Shown here: piece by piece, positions 1 to 64,000 of the stretch
Layout: each line of letters starts with the position of its first letter
How positions within the stretch are numbered: position 1 is the first letter of the stretch
Assembly (NCBI RefSeq): GCF_017876655.1
Contig: NZ_JAGIOK010000001.1
Location: forward strand, 2,108,001 to 2,172,000
Reading direction: 5' to 3'
From: Microbacterium imperiale
GTDB taxonomy: Bacteria; Actinomycetota; Actinomycetes; Actinomycetales; Microbacteriaceae
DNA: 64,000 nucleotides
The notes under the pieces: generated by a model
What the model was told of the DNA's origin: nothing
Databases searched by the model: none
What the model saw: only the letters and a program-made list of their open reading frames with translations
Translations under genes and position numbers: made by a program

Positions 1-3000
1 ACCAGTGTCGGGTCGGACTCGTTCACCTACCGCGTCCGCGATCGCCTGGGCAAGGAGGGCACCGCCCGGATCCAGGTGGGCATCGCGCCGCCCGAGGCGA
101 CCAACCAGGCGCCCTACGCCGTGAAGGACTCGGTCGTCATGCGTCCGGGGCGCCAGGTGGCGCTCTCGGTGCTCGAGAACGACTCCGACCCCGACGGCGA
201 CCAGTTCGGGTTCGCGGCGGACGCCCTCGAGGTGCCCGACGTCGAGGCGCTCGACGCCGAGGTCTCGGGCGAGCAGATCATCATCACGGCTCCCGACCAG
301 CCGATGAACACCAGCATCCAGTACACGATCGAGGATGCCCGGGGCCTGACCGCCACCGCGCCGGTGCAGATCACGATCGAGGAAGACGTGCCGCTGCAGC
401 GGCCCATCGCCCGCGACGACCGCGTGCGGGCCGAGGACGTGGACGAGAACGGCGTGGCCGAGGTCGCCGTGCTCGACAACGACGACGACCCCGACGGCAC
501 TCGCGCTGCGCTCGACGTCACGCTCGGCGAGGGCGGCGAGAACGCGACCCTGCGCGCGAACGGCACGGTGTCGGTGCAGCTGACCGAAGAGCGCCAGCTC
601 ATCACCTACTTCATCACCGACGAGGACGGCCTGACCGCCGCGGCGTTCATCCACGTCCCCTCGCTGAGCGAGCTGCCCCCGAGCCTCATCTCGACCGAGG
701 CGCTCGTCGTGCAGAGCGGCGAGACCGTCGAGCTTCCGCTCACCGAATACGTCAAGGCGTCCGGTGGACGCGACGTCGTGGTGACGGAGGCCGAGAAGGT
801 CACGGCGGCCCACTCGGACGGCGCATCGCTCGTGAAGGACGAGCGCACGCTCGTCTACACGTCGGCGGCCGACTACTTCGGGCAGGACGCGCTCACCTTC
901 GAAGTCACCGACGGCTCCGGCCCCGACGACCCCGAGGGCCGCAAGGCGACGCTGATGATCCCCATCACGGTGACCCCGCCCGACAACCGTCCGCCGACGA
1001 TGATCGGCGCCGAGATGCAGGTCGCTCAGGGTGAGGATGCCCAGACCCTCGACCTCGCGGCGCTCGCCACCGACCCCGATCCCGACGACGCCGACGCGCT
1101 GCGCTTCGCCCTCGTGGGCTCCGCGCCCGACGGCCTGACCGCGGGGGTGGACGGCTCGGTGCTGTCGGTCTCGGCCGACTCCGACCTCGCCAAGGGAACG
1201 ACCCTGCCCGTCCGGGTCAGCGTCACGGACGGTGAGACCGAGCCCGTCGAGGCCACGATCGCGGTGACCGTCACCGCCTCGTCGCGGCCGCTCGCGACGG
1301 CGAACGACGACGTCATCGACCAGGCCGACCAGGGCGCGACCGTCTCGGTGCCGGTGCTCGACAACGACGTCAATCCCTTCCCCGGCGAGCCCCTGACCGT
1401 CGTCGGCGCGTTCACCGAGACCGCGGGAGCAAACGCCGTCGTCGCGGGCGACCGTGTCCAGGTCACCAGTCGCGACGACTTCGTCGGAACGCTCGTGGTG
1501 CGGTACCGGATCGCGGATGCCACCGGCGACCCCGACCGCGAGGTGGAAGGCCACATCCGCATCACGGTGCAGGGCCGCCCCGACGCTCCGGGCAAGCCGA
1601 CGGTGACGAGCGTCGAGAGCCGGACGGTCGTCATGTCGTGGTCGCCGCCGATCGACAACGGCGCGTCCATCACCGGTTACAGCGTGCGTTCCACCTCGGG
1701 CGGTTACACCAAGGAGTGCCGCTCGACCACCTGCACGCTCGACGGCCTCACCAACAACGTCGAGTACAACTTCGTCGTCACCGCGACCAACCGCGTCGGC
1801 GAGTCCGACCCGTCGCTGCCGTCCGAGACCGCGCGGCCCGACCAGCGGCCCGAGACGCCGAACCCGCCGAACCTGGCGTTCGGCGACCGCAGCCTCGACG
1901 TCTCGTGGACGGTGCCCCGCACCGAGGGCTCGCCCGTCGAGAGCTACAGCCTGCAGATCTCGCCTGCGCCGCCCTCGGGCGTCGCCGAGAAGACCGGCGT
2001 GACCGGTACCTCGATCACGTGGGACGGGTTGCAGAACGGCATCTCGTACCAGGTGCGCGTCCGCGCTCACAACCGGGCGCCCGAGCCGTCGAGCTGGAGC
2101 GTGTGGTCGCAGTCGATGGTGCCCGCCGGCCGTCCCGATGCTCCGGCCGCACCGACGACGCAGCGCATCGACTCGGTCGGAGCGCGCTCGCAGATGCAGG
2201 TCAACTGGGCCAAGCCCGCCGACAACGGCGACGCGATCGCCGGCTACCAGCTGCAGGTGCGCCGCGGCGGCGCCGTCGTCAACACCATCGACGTGCCGGC
2301 CGGGCAGACCAGCCAGGCCGTGACGGTCGACACCTCGACCACCGACTACACGTTCATCGTGCGCGCGCAGAACAAGGCGGGTTGGGGCGACTGGAGCGGG
2401 GCCTCGGCGCCACGCCGCGCCTTCACCCCGCCGGGTGCTCCGACCGGCGTGTCGGCCGCGGAAGGCGACAACCGCGTCACCGTGTCGTGGACAGCAGGCT
2501 CCCTCAACGGCGCCAACCCCGGCGAGGTGGCGTACCAGTACTCCGTCAACAACGGCGGCTGGCGCTCGGACTGGGTCTCGGGCGGTAACGGCGGGTCGGG
2601 CACGATCGGCAACGGTCAGGTCAACAACAACGGCACCTACTCGGTGCGGGTGCGTGCCGTCGCGACGGCCGACGGCTCACGCTACGAGGGTGAACCCTCG
2701 GGGGCGTCGAACCAGGTCGCGCCGTACGGCCAGATCGGCAACCCCAGCGCCAACGCGACGCGCGACGGCAACCGGGTGACGCTGTCGTGGAGTTCGCCGG
2801 CGCGTAACGGCCGCGACATCACGACCGAGATCCGCATCAACGGCGGTGGCTGGCAGAGCGTCGAGGCGCGCGGTTCGAACACGCGCGACGTCGGCTACAG
2901 CAGCACGCAGACGATCGAGGTCCGCACGAGCGCAGCGGGCAGCAACACGACCTCGGCATCGGCGTCCATCCGCACGCCCGACGAGCCGCCCCCGCCGAAG

Positions 3001-3264
3001 CCGCGCGCGTATCTGACCAAGGGGTCGCCGGTCGGCGGCTGCGTCAACGGGTGCTACTACTTCGTCATCAACACCGAGAACTTCCCGGCGGGCAGCTACC
3101 AGATCGACTGCATGAGGAACGGCAGCGCCTTCAACGACTACAAGGGTCCCTTCCGCCTCGAGGCGAACGGCTCCACGCAGATCACCTGCCACCTGGGTGC
3201 CGACGGCTACGACGCCTGGGCGCAGATCCGGGGCTGGGGCGACACCGAGCACACGCGCTGGTAG
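1..3264 (+). CDS. Ig-like/fibronectin type III surface protein (5' end outside window)
   Basis: The reading frame is open from base 1, so the start lies upstream. The GTG at 76 is inside a domain and is not the real start. The visible 1087 codons hold bacterial Ig/cadherin-like repeats marked by LENDSDPDGD, LDNDDDPDGT and LDNDVNP, up to about residue 510. About five FN3 domains follow (motifs such as VVMSWSPPIDNG, LDVSWTVP, VQVNWAKPADNG-like, VTVSWTAG, VTLSWSSP). A C-terminal module of about 80 residues carries four Cys (GGCVNGC, IDCM, ITCH) that could form disulfides outside the cell. No LPXTG or C-terminal membrane segment is seen. It heads a co-directional run with MoxR, DUF58, transglutaminase, FHA, PP2C and kinase genes, matching the FN3 member of the bifidobacterial PFNA cluster. 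An adhesive or surface-sensing role is inference. Confidence 0.85.
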   Translation, partial: TSVGSDSFTYRVRDRLGKEGTARIQVGIAPPEATNQAPYAVKDSVVMRPGRQVALSVLENDSDPDGDQFGFAADALEVPDVEALDAEVSGEQIIITAPDQPMNTSIQYTIEDARGLTATAPVQITIEEDVPLQRPIARDDRVRAEDVDENGVAEVAVLDNDDDPDGTRAALDVTLGEGGENATLRANGTVSVQLTEERQLITYFITDEDGLTAAAFIHVPSLSELPPSLISTEALVVQSGETVELPLTEYVKASGGRDVVVTEAEKVTAAHSDGASLVKDERTLVYTSAADYFGQDALTFEVTDGSGPDDPEGRKATLMIPITVTPPDNRPPTMIGAEMQVAQGEDAQTLDLAALATDPDPDDADALRFALVGSAPDGLTAGVDGSVLSVSADSDLAKGTTLPVRVSVTDGETEPVEATIAVTVTASSRPLATANDDVIDQADQGATVSVPVLDNDVNPFPGEPLTVVGAFTETAGANAVVAGDRVQVTSRDDFVGTLVVRYRIADATGDPDREVEGHIRITVQGRPDAPGKPTVTSVESRTVVMSWSPPIDNGASITGYSVRSTSGGYTKECRSTTCTLDGLTNNVEYNFVVTATNRVGESDPSLPSETARPDQRPETPNPPNLAFGDRSLDVSWTVPRTEGSPVESYSLQISPAPPSGVAEKTGVTGTSITWDGLQNGISYQVRVRAHNRAPEPSSWSVWSQSMVPAGRPDAPAAPTTQRIDSVGARSQMQVNWAKPADNGDAIAGYQLQVRRGGAVVNTIDVPAGQTSQAVTVDTSTTDYTFIVRAQNKAGWGDWSGASAPRRAFTPPGAPTGVSAAEGDNRVTVSWTAGSLNGANPGEVAYQYSVNNGGWRSDWVSGGNGGSGTIGNGQVNNNGTYSVRVRAVATADGSRYEGEPSGASNQVAPYGQIGNPSANATRDGNRVTLSWSSPARNGRDITTEIRINGGGWQSVEARGSNTRDVGYSSTQTIEVRTSAAGSNTTSASASIRTPDEPPPPKPRAYLTKGSPVGGCVNGCYYFVINTENFPAGSYQIDCMRNGSAFNDYKGPFRLEANGSTQITCHLGADGYDAWAQIRGWGDTEHTRW

Positions 3265-3317
3265 CGCCGCGACGGCGGGCACCGAGGCATCCCAACCATC
3301 ACGAGGAACGAGATCGA

Positions 3318-4289
3318 ATGAGCATGACACCCGAGCAGGCAGCGTGGTTCCGCGACACCTTCGCGCGCCTGATCGACAACGTCGACGCGGCCCTGCTCGG
3401 CAAGCGCGAGGTCGTGGCGCTCGTGCTGTCGGCGATGCTCGCCGAGGGGCATGTGCTGCTCGAGGACGCTCCGGGAACGGGCAAGACCAGCCTCGCGAAG
3501 GCGATCGCGGCGAGCGTCCAGGGCACCTCGAGCCGCATCCAGTTCACCCCCGACCTGCTGCCCTCCGACGTCACGGGTGTGACGATCTACGACCAGCAGA
3601 ACAAGCGCTTCGAGTTCCACCGCGGGCCCGTGTTCGCGTCGATCGTGCTCGCCGACGAGATCAACCGCGCCTCGCCGAAGACCCAGTCCGCGCTGCTGGA
3701 GGTCATGGAGGAGTCGCGCGTGACCGTCGACGGTGTGCCCCACGAGGTGGGTCGGCCGTTCCTCGTCATCGCGACACAGAACCCCATCGAGCAGGCGGGC
3801 ACCTACAAGCTGCCCGAGGCGCAGCTCGACCGGTTCATGATCAAGACCTCGATCGGATACCCCACGCTGGCGGTGTCCGAGCGCATCCTCGTCGGCGCTG
3901 TCGACCGCAACCCGTCGGCGAGCCTCAAGCCCGTGATCACGACGCGCGCCGTCGGCGAGATGGCCGACCTCGCCGCTACCGTGCACATCGATCCCGTCGT
4001 CGCCCGCTACGCCGCGCAGCTGGTCGAAGCAACGCGCGAGGCGTCGGCGACGCGACTGGGTGTCTCGGTGCGCGGCGCGATCGCGATGATCCGCATCGCC
4101 AAGGTGTACGCGGCCGCCCAAGGGCGCCACTACGTCGTCCCCGACGACATCAAGCTCCTCGCGGTGCCGGTCTGGGCCCACCGCCTGGTGCTCGACCCCG
4201 AGGCGGAGTTCACCGGCACGACGGCCGAGACGATCATGAACAACGCCCTCGCGGATGTCGAGGCGCCGCTCGCGCGGGCGGACGCTTGA
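3318..4289 (+). CDS. MoxR-family AAA+ ATPase
   Basis: 323 residues. Walker A APGTGKT lies at about residues 51-57 and the Walker B region reads VLADEINRASPKTQSALLEVMEE-like, with the ATQNPIEQAGTY sensor segment typical of MoxR (AAA_3) proteins. MoxR ATPases act as chaperones that help assemble or activate partner protein complexes. The ATG at 3318 follows GAGGAACGAGA, a usable ribosome-binding site; the frame is open upstream but without family similarity. The stop overlaps the ATG of the DUF58 gene by one base (TGATG), the usual MoxR-DUF58 pairing. Its client here is unknown. Confidence 0.93.
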   Translation: MSMTPEQAAWFRDTFARLIDNVDAALLGKREVVALVLSAMLAEGHVLLEDAPGTGKTSLAKAIAASVQGTSSRIQFTPDLLPSDVTGVTIYDQQNKRFEFHRGPVFASIVLADEINRASPKTQSALLEVMEESRVTVDGVPHEVGRPFLVIATQNPIEQAGTYKLPEAQLDRFMIKTSIGYPTLAVSERILVGAVDRNPSASLKPVITTRAVGEMADLAATVHIDPVVARYAAQLVEATREASATRLGVSVRGAIAMIRIAKVYAAAQGRHYVVPDDIKLLAVPVWAHRLVLDPEAEFTGTTAETIMNNALADVEAPLARADA

Positions 4290-5704
4290 TGGCCACACCC
4301 CCGGCTGCTCCGACCCCGGCGCGCCGCGCCCACCGGGGCCGGCGTGACGGCGTCGACGGGAGCGGCGGTGAGGTCGAGACGGGAACGGTCGGCTCGACCA
4401 CGCGCGACGCCGACGCGACGGTCCGCGTCGGGGTGACGACGCCGGCAGCGGACGCCGCGCCGGTCAACGCCGAGACGCCCTCGCGGCTCGTGCTGCTGCG
4501 CGAGCGCCTCGAGGCGTGGTGGGCGATCGCGCGGCGTCGCATCGACGCCGTCACGCGGACGATCCGGCCGCTCGGCTGGGTGATGCTGACGGCGACGGTG
4601 CTGCTGTGGGTCGTCGCGGTGAGCTTCGGGTGGCAGGAGATGATCATCGCCGCTGTCATCCTGACCGCGATCATCGTGATCAGCGTGCCCTTCCTCTTCG
4701 GCGGGACCGCGTATGACGTCGACCTCGATCTCACCCGCACGCACGTCGTGGTCGGCGAGCGCGCGATCGGCGGGCTGACCCTCGTCAACGGCACCGCGCG
4801 GTCGATCCTGCCCTCGCGGGTCGTGCTGCCGGTCGGATCCGGCCGGGGCGAGTTCGATGTGCCGCGGCTCGCGCCGCAGGCCATGCACGAGGAGCTCTTC
4901 GCTATCCCCACGACCGCCCGCGGCGTCCTCGCCGTCGGACCGGTCAGCGTGCTGCGCGGCGACCCGCTCGGCCTGTTCGAGCGCAGCAGCGACCGGCGTC
5001 AGGCGGTCGATCTCTACGTGCACCCGCGGACCACGCCACTGGAGGGCTTGTCGCTCGGTCGGCTGCGCGACCTCGAAGGCCTGCCATCGTCTCAGCTGGC
5101 ACGCGACGACGTGTCGTTCCACGCCCTGCGCGAGTATCAGCCCGGCGACGACCTGCGCCACGTGCACTGGAAGTCGACGGCGCGTGTCGGCGACCTCATG
5201 ATGCGTCAGTACGAGGAGACCCGCCGGTCGCACTTCGTGCTCGGGCTGTCGACGTACGCCGGCGATTACAGCGACCCCGACGAGTTCGAGCTCGCCATCT
5301 CGGCGGCGGGCTCGATCGGCCTGCGTGCACTCCGCGACTCGCGCATGCTCGAGGCGCGGACGCAGCGGGGTCCGCTGCGAACGCAGGGCCCGCGTCGCCT
5401 GCTCGACAACCTCTCGGCCCTCGAGCACTCTCGCCAGCGCGACGGCGGCATCGTCGCCCTCGCCGGCACGATCGCCGCCAACTCCCACGACGTCGCGATC
5501 GTCGTCCTCTTCTGCGGCTCGGGGGTCGACTCCGCCGAGCTCAAGCTCGCGTGCTCGCGCCTGCCGCAGGGCGTGCGCGCCCTGGCCGTCGTCGCCGACT
5601 CCGCCGTCGAGTCGCCGCTCCTGCGCCGCGTCGGCGACGCCGACGTCGTCTCGATCAGCGCGCTCGACCAGCTGCCGCCCGCCATCCGGAAGGTGCTCTC
5701 GTGA
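4289..5704 (+). CDS. DUF58 domain membrane protein
   Basis: 471 residues. A polar N-terminal tail of about 90 residues precedes two closely spaced membrane segments (about 93-135). The body carries the DUF58 hallmark FHALREYQPGDDLRHVHWK at about residue 277, in a vWA-like fold. DUF58 proteins are paired with MoxR ATPases and transglutaminase-like membrane proteins, and the three genes here overlap by single bases (TGATG at both junctions). This suggests one translationally coupled membrane-associated complex. The molecular function is unknown. Confidence 0.9.
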   Translation: MATPPAAPTPARRAHRGRRDGVDGSGGEVETGTVGSTTRDADATVRVGVTTPAADAAPVNAETPSRLVLLRERLEAWWAIARRRIDAVTRTIRPLGWVMLTATVLLWVVAVSFGWQEMIIAAVILTAIIVISVPFLFGGTAYDVDLDLTRTHVVVGERAIGGLTLVNGTARSILPSRVVLPVGSGRGEFDVPRLAPQAMHEELFAIPTTARGVLAVGPVSVLRGDPLGLFERSSDRRQAVDLYVHPRTTPLEGLSLGRLRDLEGLPSSQLARDDVSFHALREYQPGDDLRHVHWKSTARVGDLMMRQYEETRRSHFVLGLSTYAGDYSDPDEFELAISAAGSIGLRALRDSRMLEARTQRGPLRTQGPRRLLDNLSALEHSRQRDGGIVALAGTIAANSHDVAIVVLFCGSGVDSAELKLACSRLPQGVRALAVVADSAVESPLLRRVGDADVVSISALDQLPPAIRKVLS

Positions 5705-7989
5705 TGTCGCCCACCGCGCGGCGTCTCGTGCTCGACCTCGTCGCCGTCGTCCTCCTGCTCGCGGTACCGGTGCTCGGGTTCGGGCCCAGCTTCGACGGCG
5801 CCGCCTACCTGCTCGCCGGCTTCGGCGCGATCGCGCTCGGTGTCGGGATCGCGTGGGTCTGCGCGTGGCGCCGCTGGGGCGTGCTGCCCGCGGCGGGACT
5901 GACCGTCGCGGCGTACTTCCTCTTCGGCGGCGCGCTGGCGCTGCCGCACACCGCGCTCTTCGGCGTCATCCCGACACTCGACACGTGGACGCAGCTCGCA
6001 CTCGGCGCCGTGCAGTCGTGGAAGAACCTGCTGACGACCGTCGCGCCCGTCTCTCCCGGCGACGGCCATCTCATCGTGCCGTTCCTGCTCACGCTCATCG
6101 CCGCCGTGCTGACCGCCTCGCTCGCGCTGCGGCTGCGCCAGGCGGCGTGGGCGCTGATCCCGGTCACCGCCTTCCTCATCGGGCAGATCCTGCTGGGGAT
6201 GACCGAACCGGCGGTGCCGCTGCTGCAGGGCATCGTGTTCGCCGTCGTCGCCGCGGTCTGGCTCGCGCTGCGCCAGGCATGGGACCCCCACCGTGCGGCG
6301 GTCCGCATCGAGGCGACGGCCGTCTCGGATGCCGCGACCGTGCGCCACTCCCGCATCCGCCGCCTCGTGTCGGGAGCCGCCGTCGTGGCGGTCGCCGTCG
6401 GCGTCGGCGTCGCGACGGCCGCGGTGGCGAGCCCGCCCACGACGCGTTACGTGCTGCGCGACGTCGTCATCCCGCCGTTCGACGTCAAGCAGTACGCCAG
6501 CCCTCTCCAGGCCTTCCGCGGACTCGTCCGCGATGACGCCGAGACTCCGCTGTTCACCGTCGAGGGCCTGCCCGAGGACGGCCGCATCCGTCTCGCCACG
6601 ATGGACGCCTACAACGGCATGGTCGTCAACGTCTCGGACGAGGGGGCCGGCTCATCGAGCTCGTTCACGCCGCTGCGCTCGAACATGTCGCCCGACGCCG
6701 AGGGCACGCGGGCGCAGCTGCGGTTCGAGATCGACGAGCTGGGCGGCGTCTGGCTGCCGGATGCCGGTGCGGTGCGCGCCATCGAGTTCGCGGGCGACCG
6801 CGCCGACGAGCTGCGCCGCACCGCCCACTACAACGACGCCACCGGGACGGCGGCCGTGACGGCGGGCCTCAGCCCGGGCGTCAGCTACACCGTCGACACC
6901 GTGTTCCCCTTCGTGCCGAGCGACGAGGCGCTCGCCGACGCGGAGTTCGCCCCCGTGAAGATGCCCAAGCAGGACGGCATCCCCGAGGGCCTGTCGCAGA
7001 TCGCCACCGACGCCGTCGGCGACGCGGACACCCCGATCAAGCAGGCGCGGGCGCTGCAGACCTGGCTGTCGACCGACGGCTATTTCAGCCACGGACTCGA
7101 GGACGACCCCTATTCGCCGTCCGGTCACGGTGCGGCCCGCATCACGAGCTTCTTCGGCGGCGACGAGATCATCGGCGACGACGAGCAGTACGCCGTCGCG
7201 ATGGCGCTGCTGTCATCGCAGCTGGGCATCCCCGCCCGGGTGGTCATGGGGTGGCACCCGGACGAGGGCGAGGCCGGCGGCGAGTTCGTCGCCACGGGCG
7301 ACAACGTCCACGCGTGGGTCGAGGTCGCGTTCGACGGCTTCGGCTGGGTGCCGTTCGACCCGACGCCCGACGAGGACAACGAGCCGAACGAGCAGACGAC
7401 GACGCCGCGCGCCAACCCCAAGCCGCAGGTGCTGCAGCCGCCGCCGCCCGCGCAGGAGCCGGCCGAGCTGCCGCCGGCGATCGCGAACGACCGCGACCAG
7501 GAAGAAGAGGACGATCCCGGGTTCGACTGGATCGGCGCCATCCTGGTCCCGGCGGGCATCGGCATCGGCATCCTGGCCGTGCTGTTCGCGCCCTTCGTCA
7601 TCATGGGGGCGATCAAGACCGCCCGCCGAGCGAAGCGCCGCAATGCCGAGCGCCGGGCCGACCGCATCTCGGGCGGGTGGGACGAACTGGTCGACCGCGC
7701 GGTCGACCTCAACGCCCCCGTCGCCGCCGGGGCGACTCGGACCGAGAGTGCCGCTGTCGTCGCGACGTCGATGGCCCGACCCGAGGTGACCGATCTCGCC
7801 GACTCGGCGGACGCACGGGTCTTCGGTCCCGGCGAGCCGACCGACGCCGACGTCGAGGCGTTCTGGAACGAGGTCGACGCTATCGTCGTGGGAATGAGCG
7901 GTCAGGTGTCGGTGTGGCGGCGCCTGCGCGCCCGGCTGAGCCTGCGCTCGCTCCGCCGGCGCCGGCCCCCACGAGGCGGTGCCGCATGA
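5704..7989 (+). CDS. TgpA-like membrane protein with degenerate transglutaminase domain
   Basis: 761 residues. About six N-terminal hydrophobic segments (residues 8-190) and a further one near 240 precede an extracytoplasmic transglutaminase-like core. A proline-rich linker, another membrane segment (about 620-645) and a cytoplasmic tail follow. In the core, GIPARVVMGWHPDEG, the His of HAWVEV (H536) and the Asp of VPFDPTPDE (D552) are present. The position normally held by the nucleophile (GDCEQ) reads GDDEQ, so D493 (7180-7182) replaces Cys. It may therefore be a non-catalytic binding protein. It is the transglutaminase member of the MoxR-DUF58-Tgm trio and overlaps its neighbours at both ends. 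Confidence 0.88.
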   Translation: MSPTARRLVLDLVAVVLLLAVPVLGFGPSFDGAAYLLAGFGAIALGVGIAWVCAWRRWGVLPAAGLTVAAYFLFGGALALPHTALFGVIPTLDTWTQLALGAVQSWKNLLTTVAPVSPGDGHLIVPFLLTLIAAVLTASLALRLRQAAWALIPVTAFLIGQILLGMTEPAVPLLQGIVFAVVAAVWLALRQAWDPHRAAVRIEATAVSDAATVRHSRIRRLVSGAAVVAVAVGVGVATAAVASPPTTRYVLRDVVIPPFDVKQYASPLQAFRGLVRDDAETPLFTVEGLPEDGRIRLATMDAYNGMVVNVSDEGAGSSSSFTPLRSNMSPDAEGTRAQLRFEIDELGGVWLPDAGAVRAIEFAGDRADELRRTAHYNDATGTAAVTAGLSPGVSYTVDTVFPFVPSDEALADAEFAPVKMPKQDGIPEGLSQIATDAVGDADTPIKQARALQTWLSTDGYFSHGLEDDPYSPSGHGAARITSFFGGDEIIGDDEQYAVAMALLSSQLGIPARVVMGWHPDEGEAGGEFVATGDNVHAWVEVAFDGFGWVPFDPTPDEDNEPNEQTTTPRANPKPQVLQPPPPAQEPAELPPAIANDRDQEEEDDPGFDWIGAILVPAGIGIGILAVLFAPFVIMGAIKTARRAKRRNAERRADRISGGWDELVDRAVDLNAPVAAGATRTESAAVVATSMARPEVTDLADSADARVFGPGEPTDADVEAFWNEVDAIVVGMSGQVSVWRRLRARLSLRSLRRRRPPRGGAA

Positions 7990-8369
7990 CCGCGATGATC
8001 TTCGACACCGAGCCGCTCGCCGGCGTGCCAGAGATCCGCTCGGGCGTGCGGGCGCTGCTGACGTGGGACGACGGCCGGCGGACGGCCGTGTACGCGCGGA
8101 CCGTCTTCGGGCGCGACCCCTCGCGGGCCGCGGGCGCCGACGCCGTCGTGCTGCGCGACGAGACGCTGACGCTGTCGCGGACGCATTTCGAACTGGTTCC
8201 GTTGTCACCCGCGGGCCTCGCGGTGATCGACCGCGCGTCGACGAACGGCATCCGGGTCGTGCGCGCCGACGGCGCCGTGCCGGTGGTGCCGGGCCAGCAG
8301 ACGGTGCTGCGCACCGGCGACCGACTGGAGCTCGGCGACCGGTGGCTCACCGTCGAGGTCGTGCGGTGA
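7986..8369 (+). CDS. FHA domain protein (small)
   Basis: 127 residues, almost entirely one forkhead-associated domain: FGRDP near residue 41, LSRTHFEL near 65, and RASTNGIRV near 84, the residues that contact phosphothreonine in this family. It should be a soluble phosphothreonine reader. ATG overlaps the transglutaminase stop (ATGA), and the end overlaps the PP2C gene (GTGA). Sitting beside a PP2C phosphatase and a kinase, it probably reads marks written by the kinase at 10353-12023; that link is inference. Confidence 0.9.
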   Translation: MTAMIFDTEPLAGVPEIRSGVRALLTWDDGRRTAVYARTVFGRDPSRAAGADAVVLRDETLTLSRTHFELVPLSPAGLAVIDRASTNGIRVVRADGAVPVVPGQQTVLRTGDRLELGDRWLTVEVVR

Positions 8370-9190
8370 CGGGGGCGGCGGTGCAGATCGGTCACGGAGC
8401 GGCGACACACGCGGGACTGCGCGGTCGGGCCAACGAGGACGCATACCTGGCCGCAGCGCCGGTGTTCGTGGTCGCGGACGGCATGGGCGGCCACGAGGCG
8501 GGGGCGCGGGCGAGCGCGGCGGTCATCGCCGAATTCCGCGGGTTCGTCGGCGCCGCGAGCGTGTCGAACGCCGACGTCCGTGGCGCCATCGCCCGAGCCC
8601 GCGGCGTCGTCGACGCACTCGCGTCGGGGCAGCGCGCCGCCGGCACGACCCTCACCGGCGTCGTGCTGACACGCGTCGGCGACGCCGGTTACTGGCTCGC
8701 GCTCAACATCGGCGACTCGCGCACGTATCGGTGGGCGCGCGGCCGGCTCGAGCAGATCAGCATCGACCACTCCGTCGTGCAGGAGCTGGTGGATTCGGGA
8801 CGGATGGATGCCGTCACCGCGGCCCGTCACGCGCGGCGCAACGAGATCACGCGGGCCATCGGCGCCGGCAGCACCGGCGAGGCGGACTTCTGGATGCTGC
8901 CCGCTGAGAACGGCGACCGCATCCTCGTGTGCTCGGACGGATTGTCGACCGAGCTCGATGACGAGCGCATCGCGCGCATCCTCGCCGAGGAGCACGACCC
9001 GCAGAAGGCCGCCACCCGCCTCGTCCACGAAGCGCTGCTGGCCGGCGGGCGCGACAACGTCACCGTCATCGTGGTGGATGCCGCCGGCGAGGACGACGGA
9101 GACGCCTACGACACGGTGCCGGCGGGCGGTCGCTCGAGCGACGCCGACATCGATACCCGACCGCGTGCGGTCGCAGGGGGGAGAGCCTGA
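8366..9190 (+). CDS. PP2C-family Ser/Thr protein phosphatase
   Basis: 274 residues from a GTG start that overlaps the preceding stop. PPM/PP2C metal-binding motifs are intact: RANEDAYL near the N-terminus, VADGMGGHEAG, NIGDSRTYRW, VCSDGLS and GRDNVTVIVVD. Unlike mycobacterial PstP there is no membrane segment or extracellular domain, so it is a soluble phosphatase. It should reverse phosphorylation by the neighbouring kinases. It corresponds to the PrpC member of PFNA-type clusters. The TGATG junction couples it to the next FHA gene. Confidence 0.92.
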   Translation: MTGAAVQIGHGAATHAGLRGRANEDAYLAAAPVFVVADGMGGHEAGARASAAVIAEFRGFVGAASVSNADVRGAIARARGVVDALASGQRAAGTTLTGVVLTRVGDAGYWLALNIGDSRTYRWARGRLEQISIDHSVVQELVDSGRMDAVTAARHARRNEITRAIGAGSTGEADFWMLPAENGDRILVCSDGLSTELDDERIARILAEEHDPQKAATRLVHEALLAGGRDNVTVIVVDAAGEDDGDAYDTVPAGGRSSDADIDTRPRAVAGGRA

Positions 9191-10356
9191 TGGCCGAGGT
9201 CCGGTACGTTCCTGCGACGGGGGCGGAGCCCTGGCGCGTGGCGTCGGCGCCCGGTGCCGTCGTCGCCCTGCCCGCGAACGTGTCGATCCCGACGATCGAC
9301 GCCGTCTGGCGTCGGCTGGGCGAGCGCGGTATCGGCGCGGTGATCGAGGCCCTCACCGGCGCGTTCGGCACCTCGCTCGCGGCGATCCCGGACTTCGTGC
9401 TCGCGATCGTCGAGGGCGAGGGGCTTCGCGTCGCCGTGCGCGGTCCGGTCGAGCTGGTCGTCGAGACCGAGACCGGCCCGGTGTCGGTGTCGGGCGCGGG
9501 CGTCTCGACCTGGGCTGAACGCCACCTTCCCGCCGTGCAGCGCGCCTCGGCGATGTTCGTCGGCGCGGCGGACGAGACCGCGTCGCTGCCGCTCGTGGAC
9601 GGGGTCGTCCCTGCCGACGCGGTGAGCATCGACGTGACCGGTGCCCGCGCCGGCGTCCGCGCGCCCGTCGCGGCGGTGGCACCCGAGCCCGCGGTCGAGC
9701 CGGAGCCGGAGTCAGAGCCCGAGCCCGAGTCGGAGCCTGGGCTGGCGCCGGATCCCGAGCCCGCGCCCGAGCCCGAGCCGGCCGTCGAGGCGGCGGCATC
9801 CGAGGATCAGGTCATGATCTGGGGCGAGACCATCGTGCGGCCGACGTCCGCTCCCGTGATCGAGCCGCCCGACGAGGCGACGCTGGTCTCGGGCAACACG
9901 GCCGTCGTCGGCGACCACGACGGCGAGACCATCGCCGTCGCCGACATCCGCGGCGCGCGACGCGGCGACGCCGCCGTCTACGAGTCGACCGAGATCGTGC
10001 CGGCGCGGCGCATCGCCCGCGGGCGGATCCGGATCTCGGACGGCCAGGTGGTCGAGCTCGACAACACCGTGATCGTGGGTCGGCGACCGCGCTCGTCGCG
10101 CTCGACCGGGGACACCCTGCCCACCCTCGTGGCGGTGGAAAGCCCCGAGCAGGACATCTCACGCAACCACGTCGAGATCCGCGCCGAAGGCGAGCACGTG
10201 CTGGTCGTCGACCTCGACACGACGAACGGCTCCGTGCTCATGCGCGGCGGGAACGACCCGGTGCGCCTGCACCCGAACGAGCCCACCATGGTGGTCACGG
10301 GCGACGTGCTCGACATCGGCGACGGCGTGACGATCGCCTTCGAGGATCTGCCGTGA
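9190..10356 (+). CDS. FHA domain protein with Glu-Pro linker
   Basis: 388 residues. An N-terminal region of about 160 residues matches nothing I recognise. It is followed by an acidic Pro/Glu repeat (EPEPESEPEPESEPG and similar, about residues 160-200) and a variable linker. The C-terminal FHA domain (about 295-388) has IVGRRPR, ISRNHVEI and DTTNGSVL. The linker holds ETIVRP (about 9829-9840), resembling the TVxR motifs in the neighbouring kinases. The gene starts in a TGATG overlap with the phosphatase and ends overlapping the kinase GTG (GTGA). Probably a phosphothreonine-binding adaptor. Confidence 0.88.
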   Translation: MAEVRYVPATGAEPWRVASAPGAVVALPANVSIPTIDAVWRRLGERGIGAVIEALTGAFGTSLAAIPDFVLAIVEGEGLRVAVRGPVELVVETETGPVSVSGAGVSTWAERHLPAVQRASAMFVGAADETASLPLVDGVVPADAVSIDVTGARAGVRAPVAAVAPEPAVEPEPESEPEPESEPGLAPDPEPAPEPEPAVEAAASEDQVMIWGETIVRPTSAPVIEPPDEATLVSGNTAVVGDHDGETIAVADIRGARRGDAAVYESTEIVPARRIARGRIRISDGQVVELDNTVIVGRRPRSSRSTGDTLPTLVAVESPEQDISRNHVEIRAEGEHVLVVDLDTTNGSVLMRGGNDPVRLHPNEPTMVVTGDVLDIGDGVTIAFEDLP

Positions 10357-12023
10357 GCTCGAAGCGGCCTCCCGCGCCGCCGCCGCAGCTGCCCGGCTTC
10401 ACCTACCTCGAGCTGCTGGGATCGGGCGGATTCGCCGACGTCTACCTGTACGAGCAGCACCTGCCCCGTCGCAAGGTCGCCGTCAAGGTGCTGCTGCCCG
10501 AGCGGATGGCGGGCGGATCGGTCGAGCAGTTCACCGCCGAGGCGAACGTCATGGCGATGCTCTCGACGCATCCCGCGATCGTCACGATCTACCAGGCGGG
10601 TCTCGCCGACGACCAGCGACCCTACCTGGTCATGGAGAACTGCCCGCGTCCGAACCTGCAGGTGCGCTACCGCGCCGCGGCGTTCTCGGTCGCCGAGGCG
10701 CTGCGCGTGGGCATCCAGGTGGCCGCCGCCGTCGAGACGGCCCACCGCGCCGGCATCCTGCATCGCGACATCAAGCCGGCCAACATCCTCGTCACCGAGT
10801 ACAACCGTCCGGCGCTGACCGACTTCGGCATCGCGACGACCACCGACGGCGGGGACGAGACGGCGGCCATGTCGATCCCGTGGTCACCGCCCGAAGCCTT
10901 CGGCGACCAGCCCGACTCGGGGGTGCGGTCGGACGTGTACGCGCTCGGCGCCACGATCTACACGCTGCTCGCCGGCCGCTCGCCGTTCGAAGAGCCGGGC
11001 GGGCGCAACACCGCCGCCGACCTGATCCACCGCATCGAGACGATGCCGGCCGCCCCGCTCGAGCGCGCCGACGTGCCGGCGTCGCTGCAGCAGGCGCTCG
11101 CGCGCGCACTGGCGAAGAGCCCGTCGGCTCGCTTCGACAGTGCCGTCTCGTTCGCGCGGGCGCTGCAGCGCGTGCAGATCGAGCTCGCGCACTCCGTGAC
11201 GCCGATCGACATCCTCGACGACTCGCCCGAAGCCGAGGACGAGGAGGACACCGACGGCGAGCTCACCCGCGTCCGAGGGATCGTCAGCATCGAACCGACG
11301 ACGGCCCCTCCCGCCGGGTCCACCCGCCGCAAGGATCGCACGGATGCCGTTTCGCCGTTCGCCCCGTCCGCGGCCGCGGCTGCGCCGGCCGCGCCGACCG
11401 AGGCGGACCACACCGTGCTACGGCCGTCGGCGGGGGAGCGCGACGCCACCGTGCGCCGACCGCGGACGCTCGACGCGGCACCCGAGCAGACGGTGCAGCG
11501 ACGACAGCCCGCCGCGCCGTCGTCGGCCCCCGCGGGCGCCGATTCCGACGTGGCGGCCGTGCCGCCCGGCGGAGCATCCACGGGCGGCACCGAGCCCGAG
11601 CAGCGGCCCCGGTCGCGGTCGTGGCTGTGGATCAGTCTCGGCGCGGTCGCGGCGGCGCTCGTCGTCGCGGTGGTCGTGGTCGCGAGTATGCTGCAGCCGC
11701 CCGCGACGGCAGAGCCCGAGGACTCCCCGGCACCCACGAGCGCACCGCAAGACCCGCTCGCCGGTTTCGTGCCGCGCGTCGGAGACCTCGCGGGCGCGGC
11801 ATCCGGTGATCAGGTCACGTTCACGTGGACGAACCCCGATCCCGTCGAGGGCGACACCTACCTCTGGTACCCCGTGACGCTCGACGGTGCGGGAGCGCCG
11901 CAGCGCGTCGACACCGCGACCGTGGCCGTTCCCGCCGACCCGTCGGGGCGCACGTGCATCGAGGTGCAGCTGGTGCGCTCGAACGGCGGGGCGGGCGACG
12001 CCGTCCGCGGCTGCACGCCCTGA
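10353..12023 (+). CDS. Membrane Ser/Thr protein kinase (PknB-type, no PASTA)
   Basis: 556 residues from a GTG overlapping the FHA stop. Kinase motifs: GSGGFADV (23-30), VAVK with K45, HRDIKPAN (D139) and DFG (157-159). The APE motif is altered to SPPE (178-181). A juxtamembrane linker (about 285-423) is rich in Pro/Ala and contains three TVxR-like sites (TVLRP at 354, TVRRP at 366, TVQRR at 380). One membrane segment spans about 424-447. The outer domain of about 105 residues has an FN3-like strand (VTFTWTNPDP) and two Cys, and no PASTA repeats. It is the kinase member of the PFNA-like cluster. Confidence 0.93.
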   Translation: MSSKRPPAPPPQLPGFTYLELLGSGGFADVYLYEQHLPRRKVAVKVLLPERMAGGSVEQFTAEANVMAMLSTHPAIVTIYQAGLADDQRPYLVMENCPRPNLQVRYRAAAFSVAEALRVGIQVAAAVETAHRAGILHRDIKPANILVTEYNRPALTDFGIATTTDGGDETAAMSIPWSPPEAFGDQPDSGVRSDVYALGATIYTLLAGRSPFEEPGGRNTAADLIHRIETMPAAPLERADVPASLQQALARALAKSPSARFDSAVSFARALQRVQIELAHSVTPIDILDDSPEAEDEEDTDGELTRVRGIVSIEPTTAPPAGSTRRKDRTDAVSPFAPSAAAAAPAAPTEADHTVLRPSAGERDATVRRPRTLDAAPEQTVQRRQPAAPSSAPAGADSDVAAVPPGGASTGGTEPEQRPRSRSWLWISLGAVAAALVVAVVVVASMLQPPATAEPEDSPAPTSAPQDPLAGFVPRVGDLAGAASGDQVTFTWTNPDPVEGDTYLWYPVTLDGAGAPQRVDTATVAVPADPSGRTCIEVQLVRSNGGAGDAVRGCTP

Positions 12024-12035
12024 CTCCGCGGGCGC

Positions 12036-13505
12036 TCAGTCGTCGCCGCGCCTCTCCTTATCGCGCTTGCGGGCCTCCTCCTCGGCCTTCCGCTGCTCCT
12101 CGTCGCGCTTCTTGGCCTCTTCCTCGGCCTTCTTCTCGGCTTCTTCGGCGGCTTTCGCCGCGTCCTTCGCGGCTTCCTCCGCCGCCTTCGCCGCTTCTTC
12201 GGCGGCCTTTCGCTCCGCCTCCGACACGCCCGGGCCCCCGCCCCTGTCGGTCGCGTCCTCGACCGGCGGGGCGGGGGCCTCGTCGACGGGCTCCTCGACG
12301 ACGGTCGCCGGCTGAGGGGTCTCGACGGGCGCGGGCTCGGGTGCTGGGGACTGCTCCGTGTCGGCGGGGGTCGTGGGAGGCGCCTCGGGGCCGGCCGTGC
12401 CGGCCAGCCACGCTCCCGTGACCGCCGTCGCCGCGAGGGCGGCCGCGGCCAACCCGCCGATCAGCCCGACGCGGCGACGGGAGCGCCGCCGCTCGTCGTC
12501 CTCGTCCATCCGCACCGTCGTCGCCGCGCCTGCCCCGCCTGCGGCCAGGCCGCCGGCCGCTCCGGCGGCAGCCACGGCACCCGCAGCCGGCAGCACCCGG
12601 GTCTGCGTCGCGGTGGGGGCGGATGCTGCCGCGACCGCCGCGGGGATCGGTGGCAGTGCGGGCGTCGCCGGTCGGCGGGCGAGATCGGATGCCGCGGTGA
12701 ACACCTCGGCGGCGCTCGGCCGGTCCTCCGGCTGCATCGCGGTCATCCGGGTCAGCAGCGCCACCCAGTCCGCGCCGAGCGCGTCGGGGATCTCGGGGGC
12801 GACCGACAGGCGGGCGAGCGCCTCGCCGAAGCCCTCGGCGTGGGGGAAGGCCCGCCCACCGGTGAGCGACTCGAGCAGCACCAGGCCGAGCGCGTAGATA
12901 TCGGCGGGCGGCGCGGGCGGGGCGTTGGTCAGCTGCTCGGGGGCGAGGTACGCCGCCGTGCCGATCACCGTCCCGGGTTGCGTCAGGCGCGCCGCATCCA
13001 CGAGGACCGAGATGCCGAAGTCGGCGAGCTTCGCCCCCGACCGGCTGCCGGGGAGCGATGTCTGCGACAGCAGCACGTTCGAGGGCTTGATGTCGCGGTG
13101 CACGATGCCCGCCCCGTGCACGACGTGCAGCGCCTCGGCCAGGTCGGCGGCGAGGACGGCGACGTCGGCGGGCGGAAGCGGCCCGGCCGCGATCCGGGTG
13201 GCGAGGGTCGGGCCGTCGACGAACTCCATGACGAGATACTCGGCCCGGCCGGGCGAGAGCTGCGCGTCGTAGAGCGTGACGAGCGCGGGATGGTTCAGCG
13301 AGGCGAGCACGGTCATCTCGCTGCGTGCGCGGCTGGAGGTCGCCCCCTCCATCTCGGGACGGAGGAGCTTGATCGCGACGGTGCGGCCCAGCAGGACGTC
13401 CTCGGCGCGGTACACCCGCGCCATCCCGCCCTGGCCGACGCATTCGCCCAGCCGGTAGCGCCCATCGAGCATCGCCTCCGTGGCGGGAGGGTCGTTCGTG
13501 ACCAT
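12036..13505 (-). CDS. Membrane Ser/Thr protein kinase with long charged helical tail
   Basis: 489 residues, read leftwards and convergent with the first kinase 12 bases away. The start at 13505 is preceded by a strong AGGAGG; a longer in-frame reading is not needed. Motifs: GQGGMARV (24-31), VAIK with K46, HRDIKPSN (D138), DFG (162-164) and APE (188-190), so the kinase looks active. An Ala/Gly-rich linker, a membrane segment (about 346-369) and a Pro/Glu stretch follow. The last 60 residues (about 428-487) are almost only Ala, Glu, Lys, Arg and Asp in a helical pattern, predicted to lie outside the membrane. No PASTA domain. Confidence 0.93.
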   Translation of the reverse strand: MVTNDPPATEAMLDGRYRLGECVGQGGMARVYRAEDVLLGRTVAIKLLRPEMEGATSSRARSEMTVLASLNHPALVTLYDAQLSPGRAEYLVMEFVDGPTLATRIAAGPLPPADVAVLAADLAEALHVVHGAGIVHRDIKPSNVLLSQTSLPGSRSGAKLADFGISVLVDAARLTQPGTVIGTAAYLAPEQLTNAPPAPPADIYALGLVLLESLTGGRAFPHAEGFGEALARLSVAPEIPDALGADWVALLTRMTAMQPEDRPSAAEVFTAASDLARRPATPALPPIPAAVAAASAPTATQTRVLPAAGAVAAAGAAGGLAAGGAGAATTVRMDEDDERRRSRRRVGLIGGLAAAALAATAVTGAWLAGTAGPEAPPTTPADTEQSPAPEPAPVETPQPATVVEEPVDEAPAPPVEDATDRGGGPGVSEAERKAAEEAAKAAEEAAKDAAKAAEEAEKKAEEEAKKRDEEQRKAEEEARKRDKERRGDD

Positions 13506-13552
13506 GGCGTCCTCCTGAGAACGCGTCCTCGGGACGGACGCGAACACATCCC

Positions 13553-13558
13553 ACGGTA
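13553..13558 (-). promoter_or_regulatory. Probable -10 box for the second kinase gene
   Basis: Minus-strand TACCGT lies about 47 bases upstream of the kinase ATG. A CTGTCC stands 17 bases further upstream (13576-13581) as a weak -35. The resulting leader of roughly 40 bases contains the AGGAGG ribosome-binding site. Confidence 0.4.
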
Positions 13559-13620
13559 GGGATCGGCTCGTGCGCGGACAGGGTCTTGACACCCGAGCCG
13601 CGAGTCGACGGGGGAGCGGG

Positions 13621-14076
13621 TCAGCCCCGGCGCGAGCCGAGCACCTTCACGATGACCGACCGTCGCCGCAGCTCGGCGATCGTGCGGGTCTCCTCGTCGG
13701 CGTCGCGGCCGAGGGCGTGGACGTCCGACACGACGACGACATCGCCGGCGGTGAGGTGGCCGAACAGCCGCGACAGCCGCTCCTGCCAGCTCTCGCCGGT
13801 CTCGGGGGCGGGGTGGCGGAAGCCCTCGATCGGAACACCGAACTGCGCGAGCGCATCGCGCTGCGCCACGATGCTCGGCATGTCGTCGCGCGAGACGACG
13901 AGGCCGACGAGGCGGGCGCCCGCGGGGCGGGCGGCCCACCATTCCGGGCTCGGCTGCAGCGCGGCGAAGCTGTCGGGCAGCTCGTCGGTGGCCGCGTCGG
14001 GCAGGGCGATCGTGCGCGTCTCGGCGTAGTCGGCCGCGGGGCGCGTCGTGCGGTCGTCGTCGGTCGGGATGCTCAC
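13621..14076 (-). CDS. Stand-alone resolvase/invertase N-terminal-like domain
   Basis: 151 residues. The C-terminal 100 residues align by eye with the catalytic domain of serine recombinases: LVGLVVSRDD with a Ser in register with the catalytic Ser of YxRVS, then AQRDALAQFGV, then GDVVVVSDVHALGRDADE matching the usual GDxLVVxxLDRLGRs block. The Arg of RVS is Val, and there is no helix-turn-helix or large C-terminal DNA-binding domain. Recombination activity is therefore doubtful. The N-terminal 50 residues are unique. It lies alone between a kinase and an antiporter with no inverted repeats or mobile genes nearby. It could be a domesticated regulator or a decayed recombinase. Confidence 0.65.
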   Translation of the reverse strand: MSIPTDDDRTTRPAADYAETRTIALPDAATDELPDSFAALQPSPEWWAARPAGARLVGLVVSRDDMPSIVAQRDALAQFGVPIEGFRHPAPETGESWQERLSRLFGHLTAGDVVVVSDVHALGRDADEETRTIAELRRRSVIVKVLGSRRG

Positions 14077-14123
14077 CCTCCCATTGTCGCCGACACGAGA
14101 ACGGTTTTCACCATGTCGTCGCG

Positions 14124-15824
14124 TCAGAGATCGTTCCGGCGCATCTCGAGGCTCACCTGCTGAGCATCGAGCCGCCGCTGCGACTCCCGCAGCACCTCGG
14201 ACGAGAACGCGCCCTCACTCGCGAGCTCGAGCAGTCGCGCGCGCATCGTCGCGATGACGAGCAGCTGCAGCTCGCGGGCCTGGGTGCCGGCATCCTCGTC
14301 CGCCGCCTGCTCGAGCCGCCGCCGCGCGATGGCGAGCGTCCGGTCGTCCCACGTGCCGCCGTGCTCGAGTGCGAGCGTGGGATCGGCGAGCCGCTCGACG
14401 GCAGCCGAGCGCAGGGCGTCGTCGAGTGCCTCGCGCTCTTCGTGCAGCAGCGTCGTGTCGTCCGCCGTGCTCGGGATGCGCAGCAGCCGGACGAGGCCCG
14501 GAAGCGTCAGGCCCTGCAGCAGCAGACTGATCACCGCGACGAGGAAGGCGGTGAGGATGAGCAGCTCGCGGTCGGGGGTGTCGCGGGGAAGCGTCTGGGC
14601 GGCGGCGAGGGTGACGACCCCGCGCATGCCGGCCCACACGATGATCGTGCCGTGCTTCCATCCGAGCGGGGAGGCCTCGTAGTAGTCCAGATCGTGGAAG
14701 GCGCGGGTGAGCCGGTTGCGCATGCTCTGCAGCCGACGACGCGCGGCGCCGGGCTGTCCGCCGCGCCCGCCGAAGTCCGCCGGAACGGCGTCGAGACGGT
14801 CGGCGATGAGCTCGAGGCGCTCGCGCTGGCGGGTGCGCGCGCGTCGCCCCTGCACGAAGATGAGCGCCGCGACGTAGGCGGCGCGGATGACCAGCAGGAT
14901 CGCGAGCGAGGCCAGCGCGAGCAGCACGGCTGTGCCGGGACCGTTCTGCTGCTCGGTGTTGTCGTCGAGGATGCCGCGCAGCTCGAGCCCCATGATGAGG
15001 AAGACACCGCCCTCGAGCATGAGCTCGACGGTGCGCCAGTTGATCTCATCCGACACCCGCAGCTCCGCCGTGAAGCGGCGCGCCGCTCCTTGGCCCGTCG
15101 TGATTCCCGCGGCAACGGCGGCCACCAGTCCCGACCCCCCGAGGTGCTCGGTGGGCAGGTAGGCGACGAAGGGCACTACGAAGCCGAGCGCGGTCGCGGC
15201 GACGGTGTTCATGCGCGCGCGGATGCTCAGATTGAGCAACCCCACGACGACACCGACGGCGACGGCCGCGACGATGCCCCACACGAACGTCCCGACGGTG
15301 TCGGCGAACGCGAAGCCTCCGGCGACCGCAGCGATCGCGCTGCGCAGCAGCACGAGCGCCGTCGCGTCGTTGATGAGGCTCTCGCCCTCAAGGATCGTGA
15401 CGACGCGCGGCGAGATGCCCAGGCGTTTGACGATGGACGTGGCGACCGCGTCGCTCGGGCTGAGCACCGCTCCGAGCGCGACGGCGAGGGGGAACCCGAC
15501 CTGCGGCAGCACGAGGGTGATGAACCCGCCGATCGCGAGGGCGCTGATGACGACCAGCGCGACGGCGAGCCCCGAGATCGAGGGGAGGTCGCGGCGGAAC
15601 TCGACCGCCGGAAGACGGACCGCGGCGGCATAGAGCAAGGGCGGCAGCACGCCGACGAGGATGAGCTCCGGATCGACCTCGAACGGCCCGAGGACCGGCA
15701 GCCACGATGCCGCGAGTCCGACCGCGACGAGGATGAGCGGCCCCGCGACGCCGAGCTTCTGCGACAGCGACGTCGAGAACGCGATCACGACGACGCCGAG
15801 GATCAGTCCGGTGAGCAGCTCCAT
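14124..15824 (-). CDS. Na+/H+ antiporter, CPA1 (NhaP) family
   Basis: 566 residues with about 12 membrane segments in the first 430. The CPA1 signature is clear: LSPSDAVATSIVKRLG followed by EGESLINDATALV, with the ND pair that binds the cation. An insert of about 60 charged residues (about 320-385) follows segment 9, and the C-terminal 110 residues form a cytoplasmic helical region, as in bacterial NhaP-like exchangers. It exchanges Na+ or K+ for H+ at the cytoplasmic membrane for pH and salt homeostasis; ion choice cannot be read. The gene is 12 bases downstream of mdh and may be co-transcribed with it. Confidence 0.92.
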   Translation of the reverse strand: MELLTGLILGVVVIAFSTSLSQKLGVAGPLILVAVGLAASWLPVLGPFEVDPELILVGVLPPLLYAAAVRLPAVEFRRDLPSISGLAVALVVISALAIGGFITLVLPQVGFPLAVALGAVLSPSDAVATSIVKRLGISPRVVTILEGESLINDATALVLLRSAIAAVAGGFAFADTVGTFVWGIVAAVAVGVVVGLLNLSIRARMNTVAATALGFVVPFVAYLPTEHLGGSGLVAAVAAGITTGQGAARRFTAELRVSDEINWRTVELMLEGGVFLIMGLELRGILDDNTEQQNGPGTAVLLALASLAILLVIRAAYVAALIFVQGRRARTRQRERLELIADRLDAVPADFGGRGGQPGAARRRLQSMRNRLTRAFHDLDYYEASPLGWKHGTIIVWAGMRGVVTLAAAQTLPRDTPDRELLILTAFLVAVISLLLQGLTLPGLVRLLRIPSTADDTTLLHEEREALDDALRSAAVERLADPTLALEHGGTWDDRTLAIARRRLEQAADEDAGTQARELQLLVIATMRARLLELASEGAFSSEVLRESQRRLDAQQVSLEMRRNDL

Positions 15825-15836
15825 CGCGGCCCCGCC

Positions 15837-16841
15837 TCAGAGGATGCCGAGGGCCCGCACGGCATCGCGCTCGTCGACGAGCTCGGCGACCGAGGCGTCC
15901 AGTCGCGATCGTCCGCGGTCGTCGAGCTCGAGGCCGGGGACGACCCGGTATCCCGAGCCGTCGCTCGTGACCGGGAACGAGCACACCAGTCCCTCGGGCA
16001 CGCCGTACTCGCCGCGCGAGACCACGGCGGCGGAGGTGCGGCGTCCGCCCGTGCCACGGACGTCGTCGCGCACGTGGCGCAGTGCGGCGTTGGCGGCCGA
16101 GGCGGCCGACGACGCTCCACGCACCGCGATGATCTCGGCGCCGCGCTTGGCGACGCGAGGCACGAACTCCTCGTCGAGCCAGGTGCGCGCGGCATCCGCT
16201 CCGCCGAGGCGCTCGGCCAGCACCTCGCCGGCGGGGCGGCCGCCGACGGTCGCGGCGGCGATGTCGGGGAACTGGGTCGCGGAGTGGTTGCCCCAGATCG
16301 TCACGCCCTCGATCTCGGTCACCGGCACGTCCAGGCGCGCGGCCAGCTGGGCGACAGCCCGCTCGTGGTCGAGCCGGGTCAGTGCGCTGAAGCGCTCGGC
16401 CGGCACGCCCTCCGCGGCCGAGGCGGCGATGAGCGCGTTCGTGTTGGCGGGGTTTCCCACCACGAGCACCCGGACATCGGATGCCGCAGCCGCGGCGATC
16501 GCGGTGCCCTGCGGGCCGAAGATGCCCGCGTTGGCGGCGAGCAGGTCACCGCGCTCCATGCCGGCCGTCCGCGGCCGGGCGCCCACGAGCATCGCGATGT
16601 TGGCTCCCGCGAAGCCCGTGCGGGCATCGTCGGTGACCTCGACCGACCGCAGCAGCGGGAAGGCGCCGTCCTGCAGTTCGAGCGCCGTGCCCTCGGCGGC
16701 GCGCACGCCGGCGGGGATCTCGAGCAGCCGGAGGTGGACGGGGCGGTCGGGGCCGAGCATCTCGCCGGCGGCGATGCGGAACAGCAGCGCATAACCGATC
16801 TGACCGGCGGCGCCCGTGACGGTGACGGTGGTGGCGTCCAT
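15837..16841 (-). CDS. mdh: Malate dehydrogenase
   Basis: 334 residues, close to the usual length of about 330 for this MDH group. The N-terminal [18 protein letters not shown] is the NAD-binding loop. [21 protein letters not shown] and [13 protein letters not shown] (catalytic His) are the standard MDH motifs. It oxidises malate to oxaloacetate with NAD+ in the TCA cycle. It is divergent from the RpiR regulator; the 92 bases between them hold the promoters of both. Confidence 0.96.
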
Positions 16842-16886
16842 GTGCCGAGCCTATTCCCGTCGTTCATCCGGCCGTTCGCACGAAGG

Positions 16887-16895
16887 CGTTACATT
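16887..16895 (+). promoter_or_regulatory. CGTTACATT: rpiR -10 region and possible operator
   Basis: TACATT (16890-16895) fits a -10 box for the regulator gene starting at 16934. The overlapping octamer CGTTACAT is the exact reverse complement of ATGTAACG at 17854-17861, in front of the phosphatase/ABC operon. The shared octamer suggests the regulator binds both places; this is inference. Confidence 0.4.
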
Positions 16896-16933
16896 CGGTC
16901 GGAACTCGTCTCCCTCGACGCGCAAGGACGGCC

Positions 16934-17764
16934 ATGACGATCTCCCGCCCCGAACTCAGCGTGCTGGCGCGCATCCGCTCGTCCGCGTCGCTGCTCGGTC
17001 CGAGCGAGGCGAAGGTCGCCGCGCTCATCGTCGAACGCGCCGATGAGGTCGTCGAATGGTCGACGGCGGAACTGGCGCAGGCCGCGGGCACGTCGACGGC
17101 GACGGTCATCCGCGCGTGCCAGAGTCTGGGCTTCCGCGGTTTCCAGCACCTGCGCCTCGAGCTGGCACGCTCCGCGCCGATGAAGGCACGCGACGGCGAC
17201 GACGTCGCCTCGGGCGCCTTCGACGACGCCGTCGAAGCCGTGCGGCTCGCGCAGGAGAGCGTCAGCCCCGCGAGCGTCGCCGCTGCGGTCGAGCTGCTGC
17301 GGGGCGCGCGGCGGGTCGTGCTCGTGAGCAACGGCTTCTCGGGACCGCCATTGCAGGACTTCGCGATGCGCCTGAGCACTCTCGGGCGGGCGGTCGAGGC
17401 TCCGATCGACCCGCTGGCGCAGCAGTTCGCCGTCGCCTCACTCGGCGAGGACGACCTGTGCTTCGCCCTCAGCTACTCGGGGGCCAACGTGCAGACCCTC
17501 CGCGCCGCGGCGGCCGCCCGCGATCGCGGCACTCCGGTCGCCGCCGTGACGAGCTTCGCCCGGTCGCCGCTCGGCCGGATCGCCGGGGTGGTCGTCGCGA
17601 CGGGGCCGGCCGCGGCCGCCCATGACGTCGATCCCTTCCTCGCGCGCATCGGGCACACGGTCGTGCTCCACGCGCTGCACTCGGGTCTCGCCGACGGCAC
17701 CACGCCGACGGATGCCGCGGGCATGCGTCACGTCGTCGCGGACGCCATCGCCGAGGAGGAGTAG
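16934..17764 (+). CDS. MurR/RpiR-family transcriptional regulator
   Basis: 276 residues. The N-terminal HTH_6 domain (about 1-80) has LGPSEAKVAALIVERADEV and the recognition-helix region TSTATVIRACQSLGFRGFQ. The C-terminal SIS domain (about 110-250) has VVLVSNGFSGPPLQDFAMRL and FALSYSGANVQTL. SIS domains in this family bind phosphorylated sugars or related phosphate esters. The start is supported by AAGGACGG just upstream. The gene is followed by a PTP-type phosphatase, a phosphoesterase, an ABC importer and a histidine phosphatase, so it probably controls that set. Confidence 0.92.
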   Translation: MTISRPELSVLARIRSSASLLGPSEAKVAALIVERADEVVEWSTAELAQAAGTSTATVIRACQSLGFRGFQHLRLELARSAPMKARDGDDVASGAFDDAVEAVRLAQESVSPASVAAAVELLRGARRVVLVSNGFSGPPLQDFAMRLSTLGRAVEAPIDPLAQQFAVASLGEDDLCFALSYSGANVQTLRAAAAARDRGTPVAAVTSFARSPLGRIAGVVVATGPAAAAHDVDPFLARIGHTVVLHALHSGLADGTTPTDAAGMRHVVADAIAEEE

Positions 17765-17794
17765 CCCCCAGCGTTCACTTTCCGGTCAGCCGCG

Positions 17795-17823
17795 CGTCAC
17801 CGCCGTGCCAGCATCCGGTGACG
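17795..17823. repeat. Inverted repeat after the RpiR gene
   Basis: CGTCACCG (17795-17802) and CGGTGACG (17816-17823) form an 8-bp stem with a 13-base loop. There is no T-run, so it is either a weak terminator for the regulator gene or an operator in front of the following operon. Confidence 0.4.
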
Positions 17824-17853
17824 TCGGGCGACTGTAATCGCGTTCCGTGAGAG

Positions 17854-17872
17854 ATGTAACGCACGTAACGCA
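17854..17872 (+). promoter_or_regulatory. Tandem GTAACGCA repeats upstream of the phosphatase/ABC operon
   Basis: GTAACGCA occurs at 17856-17863 and 17865-17872, 9 bp apart, just before the ATG at 17884. The first copy begins with ATGTAACG, found inverted at the regulator's own promoter. A possible -10, TGTAAT, lies at 17833-17838, which would put the repeats just downstream of transcription start, a repressor position. Confidence 0.45.
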
Positions 17873-17883
17873 GGCTGGTCGCG

Positions 17884-18555
17884 ATGCTCGCGATTGACAT
17901 CGAGGGACTGTTCAACGTCCGTGCGACACGCGCCCGGGCTCCGTGGCTCGTCCGCTCCGGCGCGCCCGAGGCCCTGACCGACGCCGGCGCCGCCGCCCTG
18001 GCCGAGCTGGGCGTCTCGGTCATCCTCGACCTGCGCGAACCGTCGGAGCACGGGCCCGTGCGCCACGGCATCCCGGTCCGCTCGGTACCCCTCTACGGCG
18101 CCGAGCCGCCGGCGACGGGCGGGCTCGAGGCCATCTACGAGCAGCTGCTGCGCGAGCGCGGCGACGCCCTCGCGCGCGCCGTCGGCGTGGTGGCCGAAGC
18201 CGACGGTGCAGCCCTGGTGCACTGCACCGCGGGCAAGGACCGCACCGGCCTCGTCGTGGCGCTCGCGCGCCGCGCCGCCGGCGCGACGGCGGACGAGGTC
18301 GTCGCCGACTACGTCCTGTCGGCGCCGCACGTGCGCCCCGTGCGGGCTGAGCACGCCGAGCACATCGCCCGAGCCCTGCCGGGCGAGGAGCGCGCCGGGA
18401 TCCTGCGCCTGCATCTCGAGAGCCCGCCCGAGGCGATCGCGCACGCCCTGTCGGTCATCGACGAGCTCGGCGGCGCCGAGCGGTACCTCCGCGCGCACGG
18501 CCTGCGCGCCGACCAGGTGGCGGCGCTGCGCCGCAAGAACAGCGGTGCGGCATGA
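17884..18555 (+). CDS. Tyrosine/dual-specificity-type protein phosphatase
   Basis: 223 residues. The P-loop HCTAGKDRTG (H113, C114, R120) is the CX5R active site of the PTP family (Y_phosphatase3 type, related to MptpB and phosphoinositide phosphatases). The N-terminus holds NVRATRARA and LVRSGAPEALTDAGAAAL, corresponding to the FRDLGG and RS segments of this group. No signal peptide, so cytoplasmic. The gene overlaps the metallophosphoesterase by ATGA. Together with the two other phosphatases of this operon it suggests a phosphorylated small-molecule substrate, but protein phosphatase activity cannot be excluded. Confidence 0.88.
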   Translation: MLAIDIEGLFNVRATRARAPWLVRSGAPEALTDAGAAALAELGVSVILDLREPSEHGPVRHGIPVRSVPLYGAEPPATGGLEAIYEQLLRERGDALARAVGVVAEADGAALVHCTAGKDRTGLVVALARRAAGATADEVVADYVLSAPHVRPVRAEHAEHIARALPGEERAGILRLHLESPPEAIAHALSVIDELGGAERYLRAHGLRADQVAALRRKNSGAA

Positions 18556-19340
18556 GCCGCGCGACCGGCCGGCTGACGGTGCTGCACCTGAGCGACGTCC
18601 ACGCGACGGTCGACGGCCGTCTCTACGACGCGGTCGACGGCATCGAGCGCCTGCGCATGGTGGGCGCGTACGTGCGCGACGCCGGGATCACCCCCGAGGC
18701 CATCGTCGTGACCGGCGACCTCGTGCAGCGCGGCCACGCCGCGGCCTACCCCGCCCTGCGCGACGCGCTCGCGCGGCTGGCCGATATCACCGGCGTTCCC
18801 GTCCTGACGGCGCTCGGCAACCACGACGAGCCCGACGCCGCGCGCATCCTGAGCGGCCACGCGGAGTCGCACCACCGCGTCGAGCTCGTCGACGAGCTGC
18901 GCTTCGTGCTGCTCGACAGCTCGAGCGGCGAGCTGGGCGACCCGCAGCGCGCGTGGCTCGGGGACGTCCTGCGCTCGCCGCACGGTGCCGGAACCGTCAT
19001 CGGGCTGCACCATGCCCCGCTCGGCTCGCCGCTTCCCACGCTGGCGCGCGCGGGCCTCCGCGACGCCGACGCCTTCCTCGACACGATCGCCGGCAGCGAC
19101 GTGCGCGCCGTGCTGGCCGGGCACTTCCACCATCCGCTGTCGGCGACGCTGCGCGGCATCCCGATCTCGGTGGGTCCGTCGCTGGCGTACCACCAGGTCA
19201 TGGACGCCGGACCCGACCGCGTCAGCGGACACGACCTCGCGATGTTCTCGCTCGTGCATCTGCTGCCCGAGGGCATCACCGTCACCAACGTCGGCCTCGA
19301 CTCTCCCGCCCCGATCTTCTCCTCCCTCCTCACCCGATGA
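18552..19340 (+). CDS. Calcineurin-like metallophosphoesterase (CpdA/GpdQ-like)
   Basis: 262 residues. All metal-binding blocks are present: HLSDVHATVDG, VVTGDLVQRG, ALGNHDEPDA and VLAGHFHHPLS, with a late GHD. The size and the order match class III cyclic nucleotide phosphodiesterases and glycerophosphodiesterases (CpdA, GpdQ). It is cytoplasmic, with no signal. It overlaps the PTP gene (ATGA), and its end runs into the first possible start of the substrate-binding protein. The phosphodiester substrate is unknown; the link to an importer favours a nutrient phosphodiester over cAMP. Confidence 0.88.
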   Translation: MSRATGRLTVLHLSDVHATVDGRLYDAVDGIERLRMVGAYVRDAGITPEAIVVTGDLVQRGHAAAYPALRDALARLADITGVPVLTALGNHDEPDAARILSGHAESHHRVELVDELRFVLLDSSSGELGDPQRAWLGDVLRSPHGAGTVIGLHHAPLGSPLPTLARAGLRDADAFLDTIAGSDVRAVLAGHFHHPLSATLRGIPISVGPSLAYHQVMDAGPDRVSGHDLAMFSLVHLLPEGITVTNVGLDSPAPIFSSLLTR

Positions 19341-19357
19341 CACCCGATAGGAACCCC

Positions 19358-20395
19358 ATGTCCCGCATGCGCTCCACCGTCCCCCTCGCCCTCCTCGGCG
19401 TCGCCGCGATCGCCCTGGCCGGCTGCTCGTCGAGCACGAGCCCGGCCGCCACCGCCGAGCCCGCCGCCGGCGCCCTCGAGCCCGCGACGATCACGCTGTA
19501 CACGTCCGAGCCGCAGGAGAAGGCCGACGAGCTCGTCGCCGCCTTCAACGAGATCCACCCCGAGATCACCGTCGAGGTGTTCCGCGCCGGCACCGGCGAC
19601 CTGACCACGCGCGTCGCGACCGAGCGCGAATCGGGCGGCATCCAGGCGGACGTGTTCCTGGCCGCCGACGCCGGCACCTTCGAGGGCTACGCGGCCGAGG
19701 GGCTGCTGCTGGAGTACACCCCGGCCGACGTCGAGGCGCTGAACGCCGACGTCGTCGACGCCGAGGGCTTCTACACCGGCACCCGCATCATCCCGACCGT
19801 CATCGCCTACAACACCGGCATCATCACCGAGGCGCCCGAGTCGTGGCAGGAACTGACCGACGCCGCCTACGCCGACCAGATCGTCATGCCCAACCCCGAC
19901 GTCTCGGGCGCGGCCGCGTACAACGCCGCGGTCTGGCTCGACGACGAGCAGCTGGGCGAGGAGTGGATGACGGCGCTCGCCGAGAACCGCCCCGTGATCG
20001 CCGACAGCAACGGGCCCGTGTCGCAGGCGGTCGCGACCGGGGCGCAGCCGGTGGGCATCGTGGTCGACTACCTCGTGCGCGAGCTCGCCGAGCAGGGCTC
20101 GCCCATCGCGGTGTCGTACCCGAGCGAGGGCGTGCCCTACGTGTCGCAGCCCGTCGGCATCTTCGCCGACACCGAGCAGGCCGAGGCCGCCCAGGCGTTC
20201 GTCGACTTCCTCGTCAGCGAGGAGGGTCAGAAGCTGGCCGTCGAGCAGTCCTACCTGCCGGTGCGCTCGGACGTCGGAACGCCCGAGGGCGCGCCGTCGA
20301 TGGACGAGATCACGATCCTCTCGCCCGACCTCGAAACCATCCGCAGCACGCAGGATGCCGCGGTCGAGACCTTCCGGTCGCTCTTCCTTCGATGA
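19358..20395 (+). CDS. ABC importer substrate-binding lipoprotein, FbpA/AfuA type
   Basis: 345 residues from ATG 19358, which follows GATAGGAA; ATG 19337, overlapping the previous stop, is an alternative adding 7 residues. The signal peptide ends in a lipobox LALAGC with lipidated C23. The mature part is a periplasmic-binding-protein fold of the Fe(III)/2-aminoethylphosphonate/hexose-phosphate group: LYTSEPQEKADELVAAFN, then VMPNPDVSGAAAYN, then GIVVDYL. The adjacent tyrosine pair that binds iron in classical FbpA is not evident. With an RpiR regulator and three phosphatases in the operon, an organophosphate ligand is at least as likely as iron. Confidence 0.88.
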   Translation: MSRMRSTVPLALLGVAAIALAGCSSSTSPAATAEPAAGALEPATITLYTSEPQEKADELVAAFNEIHPEITVEVFRAGTGDLTTRVATERESGGIQADVFLAADAGTFEGYAAEGLLLEYTPADVEALNADVVDAEGFYTGTRIIPTVIAYNTGIITEAPESWQELTDAAYADQIVMPNPDVSGAAAYNAAVWLDDEQLGEEWMTALAENRPVIADSNGPVSQAVATGAQPVGIVVDYLVRELAEQGSPIAVSYPSEGVPYVSQPVGIFADTEQAEAAQAFVDFLVSEEGQKLAVEQSYLPVRSDVGTPEGAPSMDEITILSPDLETIRSTQDAAVETFRSLFLR

Positions 20396-22059
20396 CCTCG
20401 ACCCCACTCCTCCCCGCGGGCTCGGCGATCCGAGCCCGCGGGGCGGTCCGTCGGCGGACCGACGGCGTCGACGCGCTGGTCGTCGCGCTCTGGCTCGCCT
20501 GCGGCGGGCTCATCCTGCTGCCGATCGGCGCTCTGCTCGTGCTGGCGGGCCGCGGCGATCAGCTGGGGGTGCTGCTGCACGGCGACGTGCTGCAGGCCGG
20601 CGCGAACAGCCTGTTCTCGGCGACGGTCTCGGCGCTCGCGGCCGTCGTCATCGGCACGACCTTCGCGGTGCTGCTGGACCGCACCGACCTGCCCGGGCGA
20701 ACGGTGCTGCGACTGCTCGCGCTGAGCCCGCTGCTCATGCCGCCGTTCGTCGGCGCCATCGCCTGGCTCGGGATCGCCGGCCCGACCAGTCCGCTGAACC
20801 TCTGGTGGCGCGGCACGTTCGGGGCCCCGCTGTGGTCGATCTACGGCGCCGACGGCGTCATCCTGCTGCTGACGATCCACAGCTATCCCATCGCGATGCT
20901 CATCGTCTCGGCCGCCCTGCGCCGCATCCCCACCGATCTCGAGCAGGCCGCCCGGATCAGCGGCGCGGGACCGGCCCGGGCGCTGACCTCGGTCACGGTG
21001 CCGCTGCTGCGGCCAGCGCTGGTGTCGTCGTTCGTGCTCATCGCCGTCGGGAACCTCGCCGACTTCGGCATCCCGTCGATCATCGGTCTGCCCGAGCGGT
21101 TCGTCACCCTTGCCACCCTCGTTTACCGCTACCTGCAGTCGGGCACCGTCGACGACCCGCTCGCGGTGGTCGCCACGATCGGCGTCGTCCTGCTGGTGCT
21201 CGCCCTGCTGGCGCTCGTCGCCGACGGGCTCTTGGCGCGCCGCGGGTGGGAGCTCGACTCGTCCAACGCGGTGCCCGAGCGCACACCGCTCGGGCACGCC
21301 CGCGTGGGGGTGGGCGCGATGATGTGGGCCGTCGTGCTGCTCATCACGGTGCTGCCGCTGCTCGCCCTCCTCACGCAGACGCTGCTGCGTGCGCCCGGGG
21401 TGCCGCTGACCTGGGAGAACCTCACCCTCGACCACCTCGTCCGGGCCGTCACCACGCCCAGCGCGCTCGCCGGCGCGGCGAACTCGACCATGCTCGCCTC
21501 GCTCGCCGCGGTGATCTGCGGGATCCTGGGCCTGGCCATCGGCGTCGTCGTCGCCCGAACGAGCGGCCGCGCACCGCGGGCGCTCGGCGCCGTGGCGATG
21601 GTGCCGCAGGCGATCCCCGGGATCGTCATCGCCGTCGCCTGGCTCATCCTGGCTCCCTCGCTCGGCCTGTTCAACACCCCGTGGCTGATCCTCGTCGCCT
21701 ACGTCACCTCGTTCACCGCCCTCGTGGTGCAGGCCGTGGCGGCGCCGCTGTCGGCGACCCCGACGAGCGCGGAAGAGGCCGCGCGCGTGGCGGGCGCCGG
21801 ACGCCTGCGAGCCCTCGTCGACATCTCCGCGCGCATGGCGACGCCCGCCGCGGTCGCCGGTGCGGTCATCGTCGCCGTGACCGCAGTGCGCGAGCTGACG
21901 CTGTCGGTGCTCCTGCTGTCGCCGGGGTCGCAGACGCTCGGCGTCGCGATCTTCAACTTCCAGCAGGCCGGGGCGTTCAGCACGGCATCCGCGTGGTCGC
22001 TCATCGTCGCCCTGGTCGGACTGGCCGTCATCGGCCTCGCGACCCGGCGCACCTCCTAA
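20392..22059 (+). CDS. ABC importer permease, two-domain FbpB type
   Basis: 555 residues with about 12 membrane segments and two complete permease units. The two EAA loops read EQAARISGAGPARAL (about residue 184) and EEAARVAGAGRLRAL (about residue 460), the docking sites for the ATPase. This fused architecture is typical of Fe(III), thiamine and aminoethylphosphonate importers. ATG overlaps the binding-protein stop (ATGA). Confidence 0.93.
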   Translation: MTSTPLLPAGSAIRARGAVRRRTDGVDALVVALWLACGGLILLPIGALLVLAGRGDQLGVLLHGDVLQAGANSLFSATVSALAAVVIGTTFAVLLDRTDLPGRTVLRLLALSPLLMPPFVGAIAWLGIAGPTSPLNLWWRGTFGAPLWSIYGADGVILLLTIHSYPIAMLIVSAALRRIPTDLEQAARISGAGPARALTSVTVPLLRPALVSSFVLIAVGNLADFGIPSIIGLPERFVTLATLVYRYLQSGTVDDPLAVVATIGVVLLVLALLALVADGLLARRGWELDSSNAVPERTPLGHARVGVGAMMWAVVLLITVLPLLALLTQTLLRAPGVPLTWENLTLDHLVRAVTTPSALAGAANSTMLASLAAVICGILGLAIGVVVARTSGRAPRALGAVAMVPQAIPGIVIAVAWLILAPSLGLFNTPWLILVAYVTSFTALVVQAVAAPLSATPTSAEEAARVAGAGRLRALVDISARMATPAAVAGAVIVAVTAVRELTLSVLLLSPGSQTLGVAIFNFQQAGAFSTASAWSLIVALVGLAVIGLATRRTS

Positions 22060-22073
22060 GCAGAAAGGCCGTC

Positions 22074-23144
22074 ATGGCATCCGTCACCCTCGAGAACGTC
22101 TCGCTGCGCTACCGCAACGGCACGCTCGGCCTCGCCGACATCGACCTCGATATCGCAGACGGCGAGTTCATCGCCCTGGTCGGGCCCTCGGGCTCGGGCA
22201 AGACCACCCTGCTGCGCAGCGTCGCGGGATTCCTCACGCCCACCGCGGGGCGCATCCTCATCGGCGACCGTCAGCTCGCGGGCGGCTCGGTCTCGGTGCC
22301 GCCCGAGCAGCGCGAGCTCGGCATGGTCTTCCAGCAGCACGCGGTCTGGCCGCACTGGAACGTCGCGCGCAACGTCGAGTACCCGCTCCGACGTGCGCGC
22401 GTGTCGCGCCTCGAACGGCAGCGGCGCGTCGCCGAGGCACTCGAGCTGGTGGGGCTCGCGGGGTACGAGCGGCGCGACCCCGCGACCCTGTCGGGCGGAC
22501 AGCGGCAGCGCGTCGCCCTCGCCCGGGCGCTCGTGGCCCGTCCCCGGGTGCTGCTGCTCGACGAAGCATTGTCGGCCCTCGACGAGCCGCTGCGCGATCG
22601 CCTGCGCCTCGAGCTGCACACCCTCACCCGTGAGCTCGGGCTCACCGTCATCCACGTGACGCACGACCGGTCCGAGGCGCTCGCGCTCGCCGACCGCGTC
22701 GCCGTCCTCGATGCCGGCCGCATCCGTCAGATCGCCGCACCGCAGACGTTGCTCGAGCGCCCCGCCAGCCCCTTCGTCGCGCGATTCCTCTCCGACGCGA
22801 CGCTCGTCGACGGGCACGTCGCTGCGGGACGCTTCCGTGCGGCCGACCACCCGCTCGCCCTGCCGTGCGACCTGTCGCTGCCCGACGGCAGCGCCGCGAC
22901 GGCGGCGATCCTGCCCGCCGCGGTGCGGATCGTCCCGGGAGATGACGCGGTCGTCCGCTCGACGCTGTTCACCCCCGAGGGCAGCGACGTCGTCGTCACC
23001 TGGCACGGCATGACGCTGCGCGTGCGCACCCACGGGATGCGCCCGCAGGTCGGCGATCGCGTCGCGGTCGAGGTCGGGCACGCCGTCGTCTATCCGCACG
23101 AGCCGGCGGTCGCCGCCGAGCTGCCCGTCGCGACGCCGGCATGA
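22074..23144 (+). CDS. ABC importer ATP-binding protein
   Basis: 356 residues. Walker A GPSGSGKTT (about 40-48), signature LSGGQRQRVALARAL, Walker B LLLDEALSALD and HVTHDRSEALAL switch His. The C-terminal 115 residues form a TOBE-like regulatory domain. Start ATG 22074 follows AGAAAGG. It energises the permease at 20392-22059. The stop overlaps the ATG of the histidine phosphatase, so that enzyme is tied to the transporter operon. Confidence 0.95.
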   Translation: MASVTLENVSLRYRNGTLGLADIDLDIADGEFIALVGPSGSGKTTLLRSVAGFLTPTAGRILIGDRQLAGGSVSVPPEQRELGMVFQQHAVWPHWNVARNVEYPLRRARVSRLERQRRVAEALELVGLAGYERRDPATLSGGQRQRVALARALVARPRVLLLDEALSALDEPLRDRLRLELHTLTRELGLTVIHVTHDRSEALALADRVAVLDAGRIRQIAAPQTLLERPASPFVARFLSDATLVDGHVAAGRFRAADHPLALPCDLSLPDGSAATAAILPAAVRIVPGDDAVVRSTLFTPEGSDVVVTWHGMTLRVRTHGMRPQVGDRVAVEVGHAVVYPHEPAVAAELPVATPA

Positions 23145-23677
23145 CCCTCGCCCTCGTGCGGCACGGCCGCACCCCCTGGAACCTCGAGCGCCGGATGCAG
23201 GGGCGCTCCGACATCGCCCTCGACGACGTCGGCCGCAGCCAGGCGGATGCCGCCGGGCGCGTGCTCTCCGCGGCCGTCTGGACCCGCGTCGTCACGTCGC
23301 CGTTGCGCCGAGCGGCGGAGTCGGCCGACATCATCCGCATGCACCTGCCCGGCGCCGGCTGCGACGTCGAGCCCGACCTCGTCGAGCGGGACTACGGCGC
23401 CGCAGAGGGCCTCGCCGTGTCCGACGTGCGACAGCGATGGCCCGACGAGGACTATCCGGCGGCCGAGTCGCTCGCGCGAACGCAGGAGCGCGGCATCCGG
23501 GTCGTGCGTGCGCTCCACGATGCCGGCGGCAGCACCATCGTGGTCGCCCACGGCACGCTGCTGCGGTTGACGATCGAGGGGCTGACAGGGCACCGCTGCC
23601 CGCGGATCCTCAACGGCGAGGTCGTGCTGCTCGAGCAGGTGGGCGACCGTTTCCGTGCCCGGCGGCTGGTCGAGTGA
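23141..23677 (+). CDS. Histidine phosphatase family protein
   Basis: 178 residues. The branch-1 signature LVRHGRTPWNLERRMQG (catalytic His in RHG) starts at about residue 5. The acidic partner lies in VERDYGAAEGL and the second His in VVAHGTLLRL. The family hydrolyses phosphomonoesters or acts as a mutase; the substrate cannot be read. It overlaps the ABC ATPase gene (ATGA) and is the third unrelated phosphatase in this operon. No terminator is obvious in the 70 bases after it. Confidence 0.92.
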   Translation: MTLALVRHGRTPWNLERRMQGRSDIALDDVGRSQADAAGRVLSAAVWTRVVTSPLRRAAESADIIRMHLPGAGCDVEPDLVERDYGAAEGLAVSDVRQRWPDEDYPAAESLARTQERGIRVVRALHDAGGSTIVVAHGTLLRLTIEGLTGHRCPRILNGEVVLLEQVGDRFRARRLVE

Positions 23678-23738
23678 CCCCGCGGATACCACAGCGCGCC
23701 GATCGCGCACCGCGCGTGCGGCGTGCCGGCCGTGGCAG

Positions 23739-23744
23739 TACCGT
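23739..23744 (+). promoter_or_regulatory. -10 box TACCGT before the pip leader ORF
   Basis: TACCGT lies 7 bases before an ATG at 23752 with no ribosome-binding site between them. This is the layout of leaderless actinobacterial transcripts. Confidence 0.45.
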
Positions 23745-23751
23745 GAAGCGC

Positions 23752-23784
23752 ATGACCGCCCCCGATCCCGGAGCCGCACGATGA
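23752..23784 (+). CDS. Possible 10-codon leader peptide upstream of pip
   Basis: ATG at 23752 opens a 10-codon frame (MTAPDPGAAR) whose TGA overlaps the ATG of pip (ATGA at 23781-23784). The -10 box TACCGT just upstream would make the transcript start at or near this ATG. The pip ATG has only a weak ribosome-binding site, so translation of the leader could deliver ribosomes to pip. It may instead be chance. Confidence 0.4.
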   Translation: MTAPDPGAAR

Positions 23785-24767
23785 GCGTGCCGGCCGCGCT
23801 GGCCGACATCCTGTATCCCGAGATCGAGCCGTACGAGACGGGCTTCCTGCTCGCCGGTGACGGGCAGCGCGTGTTCTGGGAGCAGTCCGGCAACCCCGAC
23901 GGCAAGCCGGTCGTGTTCCTCCACGGCGGCCCCGGGGGCGGCACGGCGCCGTGGCACCGCCGGTTCTTCGACCCCGAGGCGTACCGCATCATCCTGTTCG
24001 ATCAGCGCGGGTGCGGACGCTCGACGCCGCACGCGAGCGACCCCGCCGCCGCGCTGCGCTTCAACACGACGTGGCACCTCGTCGCCGACCTCGAGCTGCT
24101 GCGCCGCAACTTCGGCATCGCTCGTTGGCAGGTCTTCGGCGGATCGTGGGGCTCGACCCTCGCGCTGGCCTATGCCCAGTCGCATCCCGAGGTCGTGTCG
24201 GAGCTCGTGCTGCGCGGCATCTTCACGCTGCGCCGCCACGAACTCGAATGGTTCTACGAGGGCGGGGCGGCGGCGCTGTTCCCCGACCTGTGGGAGCACT
24301 ACCTCGCGCCGGTGCCCGTCATCGAGCGCGGTCGGATGATCGAGGCGTATCACCGGCTGCTCGCCGACCCCGATCCCGCCGTGCACGTCCCGGCCGCGCA
24401 GGCGTGGACCCGCTGGGAGGCCTCGACCGTGACGCTGCGGCCCGACGCCGAGCTCGTCGAGGCCATGACCGAGTCGGAGTCGGCGACCGCCTTCGCCCGC
24501 ATCGAGAACCACTACTTCCTCAACGGCGGCTGGCTGCGCGAGGGACAGCTGATCGAGGATGCCGCCGCCGGCGCGCTGCGCGGCATCCCCGGTGTCATCG
24601 TGCAGGGGCGCTACGACGTGTGCACTCCGCCCATGACGGCGTGGGATCTGCACCGGGCCTGGCCCGAGGCGGAGTTCGTCATGGTCGACGACGCGGGCCA
24701 CTCGGCGGCGGAGCCCGGCATCGCCGCCGCCCTCGTCGCCGCGACCGACCGCTTCGCCGCGTCCTGA
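23781..24767 (+). CDS. pip: Proline iminopeptidase
   Basis: 328 residues. Alpha/beta-hydrolase of peptidase family S33: oxyanion motif HGGPGGGTAPWHRRFFDP, then FDQRGCGRSTPHA, nucleophile elbow GGSWGSTLALAYA, the Asp of GRYDVCTPPM and the His of DDAGHSA. It removes N-terminal proline from peptides in the cytoplasm. Start ATG 23781 fits the family N-terminus (LYPEIEPYETGFL). It stands alone between the phosphatase/ABC operon and the convergent LacI gene. Confidence 0.93.
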   Translation: MSVPAALADILYPEIEPYETGFLLAGDGQRVFWEQSGNPDGKPVVFLHGGPGGGTAPWHRRFFDPEAYRIILFDQRGCGRSTPHASDPAAALRFNTTWHLVADLELLRRNFGIARWQVFGGSWGSTLALAYAQSHPEVVSELVLRGIFTLRRHELEWFYEGGAAALFPDLWEHYLAPVPVIERGRMIEAYHRLLADPDPAVHVPAAQAWTRWEASTVTLRPDAELVEAMTESESATAFARIENHYFLNGGWLREGQLIEDAAAGALRGIPGVIVQGRYDVCTPPMTAWDLHRAWPEAEFVMVDDAGHSAAEPGIAAALVAATDRFAAS

Positions 24768-24828
24768 GCCGACCGGCGACCGCGCCGACAGCAGACGGTC
24801 GCCGCGAGCACGTGCGCTCGGCGGTGCG

Positions 24829-25821
24829 TTATCGCCGAGCGGGTGCGTTCTCGGCGTGGGTCGCGCCCGCGGCGGGCCAGTGCACCGAGACCGCGAGGCG
24901 TCGCTGAGGAGCGGTGTCGAGCGGTGCGTCGAGCAGGGGGATGAGCGCGGCCATGGCCTCGCGGCCGAGCGCGTCGCCGTCGACGTCGATCGCCGGCACG
25001 TCGTCGGCACCGATCGCCTGGGCGACGAGGCGCTCCGCGCTGACGAGGATGTCGCCGGGCGAGGCGACGCCGCGGGCGCGCAGCGCGAACACGAGGCCGA
25101 GGCCGATCGAGGTCGCATAGGGCACGACGGCCGTCGCGCCGCTGTCGATGACGGCGTCGGCGGTCGCGACTCCCGCGGCGAAGGTCGAGGGCAGGGGGCC
25201 GAGGGTCGTCAGCGTCACCCGGTCGCCGACCGCCGCCGCGATGGCCGCGGTGCGCTGCCGGTCCTGCCACGACCCCTCGGGTCCGCCCAGGTAGGCGATG
25301 CCGCGGTGGCCGGCGTCGGCGAGCCGGCCGGCCAGGTCGGCGAAGGCGGTCGCGGTGTCGGCGACGATCGAGGGGATGCCGTCGATCTCGCGGTCGACGA
25401 GCACGGTCGGGCCGAGGGCGCCGACGGCCCGCACGATGTCGTCGGGTCCGCGCGGTGCGACGAGCACGCAGCCGTCGACCTGGCGCACGAGACGCTCGAG
25501 CTCGACCAGTCCGTCGGCGTCGTCGAGACGGTGGACGGCGACCGTGAGCTGCAGGTCGGACTCCCGCGCCCGGGCCTGCGCGCCCGCGATGATCGGTGTG
25601 AAGAAGGCGTTGTCGAGCGTCGGCACGACGAGGGCGACGATTCCGCTGCGGCCGCGGGCGAGGTGGCTGGCGGCCCGGTTGGGGATGAACCCGAGCTGCT
25701 CGGCGGCGGCGCGCACCCGCGCGACGGTGTCGGGCGCGACGAGGTCGGGCCGGCTGAGCGCGCGCGAGGCGGTCGACTTCGCCACCCCTGCGTGGGCGGC
25801 GACATCAGCCAGCGTCGTCAC
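24829..25821 (-). CDS. LacI-family transcriptional regulator
   Basis: 330 residues. The N-terminal HTH reads TLADVAAHAGVAKSTASRAL, and the hinge helix lies near NRAASHLARGRSG. The C-terminal periplasmic-binding-like domain binds an effector. It is divergent from a Pot-type ABC operon, and three GCAACCGGTTGY palindromes lie in the 205 bases between them, the expected operators. Most LacI members sense sugars or nucleosides/purines; the deaminase at the end of the target region favours the latter, as inference. Confidence 0.93.
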   Translation of the reverse strand: MTTLADVAAHAGVAKSTASRALSRPDLVAPDTVARVRAAAEQLGFIPNRAASHLARGRSGIVALVVPTLDNAFFTPIIAGAQARARESDLQLTVAVHRLDDADGLVELERLVRQVDGCVLVAPRGPDDIVRAVGALGPTVLVDREIDGIPSIVADTATAFADLAGRLADAGHRGIAYLGGPEGSWQDRQRTAAIAAAVGDRVTLTTLGPLPSTFAAGVATADAVIDSGATAVVPYATSIGLGLVFALRARGVASPGDILVSAERLVAQAIGADDVPAIDVDGDALGREAMAALIPLLDAPLDTAPQRRLAVSVHWPAAGATHAENAPARR

Positions 25822-25879
25822 CGCACTCCTTCCGTGACCCGCGCGATCGCGCTCGGTCGGCTCATCCTACTGAGCCGAA

Positions 25880-25891
25880 GCAACCGGTTGC
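25880..25891. promoter_or_regulatory. LacI-type operator O1
   Basis: GCAACCGGTTGC, a perfect 12-bp palindrome with the central CG typical of LacI-family sites. It lies 59 bases upstream of the regulator's own start, suggesting autoregulation. Confidence 0.75.
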
Positions 25892-25968
25892 GTTCGGCCC
25901 GCGCCGTCGTTTTACACGTTGTTTACACGATTGGTCGACGCGACCGTCCCGCGGGCCATACGGTGGAA

Positions 25969-25992
25969 GCAACCGGTTGTGCAACCGGTTGC
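25969..25992. promoter_or_regulatory. Two abutting LacI-type operators O2-O3
   Basis: GCAACCGGTTGT (25969-25980) is followed without a gap by GCAACCGGTTGC (25981-25992), 35 bases before the first permease start. Site spacing of 12 bp is unusual for two dimers, because the footprints would overlap. Confidence 0.75.
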
Positions 25993-26026
25993 GCCCGCAC
26001 CCTCCTCGCTCGAACGGAGTTCGCTC

Positions 26027-26848
26027 GTGGTCTCACGCCGCACCGGACTGCTCGCCCTGCCCGGGTTGGCGCTGCTGCTGGCGGGGTTCCTGATCCCCTC
26101 GATCGCGATGCTCTTCGCGCCTCCGGGGGTCAGTCCGCTCGACATCCTCGACCGGCTCGGGCGCATGCTCACCGACCCGTTCGATCTCGCGATCATCGGC
26201 CGCACGGTCGGCCTCGGCCTGATCGTGACCGTCGTCTGCATCGTCCTCGGCTTCCCGATCGCCTACCTGCTGGCGCGCTCGACCTCGCGGTGGGCGGGCG
26301 TGCTGCTCGCGCTCGCGATCTTCCCGCTGCTGCTGAGCAACGTCGTCCGCACGTTCGGGTGGCTCGTGCTGCTGGGCTCCAACGGCGCGATCGGCCAGCT
26401 GCTCACCGGACTCGGCCTCGTCGACCGTGCACCGCAGCTGCTCTACACCGAGCTGGCCATCGTCCTGGGTCTCACGCAGCTCTTCCTGCCGCTCGCGATC
26501 ATCTCCTGCTATTCCGCCGTCGCGCAGGTCGATCCCGGACTGGATGACGCCGCGCGCGGCCTCGGCGCGAGCCGCACCCGCACCTTCTGGGGCATCGTCG
26601 TGCCGCTGTCGGCGCCCGGCATGGTCGTCGCCGCGACGCTCGTCTTCGCCGGCAGCGTCACCGCCTACACGACGCCGTACCTCCTCGGCGGATCCAGCCA
26701 GCGGATGCTGTCGACCCAGCTGTACTCGTACTCGAGCGTCACGATCGATTGGGCCGCCGCGAGCGCGACCGCGATCATCATGACGGTGCTCGTGTTCGCC
26801 GTGTCGGGCCTGTCGGCCGTCGTCGGACGACGGGGGGCCACCTCGTGA
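26027..26848 (+). CDS. ABC importer permease, PotB-like
   Basis: 273 residues from GTG 26027, preceded at a good distance by CGGAG; longer readings upstream would run through the operators. Six membrane segments are predicted. The EAA loop reads DDAARGLGASRTRTFWGIVVP (about residues 175-195), as in spermidine/putrescine-type permeases. It overlaps the second permease (GTGA). First gene of a four-gene importer under the LacI operators. Confidence 0.92.
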   Translation: MVSRRTGLLALPGLALLLAGFLIPSIAMLFAPPGVSPLDILDRLGRMLTDPFDLAIIGRTVGLGLIVTVVCIVLGFPIAYLLARSTSRWAGVLLALAIFPLLLSNVVRTFGWLVLLGSNGAIGQLLTGLGLVDRAPQLLYTELAIVLGLTQLFLPLAIISCYSAVAQVDPGLDDAARGLGASRTRTFWGIVVPLSAPGMVVAATLVFAGSVTAYTTPYLLGGSSQRMLSTQLYSYSSVTIDWAAASATAIIMTVLVFAVSGLSAVVGRRGATS

Positions 26849-27630
26849 AGACCAGTCGCCCGGTCGCGGCATCCCTCGCCGTCGCCGGCTACATCATCAT
26901 GATCGTGCCGATCCTGTTCGTCGTCGCCACGGCGTTCACAGGCGGACGGACGCTGCGCTTCCCGCCCGAGGGGTTCTCGCTGCGGTGGTTCGAGGCGGCG
27001 CTGAACTACGACCCGTTCGTCAGTGCTCTGCTGTCGAGCCTGCAGCTCGCGCTGATCGCGACCGTCCTCGCGCTGCTGATCGGTGTGCCGGTGACGCTCG
27101 CGATCCACCGCGGCAAGAGCCTGGTCGAAGGGCTCTTCCTCTCGCCGCTCATCGTGCCCGAGCTCGTCGTCGGCCTCGCGCTGTACCAGCAGCTCATGAT
27201 CGGCCTGCGCCTCGACAACTTCCCCGTGCTGCTCATCGGCCACACGGTGCTGATGCTGCCGTACGCCGTGCGCGTCACGGGCGCCTCGCTCGCCCTGGCC
27301 GACCCGGGCATCGAAGAGGCGGCTCGCGGCCTCGGCGCCTCGCCGCTGCGGGCCTTCTTCACCGTGACGCTCCCGCTGCTGCGACCCGGCATCTTCTCGG
27401 CGGGTCTGCTGAGCTTCGTCACCTCGTTCAACAACGTGCCGCTGTCGCTGCTACTGCAGAGCCGCGACTTCCGGACGCTTCCCGTCACCATGCTCGACTA
27501 CGTCCAGCAGAGCTACGACCCCATGGTCGCCGCGACCAGCACCATCATCCTGGCGGGCACCGTCGTCATCGCCGTCATCGCCGAGCGCACCGTCGGCTTC
27601 GCCCGCATCTTCGGAGGGATCAACCGATGA
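26845..27630 (+). CDS. ABC importer permease, PotC-like
   Basis: 261 residues from a GTG overlapping the PotB-like stop. Six membrane segments; EAA loop EEAARGLGASPLRAFF (about 155-170). N-terminal segment YIIMIVPILFVVATAF and the spacing match PotC-type permeases. It forms the heterodimeric channel with the preceding gene product. Confidence 0.92.
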   Translation: MKTSRPVAASLAVAGYIIMIVPILFVVATAFTGGRTLRFPPEGFSLRWFEAALNYDPFVSALLSSLQLALIATVLALLIGVPVTLAIHRGKSLVEGLFLSPLIVPELVVGLALYQQLMIGLRLDNFPVLLIGHTVLMLPYAVRVTGASLALADPGIEEAARGLGASPLRAFFTVTLPLLRPGIFSAGLLSFVTSFNNVPLSLLLQSRDFRTLPVTMLDYVQQSYDPMVAATSTIILAGTVVIAVIAERTVGFARIFGGINR

Positions 27631-28619
27631 CCACCGCAGCAGAGTTCGTCGGGGTGACCCAGCGCTTCGGCGACTTCACCGCCGTCGACGACATCGACCT
27701 CGCCATCCCGGCGGGGCAGCTGACGACCCTCCTCGGGCCCAGCGGATGCGGCAAGACCACGTCGCTGCGCATGCTCGCCGGCTACGCGCAGCCGACGTCG
27801 GGGCGCATCATGATCGCCGGGACCGACGCCACGCGCACGCCGCCCGAGCGCCGGGGGCTGGGCATGGTGTTCCAGTCCTACGCCCTGTTCCCGCACATGA
27901 CGGTCGCCGAGAACGTCGGGTACGGCCTCAAGCTGCGCAAGGTCGCCGCGCCCGAGCGCCGCCGTCGCGTCGACGAGGCCCTGGGCCTGGTCGGCCTCGG
28001 TCACCTCGCGGCGAGCCGGCCCAAGAAGCTCTCGGGCGGCCAGCAGCAGCGCGTCGCGCTCGCGCGTGCGATCGCCATCCGCCCGACCCTCCTGCTGCTC
28101 GACGAGCCGCTGTCGAACCTCGACGCCCGGCTGCGCGTGCAGATGCGCGCCGAGATCCGCCGCATCCAGTCCGAGACCGGCCTCACGGTCGTGCTCGTCA
28201 CGCACGACCAGGACGAGGCCCTCGAGATGTCCGACCGCATGGTCCTCATGCGCGACGGCCGCATCATGCAGGAGGGCGCTCCGTCCGCGGTGTTCACGGC
28301 TCCCGCGAACCGCTTCGTCGCGGAGTTCCTGGGCTACGAGAACTTCATCGCCACGCCCGACGGCGGCCTGACCACGGTCCGGCCCGAGCACCTCGTCGTC
28401 GGCGCCGCGTCCGGCGCGGCCGGCCTGGCGCTCGACGGCGTCGTGACGGATGTCGCCTACCGCGGCGTCGACCGGCTCGTGACCGTCGAGACCGCGGATG
28501 CCGCCGGCACGACGGTGCGCCTGATCGCGGACGTCCGCGACGAGGCCGTGCTCGCCCGGCCCGGCGATCGCGTCACGGTATCCGCGCCGCAGGCGCGACT
28601 CATCCGCCTCGCGGCCTAA
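27627..28619 (+). CDS. ABC importer ATP-binding protein, PotA-like
   Basis: 330 residues; ATG overlaps the permease stop (ATGA). Walker A GPSGCGKTTSLRMLAG, signature LSGGQQQRVALARAI, Walker B LLLDEPLSNLDARLR and switch VTHDQDEALEMSDR. The C-terminal part (about 235-330) is a TOBE_2-like domain, short for PotA. An unusually C-rich 79-base spacer separates it from the binding-protein gene. Confidence 0.95.
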   Translation: MTTAAEFVGVTQRFGDFTAVDDIDLAIPAGQLTTLLGPSGCGKTTSLRMLAGYAQPTSGRIMIAGTDATRTPPERRGLGMVFQSYALFPHMTVAENVGYGLKLRKVAAPERRRRVDEALGLVGLGHLAASRPKKLSGGQQQRVALARAIAIRPTLLLLDEPLSNLDARLRVQMRAEIRRIQSETGLTVVLVTHDQDEALEMSDRMVLMRDGRIMQEGAPSAVFTAPANRFVAEFLGYENFIATPDGGLTTVRPEHLVVGAASGAAGLALDGVVTDVAYRGVDRLVTVETADAAGTTVRLIADVRDEAVLARPGDRVTVSAPQARLIRLAA

Positions 28620-28700
28620 ACCGCACCCCGACCCCCCGCAGCACCAGCACCCCGCACCACCCGCACCCGCGCGGCCCGGCCGCAGCCCGAGAGGACCCCG
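28620..28700 (+). other. C-rich, G-poor spacer between ATPase and binding-protein genes
   Basis: About 80 bases dominated by C and CAC/CCC runs with few G until near its end, unlike the balanced G and C around it. The transcript would be poorly structured, as in Rho-loading or RNA-processing sites. The ribosome-binding site GAGAGGA precedes the next ATG. Confidence 0.4.
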
Positions 28701-28701
28701 C

Positions 28702-29778
28702 ATGATCCGCACCCGCACCAGCCGCCTGCTCGCGGCATCGTCCGCCCTCGCCGCCACGGCGCTCGTCGTCACCGGCTGCTCCGGCGCCGGCGACGACGAG
28801 TCCGGTTCGGCCGACTCCATCGTCGTGAGCGCGTTCCCCTTCGGCGTCGAGGAGTTCCAGGAGGCGATCGTCGATCCCTTCACCGAGAAGACCGGCATCC
28901 GCGTCGAGATCGAGACCGGCTCCAACGCCGACCGTCTGTCGCAGCTGCAGCTGGCCGGCGGCGACGCGGGCATCGACGTCATGCTGATCTCCGACACCTT
29001 CGCCGCGTCGGGACAGGAGCAGGACCTCTTCCAGGACTTCGACGAGTCCGACGTGCCCAACCTCGCGTCCATCGCCGAGTTCGCGGTCGAGGAGGGCTAC
29101 GACGGTCCGGCCTACAGCTACCAGCTCAACGGCACGCTCTACAGCACCGACGACCTCACCGCCGAGCAGGCAGCCGACTGGTCGCTCTACGCCGATCCCG
29201 CCTACAGCGGACGCCTGGCGTTCCCCGACATCTCGGTCACCGCGGGCCAGCTCGCCGTCTCGGGCGTCGCCGCGACCTTCGGCGACGGACCCTACGACAT
29301 CGACACCGCCTACGAGACGATCGGCGGCTGGGCCCCCGGCATCCTCCAGTTCTACACCTCGTCGACCGAGGTCACGAACCTGCTCACCCAGGGCGAGATC
29401 GTCGCCGCCGACGCTCTCAGCGGCTTCGCGACCAACCTCGTCGCCTCCGGTGAGCCGGTCGCCTGGACCGCCCCGACCGAGGGACGCTTCATGGCCACCA
29501 ACCGCGCGATGATCCCCAGCGGCGCCGAGAACGTCGAGGGCGCCTACGCGTTCATCGACTACCTGCTCTCGGTCGAGGCGCAGGCGGCGTCGGCCGAGAT
29601 CGTCGGCGACCTGCCCGTCGCGCTCGACGCCGCGATCCCCGCCGAGATCACCGCGGTGGTCGGAGACATCGCCGCCGACCCCATCGCCGCGGGCTACGCG
29701 ACGCTCGACCCCGCCGAGATCGTCCCGAACCGCGCCCAGTGGGTGGAGCGCTTCGCGCGCGAGGTCTCTTCGCGCTGA
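28702..29778 (+). CDS. ABC importer substrate-binding lipoprotein, PotD-like
   Basis: 358 residues. Signal peptide with lipobox VVTGC (lipid on C26). The mature part is an extracellular solute-binding protein of the spermidine/putrescine group (SIVVSAFPFGVEEFQEAIV, then FTEKTGIRVEIETGSNADRL, then FPDISVTAGQLAVSG). It delivers ligand to the permeases at 26027-27630. A strong terminator follows directly, so it ends the transporter unit. Ligand unknown; the deaminase next door suggests a purine or another aminated compound. Confidence 0.9.
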   Translation: MIRTRTSRLLAASSALAATALVVTGCSGAGDDESGSADSIVVSAFPFGVEEFQEAIVDPFTEKTGIRVEIETGSNADRLSQLQLAGGDAGIDVMLISDTFAASGQEQDLFQDFDESDVPNLASIAEFAVEEGYDGPAYSYQLNGTLYSTDDLTAEQAADWSLYADPAYSGRLAFPDISVTAGQLAVSGVAATFGDGPYDIDTAYETIGGWAPGILQFYTSSTEVTNLLTQGEIVAADALSGFATNLVASGEPVAWTAPTEGRFMATNRAMIPSGAENVEGAYAFIDYLLSVEAQAASAEIVGDLPVALDAAIPAEITAVVGDIAADPIAAGYATLDPAEIVPNRAQWVERFAREVSSR

Positions 29779-29786
29779 CCCAGACC

Positions 29787-29830
29787 GCCCGGCCGTCGAA
29801 CCCCCCTTCGGCGGCCGGGCCTTTCCTTTC
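29787..29830 (+). terminator. Rho-independent terminator after the Pot-type operon
   Basis: GCCCGGCCG (29787-29795) pairs perfectly with CGGCCGGGC (29812-29820), a 9-bp stem with a 16-base loop, followed by CTTTCCTTTC. It sits only 24 bases before the deaminase ATG. Confidence 0.8.
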
Positions 29831-29853
29831 CGCACCGACGCACGAACGGCACC

Positions 29854-30972
29854 ATGACCTCCGCACCACCGCTCCCCGCCGACTACCTCCAGCGCCTGCC
29901 GAAGGCCGACCTGCACTGCCATCTCATCGGCACCGTGCGGCCGTCGACCTTCGCCGAGCTGGCCCGGCGCGAAGCGCTCGAGCTGCCCGCCGACCCCGAG
30001 CGCATCTTCGCCGACATCAACTCGCTGCCGCCCGACCCCGCGCTGTACCGGAACACCCGCATCCCGGTGCCGCAGGAGCGCTCGGCCGACGAGCCCGAGG
30101 TGTCGTACTCGCTGTTCCAGGTGTCGAATTGGGTCGTCGAGGTGCTGCGCGATGCCGACGACCTGACGCGCATCGTCTACGAGGCGTTCGAGGACGCCCA
30201 CCGCACCAGCGGCACGCGTCACCTCGAGCTGTTCTTCGACGCGCTGCCGCCGCACCTGGCGTCGCTCGGATACCGGGGCGCGGTCGAGGCGTATGCCGAG
30301 GGCATCCGGATGGCCGAGCGCGACTTCGGCATGACCGGTCTCATGATCCAGGGCATCGACCGCAGCCGCAGCGGCGAGGAGGCCCTCGAGGTCGTGCGCC
30401 GCGTCGTCGACAACCCGCACGAGTACGTCGCCGGCATCGGCCTCGACAACCTCGAGACCGCCGGTCCGCCCGAGCGCTTCGCCGACGCGTACCGCCTCGC
30501 CGGCGAGGCCGGGCTCGGTCGCACGGCGCACTCGTCGGAGCATGCCCCGACCGCCGTCAACACGATCACGTGCCTCGATGTGCTCGGGTGCGACCGCATC
30601 GATCACGGCTATTACGTGCTCGAGGATGACGCCGTCGTGGCCCGCATGCGCGACGAGCAGGTGTCGTTCACCGTGGCCTCCACGACGTCGCGGCGCTCGT
30701 GGCGCCCGTGGCGCCGCGCGTCGATCGCCGCGATGCTGGACGCCGGGCTCAACGTCATCCCGTGCTCGGACGACCCGGGCATGTTCCCGACGACGCTCGC
30801 CGCCGAGTACGGCATCGTGTCGGAGCAGATCGGGGCCACGCACGCGCAGATCCGGCGCATGGCGATCGCGTCGTTCGAGGCATCCTGGCTTCCCGCCGAC
30901 CTCCGTGCCCGGCGCGTCGCCGAGGTCACCCGCGAGATCGAGGCCCTCGACGCCGAGTTCTCCCTCTCCTGA
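29854..30972 (+). CDS. Adenosine/adenine deaminase family protein
   Basis: 372 residues. Zinc ligands in KADLHCHLIG (HxH about 21-23), RTAHSSEHAP (His and catalytic Glu; usually HAGE), the His-Gly pair in CDRIDHGYY and the Asp pair in PCSDDPGMF. The SDDP.MF form and the late SFEASWLP resemble both adenosine and adenine deaminases, so the base or nucleoside substrate is open. The segment STTSRRSWRPWRRAS replaces the common CPxSN block. It follows the Pot-type importer but is separated from it by a terminator; read-through or its own promoter must drive it. Confidence 0.85.
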   Translation: MTSAPPLPADYLQRLPKADLHCHLIGTVRPSTFAELARREALELPADPERIFADINSLPPDPALYRNTRIPVPQERSADEPEVSYSLFQVSNWVVEVLRDADDLTRIVYEAFEDAHRTSGTRHLELFFDALPPHLASLGYRGAVEAYAEGIRMAERDFGMTGLMIQGIDRSRSGEEALEVVRRVVDNPHEYVAGIGLDNLETAGPPERFADAYRLAGEAGLGRTAHSSEHAPTAVNTITCLDVLGCDRIDHGYYVLEDDAVVARMRDEQVSFTVASTTSRRSWRPWRRASIAAMLDAGLNVIPCSDDPGMFPTTLAAEYGIVSEQIGATHAQIRRMAIASFEASWLPADLRARRVAEVTREIEALDAEFSLS

Positions 30973-30990
30973 GGCTCACCGCACAGCGAA

Positions 30991-31011
30991 AAGGTGCCGA
31001 CGCGCCACCTT
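30991..31011. terminator. Possible bidirectional terminator between deaminase and helicase
   Basis: AAGGTG (30991-30996) pairs with CACCTT (31006-31011) between convergent genes. On the minus strand the hairpin is followed by TTCG. The stem is short. Confidence 0.45.
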
Positions 31012-31028
31012 CGTGGTGTCGGAGGGGC

Positions 31029-32606
31029 TCAGCGGCCCGAGCGGCGGCCCGCGGTGTTGGGGCGCACGACCGAGCCGACCGTCAGCTTGCCGCCGGCCGA
31101 GGTCGCGCGGCGGCCGGTGCGGCGCGCGTTGCCCGCGGGTGCGGCATCCCGGCTCTCGCGCGCCGGGCGCTCGGCGGGCTGACCGCTGCGTGCGGACTGC
31201 TGGCCACGGCTCTGCTGACCGCCCTGACCGCCCGTGCGGGCGGCCTGACCGTCGCGACCGCCGGCCGTGCCCTGACCCTGACCGCGTCCGCCGCGACCGC
31301 GACCGCCGGAACGACCGCCGCCGTTCGACGCGCCACCCTCACGGGCATCGCGGGCCGCGCGCTTGCGCTGGGCGTTCGCGCCCTGGCTCGTGCCGCGCGG
31401 CGCGGCCTCGACCGGCGCCGGTGCGACGTAGGGGGCGACCTTGCCGACGAGCGCCGTGACGGCGGGCGAGGTGGCCGTCACCGTCTCGGGGGTGACCGCG
31501 ATGGCGGCCTTGCGCAGCAGGTCCTTGACGTCGCGCTCCTGCCCCGGCAGCACGAGGGTCACCACGGCGCCCTCGGCGCCGGCGCGGGCGGTGCGGCCTG
31601 AGCGGTGCAGGTACGCCTTGTGCTCCATGGGCGGGTCGACGTGGACGACGAGCTCGACGTCGTCGACGTGCACGCCGCGGGCGGCGACGTCGGTCGCGAC
31701 GAGCACCTTCGCGGCGCCGCTCGAGAACGCGGCGAGGTTGCGGTCGCGCTGCGGCTGCGAGAGGTTGCCGTGCAGGTCGACCGAGGGGATGCCCTGCGCG
31801 GTCAGCTGCTTCGCGAGCTTCTTCGCGGCGTGCTTGGTGCGAGTGAAGAGGATGCGCCGGCCCATGCCCGAGGCGAGCGCGGTGACGACATCCTTCTTCT
31901 CCTCGGCGCCGGCCACGTGGAACACGTGGTGGGTCATCGCCGCGACGGGGGAGTGCGCCTCGTCGACCGAGTGCAGCACCTCGTTCTGCAGGAAGCGCTT
32001 GACGAGCTTGTCCACGCCGTTGTCGAGCGTCGCGCTGAAGAGCATGCGCTGGCCGTCGCGCGGCGTCTTGTCGAGGATGCGGGTGACCGCCGGCAGGAAG
32101 CCGAGGTCGGCCATGTGGTCGGCCTCGTCGATGACGGTGATCTCGACCGAGTCGAGCGTCAGGTGACGCTGCTGCAGCAGGTCTTCGAGGCGGCCGGGGC
32201 ACGCCACGACGATGTCGACGCCGGCGTTCAGCGCCTGCACCTGGCGGTTCTGGTTGACGCCGCCGAAGATGGTGGTCGTCTTCATGCCGTACGCGGCGGC
32301 GAGGGGCTCGAGCGTCGCGTTGATCTGGGTCGCCAGCTCGCGGGTCGGGGCGAGGACGAGGCCGAGGATGCGGGTGGCGCGGCGCGCCCCGCCGGCGAGC
32401 TCGCCCCCGAGGCGCGCGGCCATCGGGATCGAGAAGGCCAGCGTCTTGCCCGAGCCGGTCTTGCCGCGGCCGAGCACGTCGCGCCCGGCGAGCGTGTCGG
32501 GCAGGGTGTCGACCTGGATCGGGAAGGCGGTCGTCTTGCCGTCCTTCGCGAGGGCCTCGACGAGAGGAGCGGGCACGCCGAGCGTGCGGAAAGCGGTGTC
32601 AGTCAT
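31029..32606 (-). CDS. DEAD-box ATP-dependent RNA helicase
   Basis: 525 residues. Q motif FRTLGVPAPL, motif I GKTGSGKT, PTRELA, motif II VIDEADHMADLG, SATL, TDVAARGVHVDD and HRSGRTARAG are all present. The last 110 residues are low-complexity Gly/Arg/Gln (RGG-like), an RNA-binding tail. The start at 32606 fits the family N-terminus MTDTAFRTL. The transcript probably has a leader of about 155 bases with a strong hairpin, in line with cold-regulated helicase genes. Confidence 0.95.
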   Translation of the reverse strand: MTDTAFRTLGVPAPLVEALAKDGKTTAFPIQVDTLPDTLAGRDVLGRGKTGSGKTLAFSIPMAARLGGELAGGARRATRILGLVLAPTRELATQINATLEPLAAAYGMKTTTIFGGVNQNRQVQALNAGVDIVVACPGRLEDLLQQRHLTLDSVEITVIDEADHMADLGFLPAVTRILDKTPRDGQRMLFSATLDNGVDKLVKRFLQNEVLHSVDEAHSPVAAMTHHVFHVAGAEEKKDVVTALASGMGRRILFTRTKHAAKKLAKQLTAQGIPSVDLHGNLSQPQRDRNLAAFSSGAAKVLVATDVAARGVHVDDVELVVHVDPPMEHKAYLHRSGRTARAGAEGAVVTLVLPGQERDVKDLLRKAAIAVTPETVTATSPAVTALVGKVAPYVAPAPVEAAPRGTSQGANAQRKRAARDAREGGASNGGGRSGGRGRGGRGQGQGTAGGRDGQAARTGGQGGQQSRGQQSARSGQPAERPARESRDAAPAGNARRTGRRATSAGGKLTVGSVVRPNTAGRRSGR

Positions 32607-32734
32607 GGGGAGCGTTCTCCGGGCACACGTCGGCGCCCTGATCGGTGGCCCGGATGCGGGTGCGCATGCGGGGTCGCCGTACGAAAGTGTCCGCGGGGTC
32701 GTGACCCGATGAGCGGAAGGCGTTCTACGACGCG

Positions 32735-32769
32735 TGCGGCGCGAGTGCGCCGCAGGAACCACCAGTCTA
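32735..32769 (-). promoter_or_regulatory. Helicase promoter -10 and leader hairpin
   Basis: Minus-strand TAGACT (32764-32769) is a good -10. Just downstream a perfect 8-bp stem with a 4-base loop (TGCGGCGC / GCGCCGCA, 32735-32754) would form at the 5' end of a roughly 155-base untranslated leader. It may stabilise the RNA or give temperature control. Confidence 0.5.
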
Positions 32770-32812
32770 TCAGGGCCGGTCGATCAGCCCGCCCGGACGG
32801 CCCGGAGAACGG

Positions 32813-33073
32813 TCAGATGAGCGAGAGCTCGCGCAGCTTGGCCGCCACGTCGTCGTTGCTCGGCTCGACGTGGTGGGTCGCGTCGGGGTAGACCACGACG
32901 GGGATCTGCGTGCGACCGGAGATGTCGCGCGCGACGTCGGCGGCGGCCGGGTCGGCCTCGAGGTCGACGTAGGTGTACGCGACGCCCAGCCCGTCGAGCT
33001 GCGCCTTGGTGCGGCGGCAGTCGCGGCACCAGTCCGCGCCGAACATCGTGATGGTGTCGGAGGAAACGCTCAT
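32813..33073 (-). CDS. Glutaredoxin-like protein (mycoredoxin type)
   Basis: 86 residues. TMFGADWCRDCRRTKAQLD carries the CxxC redox pair (CRDC), followed by the cis-Pro in QIPVVVYPD. Small actinobacterial proteins of this shape are mycoredoxins, which reduce mycothiol-mixed disulfides; that assignment rests on length and motif. It lies 19 bases downstream of the GT2-GtrA gene on the same strand. Confidence 0.85.
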   Translation of the reverse strand: MSVSSDTITMFGADWCRDCRRTKAQLDGLGVAYTYVDLEADPAAADVARDISGRTQIPVVVYPDATHHVEPSNDDVAAKLRELSLI

Positions 33074-33092
33074 CCCTCCAGCGTACGACCGC

Positions 33093-34220
33093 TCAGGACT
33101 CGAGGGCGCGGGCCCGCTCGCGTGCCGGTTCGAGCGCCGGGGCCACGCGCTGCTTCTTGGGGGCGTAGACGACGAGGGCGTGGAAGACGAACCGCACGAC
33201 GAAGGCTGCGACGAGCGTCAGCCCGGCGGCGATGACGCTGGGGATGTGGGCGTTCTCGACGAGCACCCACAGCACGGGGATCCGGATGATCGCTTCGGCG
33301 TTGTTGAACGTGAACGATTTGACGAACCGTTGCGTCATTGAGCCCGACTCGGAGCGCATGTCCGAGAAGACGAGGTACTCCAGCAGCAGGAAGTTGCCGA
33401 TGATGGTGATCTCGCTGGCGATGATCGAGGCCGGCAGGTAGTCCATGCCCAGACGGATCAGACCCCACATGATCACGAGGTTCGCGATTGCGCCGACCCC
33501 GCCGACGAGGGCGAACGCCGACATGCGGCCGAAGCGGAGCATGAGCAGCTGCGTGAGGAAGCGGATGCCCTGCGTGAACGTCGCCTTCGAGGCGCCGGCG
33601 TACCGCGGCGCGAATGCGAACGGCACCTCCGAGACGCGCAGGTGGCGGCGCGCGAGGATCTCGAGCAGGATCTTGAACCCGCGCGGACGCAGCGCGTCGA
33701 TGTCGATCGCGTCGCGGTCGACGAGGAAGAACCCGGTCATGGGATCGCTGCATTCGCCGAGCTTGCGCGGGAACATCGCCTTCGTCAGCAGCGTCGACGC
33801 CCGCGACACCGTGGTGCGGGTGGCGTCGGCCAGCCCCTTCGAGTCGCCGCCCGCGATGTACCGCGAGGCCACCACGACGTCGACGTCACCGCGGTCGGCG
33901 CGGGCGAGCAGGCGCGGGATGTCCTCGGGCGGGTGCTGCAGGTCGCCGTCCATGACGAGGCACCACGAGGATGCCGCGGCCTTCATGCCTTCGACGACGG
34001 CGCCGCCGAGCCCGGCGACGGGGGCGTCGCGGTGGATGAGGCGCACCGGGAAATCGGTGTGCGCTGCGGCCCGCTCGATGATCTGCGGGGTGTCATCGGT
34101 CGAGTCGTCGACGAAGAGGACCTCGATCATCCGGTCGTCGACCGCGTCGCCGATGCGTCGGAGCAGTTCGGCGACGTTCGGACCTTCGTTGAAGGTCGGG
34201 ACGACGATCGTCAGATCCAT
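33093..34220 (-). CDS. GT2 glycosyltransferase fused to GtrA membrane domain
   Basis: 375 residues. The N-terminal family-2 domain (about 1-235) has LTIVVPTFNEGPNVAELL, VDDSTDDT, DGDLQHPPEDIP and SKATFTQGIRFL, like dolichol-phosphate mannose synthase. The C-terminal GtrA-like domain (about 240-360) has four membrane segments. Such fusions make polyprenyl-phosphate sugars and move them across the membrane for cell-surface glycosylation. Start ATG 34220 fits the conserved N-terminus; the upstream open frame crosses the promoter. Confidence 0.92.
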   Translation of the reverse strand: MDLTIVVPTFNEGPNVAELLRRIGDAVDDRMIEVLFVDDSTDDTPQIIERAAAHTDFPVRLIHRDAPVAGLGGAVVEGMKAAASSWCLVMDGDLQHPPEDIPRLLARADRGDVDVVVASRYIAGGDSKGLADATRTTVSRASTLLTKAMFPRKLGECSDPMTGFFLVDRDAIDIDALRPRGFKILLEILARRHLRVSEVPFAFAPRYAGASKATFTQGIRFLTQLLMLRFGRMSAFALVGGVGAIANLVIMWGLIRLGMDYLPASIIASEITIIGNFLLLEYLVFSDMRSESGSMTQRFVKSFTFNNAEAIIRIPVLWVLVENAHIPSVIAAGLTLVAAFVVRFVFHALVVYAPKKQRVAPALEPARERARALES

Positions 34221-34256
34221 GTGCGCTCGCGATTCCGGAAGAACGGGGGAGTTCAC

Positions 34257-34291
34257 ACAGTACTGAGGATTGATATGGGGACAACCGGTTG
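34257..34291 (-). promoter_or_regulatory. Promoter of the GT2 gene with overlapping CAACCGGTTG palindrome
   Basis: Minus-strand TTGTCC (34279-34284), a 16-base spacer and TACTGT (34257-34262) form a sigma-70-like promoter in an unusually AT-rich gap. The 10-bp palindrome CAACCGGTTG (34282-34291) overlaps the -35 and equals the core of the LacI operators at 25880-25992. Confidence 0.5.
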
Positions 34292-34314
34292 AACTTTCAG
34301 AAATGCTCTGAGAT

Positions 34315-35475
34315 TCACCCGATGGCCTTCTGCAGGTCATCTACGGTCATCCCGTAGTTGATCCGCACGGTCGGCAGCGCGAGCTTGTCGGTGCCGATGG
34401 TGACGTAGCCGGGCTCGATCGTGCGAGCCATCTCGAAGCCGGCATCCGCCACCGCCTGCTTCGCGGCGTCGTCGTGGTGCCCGAAGGGATACGCGATGAC
34501 CTCCTTCGTGCCGCCGAGCACGCCCGCCGACGTCTCGAGGTCGGCGACGATCTCGTCGTGCGACCAGTTGACGATGCGGCCCTGTCCGTCGGCCCCGGCG
34601 GTGTGCATGTCGTGGGTGTGCGAGCGCTTGAGGACGTACGGCGTCAGCTCGGGACCGGCTCCGTTGATCGTGATGACGAAGGATGTCGTCATCACGCCGT
34701 ACTTCTCGACCAGCGGCACCGCCAGCTCGAGCCACGTGGGGTCGGCGTCGTCGTCGGTGAGGATCACCGAGTGGTCGGGCAGGAAGAGCCGCCCGTCGAT
34801 GAAAGCGCTGACCTCGGGCCACGTCGGCAGGTAGAACTGCTGGTCTGCGATGTACGCGAGGTGCGCCTCCCAGTCACCGACGTACGCGTAGTTGCCGCGC
34901 AGCCAGCCGGACTCGCCCTCGGGCTTCGTCGTGAACTGGTGGTACATCAGGATCGGCACCCGCGTCGCGGCGGCCGCATTCGCGTCGGAAGTCATCCACG
35001 CGGCGTACACGGTGCGTTCGCGGGCCTCGCAGGCGACGGCATCCGCGCCGTTGAGGCGTCCGGGGATCGACAGGGCCGCGGCATCCTCGGCGGTGACGTA
35101 CCACCCGGCGAACACCTGGCCGTCGCGCGCGGGGATCGGCAGTGCGGCGTACAGCTGGCCCTGCGTCTCGAGGACGGGCGCGATGTCGACGCCGTCACCG
35201 GCGAACGACACGGCGCACGCGTTCGGGTCGGTCGAGCCGGCGAGCAGCTGTTGCGCCGGGCTGAGCGGCGTGGCCGAGGGGGTCGGGGTGCCCGTCGGAA
35301 TCGGGGTGGGATCGGATGCCGCCGACCGCTCGGACGCGTCGGCTCGCAGCATCGCGTCGACCGCGAACCACCCCGCCACGGCTCCGACCGCGGTCACGGC
35401 GGCGATCGCGACACCGATGCCCACCGCCCGTCGCGTGCGGCGCCGTTGCGCGTTCGTGCGACGTGTAGCGGCCAT
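34315..35475 (-). CDS. Membrane-anchored polysaccharide deacetylase
   Basis: 386 residues. A basic N-terminus (RRTNAQRRRTRR) precedes one membrane segment (about 17-38), so the enzyme domain is outside. Residues about 70-150 include a strand pattern GWYV..ERTVYAAW, like a Listeria-Bacteroides beta-repeat. The NodB domain follows: VPILMYHQF, the metal Asp in LTDDDADPT, the SHTHDMH His pair and AYPFGHHDD. It probably removes acetyl groups from peptidoglycan or a surface glycan. It may share glycan function with the GT2-GtrA gene downstream. Confidence 0.9.
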   Translation of the reverse strand: MAATRRTNAQRRRTRRAVGIGVAIAAVTAVGAVAGWFAVDAMLRADASERSAASDPTPIPTGTPTPSATPLSPAQQLLAGSTDPNACAVSFAGDGVDIAPVLETQGQLYAALPIPARDGQVFAGWYVTAEDAAALSIPGRLNGADAVACEARERTVYAAWMTSDANAAAATRVPILMYHQFTTKPEGESGWLRGNYAYVGDWEAHLAYIADQQFYLPTWPEVSAFIDGRLFLPDHSVILTDDDADPTWLELAVPLVEKYGVMTTSFVITINGAGPELTPYVLKRSHTHDMHTAGADGQGRIVNWSHDEIVADLETSAGVLGGTKEVIAYPFGHHDDAAKQAVADAGFEMARTIEPGYVTIGTDKLALPTVRINYGMTVDDLQKAIG

Positions 35476-35511
35476 GGTTCCCCCTGTTGCGCGTGCCGAT
35501 GCCCCGGTCGA

Positions 35512-35517
35512 ATCCTA
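35512..35517 (-). promoter_or_regulatory. -10 box TAGGAT of the deacetylase gene
   Basis: Minus-strand TAGGAT about 37 bases upstream of the ATG at 35475; the short leader carries CAGGGGGAA as ribosome-binding site. Confidence 0.45.
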
Positions 35518-35598
35518 GGGCTCGAGCGGTGCTAGCCCCGCGCGAGTGTGGACGACAAGCCCCTTCGCCCCGGCCGCGCGATCGGATAATCCTGGAGC

Positions 35599-36483
35599 AT
35601 GAGCTCGGTCACGCCTGCCCCACCCGCGGGGCGTGTGCGCGTCGGCATCTCGGGGTGGCGCTACGCCGGCTGGCGCGGCGACTTCTACCCGCGCGGACTC
35701 GCGCAGCGGCGCGAGCTGGAGTACGTCGGCCAGCGGATGACGACGGCCGAGCTGAACGGATCGTTCTACTCGCTGCAGCGCCCGTCGAGCTATCAGCGGT
35801 GGCGCAGCGAGGTGCCCGACTCGTTCGTCTTCGCCGTGAAGGGCTCGCGCTATGTGACGCACATGCTGCGGCTGCGCGGCGTCGAGACGGCGCTGGCGAA
35901 CTTCTTCGCCTCGGGGGTGCTCGCGCTCGGTCCGCAGCTCGGGCCGGTGCTGTGGCAACTGCCCGAGCGCGAGGAGTTCGACCCCGGCGTGCTCGCGGAG
36001 TTCCTCGCGGTGCTGCCGCGCACGATGGGCGAGGCGCTCGCCCTGGCCGAGCGTCACGACGCACGGCTCGACGGTCGCGCGTGGCTGCGAATCGACGACG
36101 ACCGCCCGATCCGGCACGCGCTGGAGCCGCGATCGGCGGGCTTCGGATCGGATGCCGCGGTCGCGCTGCTCCGCGCCCACGACACCGCGCTCGTCGTCGC
36201 CGACACCGCGGGGCGCTTCCCGCGCTTCAACGAGGTCACGACCGGCGACCACGTGTACGTGCGGTTGCACGGGGCGACCGACCTCTACGCCAGCGGGTAC
36301 ACCGACGCCGAGCTCGACGAATGGGCCGACCGCATCCGCGGCTGGGCCGACGGCACGGCGGCATCCGACGGTCGCCCGCGCGACGTGTGGGTCTATTTCG
36401 ACAACGACGCCCGCGGGCGGGCACCGCACGACGCGGTCGCGCTCGCCGCGCGCTTCGGCGACGCGGCGGGGGCGGGATCGTGA
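35599..36483 (+). CDS. DUF72 domain protein
   Basis: 294 residues. VRVGISGWRYAGWRGDFYPRG opens the DUF72 TIM-barrel family; AELNGSFYSLQRPSSYQRWR, FAVKGSRYVTH and VYVRLHGATDLY are its other blocks. The function is not established. GATAAT (35585-35590) lies 8 bases before the ATG, so the transcript is likely very short-leadered. It overlaps the 45-residue zinc-ribbon gene by GTGA. Confidence 0.9.
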   Translation: MSSVTPAPPAGRVRVGISGWRYAGWRGDFYPRGLAQRRELEYVGQRMTTAELNGSFYSLQRPSSYQRWRSEVPDSFVFAVKGSRYVTHMLRLRGVETALANFFASGVLALGPQLGPVLWQLPEREEFDPGVLAEFLAVLPRTMGEALALAERHDARLDGRAWLRIDDDRPIRHALEPRSAGFGSDAAVALLRAHDTALVVADTAGRFPRFNEVTTGDHVYVRLHGATDLYASGYTDAELDEWADRIRGWADGTAASDGRPRDVWVYFDNDARGRAPHDAVALAARFGDAAGAGS

Positions 36484-36617
36484 GCGGTCAGCCGGCACCG
36501 GGGGTCTGCCCCACGTGCGGCGATCCGCTGCGCTTCGAGATCCTCGACGACGAGGCGTTCATCGTCGCGTGGTCGTGCCTGAACTGCGGCCTCGTCCGCG
36601 TCACCGAGCCGACGTAG
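36480..36617 (+). CDS. Small zinc-ribbon protein
   Basis: 45 residues from a GTG overlapping the DUF72 stop (GTGA). Two CxxC knuckles, CPTCGD and CLNCGL, about 25 residues apart, make a rubredoxin-like zinc ribbon. Translational coupling to DUF72 suggests a joint role. The gene is short, but the overlap and the paired Cys argue that it is real. Confidence 0.7.
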   Translation: MSGQPAPGVCPTCGDPLRFEILDDEAFIVAWSCLNCGLVRVTEPT

Positions 36618-36635
36618 CGGCCGGCTGCCGCCGGC

Positions 36636-37088
36636 TCAGGAGGCGGGGACGGCCGCGACCTGCTCCATCGCGGCGACGAGGGGTTCGAGCTCGGGGATGG
36701 CGCGGGCGCGGGCGAGGGCGGCAGTCAGGGCGGCGGCGTGGATCGGCCGCGCCGTCTCGAGGGCTGCAACGCCCGCCTCGGTCAGCTCCGTGTAGAGGCC
36801 GCGGCGGTCGTCGGCGCACAGGATGCGCGTCAGCAGGTGGCGATCTTCGAGCCGTGTGACCAGGCGGGTGGTCGCGGAGGGGCTGAGCGCGGCGGCCCGC
36901 GCGAGCTGCTGCATCCGCATGTGCCAGCCGTCCTGCCGGGCGAGGGCGTCGAGCACGGAGTACTCCACGACGGAGAGATCGACCTGTCGCAGCGCCGCCG
37001 TCAGTTCGTCCTCGACGAGCGAGTGCAGGGCGGTCAGCGTCCGCCACCCTTGCGCGCGCACCTCGAGCGCACCGTCATCCACGCTCAT
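36636..37088 (-). CDS. MarR-family transcriptional regulator
   Basis: 150 residues. Winged-helix core: SVVEYSVLDALAR, MQQLARAAALSPSATTRLV (recognition helix) and the wing RILCADDRRGLYTELTEAG. It is divergent from an MFS exporter with 132 bases between starts, the common MarR-exporter arrangement, and probably represses both. Start ATG 37088 follows GGGAGGTGCG. Confidence 0.92.
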   Translation of the reverse strand: MSVDDGALEVRAQGWRTLTALHSLVEDELTAALRQVDLSVVEYSVLDALARQDGWHMRMQQLARAAALSPSATTRLVTRLEDRHLLTRILCADDRRGLYTELTEAGVAALETARPIHAAALTAALARARAIPELEPLVAAMEQVAAVPAS

Positions 37089-37144
37089 CGCGCACCTCCC
37101 TGTGATTGATTGCGCCGTGATTGCTTGCGCCGATAGTCCGCGTG

Positions 37145-37170
37145 TGCAACTATCTCTTTGCGCTTGCAAC
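37145..37170. promoter_or_regulatory. Possible MarR binding region
   Basis: TGCAAC occurs at 37145-37150 and 37165-37170, 20 bp apart (two helical turns), inside an AT-richer gap between the MarR gene and the exporter. The surrounding TTGCGC and TTGC words may be further half-sites. Confidence 0.35.
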
Positions 37171-37220
37171 TAACAGCGTACGCAACGTCCGGGCTTCGCG
37201 CCAGGAAGAAGGAGAACACC

Positions 37221-38411
37221 ATGCCCGCAGGACTGATCGCGCTCGCGATCGGAGGATTCGGCATCGGACTGACCGAGTTCGTCATCACGGGCCTGCTGCC
37301 CGAGGTGGCGCGCGACTTCGCCGTCTCGGAGACGACGGCGGGCTGGCTCGTCACCGGATACGCGCTCGCCGTCATGGCGGGGGCGCTCGGGCTGACCGCT
37401 GCGACGACGAAGCTGCCGCGCAAGCGCGTGCTGCTCGGGCTGGTCGTGCTCTTCATCCTCGGCAACCTGATCTCGGCGCTGGCGCCGACCTACGGCCTCA
37501 TGCTGCTCGGACGCATCGTCGCCGCCCTCTGCCACGGCGCGTTCTTCGGCATCGGCGCCGTCGTCGCCGCCGAGATGGTCGCTCCCGAGCGCAAGAGCGC
37601 CGCTGTGGCCATCATGTTCACCGGGCTGACCGCGTCGAACGTGCTCGGTGTGCCCTTCGGCACGTTCCTCGGCCAGGCGTTCGGCTGGCGCTCGACCTTC
37701 TGGGCGATCACGATCATCGGCGTCATCGCCTTCGTCGGCATCGCGCTGCTCGTGCCCAACCTGCGCCGGGAGACTCCGCCCAGCCTGAGCCAGGAGCTCA
37801 GCGCGTTCCGTTCGGGGCAGGTCTGGCTCTCGCTCGCGGTGACCGTGCTCGGCTTCGGCGGCATGTTCGGCGCCTTCACCTACATCGCCTTCACCCTGAC
37901 CGAGGTGTCGGGCTTCGACGCGCCCGCGGTGCCGTGGCTGCTCGTCGTCTTCGGCGTCGGCCTGTTCATCGGCAACCACGTCGGCGGGCGTCTCGCGGCC
38001 CGCTCGATCGACGGCACGCTCATCGCCGTGTTGGTCGGCCTGACGCTCGTGCTGGCGGTGTTCGCGCTCGTCGCGGCGAACCCGGTGCTCACGGTCGTGT
38101 CGCTCGTGCTGATGGGCGGTTTCGGGTTCGCGACGGTCCCGCCCCTGCAGACGCGCATCATGCAGTACGCCTCGACCGCGCCCACGCTCGCCAGCGGTGC
38201 CAACATCGCCGCCTTCAACCTGGGCAACGCCCTGGGTGCCTGGATCGGCGGGCTCACGATCGCCGCGGGTCTCGGCTTCACCTCGCCGCTGTGGTCGGGC
38301 GCCCTCGTGACGGTCGGCGCCGTCGTAGTGATGCTCATCGCCGCCGGAACTGCGCGACGGCAGGCCGCGAGGGTGGCGGAGCCGGATGCCGCCGTGGCCG
38401 TGGGCCGCTGA
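37221..38411 (+). CDS. MFS transporter (drug:H+ antiporter / sugar-efflux type)
   Basis: 396 residues, 12 predicted membrane segments. GGFGIGLTEFVITGLLPEVA at the N-terminus and the loop after segment 2 (TTKLPRKRVLL) are typical of DHA1/AraJ-like exporters. Start ATG 37221 follows GAAGAAGGAG. The divergent MarR regulator implies induction by its substrate, likely a toxic small molecule or sugar. Confidence 0.92.
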   Translation: MPAGLIALAIGGFGIGLTEFVITGLLPEVARDFAVSETTAGWLVTGYALAVMAGALGLTAATTKLPRKRVLLGLVVLFILGNLISALAPTYGLMLLGRIVAALCHGAFFGIGAVVAAEMVAPERKSAAVAIMFTGLTASNVLGVPFGTFLGQAFGWRSTFWAITIIGVIAFVGIALLVPNLRRETPPSLSQELSAFRSGQVWLSLAVTVLGFGGMFGAFTYIAFTLTEVSGFDAPAVPWLLVVFGVGLFIGNHVGGRLAARSIDGTLIAVLVGLTLVLAVFALVAANPVLTVVSLVLMGGFGFATVPPLQTRIMQYASTAPTLASGANIAAFNLGNALGAWIGGLTIAAGLGFTSPLWSGALVTVGAVVVMLIAAGTARRQAARVAEPDAAVAVGR

Positions 38412-38475
38412 ACGAGCCGCCCCGGTGACGGGGGAGAGTGGCGGGCGAGCTGCCCGACTGGTGCGGGCGCTCGCC

Positions 38476-38886
38476 TCAATCGAGGATTGCCGTGGCTTCC
38501 ACCTCGACCAGCACGTCCGGCTCGAAGAGGTAATCCACGCCGATGAGTGAGGCGGGCGGCAGGGGGAGGGGAAGGCCGATCTCGCCGGCCACCTCGTGTA
38601 CCCCGGCCATGAAGGCGTCGATCTGGTCGGGGCTCCAGCCGGTGACGTAGAACGTCAACCGGACGACATCCGTGAATGAGGCATCCGCGCTGACGAGGCC
38701 GGCATGGGTGTTGCGCAGGGCCTGCGCCACCTGGCCAGCGAGGTCGCCGGGAGATGTCGGCGCACCGTCGGCGTCCCGAGCGATCTGACCGGCGACGTGC
38801 ACGTGACGGGAACCTGTGCCCACGGCGACGTGGTGGTAGGGGACGGGCTGCATCAGGGTTTCGGGAGAGAACGAGCGAACGGTCAT
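38476..38886 (-). CDS. RidA-family protein (YjgF/YER057c/UK114)
   Basis: 136 residues. HVAGQIARDADG, QVAQALRNTHAGL and DVVRLTFYVTGW are family blocks. The conserved C-terminal Arg of true RidA imine deaminases (usually RP.(Y)..S.VQVx..A) is not obvious (PPASLIGVDYLFEPDVLVEVEA), so this is a divergent member, perhaps not an enamine deaminase. Start ATG 38886 has AAAGGAG. It is divergent from an HxlR regulator. Confidence 0.88.
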   Translation of the reverse strand: MTVRSFSPETLMQPVPYHHVAVGTGSRHVHVAGQIARDADGAPTSPGDLAGQVAQALRNTHAGLVSADASFTDVVRLTFYVTGWSPDQIDAFMAGVHEVAGEIGLPLPLPPASLIGVDYLFEPDVLVEVEATAILD

Positions 38887-38899
38887 GGGGCTCCTTTGG

Positions 38900-38918
38900 T
38901 GGGATTTGCGGTATCCCA
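38900..38918. promoter_or_regulatory. Inverted repeat between ridA-like and hxlR-like genes
   Basis: TGGGAT (38900-38905) and ATCCCA (38913-38918) flank 7 bases in the 76-base divergent gap. A likely operator for the HxlR protein, close to the RidA start. Confidence 0.4.
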
Positions 38919-38962
38919 TGACTACCTGGTGTTCGGCAGTACCTTCAACGAGACTGGGTAGC

Positions 38963-39361
38963 GTGACCGATACCGCTCCTCACCGCGGCGACCGATTCGA
39001 CATCGCCGCCCCGCATCGCGAACTGCTCGACCAGGTGCTCGACAAGTGGTCGCTCGCGGTGCTGAACGAGCTGTGCGAACGGCCCGCGCGCTTCAGCGAA
39101 CTGCGGCGCGCGATCCCCGCCGTCACGCAGAAGTCGCTCACCGCGACGCTTCGCCGACTCGAGCGCAACGGCATCGTGGAACGCGTCGTCCTGGGGACGC
39201 GGCCGGTGGCCGTCGAATACCGCATCACCGCGCTCGGCAAGACGCTCCGCCCGCCCGTCGACATCATCCTCAACTGGATTGAGGCGTATCTTCCGAGCAT
39301 CGAGGACGCCCGGCGGCGCTTCGACGAGGCGATGGACGACGAGGACGGCTTCGGGCGTTGA
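38963..39361 (+). CDS. HxlR-family transcriptional regulator
   Basis: 132 residues from GTG 38963. Winged helix: KWSLAVLNELCERPARFSELRRAIPAVTQKSLTATLRRLERNGI-type sequence, ending in the wing (PVAVEYRITALGKTL). The N-terminal Cys of redox-sensing members is absent; the only Cys is in ELCER. Probably controls the divergent RidA-like gene. Confidence 0.92.
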   Translation: MTDTAPHRGDRFDIAAPHRELLDQVLDKWSLAVLNELCERPARFSELRRAIPAVTQKSLTATLRRLERNGIVERVVLGTRPVAVEYRITALGKTLRPPVDIILNWIEAYLPSIEDARRRFDEAMDDEDGFGR

Positions 39362-39404
39362 CGGCGACTTGTCTCGAACCATCTACTGAAGGGAGCACGC
39401 GACC

Positions 39405-39764
39405 ATGAAACTCATCGACCCCGACGTTCCGCCCAGCGGCGACGGCTGCGTCGAATGCGACGAGCTCGGCTCCTGGTGGGTGCATCTTCGCCGCTGCGCG
39501 GCCTGCGGGCACATCGGATGCTGCGACGACTCGCTGAACCGTCACTCCACAGCCCACGCCGAAGCGACGGGCCACCCGATCATCCAGAGCTTCGAGCCGG
39601 GTGAGGACTGGTTCTGGGACTTCCGCACCCGCACCTTGGGGGTGGGCCCGGCGCTCGCTCCGCCCCACAGTCACCCTGAGGATCAGTCCACTCCCGGGCC
39701 CGCCGATCGCCTCCCGGAGGACTGGCTGCGGATCCTCCAATCGCGCTCCGACACCGCCGACTGA
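39405..39764 (+). CDS. UBP-type zinc finger protein
   Basis: 119 residues. Residues about 15-60 hold the zf-UBP pattern: CVEC, then CAACGHIGCC, then the His residues of NRHSTAHAEATGH. In eukaryotes the fold binds ubiquitin C-termini; bacterial single-domain versions have no settled role. The remaining 50 residues are polar. A good GAAGGGAG ribosome-binding site precedes the ATG. Confidence 0.9.
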   Translation: MKLIDPDVPPSGDGCVECDELGSWWVHLRRCAACGHIGCCDDSLNRHSTAHAEATGHPIIQSFEPGEDWFWDFRTRTLGVGPALAPPHSHPEDQSTPGPADRLPEDWLRILQSRSDTAD

Positions 39765-39890
39765 CCGGCTAGCCGCATCTCCGACCTCGCGGCCGCGAAA
39801 ACGACGCCGCTGATATCCGACCGGCTGCCATGAAGCCCCACGGGCGCGGCGATGAGGAATATCAGAAGCCCCGCAGACCGGCGAGGCGGC

Positions 39891-39896
39891 TAGAGT
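39891..39896 (+). promoter_or_regulatory. -10 box TAGAGT, leaderless layout
   Basis: TAGAGT stands exactly 6 bases before the ATG at 39903, without a ribosome-binding site. Confidence 0.5.
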
Positions 39897-39902
39897 CGCG
39901 CC

Positions 39903-40121
39903 ATGACAAGAGGCCAGCGCGCTGCCGGTATCGCATTCGCCTCGCTGATCGCGGTCGCCGGCCTGATCCTGCTCGTCTTCGTTCCTTCCGGGGAAGGCCC
40001 CGATCGGGGGCTTTTCGGCGCGCTCGACGCAGAGGGGAAGATGCTCGGTCTGCTCGCCTTCCTGTCCTCCCTGGTCATGATCGGCGTCTTCGCGTTCTCG
40101 CGCCGCGGTGACCGGTCGTAG
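39903..40121 (+). CDS. Small two-pass membrane protein
   Basis: 72 residues with two hydrophobic segments (about 8-28 and 47-66) joined by an acidic loop. Not recognised. The TAGAGT box 6 bases upstream makes a leaderless transcript likely and supports the start. Monocistronic, between the UBP zinc finger gene and the tRNA cluster. Confidence 0.6.
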   Translation: MTRGQRAAGIAFASLIAVAGLILLVFVPSGEGPDRGLFGALDAEGKMLGLLAFLSSLVMIGVFAFSRRGDRS

Positions 40122-40202
40122 CGTGTCGAGCCGCACCGCCACGGCCGGCATCCGCCTCATCGTGCTCGGCGCGATGCTAGGCCCGATCCGCCGGGGCAAA
40201 GC

Positions 40203-40237
40203 AAAACCCCCGCCATGTAGAAGCTAGGCGAGGGTTT
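40203..40237 (-). terminator. Terminator of the tRNA cluster
   Basis: On the minus strand, AACCCTCGCC pairs with GGCGGGGGTT (one T-G wobble) and is followed by TTGC. It lies 28 bases beyond the end of tRNA-Phe. Confidence 0.75.
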
Positions 40238-40264
40238 CTGGGACCGTTGTAATGACGGTCCGTG

Positions 40265-40337
40265 TGGCTCCGACGGGCGTCGATCCCGTGACCTCACGAT
40301 TTTCAGTCGTGCGCTCTACCAACTGAGCTACAGAGCC
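40265..40337 (-). tRNA. tRNA-Phe (GAA)
   Basis: 73 bases on the minus strand. Acceptor GGCTCTG pairs with CGGAGCC (G-T allowed), D arm GCTCAGTTGGTAGAGC, anticodon loop CTGAAAA with GAA, and T loop GGATCGACG (a variant of the usual TTCGA). Discriminator A; CCA is not encoded. Confidence 0.95.
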
Positions 40338-40370
40338 GCATGGCGTCAGAGATGCCATGTCCTAGACGAA

Positions 40371-40395
40371 AGGCCCTCTGGAAACCAAAGGGCCC
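40371..40395 (-). terminator. Hairpin between tRNA-Asp and tRNA-Phe
   Basis: GGCCCTTTGG and CCAGAGGGCC form a 10-bp stem with one mismatch and a 3-base loop; on the minus strand TTTCGTCT follows. It could be a partial terminator or an RNA-processing signal that sets tRNA-Phe apart. Confidence 0.55.
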
Positions 40396-40407
40396 GTCGC
40401 TTTAGAG

Positions 40408-40481
40408 CGACCCTGACGGGACTTGAACCCGCGACCTCCGCCGTGACAGGGCGGCACGCTAACCAACTGCGCTACAGGGCC
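40408..40481 (-). tRNA. tRNA-Asp (GTC)
   Basis: 74 bases on the minus strand. Acceptor GGCCCTG pairs with CAGGGTC, D arm GCGCAGTTGGTTAGCGT, anticodon stem CCGCC/GGCGG with loop CTGTCAC (GTC), and T arm CGGGTTCAAGTCCCG. Discriminator G; no encoded CCA. Confidence 0.95.
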
Positions 40482-40502
40482 ATGCTTATTAAGTTGTGGG
40501 AG

Positions 40503-40575
40503 TGACCCCAACGGGATTCGAACCCGTGCTACCGCCGTGAAAGGGCGGCGTCCTAGGCCGCTAAACGATGGGGCC
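40503..40575 (-). tRNA. tRNA-Glu (TTC)
   Basis: 73 bases on the minus strand. Acceptor GGCCCCA pairs with TGGGGTC, anticodon stem CCGCC/GGCGG with loop CTTTCAC (TTC), and T arm CGGGTTCGAATCCCG. Discriminator A; no encoded CCA. First gene of the Glu-Asp-Phe cluster. Confidence 0.95.
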
Positions 40576-40821
40576 GAGCGAACCCAGACCCGGAAGTCAA
40601 ACGTTCACGCTTACCGAGGGACAAGCATATGCGATTCCCCACGGATGTGCGAATCGAGCGCGTGGCGTCCGGCGCCCGGGCGTGTCGGCGGGGCAGGATG
40701 AGGCTGTCATCGCCCCGGTCGCAGTCCCATCTGCCACCGGTGTCTCGTCTGCACTTCTCGCCTTGGGACGTGTGTTGCTACTGTGACCAGAGTTGCCCAC
40801 GCGATATGGAGGATCACCCGC
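40576..40821. other. Gap between tRNA-Glu and the M23 peptidase
   Basis: Holds the minus-strand tRNA promoter region (a TTGTCC element near 40618-40623, rightmost) and the plus-strand peptidase promoter, perhaps TACTGT at 40779-40784. An open frame at 40568-40786 overlaps tRNA-Glu and is not taken as a gene. I looked for a ydaO/c-di-AMP riboswitch, common before cell-wall hydrolase genes in actinobacteria, and did not see one. Confidence 0.4.
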
Positions 40822-42270
<1,449 letters not shown>

Positions 42271-42290
42271 TCCCGGCGCCGAGCGCGAAC

Positions 42291-42330
42291 GACAAGAGGG
42301 GCGGATGTCGCGACATCCGCCCCTCTTGTC
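42291..42330. terminator. Perfect 40-bp palindrome between the M23 peptidase and ppa
   Basis: Bases 42291-42310 are the exact reverse complement of 42311-42330, with no spacer. In RNA it folds into a very stable hairpin for both convergent genes and is followed by GTCTGT. Its central GCGGATGTCG/CGACATCCGC resembles the GGATGCCG word common in the window. Most likely a bidirectional terminator. Confidence 0.8.
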
Positions 42331-42339
42331 GTCTGTACG

Positions 42340-42873
42340 TCAGAGCGTGGTGGGCGCTTCGCCCTCACCCTGCGTCTTGGTCTGGCCCTCGTGCTCCTCG
42401 AAGCGCTCGAACGCCTCGGAAACCAGGCGCTCGGCCTCGGCGGCGCCGGCCCACTCGTCGACCTTGACCCACTTGTTGGGCTCGAGGTCCTTGTAGTGCT
42501 CGAAGAAGTGGCCGATCTCGTTCTTGGTCCACTCGTCGATGTCGCCGACGTCCTGGATGTGCGCCCAGCGCGGGTCCTTCGCCAGGACCGCGACGACCTT
42601 GTCGTCGCCGCCGGCCTCGTCGCTCATCTTGAGCACGCCGACGGGGCGGACCTTCGCCAGCACGCCGGGGTAGATGTCGCGGTCGAGCAGCACGAGCACG
42701 TCGAGCGGGTCGCCGTCTTCGCCGAGGGTGTTCTCGAAGAAGCCGTAGTTGCTGGGGTAGCCCATGGGCGTGAACAGCACGCGGTCCAGGAACACACGGC
42801 CCGTGCCGTGGTCGACTTCGTACTTCACGCGGCTGCCGCGGGGGATCTCGATGACGGCGTCGTACGCGCCCAT
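42340..42873 (-). CDS. ppa: Inorganic pyrophosphatase (family I)
   Basis: 177 residues, near the usual size of about 165-175. [30 protein letters not shown] and the metal-binding [12 protein letters not shown] are diagnostic; [14 protein letters not shown] is the downstream block. It hydrolyses pyrophosphate to phosphate and drives biosynthesis. Start ATG 42873 is preceded by AAGGAGCACAGGT. The promoter is shared with the divergent tilS region. Confidence 0.96.
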
Positions 42874-43023
42874 ACCTGTGCTCCTTCGATAAGACGGTGG
42901 GATGCCGCGACCAGCCTACTGGCGCAGACCCGTCGTGCCGCATACAGGCTGAGCGTCGGTGTCGATGCCCCCGGGCGGGCCGCGCGAGCCCCTCAGCCCG
43001 CGGACGGCACATCGGGGCCCGGA

Positions 43024-43029
43024 TACCGT
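43024..43029 (+). promoter_or_regulatory. -10 box TACCGT of tilS, leaderless layout
   Basis: TACCGT lies exactly 6 bases before the GTG at 43036; no ribosome-binding site. Confidence 0.55.
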
Positions 43030-43035
43030 AGGGGC

Positions 43036-44037
43036 GTGCCGTCGCTGAACCCCGCCATCGCCGAGGTCCGCCGCGCTGTCCGCGCCGCGCTGACCGGACT
43101 GCCCTCCGGTGGCACGGTCCTCGTCGCCCTGTCGGGCGGGGCGGACTCGCTGGCCTTGGCCGCCGCGACGGCCTTCGAGGCTCCCAAGCTCGGGATGCGC
43201 GCGGCATCGGTCACGGTCGACCACGGCCTGCAAGCCGGCTCGGACGAGGTCGCGCTCGCGGCCGCCCGCGCCGCGGCAGAGCTCGGGCTCGATCCGCTCG
43301 TCGTCCGAGTCGAGGTGGGGTCCGCGGGTGGGCCCGAGGCGGCTGCGCGCGAGGCCCGCTACGGCGCGCTGCGTGACGCGGCGCGGGATGCCGGTGCCGC
43401 GGCCGTGCTGCTCGGTCACACCCTCGACGACCAGGCCGAGTCGGTGCTGCTCGGTCTCGCGCGCGGCGCCGGCGCGACGAGCCTCGGGGGCATGACCCCC
43501 GAGCGCATCGACGACGTCTCGGGCGTGCGCTGGCTGCGGCCCCTGCTCGAGGTGCGCCGGGCGACGACGGCCGCCGCCTGCGCGGCGGCGGGGCTCGAGC
43601 CCTGGCTCGATCCCCACAACACCGACGACCGCTATCGCCGGGTGCGGGTGCGCGAGCGTGTGCTGCCGGTGCTCGAGGCCGAGCTCGGGCCGGGTGTGGC
43701 CGAGGCGCTCGCGCGCACCGCCGAGCAGCTGCGGGAGGATGCGCGGGCGTTCGACGACATGATCGCCGAGACGATCGAGGACATCGTCGAGCCGGCTGAG
43801 GCGGGCATCGCGATCTCTGTCGCCGCGCTCGCCGCGAATCCGCCGGCCCTGCGGCACCGCATCATCCGCCACGTCGTGCGCAGCGAGTTCCACGAGAGCC
43901 TGACGCGCGTGCAGACCCTCGAGGTCGCCCGGCTCGTGACCGACTACACCGGGCAGGGACCGATCGACCTGCCCGGATGCCGCGCCCGCCGCGTCGGTCG
44001 GCTCATCGAGTTCTCGGCGGGCGCGGGCGACGCCTAA
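43036..44037 (+). CDS. tilS: tRNA(Ile)-lysidine synthase
   Basis: 333 residues. PP-loop LVALSGGADSLALA (SGGADS 33-38), TVDHGLQAGSDE, LLGHTLDDQAESVLLGLARGA and DPHNTDDRYRRVRVRERVLP are TilS motifs. It converts C34 of the CAU-anticodon tRNA-Ile to lysidine, so that it reads AUA. Actinobacterial TilS is short, like this one. GTG start with the leaderless box; hpt follows 9 bases later and ftsH after that, the classic tilS-hpt-ftsH order. Confidence 0.95.
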   Translation: MPSLNPAIAEVRRAVRAALTGLPSGGTVLVALSGGADSLALAAATAFEAPKLGMRAASVTVDHGLQAGSDEVALAAARAAAELGLDPLVVRVEVGSAGGPEAAAREARYGALRDAARDAGAAAVLLGHTLDDQAESVLLGLARGAGATSLGGMTPERIDDVSGVRWLRPLLEVRRATTAAACAAAGLEPWLDPHNTDDRYRRVRVRERVLPVLEAELGPGVAEALARTAEQLREDARAFDDMIAETIEDIVEPAEAGIAISVAALAANPPALRHRIIRHVVRSEFHESLTRVQTLEVARLVTDYTGQGPIDLPGCRARRVGRLIEFSAGAGDA

Positions 44038-44040
44038 ACT
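44035..44040 (+). promoter_or_regulatory. -10 box TAAACT of hpt inside the tilS stop
   Basis: TAAACT begins with the tilS TAA stop and ends exactly 6 bases before the hpt ATG: an internal leaderless promoter in the operon. Confidence 0.5.
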
Positions 44041-44046
44041 CGTCGC

Positions 44047-44598
<552 letters not shown>

Positions 44599-44660
44599 CG
44601 CACCGGCGGTGTGCGGTACGCCCAAAACGAACGCACAGATCGCGCATAGTCCGCGCGGGG

Positions 44661-44666
44661 TAGCCT
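44661..44666 (+). promoter_or_regulatory. -10 box TAGCCT of ftsH
   Basis: TAGCCT is 9 bases before the ftsH ATG, with only GGA between them; the transcript would be leaderless or nearly so. Confidence 0.45.
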
Positions 44667-44675
44667 GATCGGACC

Positions 44676-46691
<2,016 letters not shown>

Positions 46692-46700
46692 GGTCGGGGC

Positions 46701-47291
46701 GTGGCCGTCGATCGCGAACGCGTCGCCGCCCTGGTGCGCGACCTGCTCGAGGCGATCGGGGAGGATCCCGATCGCCCGGGGCTCAAGCAGACCCCGCAGC
46801 GGGTGGCCGACGCCTACGGCGAGTTCTTCGCTGGAGTCGGGGCCGATGCCGCCGAGCCGCTCGCGCACACGATCTCCGTCGCGCGCGGACCGGCGCCCGA
46901 CACGTTGCCCTCGGGCGCGGTCATGGTCCGCGGCATCCGGTTCCGCTCGTTCTGCGAGCACCACCTGCTGCCGTTCGCCGGTCACGCGCACATCGCGTAT
47001 CTGCCGGGGGAGCAGGTCGTCGGGCTCGGGGCGCTGCCGCGGGTCGTCGACATCCTGGCGGCGCGTCCCCAGGTGCAGGAGCGCCTGGGCGAGCAGATCG
47101 CCGACACCATCGCCGGCGCGCTCGACGCTCGCGGCGTGCTCGTCGTGCTCGATGCGGCGCACGAATGCGTCACGATGCGCGGGGGTCGGCAGACGGATGC
47201 CACGACCGTGACCGTCGCAGCGCGCGGCGCCTACGCCGAGCCCGCCGAACGCGCCGAGCTGATCGCGCTGATCTCGGGCGGTGCTTCGTGA
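46701..47291 (+). CDS. folE: GTP cyclohydrolase I
   Basis: 196 residues from GTG 46701. RPGLKQTPQRVADAY, FRSFCEHHLLPFAGHAHIAY (zinc Cys and His), PGEQVVGLG and HECVTMRGG (second zinc Cys) are intact, so it is a zinc-dependent FolE1. It converts GTP to dihydroneopterin triphosphate, the first folate step. The stop overlaps folP (GTGA). Confidence 0.97.
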   Translation: MAVDRERVAALVRDLLEAIGEDPDRPGLKQTPQRVADAYGEFFAGVGADAAEPLAHTISVARGPAPDTLPSGAVMVRGIRFRSFCEHHLLPFAGHAHIAYLPGEQVVGLGALPRVVDILAARPQVQERLGEQIADTIAGALDARGVLVVLDAAHECVTMRGGRQTDATTVTVAARGAYAEPAERAELIALISGGAS

Positions 47292-48085
47292 CGGCGATCA
47301 TGGGGATCCTCAACGTCACGCCCGACTCGTTCAGCGACGGCGGACGCTACGTCGACGTGGATGTCGCCGTCGGGCACGGCATCGAGCTGCGCGCGGCGGG
47401 CGCCGACATCATCGACGTCGGCGGCGAGTCGACCCGGCCGGGTGCCGAGCGCGTCGAGGCCGAGGTCGAGCGCACGCGCGTCCTGCCCGTGATCGAGGCC
47501 CTGGCCGCGCGCGGCTTCGTGGTGAGTGTCGACACGATGAACGCCGCGACCGCCGCGGCCGCCGTCGCCGCGGGCGCGCGCATCGTCAACGACGTCTCGG
47601 GCGGCCTGGCCGACGACGACATGTTCGCGGCGGTCGCGCCGACCGACGCCGACATCGTCATCGGGCACTGGCGCGGACACTCCGCCGACATGTACGCCAC
47701 CGCGCGGTACGACGACGTCGTCGCCGAGGTCGTCGCAGAGCTGCAGGATCGCATCGCCGCCGCGGCGACCGCTGGCATCGCCCCCTCGCGCATCGTGCTC
47801 GATCCCGGCATCGGGTTCGGCAAGCGCGGCGAGCAGAACTGGACCGTGCTGCGTCACCTCGACCGGGTCGTCGGGCTGGGCAAGCGCGTGCTCGTCGGCA
47901 CCAGCCGCAAGGGCTTCCTCGCCGATGCGCTCGAGGGCGACCCGGAACGGGCCCGACGGGATGCCGCGACGGCGGTCACCAGCGTGCTGGCGGCCGAGGC
48001 CGGGGCGTGGGGCGTGCGCGTGCACGACGTCGCCGCGACGCGTGACGCGCTCGCCGTGCGACGGGCGTGGCGGGAGGGCGTATGA
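47288..48085 (+). CDS. folP: Dihydropteroate synthase
   Basis: 265 residues from GTG 47288 overlapping folE. MGILNVTPDSFSDGG, VGGESTRPGA, NDVSGG, LDPGIGFGKR and LVGTSRKGFL are the pterin/pABA-binding blocks of DHPS, the sulfonamide target. The usual GHWRG variant replaces the common MH.R block. Coupled to folB by ATGA. Confidence 0.97.
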   Translation: MTAIMGILNVTPDSFSDGGRYVDVDVAVGHGIELRAAGADIIDVGGESTRPGAERVEAEVERTRVLPVIEALAARGFVVSVDTMNAATAAAAVAAGARIVNDVSGGLADDDMFAAVAPTDADIVIGHWRGHSADMYATARYDDVVAEVVAELQDRIAAAATAGIAPSRIVLDPGIGFGKRGEQNWTVLRHLDRVVGLGKRVLVGTSRKGFLADALEGDPERARRDAATAVTSVLAAEAGAWGVRVHDVAATRDALAVRRAWREGV

Positions 48086-48450
48086 GCGATCGGATCACGG
48101 TCACCGGCATCCGGTCGATCGGCTATCACGGGGTCTACGAGCACGAGCGGCGCGAAGGGCAGGAGTTCGTCGCGGACGTCGAGCTCGAGCTGTCGCTGGC
48201 CGACGCGGCCGCGAGCGACGACGTCGCCGACACCGTCCACTACGGCGAGCTGTCCGAGCGCGTCGCGGCGATCCTGGCGGGGGAGCCGGCCGACCTGCTC
48301 GAGACCGTCGCCGACCGCATCGTGCGGGCCGCCCTGGCGTTCGAGCGCGTCGATGCCGTCACCGTCACGGTGCACAAGCCCCAGGCGCCGATCCCGGTGC
48401 CGTTCGGCGATGTCAGCGTCACCCTCACCCGTCGACGGGAGCACCGATGA
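48082..48450 (+). CDS. folB: Dihydroneopterin aldolase
   Basis: 122 residues, the normal length. IRSIGYHGVYEHERREGQEF has the conserved GxHGVxxxE signature, with the later KPQAPIPVPFGDVSVT block. It cleaves dihydroneopterin to hydroxymethyl-dihydropterin. Overlaps folP and folK by ATGA at both ends. Confidence 0.96.
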   Translation: MSDRITVTGIRSIGYHGVYEHERREGQEFVADVELELSLADAAASDDVADTVHYGELSERVAAILAGEPADLLETVADRIVRAALAFERVDAVTVTVHKPQAPIPVPFGDVSVTLTRRREHR

Positions 48451-49004
48451 ACCGCCGCCTCGCCCAGGACTCCCCGGCCGCGCGCCCGGCCGCCCCGGCC
48501 GCCGATCGTCGCGCCGTCGTGGCGCTCGGCGCCAACCTCGGAGACCGCGCCGAGACGATCGCTGCGGCGATCGACGAGCTCGACCGGCTGCCGCTGACCC
48601 GGCTCGTGCGCGCGGCCGAGCCGATCGAGACCGTCGCGCTGACCCTGGACGGACCGGATGCCGCCGCCCCGGCGTACCTGAACACGGTGGCGATCGTCGA
48701 GACGCGCCTCGCACCCAGCGTGCTGCTGACGTACCTGCACGCGATCGAGCAGCGGCACGGCCGCGCACCGCGATCGCCCGAGCAGCCGCGATGGCAGGAC
48801 CGCCCGCTCGACCTCGACCTCATCGTTCACGGCGACGTCGTGAGCGATGCGCCGGAGCTCACCCTGCCCCATCCGCGTGCGGCGGAGCGCGACTTCGTCC
48901 TCGGGCCGTGGCTCGCCGTCGACCCCGACGCCGAGCTGCCCGGCCGGGGCCGTGTCGACGCCCTGCTGGCCGCGCTGCGGACCGACGCGGAGGCGGCACC
49001 GTGA
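48447..49004 (+). CDS. folK: HPPK (6-hydroxymethyl-dihydropterin pyrophosphokinase)
   Basis: 185 residues. VVALGANLGDRAETI, YLNTVAIVETRL, RHGRAPRSPEQPRWQDRPLD and LDLDLIVHGD (metal Asp pair) followed by LPHPRAAERDFVLGPW are HPPK blocks. It transfers pyrophosphate from ATP to the pterin. Coupled to the DUF3180 gene by GTGA. Confidence 0.96.
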   Translation: MNRRLAQDSPAARPAAPAADRRAVVALGANLGDRAETIAAAIDELDRLPLTRLVRAAEPIETVALTLDGPDAAAPAYLNTVAIVETRLAPSVLLTYLHAIEQRHGRAPRSPEQPRWQDRPLDLDLIVHGDVVSDAPELTLPHPRAAERDFVLGPWLAVDPDAELPGRGRVDALLAALRTDAEAAP

Positions 49005-49489
49005 GACGCACCTCACCGCTGACGCTCGTCGCCGCCGCCGTTCTCGGGGTCGCGGCCGGCTTCATCATCGATCAGCTGCTGACGGGATCGGGGCGGCCCA
49101 CCTTCACGCCGTCGGTGATGCTCCCGGTTCTGTTCGTGCTGCTCGGCGTCGCGAACATCGTGCTGGCCCTCCCGATCCGGCGGGCCACCCGCGGCCTCGC
49201 GCCCCGCGTCGACCCGTTCCGCGCCGTGCGCGTGGCGATGCTCGCGAAGGCCTCGAGCATCGTCGGCGCTCTCGTCGGCGGCATCGGGGTAGGCCTGCTG
49301 CTGTTCCTCCTCACACGCCCGGTCCCTCCGTCAGTAGGCTCGTCGGGAGCGGTCACCGCCACGATCGTCGGGGCCGTCGTGCTCGTCGTTGCGAGCATGA
49401 TCGCGGAGCAGCTCTGCACGATTCGGAAGGACGACGATGACGAACAGCCCGGACCACCCGAGCCCGACGCCACTCCCTCCCACCACTGA
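49001..49489 (+). CDS. DUF3180 membrane protein
   Basis: 162 residues from GTG 49001. Four hydrophobic segments (about 7-27, 40-58, 80-103 and 118-138) and an acidic tail (RKDDDDEQPGPPE). The DUF3180 family follows folK in most Actinobacteria; no function is known. The tail overlaps the next gene by 53 bases, an unusually long overlap. Confidence 0.88.
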   Translation: MRRTSPLTLVAAAVLGVAAGFIIDQLLTGSGRPTFTPSVMLPVLFVLLGVANIVLALPIRRATRGLAPRVDPFRAVRVAMLAKASSIVGALVGGIGVGLLLFLLTRPVPPSVGSSGAVTATIVGAVVLVVASMIAEQLCTIRKDDDDEQPGPPEPDATPSHH

Positions 49490-50045
49490 GGCCGCCGCCT
49501 CGGCGCCGATCGAGCAGACTCTCGATGCGGGTACCTACGACCGCATCCGCGAGCCACGCAGCGAGAACCGCCTCGCCCTCGAGCGCGGCGTGTGGCACCA
49601 GATCTCGCGCAAGTACCTGATCGTGCAGCTGATCGGCAGCGGCTTCTGGCTCGCGGTGGTCGTCGTGGGCGTCCTCGTCGCCGTGCTGCTGTGGGAGCAG
49701 TCATGGGCGCTGATCCCCGGCGGCATCCTCGTCGTGCTCATCGTCGCCGGCATGGCGATCCTGCCGCGTCAGGTGCGCTCGATCGGCTACCAGCTGCGCG
49801 AGGACGACCTGGTCTTCCGCCGCGGCATCCTGTGGCAGCGCATGGTGGCGGTGCCGTACGGACGGATGCAGCTGGTGGACATCACCCACGGACCCATGGA
49901 CCGCGGTTTCGGCATCGCGCAGCTGAAGTTCGTCACCGCGGCCGCTGCGACGGGTGTCGTGATCCCCGGGCTCACGCAGCAGGCGGCCGACGCGCTGCGC
50001 GATCACCTCATGTCGGTCGCCGAGTCGCGCCGGACCGGGCTGTGA
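49437..50045 (+). CDS. Membrane PH-domain protein (bPH_2, YdbS-like)
   Basis: 202 residues. A polar N-terminus, two membrane segments (about 62-82 and 88-107), then a bacterial PH domain with VRSIGYQLREDDLVFRRGIL and VPYGRMQLVDITHGPMDR. It resembles YdbS of Bacillus. Coupled by GTGA to the larger PH protein, probably its partner. Confidence 0.9.
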   Translation: MTNSPDHPSPTPLPPTTEAAASAPIEQTLDAGTYDRIREPRSENRLALERGVWHQISRKYLIVQLIGSGFWLAVVVVGVLVAVLLWEQSWALIPGGILVVLIVAGMAILPRQVRSIGYQLREDDLVFRRGILWQRMVAVPYGRMQLVDITHGPMDRGFGIAQLKFVTAAAATGVVIPGLTQQAADALRDHLMSVAESRRTGL

Positions 50046-52063
50046 GCGCTCCGCACGCTTCCGCCTCCGGCGACGCCGTGCCGGGACCGGATGCCGCGGC
50101 GCCGGCGCCCGCCGGAGTGTCGGCCCCGCCCGCGGAGCTCGTGCGCTCGCCGCTCAGCGACGGCGAGTGGCACCGTCTGCACCCCCTCACGCCGCTGCTG
50201 CGCGGCGGGCTCGCGCTGCTGGTGGTGCTGGGCATCGTGGTCGCGAACATGCGCGACCGCCTCATCGGCATTTTCGTGCCGGCGCTCGGTCCGGACGGCG
50301 CGACCGAGGAGTGGGAGGAGTACGAGGCCGCGGGCGACCCGATCGGCTGGGTTCTCGCCAACAACCTCATCCTGATCGCGCTGCTCGTGACCGTGGGGGC
50401 GCTCGCCCTCATCGTCGGCGGCTTCTACCTGTCGTGGCGCTTCCACACCTTCCGCATCACCGAGGACGACGTCGAGGTGCGCAGCGGCATCCTCTCGCGC
50501 ACGCAGCGCCGCGCACCGCTCGACCGCGTGCAGGGCGTGAACCTCACGCGCCCGGCCGTCGCCCGTCTGCTGGGAGCCGCGAAGCTCGAGATCGTCGGCG
50601 CGGGAGCGGACGCGAACGTCAAGCTCGAGTACCTCTCGACGAGCAACGCCGAGACGATCCGCGCCGACATCCTGCGCCTGGCGTCGGGGCAGCGCCTGGC
50701 CGAGGCCCGCGCCGCAGCGGCGGCGGCGGGCGCGACGCGATCCGGAGTGACCGACACCGTCGCGCGCGGCTTCACCGGCCTGATCGAGGGCGATGACTCC
50801 GACGCCGCCGAGCCGGCGTCGGTCGTGCGCATCCCGCCCGGTCGCCTCATCGGGTCGCAGCTGGCCAGCTGGGGCACGGTCGTCATCCTCGCCGGTGCCA
50901 CGGCGCTGACGATCGCGGTCGCGCAGAGCGTGTTCTGGGTGATCTTCGCCTACCTGCCGGCGCTGCTGGGCCTCGGTGCGTACTGGGTGCGCACGATCGT
51001 CCGCTCGCTGCGCTACTCGATCGCCCCCACCCGCGACGGCGTGCGCGTGACGTTCGGACTGCTCACGACGGTCTCGGAGATCCTGCCCCCCGGCCGCATC
51101 CACGCCGTCGAGGTCACGCAGCCCATCTTCTGGCGCGCGTTCGGCTGGTGGGCGGTGCGGATCAACCGGATGACCGGACGCAGCGCCACCGACACCACGA
51201 CCGACCAGTTCACGACGGTGCTGCCCGTGGGCACGCTCGCCGATGTCGACCGGGTGCTCGGGCTCATCCTGCCCACGGTCGACGATGCCGATCGCGCGGC
51301 GATCATCCGTGGCGGGGTAGTCGGCGATCGCTCTCGCGATGGCGGGGTAGTCGGCGATCGCTCTCGCGATGGCGGGGTAGTCGGCGATCGCTCTCGCGAT
51401 GGCGGGGTAGTCGGCGATCGCTCTCGCGATGGCGGCATACTCGGCGATCGCTCTCGCGATGGCGATGCCGCCGCCGAAGGGGTGGACGGCTATGTCACGA
51501 CGCCGCGACGTGCCCGCATCCTGCGTCCGCTGTCGTGGCGCCGCAACGGCCTCGCCGTCGGCGCCGACCTGCTGCTCCTGCGGCGCGGGCTCATCTCGCG
51601 CCGGCTCGCGGTGGTGCCCCTGGCTCGCCTGCAGTCGATCGGGCTGCAGCAGGGACCGGTCGACCGTGCGCTGCGCGTTGCGACGCTGCGGGCGCACACC
51701 GTCGCCGGTCCCGTCGTGGCCTCGGTCACGGGCATCGACCGCGACGACGCGATCGCCGCGTTCGAGCGGGTCGCCGACGTCGCCGTCTCGTCGGCCGCGA
51801 CCGATCGCACGCACCGCTGGGCCGCATCCGACGGGGTTACCGTGACCGACGCCGCGACCGTCGTCCCGCCGCCTTACGTTCCGCCCGCCGGAACCGTCCC
51901 GCCCCCGCCCTACGCCCCGCCGGGCGCGACGGTCACGCCGCCCCCGCCCTACGTCCCGCCCGCTCCGGTGATGCCACCCCCGCCCTACGTCCCGCCGGGC
52001 GCGACGGTGACGCCGCCCCCGCCGTATGTCCCGCCCGTCGCGTCCCCCGAGGAGGAACGATGA
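50042..52063 (+). CDS. Multi-PH-domain membrane protein (YdbT-like) with 10-residue tandem repeat
   Basis: 673 residues from GTG 50042. Two pairs of membrane segments (about 55-75 with 100-125, and 280-325) alternate with PH domains: RITEDDVEVRSGILSRTQRR, then RYSIAPTRDGVRVTFGLL, then GADLLLLRRGLISRRLAV. Between domains 2 and 3 lie five 10-residue units GVVGDRSRDG (51311-51460). The C-terminus is Pro-rich with PPPPYVPPGATVT-type repeats. PH pairs of this type (YdbS/YdbT) are linked to resistance to antimicrobial peptides and to membrane stress in Bacillus; the role here is inference. Confidence 0.88.
   Translation: MSAPHASASGDAVPGPDAAAPAPAGVSAPPAELVRSPLSDGEWHRLHPLTPLLRGGLALLVVLGIVVANMRDRLIGIFVPALGPDGATEEWEEYEAAGDPIGWVLANNLILIALLVTVGALALIVGGFYLSWRFHTFRITEDDVEVRSGILSRTQRRAPLDRVQGVNLTRPAVARLLGAAKLEIVGAGADANVKLEYLSTSNAETIRADILRLASGQRLAEARAAAAAAGATRSGVTDTVARGFTGLIEGDDSDAAEPASVVRIPPGRLIGSQLASWGTVVILAGATALTIAVAQSVFWVIFAYLPALLGLGAYWVRTIVRSLRYSIAPTRDGVRVTFGLLTTVSEILPPGRIHAVEVTQPIFWRAFGWWAVRINRMTGRSATDTTTDQFTTVLPVGTLADVDRVLGLILPTVDDADRAAIIRGGVVGDRSRDGGVVGDRSRDGGVVGDRSRDGGVVGDRSRDGGILGDRSRDGDAAAEGVDGYVTTPRRARILRPLSWRRNGLAVGADLLLLRRGLISRRLAVVPLARLQSIGLQQGPVDRALRVATLRAHTVAGPVVASVTGIDRDDAIAAFERVADVAVSSAATDRTHRWAASDGVTVTDAATVVPPPYVPPAGTVPPPPYAPPGATVTPPPPYVPPAPVMPPPPYVPPGATVTPPPPYVPPVASPEEER
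51311..51460 (+). repeat. Five in-frame tandem copies of a 30-bp repeat
   Basis: Units at 51311, 51341, 51371 and 51401 are identical; the fifth at 51431 differs at three bases (GGGTAG to GCATAC). Each unit contains the palindromes GCGATCGC and TCGCGA. Lying inside the PH-protein gene, each encodes GVVGDRSRDG (ILGDRSRDG in the last). Confidence 0.97.
51851..52040 (+). repeat. Proline-rich tandem repeats at the end of the PH protein
   Basis: Imperfect units encoding PPPPYVPP separated by AGTV, GATVT or APVM. One longer segment, GATVTPPPPYVPP, occurs twice with near-identical DNA. Confidence 0.85.
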
Positions 52064-52764
52064 CCGCCAGCTCTCGGCTGGGTGTCGGCATCGTCGGCGC
52101 CGGTCGGGTCGGGCCCGTCATCGGCGCCGCGCTCGCCGGGGTCGGCCACGCGATCACCGGCATCACCGCCGGCTCCGACCGCGAGCGCGTCGACGCGGTG
52201 CTGCCCGGGGTGCCCGTGCTCGACACCGACGAGGTCGTCCGCCGCAGTGAGCTCGTCGTGCTCGCCGTCCCGCACGACGACCTCGAGCCGCTCGTGGCCG
52301 GGCTCGCCGAACTCGGCGCGTGGCAGGTCGGTCAGCTCGTCCTCCACACCGACCCGGCGCACGGGCTCTCGGTGCTCGCCCCCGCCGCCGCTCGGGGAGC
52401 CATCCCGCTCGCGGTGCACCCGGCCATCACCTTCACCGGCTCGACGCTCGACCTCCGCGCGCTCACGGGCGCCTACGCCGCCGTCACGGCGCCCGCCGCC
52501 GTGCTGCCGATCGCGCAGGCGCTCGCCGTCGAGCTCGGGTGCGAACCGGTGGTCGTCGCCGACGCCGATCGCCCCGCGTACGGCGAAGCGATCGCCACCG
52601 CGACGCAGTTCGCCGCCTCGATCGTGCAGCAGTCGGCCGCCCTGCTCGACCAGGCCGGCGTGCCGGCGCCCGGGCGCTTCCTCTCGACGCTCGTGCACTC
52701 CACGGTCGAGCGGGCTCTCACGGCGGCGGGCCGCGGCGCCTCCGTCGACGAGGAGCTGCTGTGA
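52060..52764 (+). CDS. DUF2520 / Rossmann-like dehydrogenase family protein
   Basis: 234 residues; ATG overlaps the PH stop. The N-terminal Rossmann fold has VGIVGAGRVGPVIGAALAGVGH. LVVLAVPHDDL and PLAVHPAITFTG follow, then a helical C-terminal DUF2520 domain (YGEAIATATQFAASIVQQSA). Homologues usually lie beside panC and are annotated as ketopantoate-reductase-like, without proof. Here panC is absent and a SUMF1-like gene follows. Confidence 0.88.
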   Translation: MTASSRLGVGIVGAGRVGPVIGAALAGVGHAITGITAGSDRERVDAVLPGVPVLDTDEVVRRSELVVLAVPHDDLEPLVAGLAELGAWQVGQLVLHTDPAHGLSVLAPAAARGAIPLAVHPAITFTGSTLDLRALTGAYAAVTAPAAVLPIAQALAVELGCEPVVVADADRPAYGEAIATATQFAASIVQQSAALLDQAGVPAPGRFLSTLVHSTVERALTAAGRGASVDEELL

Positions 52765-52810
52765 ACAGCTCGCGCCGGCAGTGGCATCCGCTCGGGAACG
52801 GTCCGCGCCG

Positions 52811-53449
52811 GTGAGCGACGTCGAGCTCGCCCGCATCCCGGCGGGTGAACTGCCCGTCGCGGGCGCGGGCCGGGGGCCGTGGGTCGAGTCCTTCGAGATC
52901 GGCGTGTACCCCGTCACGGAGGAGCAGCTCGGCGAGGTTCTCGGGGTGACCGCCGCGCACCCGCGGCGTCCGGCGGTGCAGCTGTCGTGGCTGCGAGCCG
53001 TGCGGTTCTGCAACGCACTGTCGGAGTGGGAGGGCCTCGATCCCGCCTACGCGGTCGACGGCGACGACGTGCGCTGGTACGAGGACTCGGACGGGTACCG
53101 GCTGCCGACCGAGCGCGAGTGGGAGTACGCCTGCCGCGCGGGCTCTCGGGCCGCGCAGTATGGACCGCTGGCCGAGATCGCCTGGACCGCCGCCGACAAT
53201 CTCTCGTCGCCGCAGAACGTGGGCGGGCGGCATCCGAACCTCTTCGGCCTGTTCGACATGCTCGGCAACGTCTCCCAGTGGTGCTGGGACCTCTTCGCCC
53301 CCGACACGGGGTCTCGCGACCGCGTGTTCCGCGGTGGCGGATTCGCCGATGCAGCGACGACCGTTCGGGCCGGAACGCGCCGCGGGGCTCGCCCCGACAG
53401 CACACAGGACGACATCGGCCTGCGGGTCGCCCGCGGACCTGTCGCGTAG
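52811..53449 (+). CDS. SUMF1-fold protein lacking the FGE cysteines
   Basis: 212 residues from GTG 52811. IGVYPVTEEQLGEVLG, YRLPTEREWEYACRAGS, LFDMLGNVSQWCWD and a final FRGGGFADAATTVRAGTRRG, then DDIGLRVAR, define the FGE-sulfatase (SUMF1) fold. In true formylglycine-generating enzymes the block after RGGS carries two active-site Cys; none is present here, and the protein is short. It is therefore probably not a sulfatase activator. It lies 46 bases after DUF2520, where panC is often found in relatives. Confidence 0.82.
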   Translation: MSDVELARIPAGELPVAGAGRGPWVESFEIGVYPVTEEQLGEVLGVTAAHPRRPAVQLSWLRAVRFCNALSEWEGLDPAYAVDGDDVRWYEDSDGYRLPTEREWEYACRAGSRAAQYGPLAEIAWTAADNLSSPQNVGGRHPNLFGLFDMLGNVSQWCWDLFAPDTGSRDRVFRGGGFADAATTVRAGTRRGARPDSTQDDIGLRVARGPVA

Positions 53450-53592
53450 CCGGCCGTATCGTCGCCGCCGACGGCGCGTCGGGTGCGCATTCGTCGGACC
53501 GGCGGTGCTGGAGTAGTCCCGCCCCGCTCTTGAGGCCACGGCAGCACCAGCGGTCCGACGGGTGCATCGCGAATCACACGCGGCGCGCTCGG

Positions 53593-53598
53593 TAGACT
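53593..53598 (+). promoter_or_regulatory. -10 box TAGACT of lysS
   Basis: TAGACT lies 30 bases before the lysS ATG; the short leader contains CGAGGAG as ribosome-binding site. Confidence 0.55.
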
Positions 53599-53628
53599 TG
53601 CCGTCGAATCCCGAGGAGTTCTTCTGCC

Positions 53629-55158
<1,530 letters not shown>

Positions 55159-55283
55159 CCGGGCGGGGGGCGGTAGTCCACAGCCCCACCGACCCTCCTC
55201 CCCGAGAGCGGCACCGCTCGCGGTCTGCACAATCGGGCCGGAGTCCGACCGGCCGGATGCCGCCGCCGACCAGTGTGGTCGCC

Positions 55284-56438
55284 ATGACCACGACCGTTCG
55301 CGCGGCGGGCGCCGCGCACTTCCTGTCTCTCGTCCCTCACCTGCTCGGGTTCCAGCCGAGCAGCAGCCTCGTCGTCGTGCCGTTCGCCGGCCGTCGCAGC
55401 CTCGGCGCGATGCGGGTCGATCTGCCCACCGGAGACCTCGACGACCTCGACCGTGCCGCGGCGACGATCGTCGGCATGGTGTGCCGCATCCCCGACGCGG
55501 ATGGGCTGACCGCGATCGTCTACACCCCCGACTCGGCCGCCGAGGGGCTTCCCGGAGTTCCGCTTCTGGCCGCCATCAGCCGCGCGGCAGACGTGTGCGG
55601 GCTGCACGTGGCCGACCTGCTGAGCGTCGGCGCCGACGGGTGGGGGTCGCACCTCGACACCGCCTGCCCGGCCGGGGGCCGGTCACTGCACGAGATCGAC
55701 GACGCCGCCCGCGGCGCGGGCGCACCGCCCGACCCGGCGCCGGTGCTCGAGCACCACACGGCTGGGGCTGAGCTGCCGCGGCGGAGCGCCGCCGAGCGCC
55801 GCGCCGTCGGCCACGCGCTGCACGCGTTCGAAGCGGCGCTGGCCGTGGTCTGCGGCATCCCGCGGGTCGGTCGGCGCACCCCCGCGCGCGGCGACGAGGC
55901 CGTCGATACGGACGCCCTCGCCGCGGTGTGCGAGCTGGACGACCCGCCGCGCCTGTTCGAGGCGGCGCTGACCCTCGATCCCGCCACGCTCGACCCGGGT
56001 CGGGTCGCGCTGCTGACCTGGTGCCTCTCGCGTCCGGCGCTGCGCGACGTCGCACTCGTGCAGTGGGCGACGGACGCCGACGGCGGAGCGGCGGCCCTCG
56101 ATGCCCAGCACCGATGGGAGGACGGCGAGGACTATCCCGAGCGCCTGGGCCGGATCATGTGGGGCGACGGGGACGGGCCCGACCCCGATCGGCTGCGGAT
56201 GGCGCTCGCCGTCGTGCGCGAGGTCGCGGCGCTCGCGCCGCGCCGGCTGCGGCCGGGGCCGCTCGCGCTGTGCGCGTGGCTCTCGTGGGCGCTGGGCCGT
56301 TCGTCGCACGCGGCGTCGTACGCACAGCGCGCGCTCGAGATCGACCCCGATCACGGCCTCGCCGAGATCATGCTGTCGTTCGTGCAGGTCGGCCACCTGC
56401 CCGACTGGGCGTTCCGTCAGCGCGGACGCGTACGATAG
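55284..56438 (+). CDS. DUF4192 domain protein
   Basis: 384 residues. The N-terminus AAHFLSLVPHLLGFQPSSSLVVVPF is the hallmark of actinobacterial DUF4192. The rest has helical blocks, with LLTWCLSRPALRDVALVQWA and a TPR-like C-terminal end (AQRALEIDPDHGLAEIML). No enzymatic motif seen. Start ATG 55284 gives the family N-terminus. A 63-residue membrane protein gene follows 5 bases later. Confidence 0.88.
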   Translation: MTTTVRAAGAAHFLSLVPHLLGFQPSSSLVVVPFAGRRSLGAMRVDLPTGDLDDLDRAAATIVGMVCRIPDADGLTAIVYTPDSAAEGLPGVPLLAAISRAADVCGLHVADLLSVGADGWGSHLDTACPAGGRSLHEIDDAARGAGAPPDPAPVLEHHTAGAELPRRSAAERRAVGHALHAFEAALAVVCGIPRVGRRTPARGDEAVDTDALAAVCELDDPPRLFEAALTLDPATLDPGRVALLTWCLSRPALRDVALVQWATDADGGAAALDAQHRWEDGEDYPERLGRIMWGDGDGPDPDRLRMALAVVREVAALAPRRLRPGPLALCAWLSWALGRSSHAASYAQRALEIDPDHGLAEIMLSFVQVGHLPDWAFRQRGRVR

Positions 56439-56443
56439 GAGGT

Positions 56444-56635
56444 ATGGACGAATACGTGGGCGCGATCATCTGGTCGCTGCTGCCGACCCTCGTGGTGTCG
56501 GTCCTGTTCGTCTTCGTGCTCCGCGGCATCCTGCGCATGGACCGCACGGAGCGTCGCGCGTACGCCAAGATCGAGGCCGAGGAGCGCGCCGCGCGGGGCC
56601 TGACGGCACCCGCGTCCGACCGTCCCTCCAGCTGA
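56444..56635 (+). CDS. Small single-pass membrane protein
   Basis: 63 residues: one membrane segment (about 7-28), then a basic and acidic helical tail (RMDRTERRAYAKIEAEERAA). TACGAT (56431-56436) is directly followed by AGGAGGT and the ATG, compressing promoter and ribosome-binding site into 13 bases. Similar short proteins are common in Microbacteriaceae; function unknown. Confidence 0.75.
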   Translation: MDEYVGAIIWSLLPTLVVSVLFVFVLRGILRMDRTERRAYAKIEAEERAARGLTAPASDRPSS

Positions 56636-56694
56636 TCCGAGGGGACCAGCGGTCGCACCCCGATACGCTGATCCCGACGAGAGCGGAGGGTGGC

Positions 56695-58170
56695 GTGACG
56701 ATCGAGTTCACCGCGTTCGAGTTCCCCGGCTGGTGGCTGTTCCTCGTCTTCGTCGCCGACCTGATCGTCCGCATCACCGCGATCATCGTCGTGCCCCGCA
56801 ATCGACGGCCCACCGCGGCGATGGCCTGGCTGCTCGCGATCTACTTCATGCCGTTCGTGGGGGTCTTCCTCTTCCTGCTCATCGGCAACCCGCGTCTGCC
56901 GCGCAAACGCCGGCGGATGCAGCGCGAGATCAACCAGTACATCCGCGAGACGAGCGAGGGGCTCGACTTCGGAACGCTGCGGCCGGACGCGCCGGCGTGG
57001 TTCACGTCCGTCGTCACGCTGAACCGCAACCTCGGGGCCATGCCGCTCGCCGGCGACAACGGCGCCGAGCTCATCTCGGACTACGAGGAGAGCATCCGGC
57101 GGATGGCTGAAGAGGTGCTGCGGGCCGAGCGGTACGTGCACGTCGAGTTCTACATCCTGCAATCCGACAAGACGACCGATGTCTTCTTCGCCGCGCTCGA
57201 AGAGGTCGCCTCGCGCGGCGTCACGGTGCGGGTGCTGCTGGATTACTGGGCCAACCGGGGCAAGCCGTTCTACCGCAAGACGATCAAGCGGCTGACGGCG
57301 ATGGGCGCCGACTGGCACCACATGCTGCCCGTCCAGCCGCTGCGCGGCAAGTACCAACGGCCCGACCTGCGCAACCACCGCAAGCTCATCGTCGTCGACG
57401 GCAAGGTGGCCTTCACGGGGTCGCAGAACATGACCGACTCCACCTACAACCTGCGCAAGAACATCAAGCGCGGTCTGCACTGGGTCGACCTCATGGTGCG
57501 GGTGCAGGGCCCCGTCGTCGCGAGCATCGACGCGGTGTTCCTCTCGGACTGGTACAGCGAGACCGGCTCCACCCCCTCCGAGGACGTCGGACTCTTCGAG
57601 GTCGAGAGCGGGCCGGGCGACCTCGACTGTCAGATCGTGCCCTCGGGGCCGGGCTTCGAGTTCCAGAACAACCTCAAGCTCTTCACGGCGCTGCTGTTCG
57701 CCGCGCAGAAGCGGGTCATCATCGTCAGCCCGTACTTCGTGCCCGACGAGGGGTTGCTGCTGGCGGTGCAGACGGCGTGCCAGCGCGGGCTGCAGGTCGA
57801 GCTGTTCGTCTCGGAAGAGGGCGATCAGGCGATGGTCTACCACGCGCAGCGCAGCTACTACGAGGCGCTGCTGCGAGCCGGCGTGAAGATCTACCTGTAC
57901 CGCAAGCCGTACATCCTGCACACGAAGAGCCTCACGATCGACGACGACGTCGCCATCATCGGCTCGAGCAACATGGACATGCGCTCGTTCGGTCTGAACC
58001 TCGAGATCTCGATGCTCGTCCGTGGCGAGGAGTTCATCGAGCAGATGCGCCGGGTCGAAGACCAGTACCGCGCGCTCTCGCGCGAACTGACCCTCGAAGA
58101 GTGGATGAAGCAGCCCCTGCGCTCGACCGTGCTCGACAACCTCGCCCGTCTGACGTCCGCGTTGCAGTGA
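56695..58170 (+). CDS. cls: Cardiolipin synthase (phospholipase D family)
   Basis: 491 residues from GTG 56695 behind GGAGGG. Two N-terminal membrane segments (about 11-31 and 41-63), then two PLD domains with complete HKD motifs: H228-K230-D235 (NHRKLIVVDG) and H409-K411-D416 (LHTKSLTIDDD). It makes cardiolipin from phosphatidylglycerol at the membrane. Many Actinobacteria also use a eukaryote-like Cls; this one is the bacterial PLD type. Confidence 0.94.
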   Translation: MTIEFTAFEFPGWWLFLVFVADLIVRITAIIVVPRNRRPTAAMAWLLAIYFMPFVGVFLFLLIGNPRLPRKRRRMQREINQYIRETSEGLDFGTLRPDAPAWFTSVVTLNRNLGAMPLAGDNGAELISDYEESIRRMAEEVLRAERYVHVEFYILQSDKTTDVFFAALEEVASRGVTVRVLLDYWANRGKPFYRKTIKRLTAMGADWHHMLPVQPLRGKYQRPDLRNHRKLIVVDGKVAFTGSQNMTDSTYNLRKNIKRGLHWVDLMVRVQGPVVASIDAVFLSDWYSETGSTPSEDVGLFEVESGPGDLDCQIVPSGPGFEFQNNLKLFTALLFAAQKRVIIVSPYFVPDEGLLLAVQTACQRGLQVELFVSEEGDQAMVYHAQRSYYEALLRAGVKIYLYRKPYILHTKSLTIDDDVAIIGSSNMDMRSFGLNLEISMLVRGEEFIEQMRRVEDQYRALSRELTLEEWMKQPLRSTVLDNLARLTSALQ

Positions 58171-58248
58171 TCGCCGAGGCGCGTGATACATCTGAGACGA
58201 ACGCGCTGCTCGCGACACATTCCTCATAGCGACGGAAGGATGACTCCT

Positions 58249-58968
58249 ATGACGACACGAACCACGACGGCGACCGGCCTGCTGCTGCTCGCCGCCCTCG
58301 CGCTCGCCGGCTGCGCCACCTCTCCCGGTGCCGGAGGCACGCCCGAGGCGCCCGCCACCGAGAGCGCCGCTCCCGCGGGGGACGTCGAGCTGGATGCCGC
58401 GTGGCTCGACGGCGGCCGCGCCATCGGCATCGTCACCTGGGGCAGCTCGTCCTGCCAGCCGGTCGCCGGTGAGGCGACGGCATCGGGTCAGACGGTGACC
58501 GTCGAGATCACCGACCAGGGCGACGCCTGCACCCGCGACTACGTCCCGCGCGCCTCGTTCGTGCCGCTGCCCGAGGGCGTCGACCCCTCACAGGACGTCG
58601 AGATCGTCGTCACCGGCACCTTCGCCGGCGACACCGACCTGGACGGCATCCCCGGGGCCACGCCGCCGGCCCCCGGTGAGCCAGCCGAGATGATGCCGTC
58701 CGCCGGGTGGTTCGACGACGGGGGCATCGTCCTGCTGACCTACGGCTCGTCGAGCTGCCCGCCGGTGTTCGAGACCGTCGAGCTCGGCTCGGCCGGTGAG
58801 GTGCGCGCGGTCGAGGCCGCGGCCGCCGCCGACCAGGTGTGCACGATGGACTACGCGCCGCGCCTCAGCGTGCTCGGCGTCGGCGAGGTCTCGGACGACG
58901 ACCGGCCCGGCGAGCTCGTGCTCGTGTCGGCGACCGGCGACGAGCAGCGCATCCCGATCACCGGCTGA
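58249..58968 (+). CDS. Lipoprotein with internally duplicated domain
   Basis: 239 residues from ATG 58249, preceded at good distance by GGAAGG (ATG 58240 is too close to it). Lipobox LALAGC with C22. After an Ala/Thr-rich linker come two copies of a domain of about 85 residues: AAWLDGGRAIGIVTWGSSSC and AGWFDDGGIVLLTYGSSSC. Each copy also holds a later Cys (DACTRDYVPR, DQVCTMDYAPR), so each likely has one disulfide. Family not recognised. Confidence 0.8.
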   Translation: MTTRTTTATGLLLLAALALAGCATSPGAGGTPEAPATESAAPAGDVELDAAWLDGGRAIGIVTWGSSSCQPVAGEATASGQTVTVEITDQGDACTRDYVPRASFVPLPEGVDPSQDVEIVVTGTFAGDTDLDGIPGATPPAPGEPAEMMPSAGWFDDGGIVLLTYGSSSCPPVFETVELGSAGEVRAVEAAAAADQVCTMDYAPRLSVLGVGEVSDDDRPGELVLVSATGDEQRIPITG

Positions 58969-58983
58969 TCGCACACCACGCAC

Positions 58984-59030
58984 GAACGACGGATGCCGGC
59001 GAGCTGAGGGCTCGCCGGCATCCGTCGTTC
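58984..59030. terminator. Bidirectional terminator, perfect 21-bp stem
   Basis: 58984-59004 and 59010-59030 are exact reverse complements around a 5-base loop, between the convergent lipoprotein and lldP genes. The stem carries the word GGATGCCGGC as an inverted pair. Confidence 0.85.
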
Positions 59031-59038
59031 TCGCTCGT

Positions 59039-60649
59039 CTACACCGAGCCGAGCTGGGCCAGCACGAAGGTCCACACGCTGATGAAAGCGAGCATGCCGA
59101 GGCTGTAGAAGATCGACGCGCGCAGGATCTCGCTCTCACGCCCCGACAGGCCGACGGCGCCCGCGGCGATCGCTATCGACTGCGGCGAGATGACCTTCGC
59201 CGCCGCACCGCCGGCGGTGTTGGCTCCGACGAAGAGCGTCGGGTCGACGCCGATGCGCTCGGCCGTCGTGGCCTGCAGCTGGCCGAACAGGGTGTTGTTG
59301 TTGACCACCGATCCGGTGAGGAAGACGCCGATCCAGCCGATGACCGGGGCGAACAGCGGGAACAGCGGCCCGGCGCCGGCCAGTGCGGTGCCGATGGTGG
59401 CCGAGCCCCCGGACAGGTTCGCGATGTTGGCCAGGACGAGGATCAGCGTGATCAGCAGCAGCGCTCGCCACAGCTCCCGCACCGTCTGCACGAACTGCTC
59501 GCGCAGCATCCGGCCGGTCAGCGCCTTGGTCGTCGCGAAGGTCACCAGCACCGCGAGCAGGATCGCCGTGCCCGTCGCGTTGATGGGCGTCCAGCTCCAC
59601 GTGGTCTGCGCCACGACACCGCCGGCGGAGGTGACCTGGCCGAACACCCCGGGGATCGGGACGTTGACGACGGCCCAGCTGAGGGCGCCGCCGGGCAGGA
59701 ACAGCGCCTTGAACGCGGGGATGCTCCAGACGAAGACCAGGACGGTCAGGATGTAGAACGGGCTCCACGCGGCGATCACCTCACGCGCCGTGTGGCGCTG
59801 CTCGACCGGGGCGCTCGCTCCGTTCTCGCGGAAGATGTGCTTGGGCTGCCAGACCAGGCGCAGCCCCGCGAGGGCGAGCATCCCGAGAAGACCGGGGACG
59901 ATGGCCGCCAGCTCGGGCCCGAGGAAGGTCAGCACCGCGGCCTGGCTGCCGCTGAAGACGACCGTCAGCACCACCGTCGCGGGCCACGTCTCGCGCAGGC
60001 CGCGCCACCCGTCGAGGATCATCACGAGCAGGAACGGGATGAGGAGCGTCAGCGGCTGCAGGATGAGCACGAGCACCCGCGACAGGTCCATCACATCGAG
60101 GCCGCTCACCTGCGCGCCCACGATGACCGGGATGCCGATCGCGCCGTACGCGCCGGCCGCGAGGTTCGCGACGAGGCTGAGCATGGCGGCCTTGACCGGC
60201 TTGAACCCGAGCTGCACGAGCATCGCCGCGCAGATCGCGATCGGCACGCCGAACCCGGCGGCCCCCTCGAGGAAGGCGCCGAACGCGAAGCTGATCAGCA
60301 GCACCTGCAGGCGCTGATCGGGCGAGACCAGGGCGATCGACGAGCGGATCACGGCGAACCGGCCGCTCGCGACGGCGATCTTGTAGAGCCAGACCGCCAT
60401 CACGATGATGTACGCGATCGGCCAGATCGCGCTGAGCAGTCCGAACAGGCCCGCACCGGCCGCGGCGGAGGCCGGCATGCCGAAGACGAGCAGGGCGACG
60501 GCCACCTCGGCGACGACCGCGCTGCCCGCGGCCAGGATGCCCGACAGCTTCAGGACCACGAGGCACACGAGGAAGACGATGATCGGCGCCGCCGCGACGA
60601 GAGCCGACAGCCACAGGGTGCCGAGGGGGTCGATGGTCTGAGTCCACAT
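59039..60649 (-). CDS. lldP: L-lactate permease
   Basis: 536 residues with about 13-14 membrane segments. LLISFAFGAFLEGAAGFGVPIAICAAML and GSVVNNNTLFGQLQ, then FVGANTAGGAAAKVISPQSIAIA, are signatures of the LldP/LctP family. It imports lactate (and glycolate) with protons. It lies 11 bases downstream of ldh on the same strand, an apparent two-gene lactate operon. Confidence 0.94.
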   Translation of the reverse strand: MWTQTIDPLGTLWLSALVAAAPIIVFLVCLVVLKLSGILAAGSAVVAEVAVALLVFGMPASAAAGAGLFGLLSAIWPIAYIIVMAVWLYKIAVASGRFAVIRSSIALVSPDQRLQVLLISFAFGAFLEGAAGFGVPIAICAAMLVQLGFKPVKAAMLSLVANLAAGAYGAIGIPVIVGAQVSGLDVMDLSRVLVLILQPLTLLIPFLLVMILDGWRGLRETWPATVVLTVVFSGSQAAVLTFLGPELAAIVPGLLGMLALAGLRLVWQPKHIFRENGASAPVEQRHTAREVIAAWSPFYILTVLVFVWSIPAFKALFLPGGALSWAVVNVPIPGVFGQVTSAGGVVAQTTWSWTPINATGTAILLAVLVTFATTKALTGRMLREQFVQTVRELWRALLLITLILVLANIANLSGGSATIGTALAGAGPLFPLFAPVIGWIGVFLTGSVVNNNTLFGQLQATTAERIGVDPTLFVGANTAGGAAAKVISPQSIAIAAGAVGLSGRESEILRASIFYSLGMLAFISVWTFVLAQLGSV

Positions 60650-60660
60650 GATCGTGCCTC

Positions 60661-61614
60661 TCAGCTGCGCACGGCGCCGATGACCCCGCGAAGGGCATCG
60701 GCGGAGGCGCGCAGCTGCGTCTGTTCGTTCTCGGACATGGGGGTGTTCGCGATGGGCACGGCGCCCGCTGCGCTGACGACCGACGGCACCGACAGGGCGA
60801 CGCCGTCGACCCCCGCGAAGCCGTCGAGCACGGTGCTGACCGGAAGGACGGCGTGCTGGTCCTGCAGGACCGCCTCGACGATGCGCGCCGACGACAGTCC
60901 GATCGCGTAGTTGGTCGCGCCCTTGCCGCGGATCACCGTGTATGCGGCGTCGCGGACCTCGGCGGCGATGTGGTCGAGCTCGTCGAGCGTCATCCGCGGG
61001 TGACCCGGGCGCTCCCACTCGAGGATCGGCACCGTGCCGATCGTGGCGCTCGACCACAGCGGGAACTCGGTGTCGCCGTGCTCGCCCACGATGTAGGCGT
61101 GGACGCTGCTGGTCGAGACGCCGGCGCGCTGCGCGAGCTTCCAGCGCAGACGGGAGGTGTCGAGGACGGTCCCGGAGGAGAAGATGCGCTGCCGCGGCAG
61201 CCCGGCCGCCTCGGCGGCGACGACGGTGAGGACGTCGCAGGGGTTGGTCACGATGACATAGACGGCGTCGGGGGCGACCTCGAGCAGGCGCGGCATCATG
61301 CCGCGGATGATGCCGGCGTTGACACCGGCCAGCTCGGTGCGAGTCTGCCCGGGCTCCTGCTTGGCGCCCGCCGTGATGACCACGACGTGCGAGCCGGCGG
61401 CCACCGAGATGTCGGAGCTGCCCACGATGTCGCTCGCACCGATGAACTGCGAGCCGTGGGCGAGGTCGAGGGCTTCGGCCTCGACGCGCTCGGCGGCGAT
61501 GTCATACAGGGCGACATGGCGGGCGGAGCCGCGGATGAGCGAGGCGTAGGCCACGCTGGCTCCCACGGCGCCGGCTCCGACAACGGTCAGTTTCGAGTTC
61601 TCGATCACGTTCAC
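60661..61614 (-). CDS. ldh: L-lactate dehydrogenase (NAD-dependent)
   Basis: 317 residues. VVGAGAVGASVAYASLIRG (NAD loop), the Gln of AGAKQEPGQTRTEL (position 102, Gln in LDH and Arg in MDH), VTNPCDVLT and the catalytic His of VGEHGDTEFPLW. It interconverts pyruvate and lactate. GTG start at 61614 with TAGGCT exactly 6 bases upstream, so leaderless. With lldP downstream and an LldR-type operator upstream, it may serve lactate use as well as fermentation. Confidence 0.94.
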   Translation of the reverse strand: MNVIENSKLTVVGAGAVGASVAYASLIRGSARHVALYDIAAERVEAEALDLAHGSQFIGASDIVGSSDISVAAGSHVVVITAGAKQEPGQTRTELAGVNAGIIRGMMPRLLEVAPDAVYVIVTNPCDVLTVVAAEAAGLPRQRIFSSGTVLDTSRLRWKLAQRAGVSTSSVHAYIVGEHGDTEFPLWSSATIGTVPILEWERPGHPRMTLDELDHIAAEVRDAAYTVIRGKGATNYAIGLSSARIVEAVLQDQHAVLPVSTVLDGFAGVDGVALSVPSVVSAAGAVPIANTPMSENEQTQLRASADALRGVIGAVRS

Positions 61615-61620
61615 GACACC

Positions 61621-61626
61621 AGCCTA
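61621..61626 (-). promoter_or_regulatory. -10 box TAGGCT of ldh, leaderless layout
   Basis: Minus-strand TAGGCT ends 6 bases before the GTG start. Confidence 0.55.
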
Positions 61627-61628
61627 GG

Positions 61629-61643
61629 TGTGGTCAGACCACA
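61629..61643. promoter_or_regulatory. LldR-type operator of ldh-lldP
   Basis: TGTGGTCAGACCACA is a perfect 7+1+7 palindrome two bases upstream of the ldh -10. Its core TGGTCAGACCA fits the GntR/FadR-type LldR consensus TNGTNNNACNA known from Corynebacterium. Bound repressor would cover the -35 region. No GntR gene is present in the window. Confidence 0.8.
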
Positions 61644-61709
61644 TGATCCAGTGCCGTTGCCCGGGTTTTTGCCGAGGCGTTTTTCCGGCCCGCCGGAAAC
61701 CCGACGAGG

Positions 61710-63077
61710 TCAGATCATCGTGTCGAGGATGCCGGTCAGGTCCTCGAACGTCGTCCGGGGATTGAGGATCGCGAAGCGCGCGTTCGTCCGGCCCGCGTGG
61801 CTGCTCGGGGTGACGAACGCGTGCTGACGCTCGAGCAGGTCCGACGACCACCGCGCGTAGTCGGAGCGCTCCCACCCGACCCGCTCGAAGACCACGACTC
61901 CCAGCTGCGGACGGCGCACGAGCGTGAGCTCGGGTCGGCGCTCGATCTCGTCCGCGATGCGTTCGGCCAGCTCGATCGAGTCTGTGATCGCCGCGCGGTA
62001 GACGTCGGTGCCGTAGGTCGCCAGCGAGAACCACAGCGGCAGTCCGCGCGGGCGGCGGGTGAGGTGCACGGCGTAGTCGGACGGGCTCCAATCGCCGGTC
62101 TCGGTGAGCGTGTCGAGGTATTCGGCGTGCTGCGTGTGGGCGCGCCGTCCGAGCTCGGGGTCGCGGTAGATCAGCGCGCACGCGTCGAACGGTGCGAACA
62201 GCCACTTGTGCGGGTCGACGATGACCGAGTCGGCGTGCTCGACGCCCGCGAAGCGGTGCCGTGCGACCGGCGAGAGCATCGCGGCGAGACCGTACGCCCC
62301 GTCGACGTGCAGCCAGACGCCGTGCTCGCGGGTCACCGCGGCGACTGAGGCGACGTCGTCGACGATGCCGAAGTTCGTCGACCCCGCCGTCGCGACGACC
62401 GCGAACACGCTGTCGCCGTGCTCCTCGAGCGCCGCGCGGACGGCCTCGCCGCGCAGCATCCCGTCATCGGCGACGGGAACCGCCACGACCTCGACGTCCA
62501 TGACCCGCGCCGCCGAGGCGATCGACGAGTGCGCCTCGGCACTGCACACGACACGCCACCGGTCCGGACGGATGCCGCGCTCGCGAGCGGTCTCGCGCGC
62601 GGCGACGAGTGCCGACAGGTTGCCGAGCGTCCCGCCCTGCACGAACACCCCGCCGGCGCTCGCCGGCAGCCCGAACTCGTCGGCGAGCCAGCGCAGCACC
62701 TCGTTCTCGGCGTGCACGGCGCCCGCACCCTCGAGCCAGGATCCGCCGTACAGCGCGCTCGCCGAGACGACGACGTCGAACGCCGCCGCGGCCTTGGAGG
62801 GCGCGCTCGGGATGAACGACAGATACCGCGGGTCGTCCGTCGAGATGCAGGACGGCGCGAGGATGTGCTCGAAGACGCCGATGGCCTTCCGCGCGCCGAT
62901 GCCGCGCTCGTCGATCGTGCGGCCGGTGAGGCGACGCAGCTCGGCGGGCGGCAGCGGCTTGTCGAGCGGATTGTTCTCCGCGAGCAGGCGCTCGCGCGAG
63001 TAGTCGAGGACGAGGTCGACGATCGCTCGCGTCTCGTCCGTGACGTCGTGCATGCGGGCCGGGAAGCGCTCGGTCAT
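61710..63077 (-). CDS. PLP-dependent group II decarboxylase (aromatic-L-amino-acid type)
   Basis: 455 residues. PLP lysine K291 in VDPHKWLFAPFD, ring-stacking H183 in SAEAHSS, LHVDGAYG, and the GGSWLEGAGAVHAENEVLRWL block. This is the tyrosine/tryptophan/DOPA/glutamate decarboxylase fold; substrate cannot be chosen by eye. An amidase gene lies 38 bases downstream in the direction of transcription order (63116 upstream side), so both may be one unit transcribed leftwards. ATG 63077 has AGGAGGA. Confidence 0.9.
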   Translation of the reverse strand: MTERFPARMHDVTDETRAIVDLVLDYSRERLLAENNPLDKPLPPAELRRLTGRTIDERGIGARKAIGVFEHILAPSCISTDDPRYLSFIPSAPSKAAAAFDVVVSASALYGGSWLEGAGAVHAENEVLRWLADEFGLPASAGGVFVQGGTLGNLSALVAARETARERGIRPDRWRVVCSAEAHSSIASAARVMDVEVVAVPVADDGMLRGEAVRAALEEHGDSVFAVVATAGSTNFGIVDDVASVAAVTREHGVWLHVDGAYGLAAMLSPVARHRFAGVEHADSVIVDPHKWLFAPFDACALIYRDPELGRRAHTQHAEYLDTLTETGDWSPSDYAVHLTRRPRGLPLWFSLATYGTDVYRAAITDSIELAERIADEIERRPELTLVRRPQLGVVVFERVGWERSDYARWSSDLLERQHAFVTPSSHAGRTNARFAILNPRTTFEDLTGILDTMI

Positions 63078-63115
63078 GGGTCCTCCTGGGTCCGAGGGTA
63101 GTTCGTGGGGTGAGG

Positions 63116-64000
63116 TCAGGTCAGGGGCGGTGTGCGCGGCGGTGCGACCCGGCGCGGCGCGAGCGCCTCGATGGCGGCGCCGAGGCGCAGCAGCGCGTTG
63201 TCGTCATAGGCGCGGCCGGCGATCGTCAGGCCCACCGGCATCCGGATGTCGTCGAGCACACCCATCGGCACCGTCACCGTCGGGATGCCGAGGTGGCGGA
63301 TGGCGAGGTTGCCGTTGGCGATCCAGGTGCCGTTGCGCCAGCCGAGGTCGGCCGACGCGGGGTCGACGTCCATGTCGGCGGGGGCGACGTCGGCGACCGC
63401 GGGGAAGACGACGGCGTCGAGGCCGGCGGCATCCATCCACTCCTCGAGGTCGATCCGGCGGGTGCGCTCGAGTCCGCGCAGCCCCTCTTCGAGGTGCGGG
63501 ATGTCGCGCAGTGCGGTGTCGGGATGGGCGGCGACCCACGCCGGGTAGAGGGCGATGTCGTCGTCGAAGCCCGTGTAGCGGTCGGGCAGGGCACCCTCGG
63601 GGTGCGGGAAGATGCGCGCGCCGTCGACTCCGGCCAGACCCGGGAAGGCGGGGTCGCCGTTGGCGCGCAGGAAGTCGTCCCACGCCCAGGCCGACAGGTC
63701 GACGATCTCGCGGCGCAGATACTCGGGGCTCACGCGCCCGTTCGTCGCGATCGAGCCGGCGCCCGGGCGATCGTTCTCGTAGCGCGAGACGACGGGGAAG
63801 TCGGTCTCGATGACCTCGGCTCCCGCGGCTTCGAGCTCGGCGCGCAGCGATCGCCACAGGGCGAGCACGGTCGGGCGGGTGTCGATGCGCCGGCCCGTGG
63901 GCCCGCCGATCCCGGGCGATGCTGCCGTACCGGCGTCGGCATCCGCATTGATGTACATGCGGGGAATGCCCAGACGCCGACCGGACAGCGCGCCGCGAGC
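63116..64000 (-). CDS. Amidase, C-terminal part (5' end outside window)
   Basis: The minus-strand frame is open to base 64000 (residues before the internal Met at 63958 read LSGRRLGIPRMYIN), so the gene begins outside. The visible 294 residues match the C-terminal half of amidase-signature proteins: DFPVVSRYEND, LDAVVFPAVADVAP, GNLAIRHLGIPTVTVPMG and GLTIAGRAYDDNALL. The catalytic Lys-Ser-Ser region lies beyond the window. Substrate unknown. It is just upstream of the PLP decarboxylase on the same strand. Confidence 0.88.
   Translation of the reverse strand, partial: ARGALSGRRLGIPRMYINADADAGTAASPGIGGPTGRRIDTRPTVLALWRSLRAELEAAGAEVIETDFPVVSRYENDRPGAGSIATNGRVSPEYLRREIVDLSAWAWDDFLRANGDPAFPGLAGVDGARIFPHPEGALPDRYTGFDDDIALYPAWVAAHPDTALRDIPHLEEGLRGLERTRRIDLEEWMDAAGLDAVVFPAVADVAPADMDVDPASADLGWRNGTWIANGNLAIRHLGIPTVTVPMGVLDDIRMPVGLTIAGRAYDDNALLRLGAAIEALAPRRVAPPRTPPLT

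Follow-up and report, generated by a model that had tools for sequence, protein, structure and literature searches.

A candidate Pho-controlled, RpiR-gated operon of Microbacterium imperiale for the probable uptake of intact organophosphates

Introduction

What does an actinobacterial operon bring into the cell when it joins an ABC importer, of a kind often labelled as an iron transporter, to an RpiR-type regulator and three unrelated phosphatases? The locus in question lies in a 64,000-nt stretch of DNA (hereafter the window, within which all coordinates are given) from Microbacterium imperiale, assembly GCF_017876655.1, contig NZ_JAGIOK010000001.1, positions 2,108,001-2,172,000 of the forward strand. 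An earlier interpretation made from the letters alone (the sequence-only reading) held that the importer takes up a phosphorylated compound, which the phosphatases then strip in steps. Here we computed the gene set, its conservation, the PHO-box and operator signatures of its promoter, the catalytic motifs, and the absence of signals on the phosphatases (the last from hydropathy only). The most probable reading, to which we give a chance of roughly two in three, is that of a Pho-controlled, RpiR-gated operon by which intact organophosphates, probably phosphodiesters, would be imported and dephosphorylated in the cytoplasm.

Gene order and parts of the locus

Seven open frames follow one another on the + strand from 16934 to 23677, and the start given by the sequence-only reading, 16887, falls 47 nt 5' of the RpiR start codon. 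The features are as follows.

16934..17764, + strand: RpiR-type regulator with HTH_6 and SIS domains, 276 aa; orthologue in 56 of 80 loci
17773..17805, + strand: PHO-box-like direct repeats, three 11-nt units related to GTTCACC; score 16/21
17833..17870, + strand: candidate RpiR operator, TGTAA-N5-TTCCG followed by two GTAACG half-sites; 27 of 29 consensus positions
17884..18555, + strand: CX5R phosphatase (Y_phosphatase3, hereafter PTP), 223 aa, motif HCTAGKDR; N-terminal signal not apparent
18552..19340, + strand: class III metallophosphoesterase (MPE), Rv0805/SpdA-like, 262 aa, motif GNHDEPD; N-terminal signal not apparent
19358..20395, + strand: substrate-binding lipoprotein with LAGC lipobox, 345 aa, FbpA/AfuA/PhnS fold
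20392..22059, + strand: fused ABC permease with two BPD_transp_1 stretches, 555 aa
22074..23144, + strand: ABC ATPase, 356 aa
23141..23677, + strand: histidine phosphatase of branch 1, 178 aa, motif LVRHGRT; N-terminal signal not apparent

The gene set named by the sequence-only reading is present with all frames open, and each product has Pfam support over the gathering score (HTH_6 and SIS, Y_phosphatase3, Metallophos, SBP_bac_6, BPD_transp_1, ABC_tran and His_Phos_1). The first protein carries both the HTH_6 and the SIS domain that define RpiR/MurR regulators. The tight packing claimed for the genes after rpiR also holds, with 4-nt overlaps at three of their junctions and gaps of 17 and 14 nt at the other two, while 119 nt separate rpiR from the PTP gene. 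As judged by hydropathy and reading of the N-termini, the three phosphatases have no obvious signal and the binding protein has a lipobox. If these enzymes act on the imported compound, that compound would need to arrive intact.

Conservation and distribution

The MPE was searched for in 150 genomes of the family, with 49% identity or more defining a close orthologue. Ten of these genomes, the window's own included, carry one, and the next matches listed reach at most 42% identity. In all nine relatives the MPE gene has both rpiR and the gene for the binding protein within about 4.5 kb, so the grouping goes beyond chance. The PTP was not found in two of the nine (G122 and G116) and the histidine phosphatase in three (G122, G120 and G072, the last on a cut contig). 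Outside the module, no gene family recurs in more than three places among 17 loci and the window.

A wider scan of named genomes returned 107 relatives of the binding protein, the best 80 of which were used for locus counts, with genes called by profiles built in this analysis. Among these 80 loci the MPE occurs in at least 61, the PTP in 58, RpiR in 56 and the histidine phosphatase in 48, and 44 hold the full seven-gene set; these counts are lower bounds since contig ends truncate several of the loci. The MPE is the most constant phosphatase, being present in 61 of the 63 phosphatase-bearing loci. It occurs in Microbacterium, Pseudoclavibacter, Leucobacter, Agrococcus, Rathayibacter, Glaciihabitans, Plantibacter, Cryobacterium, Labedella, Yaniella and a few more genera, as well as in Rhodococcus (jostii, koreensis) and, without RpiR, in Arthrobacter. 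The histidine phosphatase gene lies 5' of rpiR in three Yaniella genomes and one Micrococcaceae MAG, where the order is altered and the set kept. The sequence-only reading had proposed a comparison of gene neighbourhoods in relatives, and the set proves to be kept across many genera.

The importer can also stand alone: 17 of the 80 loci have no phosphatases nearby, or 15 without L101, which abuts the edge of its contig, and L085, which neighbours a transposase. These two are among the four importer-only loci outside Rhodococcus and Rhodococcoides, which account for the other 13 of the 17. In the tree, the two module-bearing Rhodococcus are nested among the importer-only loci. The spread is patchy even within the window's own genus, where the binding protein is found at E 1e-20 in two of the eight genomes listed (up to seven candidates per genome were scored).

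A PHO box in the promoter

The k-mers enriched between rpiR and the PTP gene led to GTTCACC. PHO boxes are described as 11-nt direct repeats, with GTTCACC as the most conserved motif in S. coelicolor (PMC4415409). Pairs and triplets of GTTCACC units, spaced 8-15 nt apart, were scored across 79 promoters, 62 with the MPE (window included) and 17 without it, the latter comprising 15 importer-only loci, L085 and L102 (which has a PTP). The contig-edge L101 was left out, as was L103, which is identical to another Cryobacterium locus. The score peaks at a spacing of 11 nt, with z values of 20.4 (two units) and 22.6 (three units) in the MPE group and of 5.4 and 9.2 in the group without MPE, values that overstate independence because many of the loci are related. 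At the remaining spacings z ranges from 2.4 to 11.3 in the MPE group (2.4 to 8.9 for the three-unit score alone) and from -0.6 to 3.1 in the other, elevations that in part reflect enrichment of single units as well. Exact GTTCACC occurs in 31 of the 62 MPE-linked promoters against 1.0 in shuffles. The reverse strand stays close to the shuffles in most tests.

A PHO score of at least 14 is reached by 45 of the 62 promoters with the MPE (the window and 44 of 61 others) and by 9 of the 17 without it (8 of the 15 importer-only loci), compared with a background of 7 of 440 intergenic-like pieces and 22 of 1560 length-matched flank windows. The other 17 MPE-linked promoters stay under 14; they include the four of the Yaniella group and those of two Agrococcus MAGs (11 each) and of the two Rhodococcus that carry the module (12 each). 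In some lineages no PHO box is recognisable. The same signal is found in 21 of 29 pstS-like promoters of the family, a further 2 of the 31 loci being too short to score. The window's own genome is counted here: the region upstream of its pstS-like gene (a protein of 197.9 bits against a cut-off of 205) scores 16 with two exact GTTCACC. In the window, direct repeats of the GTTCACC type at the 11-nt spacing, the sequence mark of the Pho regulon, lie 5' of the operon. Since high PHO scores occur in both promoter groups, the importer looks to be under Pho control in most loci, whether phosphatases are present or absent.

A candidate RpiR operator

An array of TGWAAC half-sites adjoins the PHO box; it accompanies rpiR and is almost never seen at loci lacking that gene. 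A consensus of 29 positions was read by eye from 20 rpiR-bearing loci, and partly from the window locus itself. Of the 57 loci with rpiR, 53 score at least 16 of 29, as does 1 of the 22 lacking it; for loci not used in building the consensus, the counts are 33 of 37 and 0 of 11. Random 110-mers from flanking DNA reach 16 in 110 of 1120 cases. The first 15 nt of the consensus resemble TGTAGT-N3-ACTACA, which is described as the site of the RpiR-family protein RccR (PMC5489143). The TGWAAC array is thus a candidate operator for RpiR.

Three phosphatases and the class of substrate

The class III phosphodiesterase motif, given as D-(X)n-GD-(X)n-GNH[E/D]-(X)n-H-(X)n-GHXH (PMC4222275), is complete in the MPE (D15, G55-D56, GNHD at 89-92, H153/H154 and GHFH at 190-193), and its metal-motif residues are invariant in 11 aligned sequences. 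A profile of 11 sequences finds Rv0805 as the closest solved relative (E 1.4e-55). The best NCBIfam model is SpdA, with a score of 78.2 against a cut-off of 400 bits. For the other two enzymes the likenesses are broader: PtpB is the only solved relative of the PTP at threshold, and the histidine phosphatase is similar to several phosphatases and mutases. The complete class III motif, together with the constancy of the MPE among phosphatase-bearing loci, favours a phosphodiesterase-type enzyme and a phosphodiester substrate. Two GDPD proteins are encoded elsewhere in the window's genome, so the MPE would not be its sole route.

Within this class, specificity is described as unreadable from sequence (PMC4222275). 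Both Rv0805 and SpdA are reported there to prefer 2',3'-cyclic nucleotides, which would suit an importer for nucleotides or for the 2',3'-cyclic nucleotides of decaying RNA, with the MPE opening the cyclic phosphodiester. We consider this improbable: no nucleosidase or nucleobase gene is found among the seven, and the MPE stays far under the SpdA cut-off.

The ligand site of the binding protein

The predicted structure of the binding protein (pLDDT 90.2) matches STM0429, AfuA, VcA0625, HitA and MctA about equally. In a profile alignment to AfuA, S37, D206 and E229 correspond to T74, D232 and E252, while H205 corresponds to V231 and the phosphate contact T150 to A180. Residue roles in AfuA, including the need for H205 in binding of glucose 6-phosphate (G6P), are as described in PMC4546632, and P5PA is reported to have a T at the phosphate position of AfuA S37 (PMC8427247). 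The residues T74, S178, G179, V231 and D232 never vary among the 81 sequences, those of importer-only loci included, and position 252 is E or D; S178-G179 lies in the phosphate loop. These invariant site residues suggest a single ligand throughout.

The binding protein is not an AfuA, since the histidine is replaced by V231 in all 81 sequences even as the D is kept and the E is kept or D. This corrects the sequence-only reading, and hexose phosphates bound in the manner of AfuA become less likely. This weighs on the main alternative, an AfuABC-like importer of sugar-phosphate monoesters in which the MPE serves as a monoesterase and the phosphatases free the sugar; it is also at odds with the most constant phosphatase being of the phosphodiesterase type. 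We regard this alternative as unlikely, at about a quarter of the weight.

The fold is also common to FbpA and HitA, and many of the 120 relatives listed are named 'iron(III) transport system substrate-binding protein', as would be expected of a ferric importer beside which phosphatases happen to lie for another reason. The ferric site of FbpABC systems consists of two adjacent iron tyrosines and an N-terminal histidine. In the alignment the second tyrosine of HitA falls on L234 (L in 78 and V in 3 of 81) and its N-terminal histidine on P47 (81 of 81), so the canonical iron-site residues are not kept and membership in the FbpABC ferric importers was rejected. Iron boxes, scored against an iron-box consensus, are not enriched either: 1 of the 79 promoters reaches 14, and the window scores 11/19. 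The single exception, L151 of an Actinomycetaceae MAG with MPE and importer and no RpiR, has an iron-box-like site of 16/19 together with a PHO score of 14, and at the margin of the family this divergent locus argues against reading all members alike. With PHO boxes and co-conserved phosphatases also speaking against it, iron import appears very improbable.

Import of 2-aminoethylphosphonate by a member of the AepXVW/PhnS2T2U2 systems is equally hard to sustain, even with PhnS2, PhnU2 and PhnT2 as the best NCBIfam models of the three importer parts. All three score far below cut-off (132.5/392.75, 140.9/593.25 and 286.5/457.7 bits, respectively). In none of 23 genomes, 21 of them module-bearing and 2 importer-only, does PhnX or PhnW exceed its cut-off (best matches 112.1/220 and 101.9/400.8 bits), a search whose sensitivity is unproven as 14 control genomes also gave no positive. 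Aminoethylphosphonate, which the sequence-only reading had listed among possible ligands, is thus unlikely.

A second operon with a CUT1/Ugp-type importer

The window's importer does not belong to UgpBAEC, as it consists of an SBP_bac_6-type protein and one fused permease, not a CUT1 binding protein and two separate permeases. A search with the PTP found matches at E 1e-25 in 11 of the 150 family genomes, four matches lying outside the module. At one of these (L202, genome G063) the order is RpiR, ATPase, CUT1 binding protein, PTP, MPE, UgpA-like, UgpE-like, VOC and histidine phosphatase. Its ATPase exceeds the UgpC subfamily cut-off (444.3 against 432 bits), while its permeases stay below theirs (UgpA-like 100 of 335 bits, UgpE-like 133 of 297). 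The CUT1 class includes Ugp, yet the binding protein of this variant is no clear UgpB, with 28.5 bits against a cut-off of 411.

The MPE of L202 groups with a clade of paralogues that mostly occur apart from operons of this type, sharing 47-64% identity with 20 of them and 35-42% with ten module MPEs, which suggests a separate assembly of the enzyme set. A locus of a second genus (L238, genome G491, an assembly 86% complete and 7% contaminated) repeats the order from RpiR, which is cut by the contig end, to the UgpE-like gene at 51-78% identity, and no match to the L202 histidine phosphatase was seen on its contig. The L202 PTP has matches in 39 of 349 genomes at E 1e-50; among the 30 loci returned, viewed with 1.5-kb flanks, the neighbours are found only at L202 and L238. 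The two promoters have PHO-box scores of 15 and 13. TGTAACG and GAAACG half-sites are present in the L238 promoter, and a TGGAAC site, seen by eye, lies just inside the L202 ATPase frame as called. This joining of RpiR, PTP and MPE to an unrelated CUT1/Ugp-type importer in two genera would be a convergent operon.

Proposed mechanism and significance

From these results we infer regulator binding, the direction of RpiR action, import, the substrate class and the order of enzymatic steps. Under low phosphate, a PhoP-type regulator would bind the PHO box and switch on the six-gene operon. RpiR would hold the same promoter through the TGWAAC array until a phosphorylated intermediate, sensed by the SIS domain, releases or switches it. 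The lipoprotein would capture the organophosphate outside, and the permease and ATPase would carry the whole molecule inward. There the cytoplasmic MPE would open the ester bond, the likeliest substrate being a glycerophosphodiester-like phosphodiester, and the PTP and histidine phosphatase would remove phosphate from the resulting monoesters. Glycerophosphodiester-like esters would be the best fit to the MPE, the Ugp-type variant and Pho control. Conservation, PHO boxes, loss of the iron site and the analogous Ugp-type operon all lend support to the importer of a phosphorylated compound with stepwise dephosphorylation that the sequence-only reading had put forward.

A broader proposition, which we advance tentatively and rate at somewhat below even odds, is that some actinobacteria practise a two-key scavenging of intact phosphodiesters, in which low phosphate (through PhoP) would be one key and an organophosphate sensor (RpiR) the other, with three unrelated cytoplasmic phosphatases completing the breakdown. 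Regulation and enzymes would here form a portable cassette, joined independently to AfuA-like and Ugp-type importers. Streptomyces and related actinobacteria are described as less versatile than enterobacteria in phosphate transport, with no evidence of intact sugar-phosphate entry reported there for Streptomyces and a Ugp system noted for C. glutamicum (PMC7866108). If true, the two-key proposition would contradict the Streptomyces-based view that sugar phosphates and nucleotides are stripped of phosphate outside the cell. The operon itself, if correctly read, would give Microbacteriaceae, Micrococcaceae and some Rhodococcus a further way of taking up organophosphates intact, and the 'iron(III) transport' label in common use would need correcting. 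A single binding protein, a single phosphodiesterase and a single promoter are enough to put the question to the test.

Comparison with known systems

The sequence-only reading knew of no named system with this exact set, and we found no published description in titles and abstracts on RpiR-PhoP and on phosphate starvation in Rhodococcus or Microbacterium, from a library that covers a minority of subscription papers. The nearest systems each share a part of it. With Rv0805 and SpdA the MPE has the complete metal motif in common, but it is set within an import operon and scores far under the curated SpdA model. AepXVW (PhnS2/T2/U2) provides the closest NCBIfam importer models and a PF13343 binding protein in common, whereas the window's parts fall below all cut-offs and PhnW and PhnX are missing at cut-off from the genomes searched. 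The pyridoxal-phosphate importer P5PA/P5PAB has an AfuA-like binding protein with T at the S37 position, as in the window, but differs in ligand class, in its bacteria (mainly Pasteurellaceae) and in a p5pAB operon without an adjoining ATPase gene.

The hexose-phosphate importers AfuABC and VcA0625 share the binding-protein fold, some contact residues and the iron-importer label; the window's operon differs from them by V for H205, A for T150, the fused permease, three phosphatases, RpiR and a PHO-box promoter. UgpBAECQ of E. coli and C. glutamicum, a Pho-controlled uptake of glycerophosphodiesters that couples ABC import to a phosphodiesterase, would be alike in function if our reading is right, although the window's importer comes from another ABC family, an MPE stands in for GDPD, and a PTP, a histidine phosphatase and RpiR are added. 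The variant at L202 and L238, with its CUT1 importer, bridges the window's operon and UgpBAECQ.

Variation in Module Composition and Gene Neighborhood

Directly downstream of the operon, the translations at window positions 24829-28619 suggest a LacI-like regulator on the minus strand and, on the plus strand, a second ABC importer made up of two permeases and an ATPase.

The sequence record WNZI01000002.1, whose title names Vibrio cholerae strain 35D, holds a full Microbacterium-like module with a binding protein at 82%, most likely through assembly contamination. Cryobacterium melibiosiphilum carries two copies of a reduced module (the CX5R phosphatase, PTP, and the importer) on two scaffolds; judged from the binding-protein sequence and from the coordinates and identity of the matches, the copies are identical. 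At locus L203:8100-9431 a PTP is paired with a histidine phosphatase, with neither a metallophosphoesterase (MPE) nor an importer match in 18 kb. A divergent Actinomycetaceae locus (L151) has the MPE and importer without RpiR, and an iron-box-like site (16/19) lies in its promoter, roughly 71 nt ahead of the MPE match.

Two phosphatase-free importer copies lie near copper-type genes (L071:10153-12253 and L124:7724-8392), namely DUF1775/YcnI, with CopD in the former. In Microbacterium paludicola (L085:8499-13672) a Mutator-family transposase precedes the importer, the only part of the module found at that locus.

RpiR-PTP-MPE is also combined with a CUT1/Ugp-type importer, of an unrelated ABC family, in two further Microbacteriaceae genera (L202:5133-13666 and L238:6988-13605), the first of which additionally has a histidine phosphatase.
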